DNA from: Dechloromonas sp.
GTDB taxonomy: Bacteria; Pseudomonadota; Gammaproteobacteria; Burkholderiales; Rhodocyclaceae
Reading direction: 5' to 3'
DNA length: 6,783 nt
Assembly (NCBI GenBank): GCA_013693915.1
Contig: CP059264.1
Location: 855,546-862,328, forward strand
In this document: positions 1 to 6,783 of the stretch, one piece after another
How positions within the stretch are numbered: position 1 is the first letter of the stretch
Layout: each line of letters opens with the position of its first letter
Notes under the pieces: generated by a model
Told to the model about the DNA's origin: nothing
Database searches by the model: none
What the model saw: the letters and a program-made list of their open reading frames with translations, nothing else
Position numbers and translations under genes: made by a program

Positions 1-2593
1 TGGAGGGCAGCAGCGCGGTCTGGCCATTGACCAGCAGGTCGAGATAGCCGGGGAAGGCCTTGGGCTGGGCGCACAGCGCGTCGTGCGCGGTGTCGGCCGC
101 GTACCAGACGGGAACGCCGGCGAGTCGGCCCGATTCCCAGCTTACCGTGCCGTCGCCGTCGCGGGTGGCGATGAACTCGAGGCGCTTGCGCGCCGGCGGC
201 CACCAGTCGCTGCCGGCGGTCAACTGGTAATCGATGACGGTGGCCGGCTGGCAGCCGGCGACATAGACCATGTGCTGCGGGTCGGGCGCGGCGCCGCGGA
301 GCAGCTTCCAGGTTGCTGCCGCCTCCTGCAGCCCGGCCGCTTCGGCGGTCGGCCAGGCGGCGCCGGTTTGCTGGCGCAATGTCTGCCAGCGGCCGGCATC
401 GGCGAAATCGGGGTCGTCCGGGGCGAAGGGCAGCAGTTCGAGCAGGCCGGGGTAGCGCGAGACGAGGCCGATGATCTGGTCGGTGCTCTGGGTGATGTCG
501 AGCAGCGCCAGCTTGCTCTGCGTCGGGTTGCAGCCGGTCAGCCAGCGCACGGCCTCGTAGGAGCCGAGGTTGGGTGTGCCGAGCATCAGGAAGCGGCTGC
601 CCGGCAGGCGCACGATGCGCTGCCAGAGGGCGCTGCCGGCGCCGCCGTCGGCGATCAGCGCGCGCACCACGAGGCCGCCCATCGAGTGCGCCACCAGGCG
701 CAGCGGCTGGCCGTTGCGCTCGGCCTGGGTGACCAGCGGTTCGAGGGTTTCGGCAAGGCGGGCGGCGGCCTTGCGCACCGAGTGGCGCCAGTCGTAGGGA
801 AAGATCTCGACCTGGTGGCTGCCCGCCAGGAATTCGACCAGCGGTCCGTAGAACTGGTCGACCAGCCCGGCCGGCGCGATGCCCTCGCGGCCCATCGCCA
901 GGCGCTTGAGGCCGCCGCGGAGGAGCGCCCAGTAGTCGAGCCAGACGCTGTCGCCGTCGACGCGCAACTGGCTGCCCATGGTCCCGGGCAGGACGACGGC
1001 AATCGGCCGCCGCTTGCCGTCGCCGCGGCTGCGCACGACGGCGGCCTGGCAACGGGGAGCGGCCGGGGCGGCGTCGGCAATCGGCAGGAAGCCGCCGCTG
1101 TCGCCATCGGCGCGGGCGAGGCCGGCCTGCAGCCAGCGCACGCTCTGCTCGTTGATGAAATAGCGGAAGTGATTGACCTTCGCTCCCGCGTCCTTGCGCA
1201 GTCGCGAGCCATTGACCGGACGCGGCAGGCCGCCGCTCATCGAGCCCGTGTCGACGACGAGGTCGTGCTCGTTGCGGTAGAACCAGTCGCTGGCCAGCAC
1301 CTTGAGCGTGTTCCACAAGCCGTCGCCGGCCTCGATGTCGCCGGCGATGACGCTGAGGTCGGCGTCGCTGACCAAGTCCGGCGTGCCGTTGAGCAGGCGG
1401 GTCAGGGCCGAGCCCGGCACCATCGCTTCGAGGCCCGGCAAGGTGCGCGGATCGGTGCGTTCCTTGACCACGGCGAGCAGGAAGTCGAGTCCGTCAGCGA
1501 ACAGACCGTTGCCGGTTGCCGCCGCGACCAGGTAGTCGAGCACCGACAGCCAGCGGTCGAGGCGGCCGGAAGCGAGCGTCGTGCCGCGCGCCGGGCAGGC
1601 GACGCGGACGAAACGCGTAATGCGCAGCCTCTTGGTGGCGAGCAGCGCGACCAGTTCGAGCAGGCGCTGGCGGTCGGCCTCGTAGGCATCGTCGCGTGCC
1701 TTGGCCTCGGCGTCGGCCAGCGGCGACAGGCCGAGCTGCGGCGCCAGGGTGCGGTCGGCAGCGAACAGGGTGGCCACCTGCGCTTCGCCCAGCACCTCGG
1801 CCAGCCTGGCGCAGCCGGAGAGGGCGAGCACCTCGCCGACCAGCCCGCCGCGCGAGTGGCTGACCAGATGCACTTCGGCGCCGTCGGGCAGGCGCCGGGC
1901 CAGGTCGAGGGCATTGGCGATCGGGCTTTCGCTCAACGTCCGGTGTTCGAGCGCGAAGACGCGGTCGCCGTATGCAGGCGCCAGCGCCGCGCGCACGCGG
2001 GCGCCCTCGGTGTTGGCGGTTTCCCACAATTTCCCGAAGCTGCTCCAGGTGTTCGACACGGTGCCGTGCAGGAAGACCAGCAGCGGCCCCGCGCCGGCGG
2101 CGATCGCCTCGGTGTCGGGAACGGCATGCAGCCGGAAGGCGCCGGCCAGGTCGAGGCGGTAGAAGCCGGGCGGGTGGCCGCCGAGCTGACTCTCCTCGAA
2201 GACTTTGCCCAACCTGGCGGCGGATGCTTCGACGAGATCGACGCCGAAGAAATCGAGGACGCGGATCGCCAGCCCGGCGATCCCGCGCTCGCCGCCGTCC
2301 GCCCGCCGCGGGTTGAGGCGGGAGAACTCCCAGGCGCCGGCCGCGCCGTCATCGCCCCCGCGGGCAACCGGCGGCATCCCGTATTCGCGGGTCAGGTCGT
2401 CGACCCGGCTCCACAGCACGAAGCCGTTGTCGAGTTCGACACGGACCACGGCGTCGCCGGCGACTTCGATCTCATCGGCGGCGCCGTCGCGGGCGCTGCC
2501 AGGGAGCAGGCGGTGGCTGGGCGAACGGCCGCCGACAGCCTTGCCGCGGCTTTCACTGCGGATGCCGCGAATCTTGTACAGGCGCTGGGACAT
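1..2593 (-). CDS. Tandem alpha/beta-hydrolase (DUF7379-like plus LCAT/PGAP1-like lipase), 3' end outside window
   Basis: Open from the ATG at 2593 to the left edge without a stop (at least 864 aa); the C-terminus is missing. The start is set by a GGAGGAG Shine-Dalgarno six bases upstream, 39 bases after the caspase stop. Residues 1-160 are an unrecognised, partly beta-rich leader. Domain 1 (about 165-480) has an oxyanion-type LVFLHGT (H176-G177), a nucleophile elbow SHSRGG (Ser247) and candidate acid/His partners Asp444 or Asp448 and His475; it resembles DUF7379-type hydrolases. Domain 2 (about 525-864) has PGTMGSQL (536-543) typical of the lecithin:cholesterol acyltransferase fold, elbow AHSMGG (Ser637), GDGTV (Asp814) and AHD (His837), so a full Ser-Asp-His triad is visible. 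No signal peptide or membrane helix is evident. Family knowledge suggests lipid or ester hydrolysis; the substrate is unknown. I infer that it is the effector of the operon. Further domains, for example CHAT or repeats, could follow beyond the edge. Confidence 0.88.
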   Translation of the reverse strand, partial: MSQRLYKIRGIRSESRGKAVGGRSPSHRLLPGSARDGAADEIEVAGDAVVRVELDNGFVLWSRVDDLTREYGMPPVARGGDDGAAGAWEFSRLNPRRADGGERGIAGLAIRVLDFFGVDLVEASAARLGKVFEESQLGGHPPGFYRLDLAGAFRLHAVPDTEAIAAGAGPLLVFLHGTVSNTWSSFGKLWETANTEGARVRAALAPAYGDRVFALEHRTLSESPIANALDLARRLPDGAEVHLVSHSRGGLVGEVLALSGCARLAEVLGEAQVATLFAADRTLAPQLGLSPLADAEAKARDDAYEADRQRLLELVALLATKRLRITRFVRVACPARGTTLASGRLDRWLSVLDYLVAAATGNGLFADGLDFLLAVVKERTDPRTLPGLEAMVPGSALTRLLNGTPDLVSDADLSVIAGDIEAGDGLWNTLKVLASDWFYRNEHDLVVDTGSMSGGLPRPVNGSRLRKDAGAKVNHFRYFINEQSVRWLQAGLARADGDSGGFLPIADAAPAAPRCQAAVVRSRGDGKRRPIAVVLPGTMGSQLRVDGDSVWLDYWALLRGGLKRLAMGREGIAPAGLVDQFYGPLVEFLAGSHQVEIFPYDWRHSVRKAAARLAETLEPLVTQAERNGQPLRLVAHSMGGLVVRALIADGGAGSALWQRIVRLPGSRFLMLGTPNLGSYEAVRWLTGCNPTQSKLALLDITQSTDQIIGLVSRYPGLLELLPFAPDDPDFADAGRWQTLRQQTGAAWPTAEAAGLQEAAATWKLLRGAAPDPQHMVYVAGCQPATVIDYQLTAGSDWWPPARKRLEFIATRDGDGTVSWESGRLAGVPVWYAADTAHDALCAQPKAFPGYLDLLVNGQTALLPS

Positions 2594-2632
2594 GGAAGGC
2601 TCCTCCGAAAGGTAAGGCGGGGCGAATTGCGC

Positions 2633-3466
2633 TCAGGCGAGAACCCTGCCCTTGCGCGCGGCCTCATTGCCGACGATCTGCGGCGACTGCGGGTAGCTTG
2701 CCGAAGGCAGGTACTTGCCGATGGACTTGTGCCAGTCGGCGTAGGTGGCTTCCGGCTTCAGTCCCTTCAGCGCCTTCAGCGCGTAATGGGTGAAAGCGCC
2801 GTTGTAACGGCCGGCGATGCGGGCATCGTAGCTGTAGTTGTTGGGGCCTTCCTTGCAGCCCGAGAGCAGCAGGTCGCCGAGCTTGTTCGAATAGGCGCTC
2901 AACAGCGGCGAGGTGCCGGCGGGCGCGACCATCGTCGTCGCCGGCTTGCCAGCGCGATCCTTCGGCAGCAGCCTGGCCGGGAGCCAGTTGCCCATGGGCA
3001 TGAAGCGCGGCCGCGTGTCGGCATCCTTCTCGGCCCGGGCGGCGCGGGTCACGGTGCCGGAGTGACAACTGTCGGAAATCAGCACGATGCGCACCCCGGC
3101 CTTGCGGGCGCCGAAGATGCTCCTGATTTCGTCGTCGATCAGCGCCTCGCCCCTGGCTTGCAGGTCGTAAGGGCAGAGCGCCTCGTCGAGGCCGTCGGCT
3201 TCGTCGCCGTCCTCGTCCGGCTGGTAGGTGCCGTGCCCGGAGAAGGTGATGACCAGGCTGTCGCCGTTGCCTGCCTTGCCGATCAGGTCGTTCATGGCCT
3301 GGATCATGGCGGCCTTGGTCGCCTGGTCGTCGAGCAGTTTCTCCACCGTGAAGCCGCGCCCGGCGAGCATGGCGGCCCAGTCGTTGGCGTCGTTGACGCA
3401 GCCCTGCAAGTCCATTTGCGTGCCGGGGTAGTTGTTGATGCCGATGCAGAGTGCGTTCCTGGCCAT
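2633..3466 (-). CDS. Caspase-family cysteine protease (peptidase C14, orthocaspase/metacaspase-like)
   Basis: This 277-aa single-domain protein starts with ARNALCIGINNYPG, the usual first strand and loop of bacterial caspase-like proteins. The catalytic His is in TFSGHGTY (His78) and the catalytic Cys in ISDSCHSG (Cys134), so the dyad is intact. The acidic run DEADGLDEALCPYD (88-101) and LIDDEI (109-114) match conserved metacaspase segments that shape the substrate pocket. The C-terminal region (about 185-277) has LLSAYSN, LLLSGC, NGAFTHYAL and SYPQSPQIVG, as in bacterial C14 proteins. The open frame continues 129 codons upstream of this ATG, but that extension is low-complexity and lies over the SLOG-like gene; the GAGGAG site and the family N-terminus fix the start. 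No fused sensor or transmembrane domain is present, so partners must supply recognition and output. It lies between the SLOG-like gene (74-base gap) and the hydrolase gene (39-base gap). Cytosolic location and Arg/Lys or Asp cleavage preference are inferred. Confidence 0.95.
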   Translation of the reverse strand: MARNALCIGINNYPGTQMDLQGCVNDANDWAAMLAGRGFTVEKLLDDQATKAAMIQAMNDLIGKAGNGDSLVITFSGHGTYQPDEDGDEADGLDEALCPYDLQARGEALIDDEIRSIFGARKAGVRIVLISDSCHSGTVTRAARAEKDADTRPRFMPMGNWLPARLLPKDRAGKPATTMVAPAGTSPLLSAYSNKLGDLLLSGCKEGPNNYSYDARIAGRYNGAFTHYALKALKGLKPEATYADWHKSIGKYLPSASYPQSPQIVGNEAARKGRVLA

Positions 3467-3473
3467 GACGGGT

Positions 3474-3479
3474 CTCCTC
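3474..3479 (-). promoter_or_regulatory. Shine-Dalgarno site that sets the caspase start
   Basis: On the minus strand the bases read GAGGAG, followed by a seven-base spacer and the ATG at 3466. This decides between the family-consistent start and the much longer upstream-open frame. Confidence 0.8.
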
Positions 3480-3540
3480 GTTGGTGGTGTGGCGGGCGGC
3501 GGTTCGCCGTTGCCGATCGATCTTCCGTTTCCTGTCGCGG

Positions 3541-4374
3541 TCACCAGAGTTCGCGCGTGTCCAGCCAGGTGACCTGGCAGTGGCGTCGCTTGACTTCCTC
3601 GACCATGTGGGCTGTGCCGCCAGCACCGTCGCCGCCGTTGCCATCCCACAGGCAGATGAAGCGCAGGCGGTCGCGCCCCTGCGCCAGGGCGCTGTACAGC
3701 AGCCAGCGGTTGCAGCGCTCGTAGGGGTCGCCCGGCTTGCCTGCGCGGTCGCGCGGTAGCGGGCCGAGGGCATCGGGCATGATGCGCGGCGGCAGCGACA
3801 GGCGATCGCGCAGGGCAAGGTAGCGCGCACGCCAGGTTTCGCCAGCGCAGCATGGGAGCACCGAGGTCGCGATGAATTCGGGTTCGGGCAGCGGCAGCAG
3901 CAGTTGCAGGCTGCTGCCGCGCGCCAGGCAGGCTTCGCCGAACAGGATGTCCCCGCCGGCCGCGCCCTGGGCGATGGCCAGATCGTCCGGCCCGGCGCCC
4001 AGGCTGTCGAGCGCCTCGCCGATGCGGGCAGCGGCGATGCCCTCCCTGTCGGCCGGGAAACGCGGCAGCGGGCGATCCGGGGTGTCGATCCTGTGGCCGG
4101 AGAAGAGGAAGACCTTCCCCGGCGACTCGCGGGGATCCCGCTGACGCAGCATCTCGTCCGCCAGCGCCCGGGCCGAGGCGCGCAAGGCGGCCGACGGCGC
4201 CTCGTCGGCGAGCACATCGATGTCCTCCGGGTGACCGGACTTGCGGGCGATATCGATGCGTGCCGCCCAGCCTTCGCCGGCGCTGCGGGCAAGAACGCCA
4301 TTGCCGCCGCTGGCCGCGCCGGGTCCGTCCGGATTGCTGCCGATTGGCGTGGCGACTGGAACGTTCAGGCTCAT
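3541..4374 (-). CDS. SLOG-like Rossmann-fold protein, putative sensor or nucleotide-handling partner of the caspase
   Basis: This 277-aa protein is first in the apparent operon. Residues 1-80 are a Gly/Ala-rich then helical leader. The core begins at KVFLFSGHRID (87-97). It continues with a helix, then DLAIAQGAAGGDILFGEACLARG (131-153) and LQLLLPLPEPEF (156-167). The GAAGGD-helix arrangement resembles the GGARGAD loop of SLOG/DprA-like nucleotide-binding proteins. The C-terminal half has CNRWLLYSAL (221-230) and a strand-loop LRFICLWDGNGGDGAGGT (237-254) that looks like a second phosphate- or nucleotide-binding Gly loop, then a terminal strand. The ATG has an AGAGAGG-like Shine-Dalgarno just upstream, so I accept this start. 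Family knowledge: SLOG proteins bind or process nucleotide-like ligands and often sit in conflict operons. Inference: it senses or makes a signal controlling the neighbouring protease. No enzymatic activity can be assigned, and assignment to SLOG rests on motif resemblance only. Confidence 0.82.
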   Translation of the reverse strand: MSLNVPVATPIGSNPDGPGAASGGNGVLARSAGEGWAARIDIARKSGHPEDIDVLADEAPSAALRASARALADEMLRQRDPRESPGKVFLFSGHRIDTPDRPLPRFPADREGIAAARIGEALDSLGAGPDDLAIAQGAAGGDILFGEACLARGSSLQLLLPLPEPEFIATSVLPCCAGETWRARYLALRDRLSLPPRIMPDALGPLPRDRAGKPGDPYERCNRWLLYSALAQGRDRLRFICLWDGNGGDGAGGTAHMVEEVKRRHCQVTWLDTRELW

Positions 4375-4493
4375 GCGGGCCTCTCTGTTGGCGTCCCGGT
4401 GATCAGGGAGAAGCCGGGAATGCTTGATTCATGCCGGCTGCCGGCCGGGGCGCTCCGTTTTCCACGGCTGGCGCCCGTGCAAAGTCATAAGCT

Positions 4494-4522
4494 ATCTTAG
4501 TTCGCCGGCCGGCGGCTGCCAA
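4494..4522 (-). promoter_or_regulatory. Candidate sigma-70-type promoter for the SLOG-caspase-hydrolase operon
   Basis: The minus strand reads TTGGCA (4522-4517, 5/6 match to the -35 consensus), exactly 17 bases of spacer, then TAAGAT (4499-4494, 4/6 match to the -10 consensus). Transcription would begin near 4487 and give a leader of about 110 bases before the SLOG-like ATG. It is the best promoter-like pair I found in the spacer. The match is by eye only. Confidence 0.5.
4503..4514. repeat. 12-base perfect palindrome between the -35 and -10 elements (possible operator)
   Basis: CGCCGGCCGGCG is its own reverse complement and lies wholly inside the 17-base promoter spacer. A repressor bound here would block polymerase. 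In GC-rich DNA such palindromes also arise by chance, so operator function is only a suggestion. Confidence 0.35.
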
Positions 4523-4594
4523 GGACTTTCCTGATCCGCCGCCTGCGCTCGCGGCGCTCTGGGTACTGGAGACGAGGAACACCGCTTGCCCCAC

Positions 4595-4612
4595 CCGGTC
4601 GCGGTCGACCGG
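4595..4612. repeat. Short hairpin, with a distant inverted copy of its core
   Basis: CCGGTC and GACCGG form a 6-bp stem around a six-base loop; the overlapping CGGTCGACCG is a perfect 10-base palindrome. The 10-mer GCGGTCGACC (4601-4610) recurs as its exact reverse complement at 4714-4723, about 100 bases away. Function unknown; it could be a protein-binding pair or chance. Confidence 0.35.
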
Positions 4613-4752
4613 AGAAAATGGGCTGTTTTCAAGATCGGGCTCGGTTCAAACAGGGGAACAGGCGACGGTTTGCGGGAATGGAAAGAAACAGTTCGTTTTG
4701 GCCCCTTTCCCGGGGTCGACCGCAACAGGGTGGCGGAAGGCTGCTGGCTCTA

Positions 4753-4797
4753 TTGATCCGGCCGCCTGAAACTTCAAACTTCAGCTGGACGGATCAA
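4753..4797. repeat. Long imperfect inverted repeat (hairpin) downstream of the helicase gene
   Basis: TTGATCCG (4753-4760) pairs perfectly with CGGATCAA (4790-4797). After a 1x1 mismatch, CCG pairs with TGG (two GC pairs and one G-T). After another mismatch, CTGAA (4766-4770) pairs with TTCAG (4780-4784), leaving a nine-base loop. It starts 53 bases past the helicase stop. For the minus-strand transcript the T run (TTTTTT) comes before the stem, not after it, so it is not a classic intrinsic terminator. It could protect the 3' end of the message, be a structured RNA, or mark an old recombination site. Confidence 0.5.
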
Positions 4798-4849
4798 AAA
4801 AGCGTATGCCACGTTTGCTTCTCAGTCAGGAGCAGCCGTTTAGCCGAGT

Positions 4850-6783
4850 TCATTCGGCCAACTTGGCAAATAGATCATCCAGTTGCGGGTTGCCGGTGAT
4901 CAGCAACAACTGCTTGATCGTTGCCGTTCGGTTAATCTCGAGCCGTCCGTAATGCTCGCCACCGGCCGGGGATGCCTGCTTGCGGATCAACTGGATGCGC
5001 CCGAACAGCGCGCCGTGGTGTTCGGCGAATCGCGCGAGACCGATAGCCTTCTCGAAGTTGTCGCCCAAGGACGGATCGTGTGGTTCGAGAATATCCACTG
5101 TTACGCCAGCGCCGACTTTGCGCACGATCACCAGATCGGGGAACATCGGCCGGATGTCACCGCCCGTCTCGTAGGGAATTTCCAGCGACCACGGTTTCTT
5201 CGGAAGATTGCGCAGCCAGCCAACCACTTCCGGCTTCGCCAACTCTTCCTTCAATACGCCCGCTTCCCACGTGCCTAGCCCGGCACGGAATTGCCCGTCG
5301 CTCTCCACATAGAGATGGCGATCCCACTGCGGATCGGTAGGAAAACGCTTGAAGTCGATGGATTCCGGCAGATGCCACGGCACCTCGGCCGGCTTGGCCG
5401 TGGCCAGCCGCAACTTCTCGTAGTGGCTTCGCCGTTGTTCCTTGAGCTTGGCGATAGCCTTCTTGTGCGTATCGTAGAGCGTGTCGAAGGCCTTCTCGGC
5501 CGCCGATTCCATCGCCGACATGGCGACATGGTTGCGGGCGAGAACGATTACCTCGACCTTCACATTGAGCGCATCGCGGTCCGCATTCGTCTGCCAATAG
5601 GTCATATGCAGCCCGTGGCTCAACGCCCGGCCGGCTTCCTCGAACAATCGGTCGATGTCCACGTCCGAGGCATCGATGTGATAGTCGGCCTCCGGTTCGG
5701 CCACGCCCGTGCCGTTCTTCACCGCCAGGGTCTTCAGCCCGACGCGGGTAATGGCCTGCGCCGCCGCATCGTATTGGCCCGCTGACTTCATGGCCGCAAT
5801 CTGGGCGGCCATCCACTCGACGATCTGGCGCTTGGCACCGTCCCAGGCCTCGTCGTCGATCTCGTCCATCGTCAGATTGCGCGAAATCGCCATGAAGCGC
5901 CGCAAGTGGCTCTGCGCCCGAGCGGCATTGACGCGGTAGGTCATCAACTCGCCCAGCGCCGCGAAGACATCCTCCATCCCGGTACGGCGACCGAGCACCA
6001 CCAGATGGCGGCTGGAACCGGTCTCCGACGGCGGCACATCCTCGACGTTATGCAGCGACTCCACCACGCTGGTCACCGCCTGCGTGTCGAAGTAGGGCAG
6101 GAACAGATGCACATCGTTCAGCGCTGCGTCGCGTTCGATGCGCCGTGCCAGCGGCGTGCGCACCATCCGACCGAGCAGTTGCGCGATGTAGGTGTGATCC
6201 TCGGCGCGGCGGAACGACATCATCACTTCGGCCCGTGGACAATCCCAGCCGGTGGAGAGAGATGTCTTGAAGAACACCACGCCGATGTTCTTGTCGGCAT
6301 CGATGCGCGAGGCATCGACCTTGCGCACCTTGCGCCCGCCCACATCCATGTCGCCAGTGTCGTGCAGGGCGTGGGCCACCTCGCCTTCGTTGAGGCGGCG
6401 ACCGATGGCGCTCTCGATGACATTCAGGGCATCGGTCAAGCTGGTCCTGGTCACCGCATTCGCCGTGGCATTATCGACCTGCACCACCAGCACGGGCCAG
6501 ATCGGCTGCTCGGCCTCGATCTTGCAGTAGCTGGCCCAGGCCGTCGTCATCTGCGCCCAGCGACGCGCGGCTTCTTCGAGCAACGCCATCTCGGCAGTCG
6601 TGGCCGATTCGGGGTGATGGATCAGGATGCGATCTTTCAGCAGGCCGGACAGCCGTACCTCGTCGGGTGGAATGGCGACCTTGTGCACGGTGTGCGGCGC
6701 GTGCTCCAGCAAATCCATGAAACGCCTGGGCGTGGCCGACACTCCGATGACCAGCGGCATCTTGATCAAACCTACCTCGGGAA
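4850..6783 (-). CDS. Type III restriction (Res)-like DEAD/DEAH helicase with C-terminal nuclease-like segment, 5' end outside window
   Basis: The frame is open from the right edge to the TGA at 4852-4850. A TTG at 6769 could be read as a start, but the frame continues upstream (PEVGLIKMPLVIGVSATP) and the protein begins inside helicase domain 1, so it is N-terminally cut by the window; Walker A and DEAD/DEAH motifs must lie outside. Numbering from that TTG codon: motif III SAT (11-13), motif V-like TSLSTGWDCPRA (169-180), motif VI QLLGRMVRTP (197-206). A long helical region follows (about 270-460, including a charged stretch near 435-455). The C-terminus (about 525-600) has LEIPY, MFPDLVIV (Asp545) and VDILEPHD (558-565), laid out like a PD-(D/E)xK nuclease core but with E-P-H where E-x-K is expected. 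Family knowledge: ATP-driven DNA translocation coupled to cleavage. A partner methyltransferase, if any, is not in the window. Its GC is visibly lower than that of the left operon. Confidence 0.9.
   Translation of the reverse strand, partial: PEVGLIKMPLVIGVSATPRRFMDLLEHAPHTVHKVAIPPDEVRLSGLLKDRILIHHPESATTAEMALLEEAARRWAQMTTAWASYCKIEAEQPIWPVLVVQVDNATANAVTRTSLTDALNVIESAIGRRLNEGEVAHALHDTGDMDVGGRKVRKVDASRIDADKNIGVVFFKTSLSTGWDCPRAEVMMSFRRAEDHTYIAQLLGRMVRTPLARRIERDAALNDVHLFLPYFDTQAVTSVVESLHNVEDVPPSETGSSRHLVVLGRRTGMEDVFAALGELMTYRVNAARAQSHLRRFMAISRNLTMDEIDDEAWDGAKRQIVEWMAAQIAAMKSAGQYDAAAQAITRVGLKTLAVKNGTGVAEPEADYHIDASDVDIDRLFEEAGRALSHGLHMTYWQTNADRDALNVKVEVIVLARNHVAMSAMESAAEKAFDTLYDTHKKAIAKLKEQRRSHYEKLRLATAKPAEVPWHLPESIDFKRFPTDPQWDRHLYVESDGQFRAGLGTWEAGVLKEELAKPEVVGWLRNLPKKPWSLEIPYETGGDIRPMFPDLVIVRKVGAGVTVDILEPHDPSLGDNFEKAIGLARFAEHHGALFGRIQLIRKQASPAGGEHYGRLEINRTATIKQLLLITGNPQLDDLFAKLAE

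Follow-up and report, generated by a model that had tools for sequence, protein, structure and literature searches.

Organization of the locus

The window, by which we mean the entire stretch of 6,783 nucleotides analysed here (G000:C1:855546-862328), stems from a Dechloromonas sp. whose genome is a single contig of 3.96 Mb. Three minus-strand genes lie in it (Table 1), and the first-pass annotation had read them as a SLOG-like gene, a caspase gene and a tandem alpha/beta-hydrolase gene, in that order, separated by gaps of 74 and 39 bases and each with its own Shine-Dalgarno site. The sequence bears out every one of these points, with a purine-rich ribosome site preceding each of genes 1–3. 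Gene 3, cut by the window edge, is longer than the window shows and encodes a protein of 1,814 aa in full, hereafter referred to as the giant. On the same strand, 95 bases further on, follows a fourth gene (525 aa), whose product contains eight hydrophobic segments and is likely a membrane protein; genes 1–3 are part of a four-gene, same-strand cluster that includes it. Between window positions 2400 and 4900, we found one promoter-like match (mean in shuffled sequence, 0.2) and no terminator-like site. Upstream of the cluster, and ending at window position 4850, are genes for a type III restriction subunit (ResIII) and a DNA methylase.

Table 1. Genes and candidate signals of the cluster, in window coordinates
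Feature	Coordinates	Strand	Details or basis
Gene 1, predicted SLOG fold, 277 aa	3541..4374	-	helical N-terminal part, residues 25-77; SLOG domain, residues 85-277; invariant GGT, 252-254
Gene 2, metacaspase-type protease, 277 aa	2633..3466	-	His78 (3235-3233); Cys134 (3067-3065) in DSCHSG
Gene 3, N-terminal 864 of 1814 aa, tandem alpha/beta-hydrolases	1..2593	-	triads S247-D444-H475 and S637-D814-H837; runs past the window to L005:12149
Arg523 codon, putative cleavage site in the inter-hydrolase linker	1025..1027	-	conservation
Shine-Dalgarno-like GGAGGAG, gene 3	2600..2606	-	sequence
Shine-Dalgarno-like GAGGAG, gene 2	3474..3479	-	sequence
Shine-Dalgarno-like AGAGAGG, gene 1	4380..4386	-	sequence
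Promoter-like site upstream of gene 1	4494..4522	-	consensus match only

Domain composition of the encoded proteins

The predicted fold of the gene 1 product agrees with a SLOG assignment: YpsA, DprA, ShosA, LOG, TRPM and ThsA lead or appear in the list of fold matches to its model. No Pfam model matched this protein, and a profile search against solved structures returned weak, unrelated matches only. Its GGT is invariant and E260 is 90%-conserved, reminiscent of the LOG motif PGGxGTxxE, a resemblance that we take as only a suggestion of nucleotide binding or hydrolysis.

Gene 2 encodes a Peptidase_C14 protein (Pfam PF00656, 4.8e-26), with GSU0716 (2e-32) and Metacaspase-1 (1.1e-27) as the nearest solved chains. 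The His/Cys dyad noted at first pass is indeed intact, Cys134 being kept in 81/81 caspases of a family that counts the window's own locus, and His78 in 79/81. Both His78 exceptions (L058 and L060) come from one metagenome-assembled genome and belong to the loci without a giant described below. A motif [TNS]R↓[AGS] (arrow, candidate scissile bond) lies seven residues past the catalytic cysteine in at least 73/81 caspases and, judged by its sequence, is a possible activation site. The closest relatives are from records named Azonexus and Dechloromonas; plasmids gave no caspase relative at 1e-30, and at 1e-20 a single match (36%) occurred in an uncultured phage.

The giant combines, in this order, tandem alpha/beta-hydrolases, a predicted macro-domain fold, a CHAT protease and TPR-S repeats. 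That the hydrolases are lipase-like, as previously proposed, is supported by Pfam (DUF7379, 1.7e-32; LCAT, 7.5e-7) and by conserved, putatively catalytic Ser-Asp-His triads. Profile matches comprise 4r1d (1.3e-6), Group XV PLA2 (1.1e-5) and LCAT (2.8e-4), with the second hydrolase resembling LCAT/phospholipases. The macro-domain fold was predicted on the relative in L007, which is 92% identical to the window giant in this part. Pfam yielded only a sub-threshold M17_N match here, and the macro-like fold is equally near to M17 aminopeptidase N-domains, such that ADP-ribose binding is putative only. The CHAT domain (PF12770, 9.1e-33) retains H1338, C1385 and C1386 in 60/60 giants, a set that contains the window's own protein and leaves out giants truncated at contig ends as well as the split giant of L062. 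Because the giant of L144 has Ala at 1385 and Cys at 1386, C1386 is the likelier nucleophile. Among the nearest folds of the CHAT domain are separase and gingipain R, both of them arginine-specific. In L011, giant and membrane protein look fused, a reading that we discarded, as the stretch there reads 10 X.

The caspase depends on the giant, and SLOG is a looser partner

From 163 confirmed caspase loci, 80 were kept. In 73/80, a giant lies downstream on the same strand (the one in L083 is devoid of hydrolases, and some are cut by contig ends); the gap between the two genes amounts to 1.5 kb in L067 and 4 kb in L077, and the pair is close in the other giant-bearing loci. Three of the seven loci lacking a giant (L023, L058, L074) end within 732 bases of contig (732 being what is left in L058), while from the stretches of L044, L060, L081 and L085 the giant is truly absent. 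Across 60 relatives, the caspase occurred in 13 genomes and the giant adjoined it in 13/13; one further genome had the giant only. The pattern recurs on the scale of 199 family genomes, of which 51 carry the giant and 32 the caspase (both at E 1e-60), and 32/32 caspase genomes also possess the giant (hypergeometric 5e-24, without correction for phylogeny). Chance neighbourhood of the two genes is ruled out by this co-occurrence. Caspase and giant are adjacent in 24/32 of these genomes. In the other eight, they reside either on the same contig roughly 300 kb apart (G937) or, in seven cases, on different contigs of draft assemblies, in which adjacency might be masked by a contig break.

The reverse does not hold: 19/51 giant-bearing family genomes have no caspase match at E 1e-60. 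Beyond the family, a caspase was found near 4/12 giants (L140, L142, L146, L154; two others, L144 and L148, sit at contig ends), and near 0/3 of the plasmid copies fetched out of seven. The caspase depends on the giant, not the giant on the caspase. Presence of the giant is itself patchy, with 14/60 relatives, 51/199 family, 11/369 class and 4/398 phylum genomes positive, own genome included.

SLOG is a looser partner of the two. Its gene falls within the stretch of 29/80 caspase loci and directly upstream of the caspase in 15/80; among the 60 relatives, it adjoins the caspase in 8/13 carriers. Dechloromonas sp. H13 possesses all three kinds of gene, and Dechloromonas agitata is5 has caspase and giant but gave no SLOG hit. 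Thirty-one of the 199 family genomes encode it, and 23 of these have the giant as well (expected 7.9, p 5e-10, again without phylogeny correction), yet it is located ≤6 kb from the giant in seven family genomes and directly beside the caspase in 3/199. Of the three-gene system that the first-pass annotation had proposed, the link between caspase and giant stood (32/32, 24 adjacent), but neither a need of the giant for the caspase nor a fixed position of SLOG did.

Conserved arginines in the linkers of the giant

Two arginines stand out from the linkers of the giant, judged on 59 rows (L083, lacking hydrolases, was excluded). Arg523, between the hydrolases, is present in 58/59 against a median of 20.5/59 per linker column, and Arg871, between hydrolase 2 and the macro fold, in 58/59 against a median of 22.5/59. 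The latter linker is of low confidence in the L007 model and is probably disordered. The residue after each arginine is G, A, S, D, E or T in 58/58 cases at both sites, compared with 38% after all arginines in these proteins. Among the 59 hydrolase-bearing giants, only that of L066 lacks Arg871; it also carries S247C and S637G, while L054 and L079 have S637G yet keep Arg871. R523 and R871 are surpassed in isolation by some Trp and Phe columns; R103-G104 is a third Arg-small pair of the same kind, and other invariant arginines followed by a small residue occur in domain cores (R248, R644, R1165).

We then scored the motif of an R followed by one of GASDET within an 18-residue stretch of each linker, using alignment-based windows. 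For linkers 1 and 2, respectively, it was present in 59/59 and 58/59 caspase-selected giants, in 10/10 and 10/10 additional ones that have a caspase next to them, in 8/8 and 7/8 whose caspase lies elsewhere in the genome, in 18/18 and 17/18 from caspase-less family genomes, and in 9/9 and 8/9 other giants without a caspase nearby (L144 and L148, at contig ends, and G942, one of the 19 caspase-less family genomes, are omitted). The linker 1 motif is therewith present in 104/104 giants read, although these rows are related sequences and the counts not independent, and random 18-residue stretches of the same proteins carry the motif in 46%. In a realigned, larger set, the R523 and R871 columns dropped to 30/71 each, gaps having shifted; on fixed columns, 7 of 11 new giants had R523 and 7 had R871. 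Based on these alignments, R523 and R871 are candidate cleavage sites, and the motif appears to track the in-cis CHAT rather than the caspase.

Which protease would cut here? The first-pass annotation had proposed a gasdermin-like arrangement, in which the separate metacaspase, not CHAT, cleaves the linkers and frees the lipases. Gene 2 is of metacaspase type, and metacaspases prefer Arg/Lys; the caspase was never found without the giant in the 199 family genomes; and the window site VRSR↓G is similar to VRPR, a substrate of plant metacaspase 9. We nevertheless regard this proposal as unlikely. The giant has a CHAT of its own with a dyad conserved in 60/60 proteins, 19/51 giant-bearing family genomes lack such a caspase (at E 1e-60; a more distant protease is possible there), and giants without caspase retain the arginine-small pair just as well (27/27 in linker 1, 25/27 in linker 2). 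Since caspase-less giants keep the linker motif, CHAT is the likelier cutter, and the case for the caspase as a needed one is lowered.

Genomic neighbourhood

Several neighbours recur around these loci. The 525-aa membrane protein gene is found in 25/81 and an M15-type peptidase in 22/81, the latter not in the window's own cluster. TIR domains occur anywhere in the stretch of 10/80 caspase loci and 4/11 giant-selected loci, as called with a profile built from eight members of this very set, Pfam having assigned them to TIR. A neighbour protein cluster with seven members includes, as the one member scanned, a patatin phospholipase (PADLOC phospholipase effector, 1.8e-42), and OmpA and glycine-zipper genes are present near some copies. 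One plasmid copy from Azotobacter adjoins a type I restriction cluster; one from Paracoccus is situated among transport and sugar genes. The membrane protein itself returned weak, unrelated matches only in a profile search against solved structures, and its alignment to TIR is a weak match (hhalign P 0.0032, probability only 9.9). An empty-site comparison at the window flanks gave nothing: the flank proteins were found in 3/37 and 2/37 genomes (own included), never together elsewhere.

The idea of a conflict or suicide locus, as advanced at first pass, is favoured by TIR and patatin genes close to some copies, as well as by restriction genes next to two of them (raw counts), but in several loci the neighbours are ordinary metabolic genes. 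One could imagine that, in place of defence, the cluster carries out regulated proteolysis and turns over lipids under envelope stress or during development, in line with the eight hydrophobic segments of the fourth gene product, the M15-type peptidases and the OmpA and glycine-zipper genes. The patchy presence of the giant and the recurrence of TIR, patatin and SLOG genes near it argue against this alternative, which we hold to be rather improbable.

A tentative model: self-cleavage and lipid attack

What might this cluster do? Our leading reading, granted somewhat less than an even chance, is that of a suicide switch, wherein CHAT cuts its own chain after the conserved arginines and the freed hydrolases attack membrane lipids. 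Infection or stress would alter a nucleotide or NAD-derived signal that is made or bound by SLOG (or by the TIR proteins near some other copies). The giant would sense this signal or a partner through its macro-fold and TPR-S parts, upon which CHAT would cleave the linkers at R871 and R523. CHAT might also activate the metacaspase, perhaps at the R↓small site past its catalytic cysteine, amplifying the cascade. The released hydrolases would then break down lipids, and the cell would die or stop growing, thereby limiting the phage. By analogy with SAVED-CHAT, we favour a metacaspase that is the second protease in line and a dependent one. All of these steps, from signal and ligand through cleavage and lipase action to phage protection, are what we infer for this cluster. 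The suicide idea with a protease-freed lipase, put forward in the first-pass annotation, persists in this model; the identity of the cutter has changed, with CHAT now favoured.

The analogy can also be turned around. SAVED-CHAT, a type III-B CRISPR system, has a caspase partner that it activates, and here, too, a CHAT-activated caspase could be the terminal effector, leaving the hydrolases to other work, for instance the production or removal of a lipid signal. However, the hydrolase serines are retained in most giants, and the same is true of giants that have no caspase nearby (S247 in 7/8; S637 in 7/7 of those reaching it), and we see little probability in this alternative. Doubtful, too, is a more far-reaching version of the suicide switch, namely that the self-cleaving chain represents a new class of death system, in which sensor, protease and lipid-degrading executioner are fused, the macro domain reads an ADP-ribose-type signal that SLOG or TIR partners provide, and the metacaspase exists only where the chain does.

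If true, the suicide switch would offer a function for DUF7379-CHAT proteins; we found no paper using the term DUF7379 in the open-licence literature. With two exact candidate sites (R523, R871) and a natural set of giants with and without caspase, it becomes directly testable which protein of a caspase/CHAT cascade cleaves which.

Relation to known systems

TPR-CHAT, SAVED-CHAT, the CHAT-bearing Borvo and pairs of caspase and alpha/beta-hydrolase are already known. No protein that joins two hydrolases to a macro fold, CHAT and TPR-S, and that is accompanied by a dependent metacaspase, was found in the open-licence papers searched. With SAVED-CHAT of type III-B, for which a proteolytic cascade is described (PMC11229360), our cluster would share the cascade idea; the giant instead has a macro fold, TPR-S and two in-chain hydrolases, and neither a SAVED domain nor a gRAMP effector was detected in the four cluster genes or the flanking genes scanned. 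From Craspase/TPR-CHAT (Csx29) of type III-E CRISPR, the giant differs by its hydrolases fused in cis, and the genes scanned contained no gRAMP/Cas7-11 or Csx30. Borvo is likewise a CHAT-containing defence system (PMC10952713); the CHAT protease domain is common to both, and the giant had no PADLOC match. In the ternary MoxR-vWA/VMAP systems, a caspase domain is reported always to come with a neighbouring alpha/beta-hydrolase gene, and joint action of the two is suggested there (eLife 52696). Caspase and alpha/beta-hydrolase are shared, whereas our cluster has its hydrolases in tandem and as part of one chain with macro-CHAT-TPR-S, and MoxR, vWA and VMAP were absent from the cluster and from the neighbours scanned with Pfam.

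Lastly, bacterial gasdermin operons employ a protease to release a membrane killer. Pfam and PADLOC scans of the cluster gave no gasdermin match, to the extent that these libraries cover bacterial gasdermins. A killer released by a protease would be common to both, but in our cluster it would be a lipid-acting enzyme and not a pore former. If true, this would constitute a caspase-linked route to bacterial cell death, executed by a lipase that proteolysis sets free, an enzyme taking the place of the gasdermin pore.

Genomic surroundings of the cluster

The 525-aa likely membrane protein of the cluster gave no Pfam or PADLOC match and nothing convincing among solved structures; its soluble C-terminal portion is weakly reminiscent of TIR. 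Adjoining the upstream side of the cluster lie genes for a Type III restriction subunit and a DNA methylase. The window itself contains no N bases; isolated ones occur at single positions of the flanking stretches L005 and L006 and appear as X in the giant protein. At a distance from the cluster, the genome encodes a second caspase homologue (36% identical, within a 452-aa open frame).

Coordinates of genes at the cluster, elsewhere in its genome (contig G000:C1; L005 and L006, stretches flanking the window) and at caspase loci of other genomes
Feature	Length	Coordinates	Strand
Likely membrane protein	525 aa	L005:10476-12053	
Type III restriction subunit + DNA methylase	839 aa + 739 aa	window 4850-6783 and L006:1396-6131	cluster's
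Second caspase homologue		G000:C1:966594-967430	
Second caspase gene, Synechococcus		L054:18368-20302	shared with TPR-S gene
Giant		L083:10832-13909	
TIR-PASTA protein		L074:7839-9731	
TPR-S-SLOG protein		L007:7957-9936	

Variation at related loci

One related giant (L083) lacks the hydrolases and retains the macro, CHAT and TPR-S portions, next to an intact caspase. A Synechococcus locus (L054) has an additional caspase gene, longer than the first, which follows a TPR-S protein gene on the same strand, and in L074 a TIR-PASTA protein gene adjoins the upstream side of the caspase gene, an unusual pairing. Because N-terminal residues 25–113 of the L007 TPR-S-SLOG protein match positions 260–350 of a PADLOC TIR effector model (2.2e-7), this segment may represent a shared adaptor.
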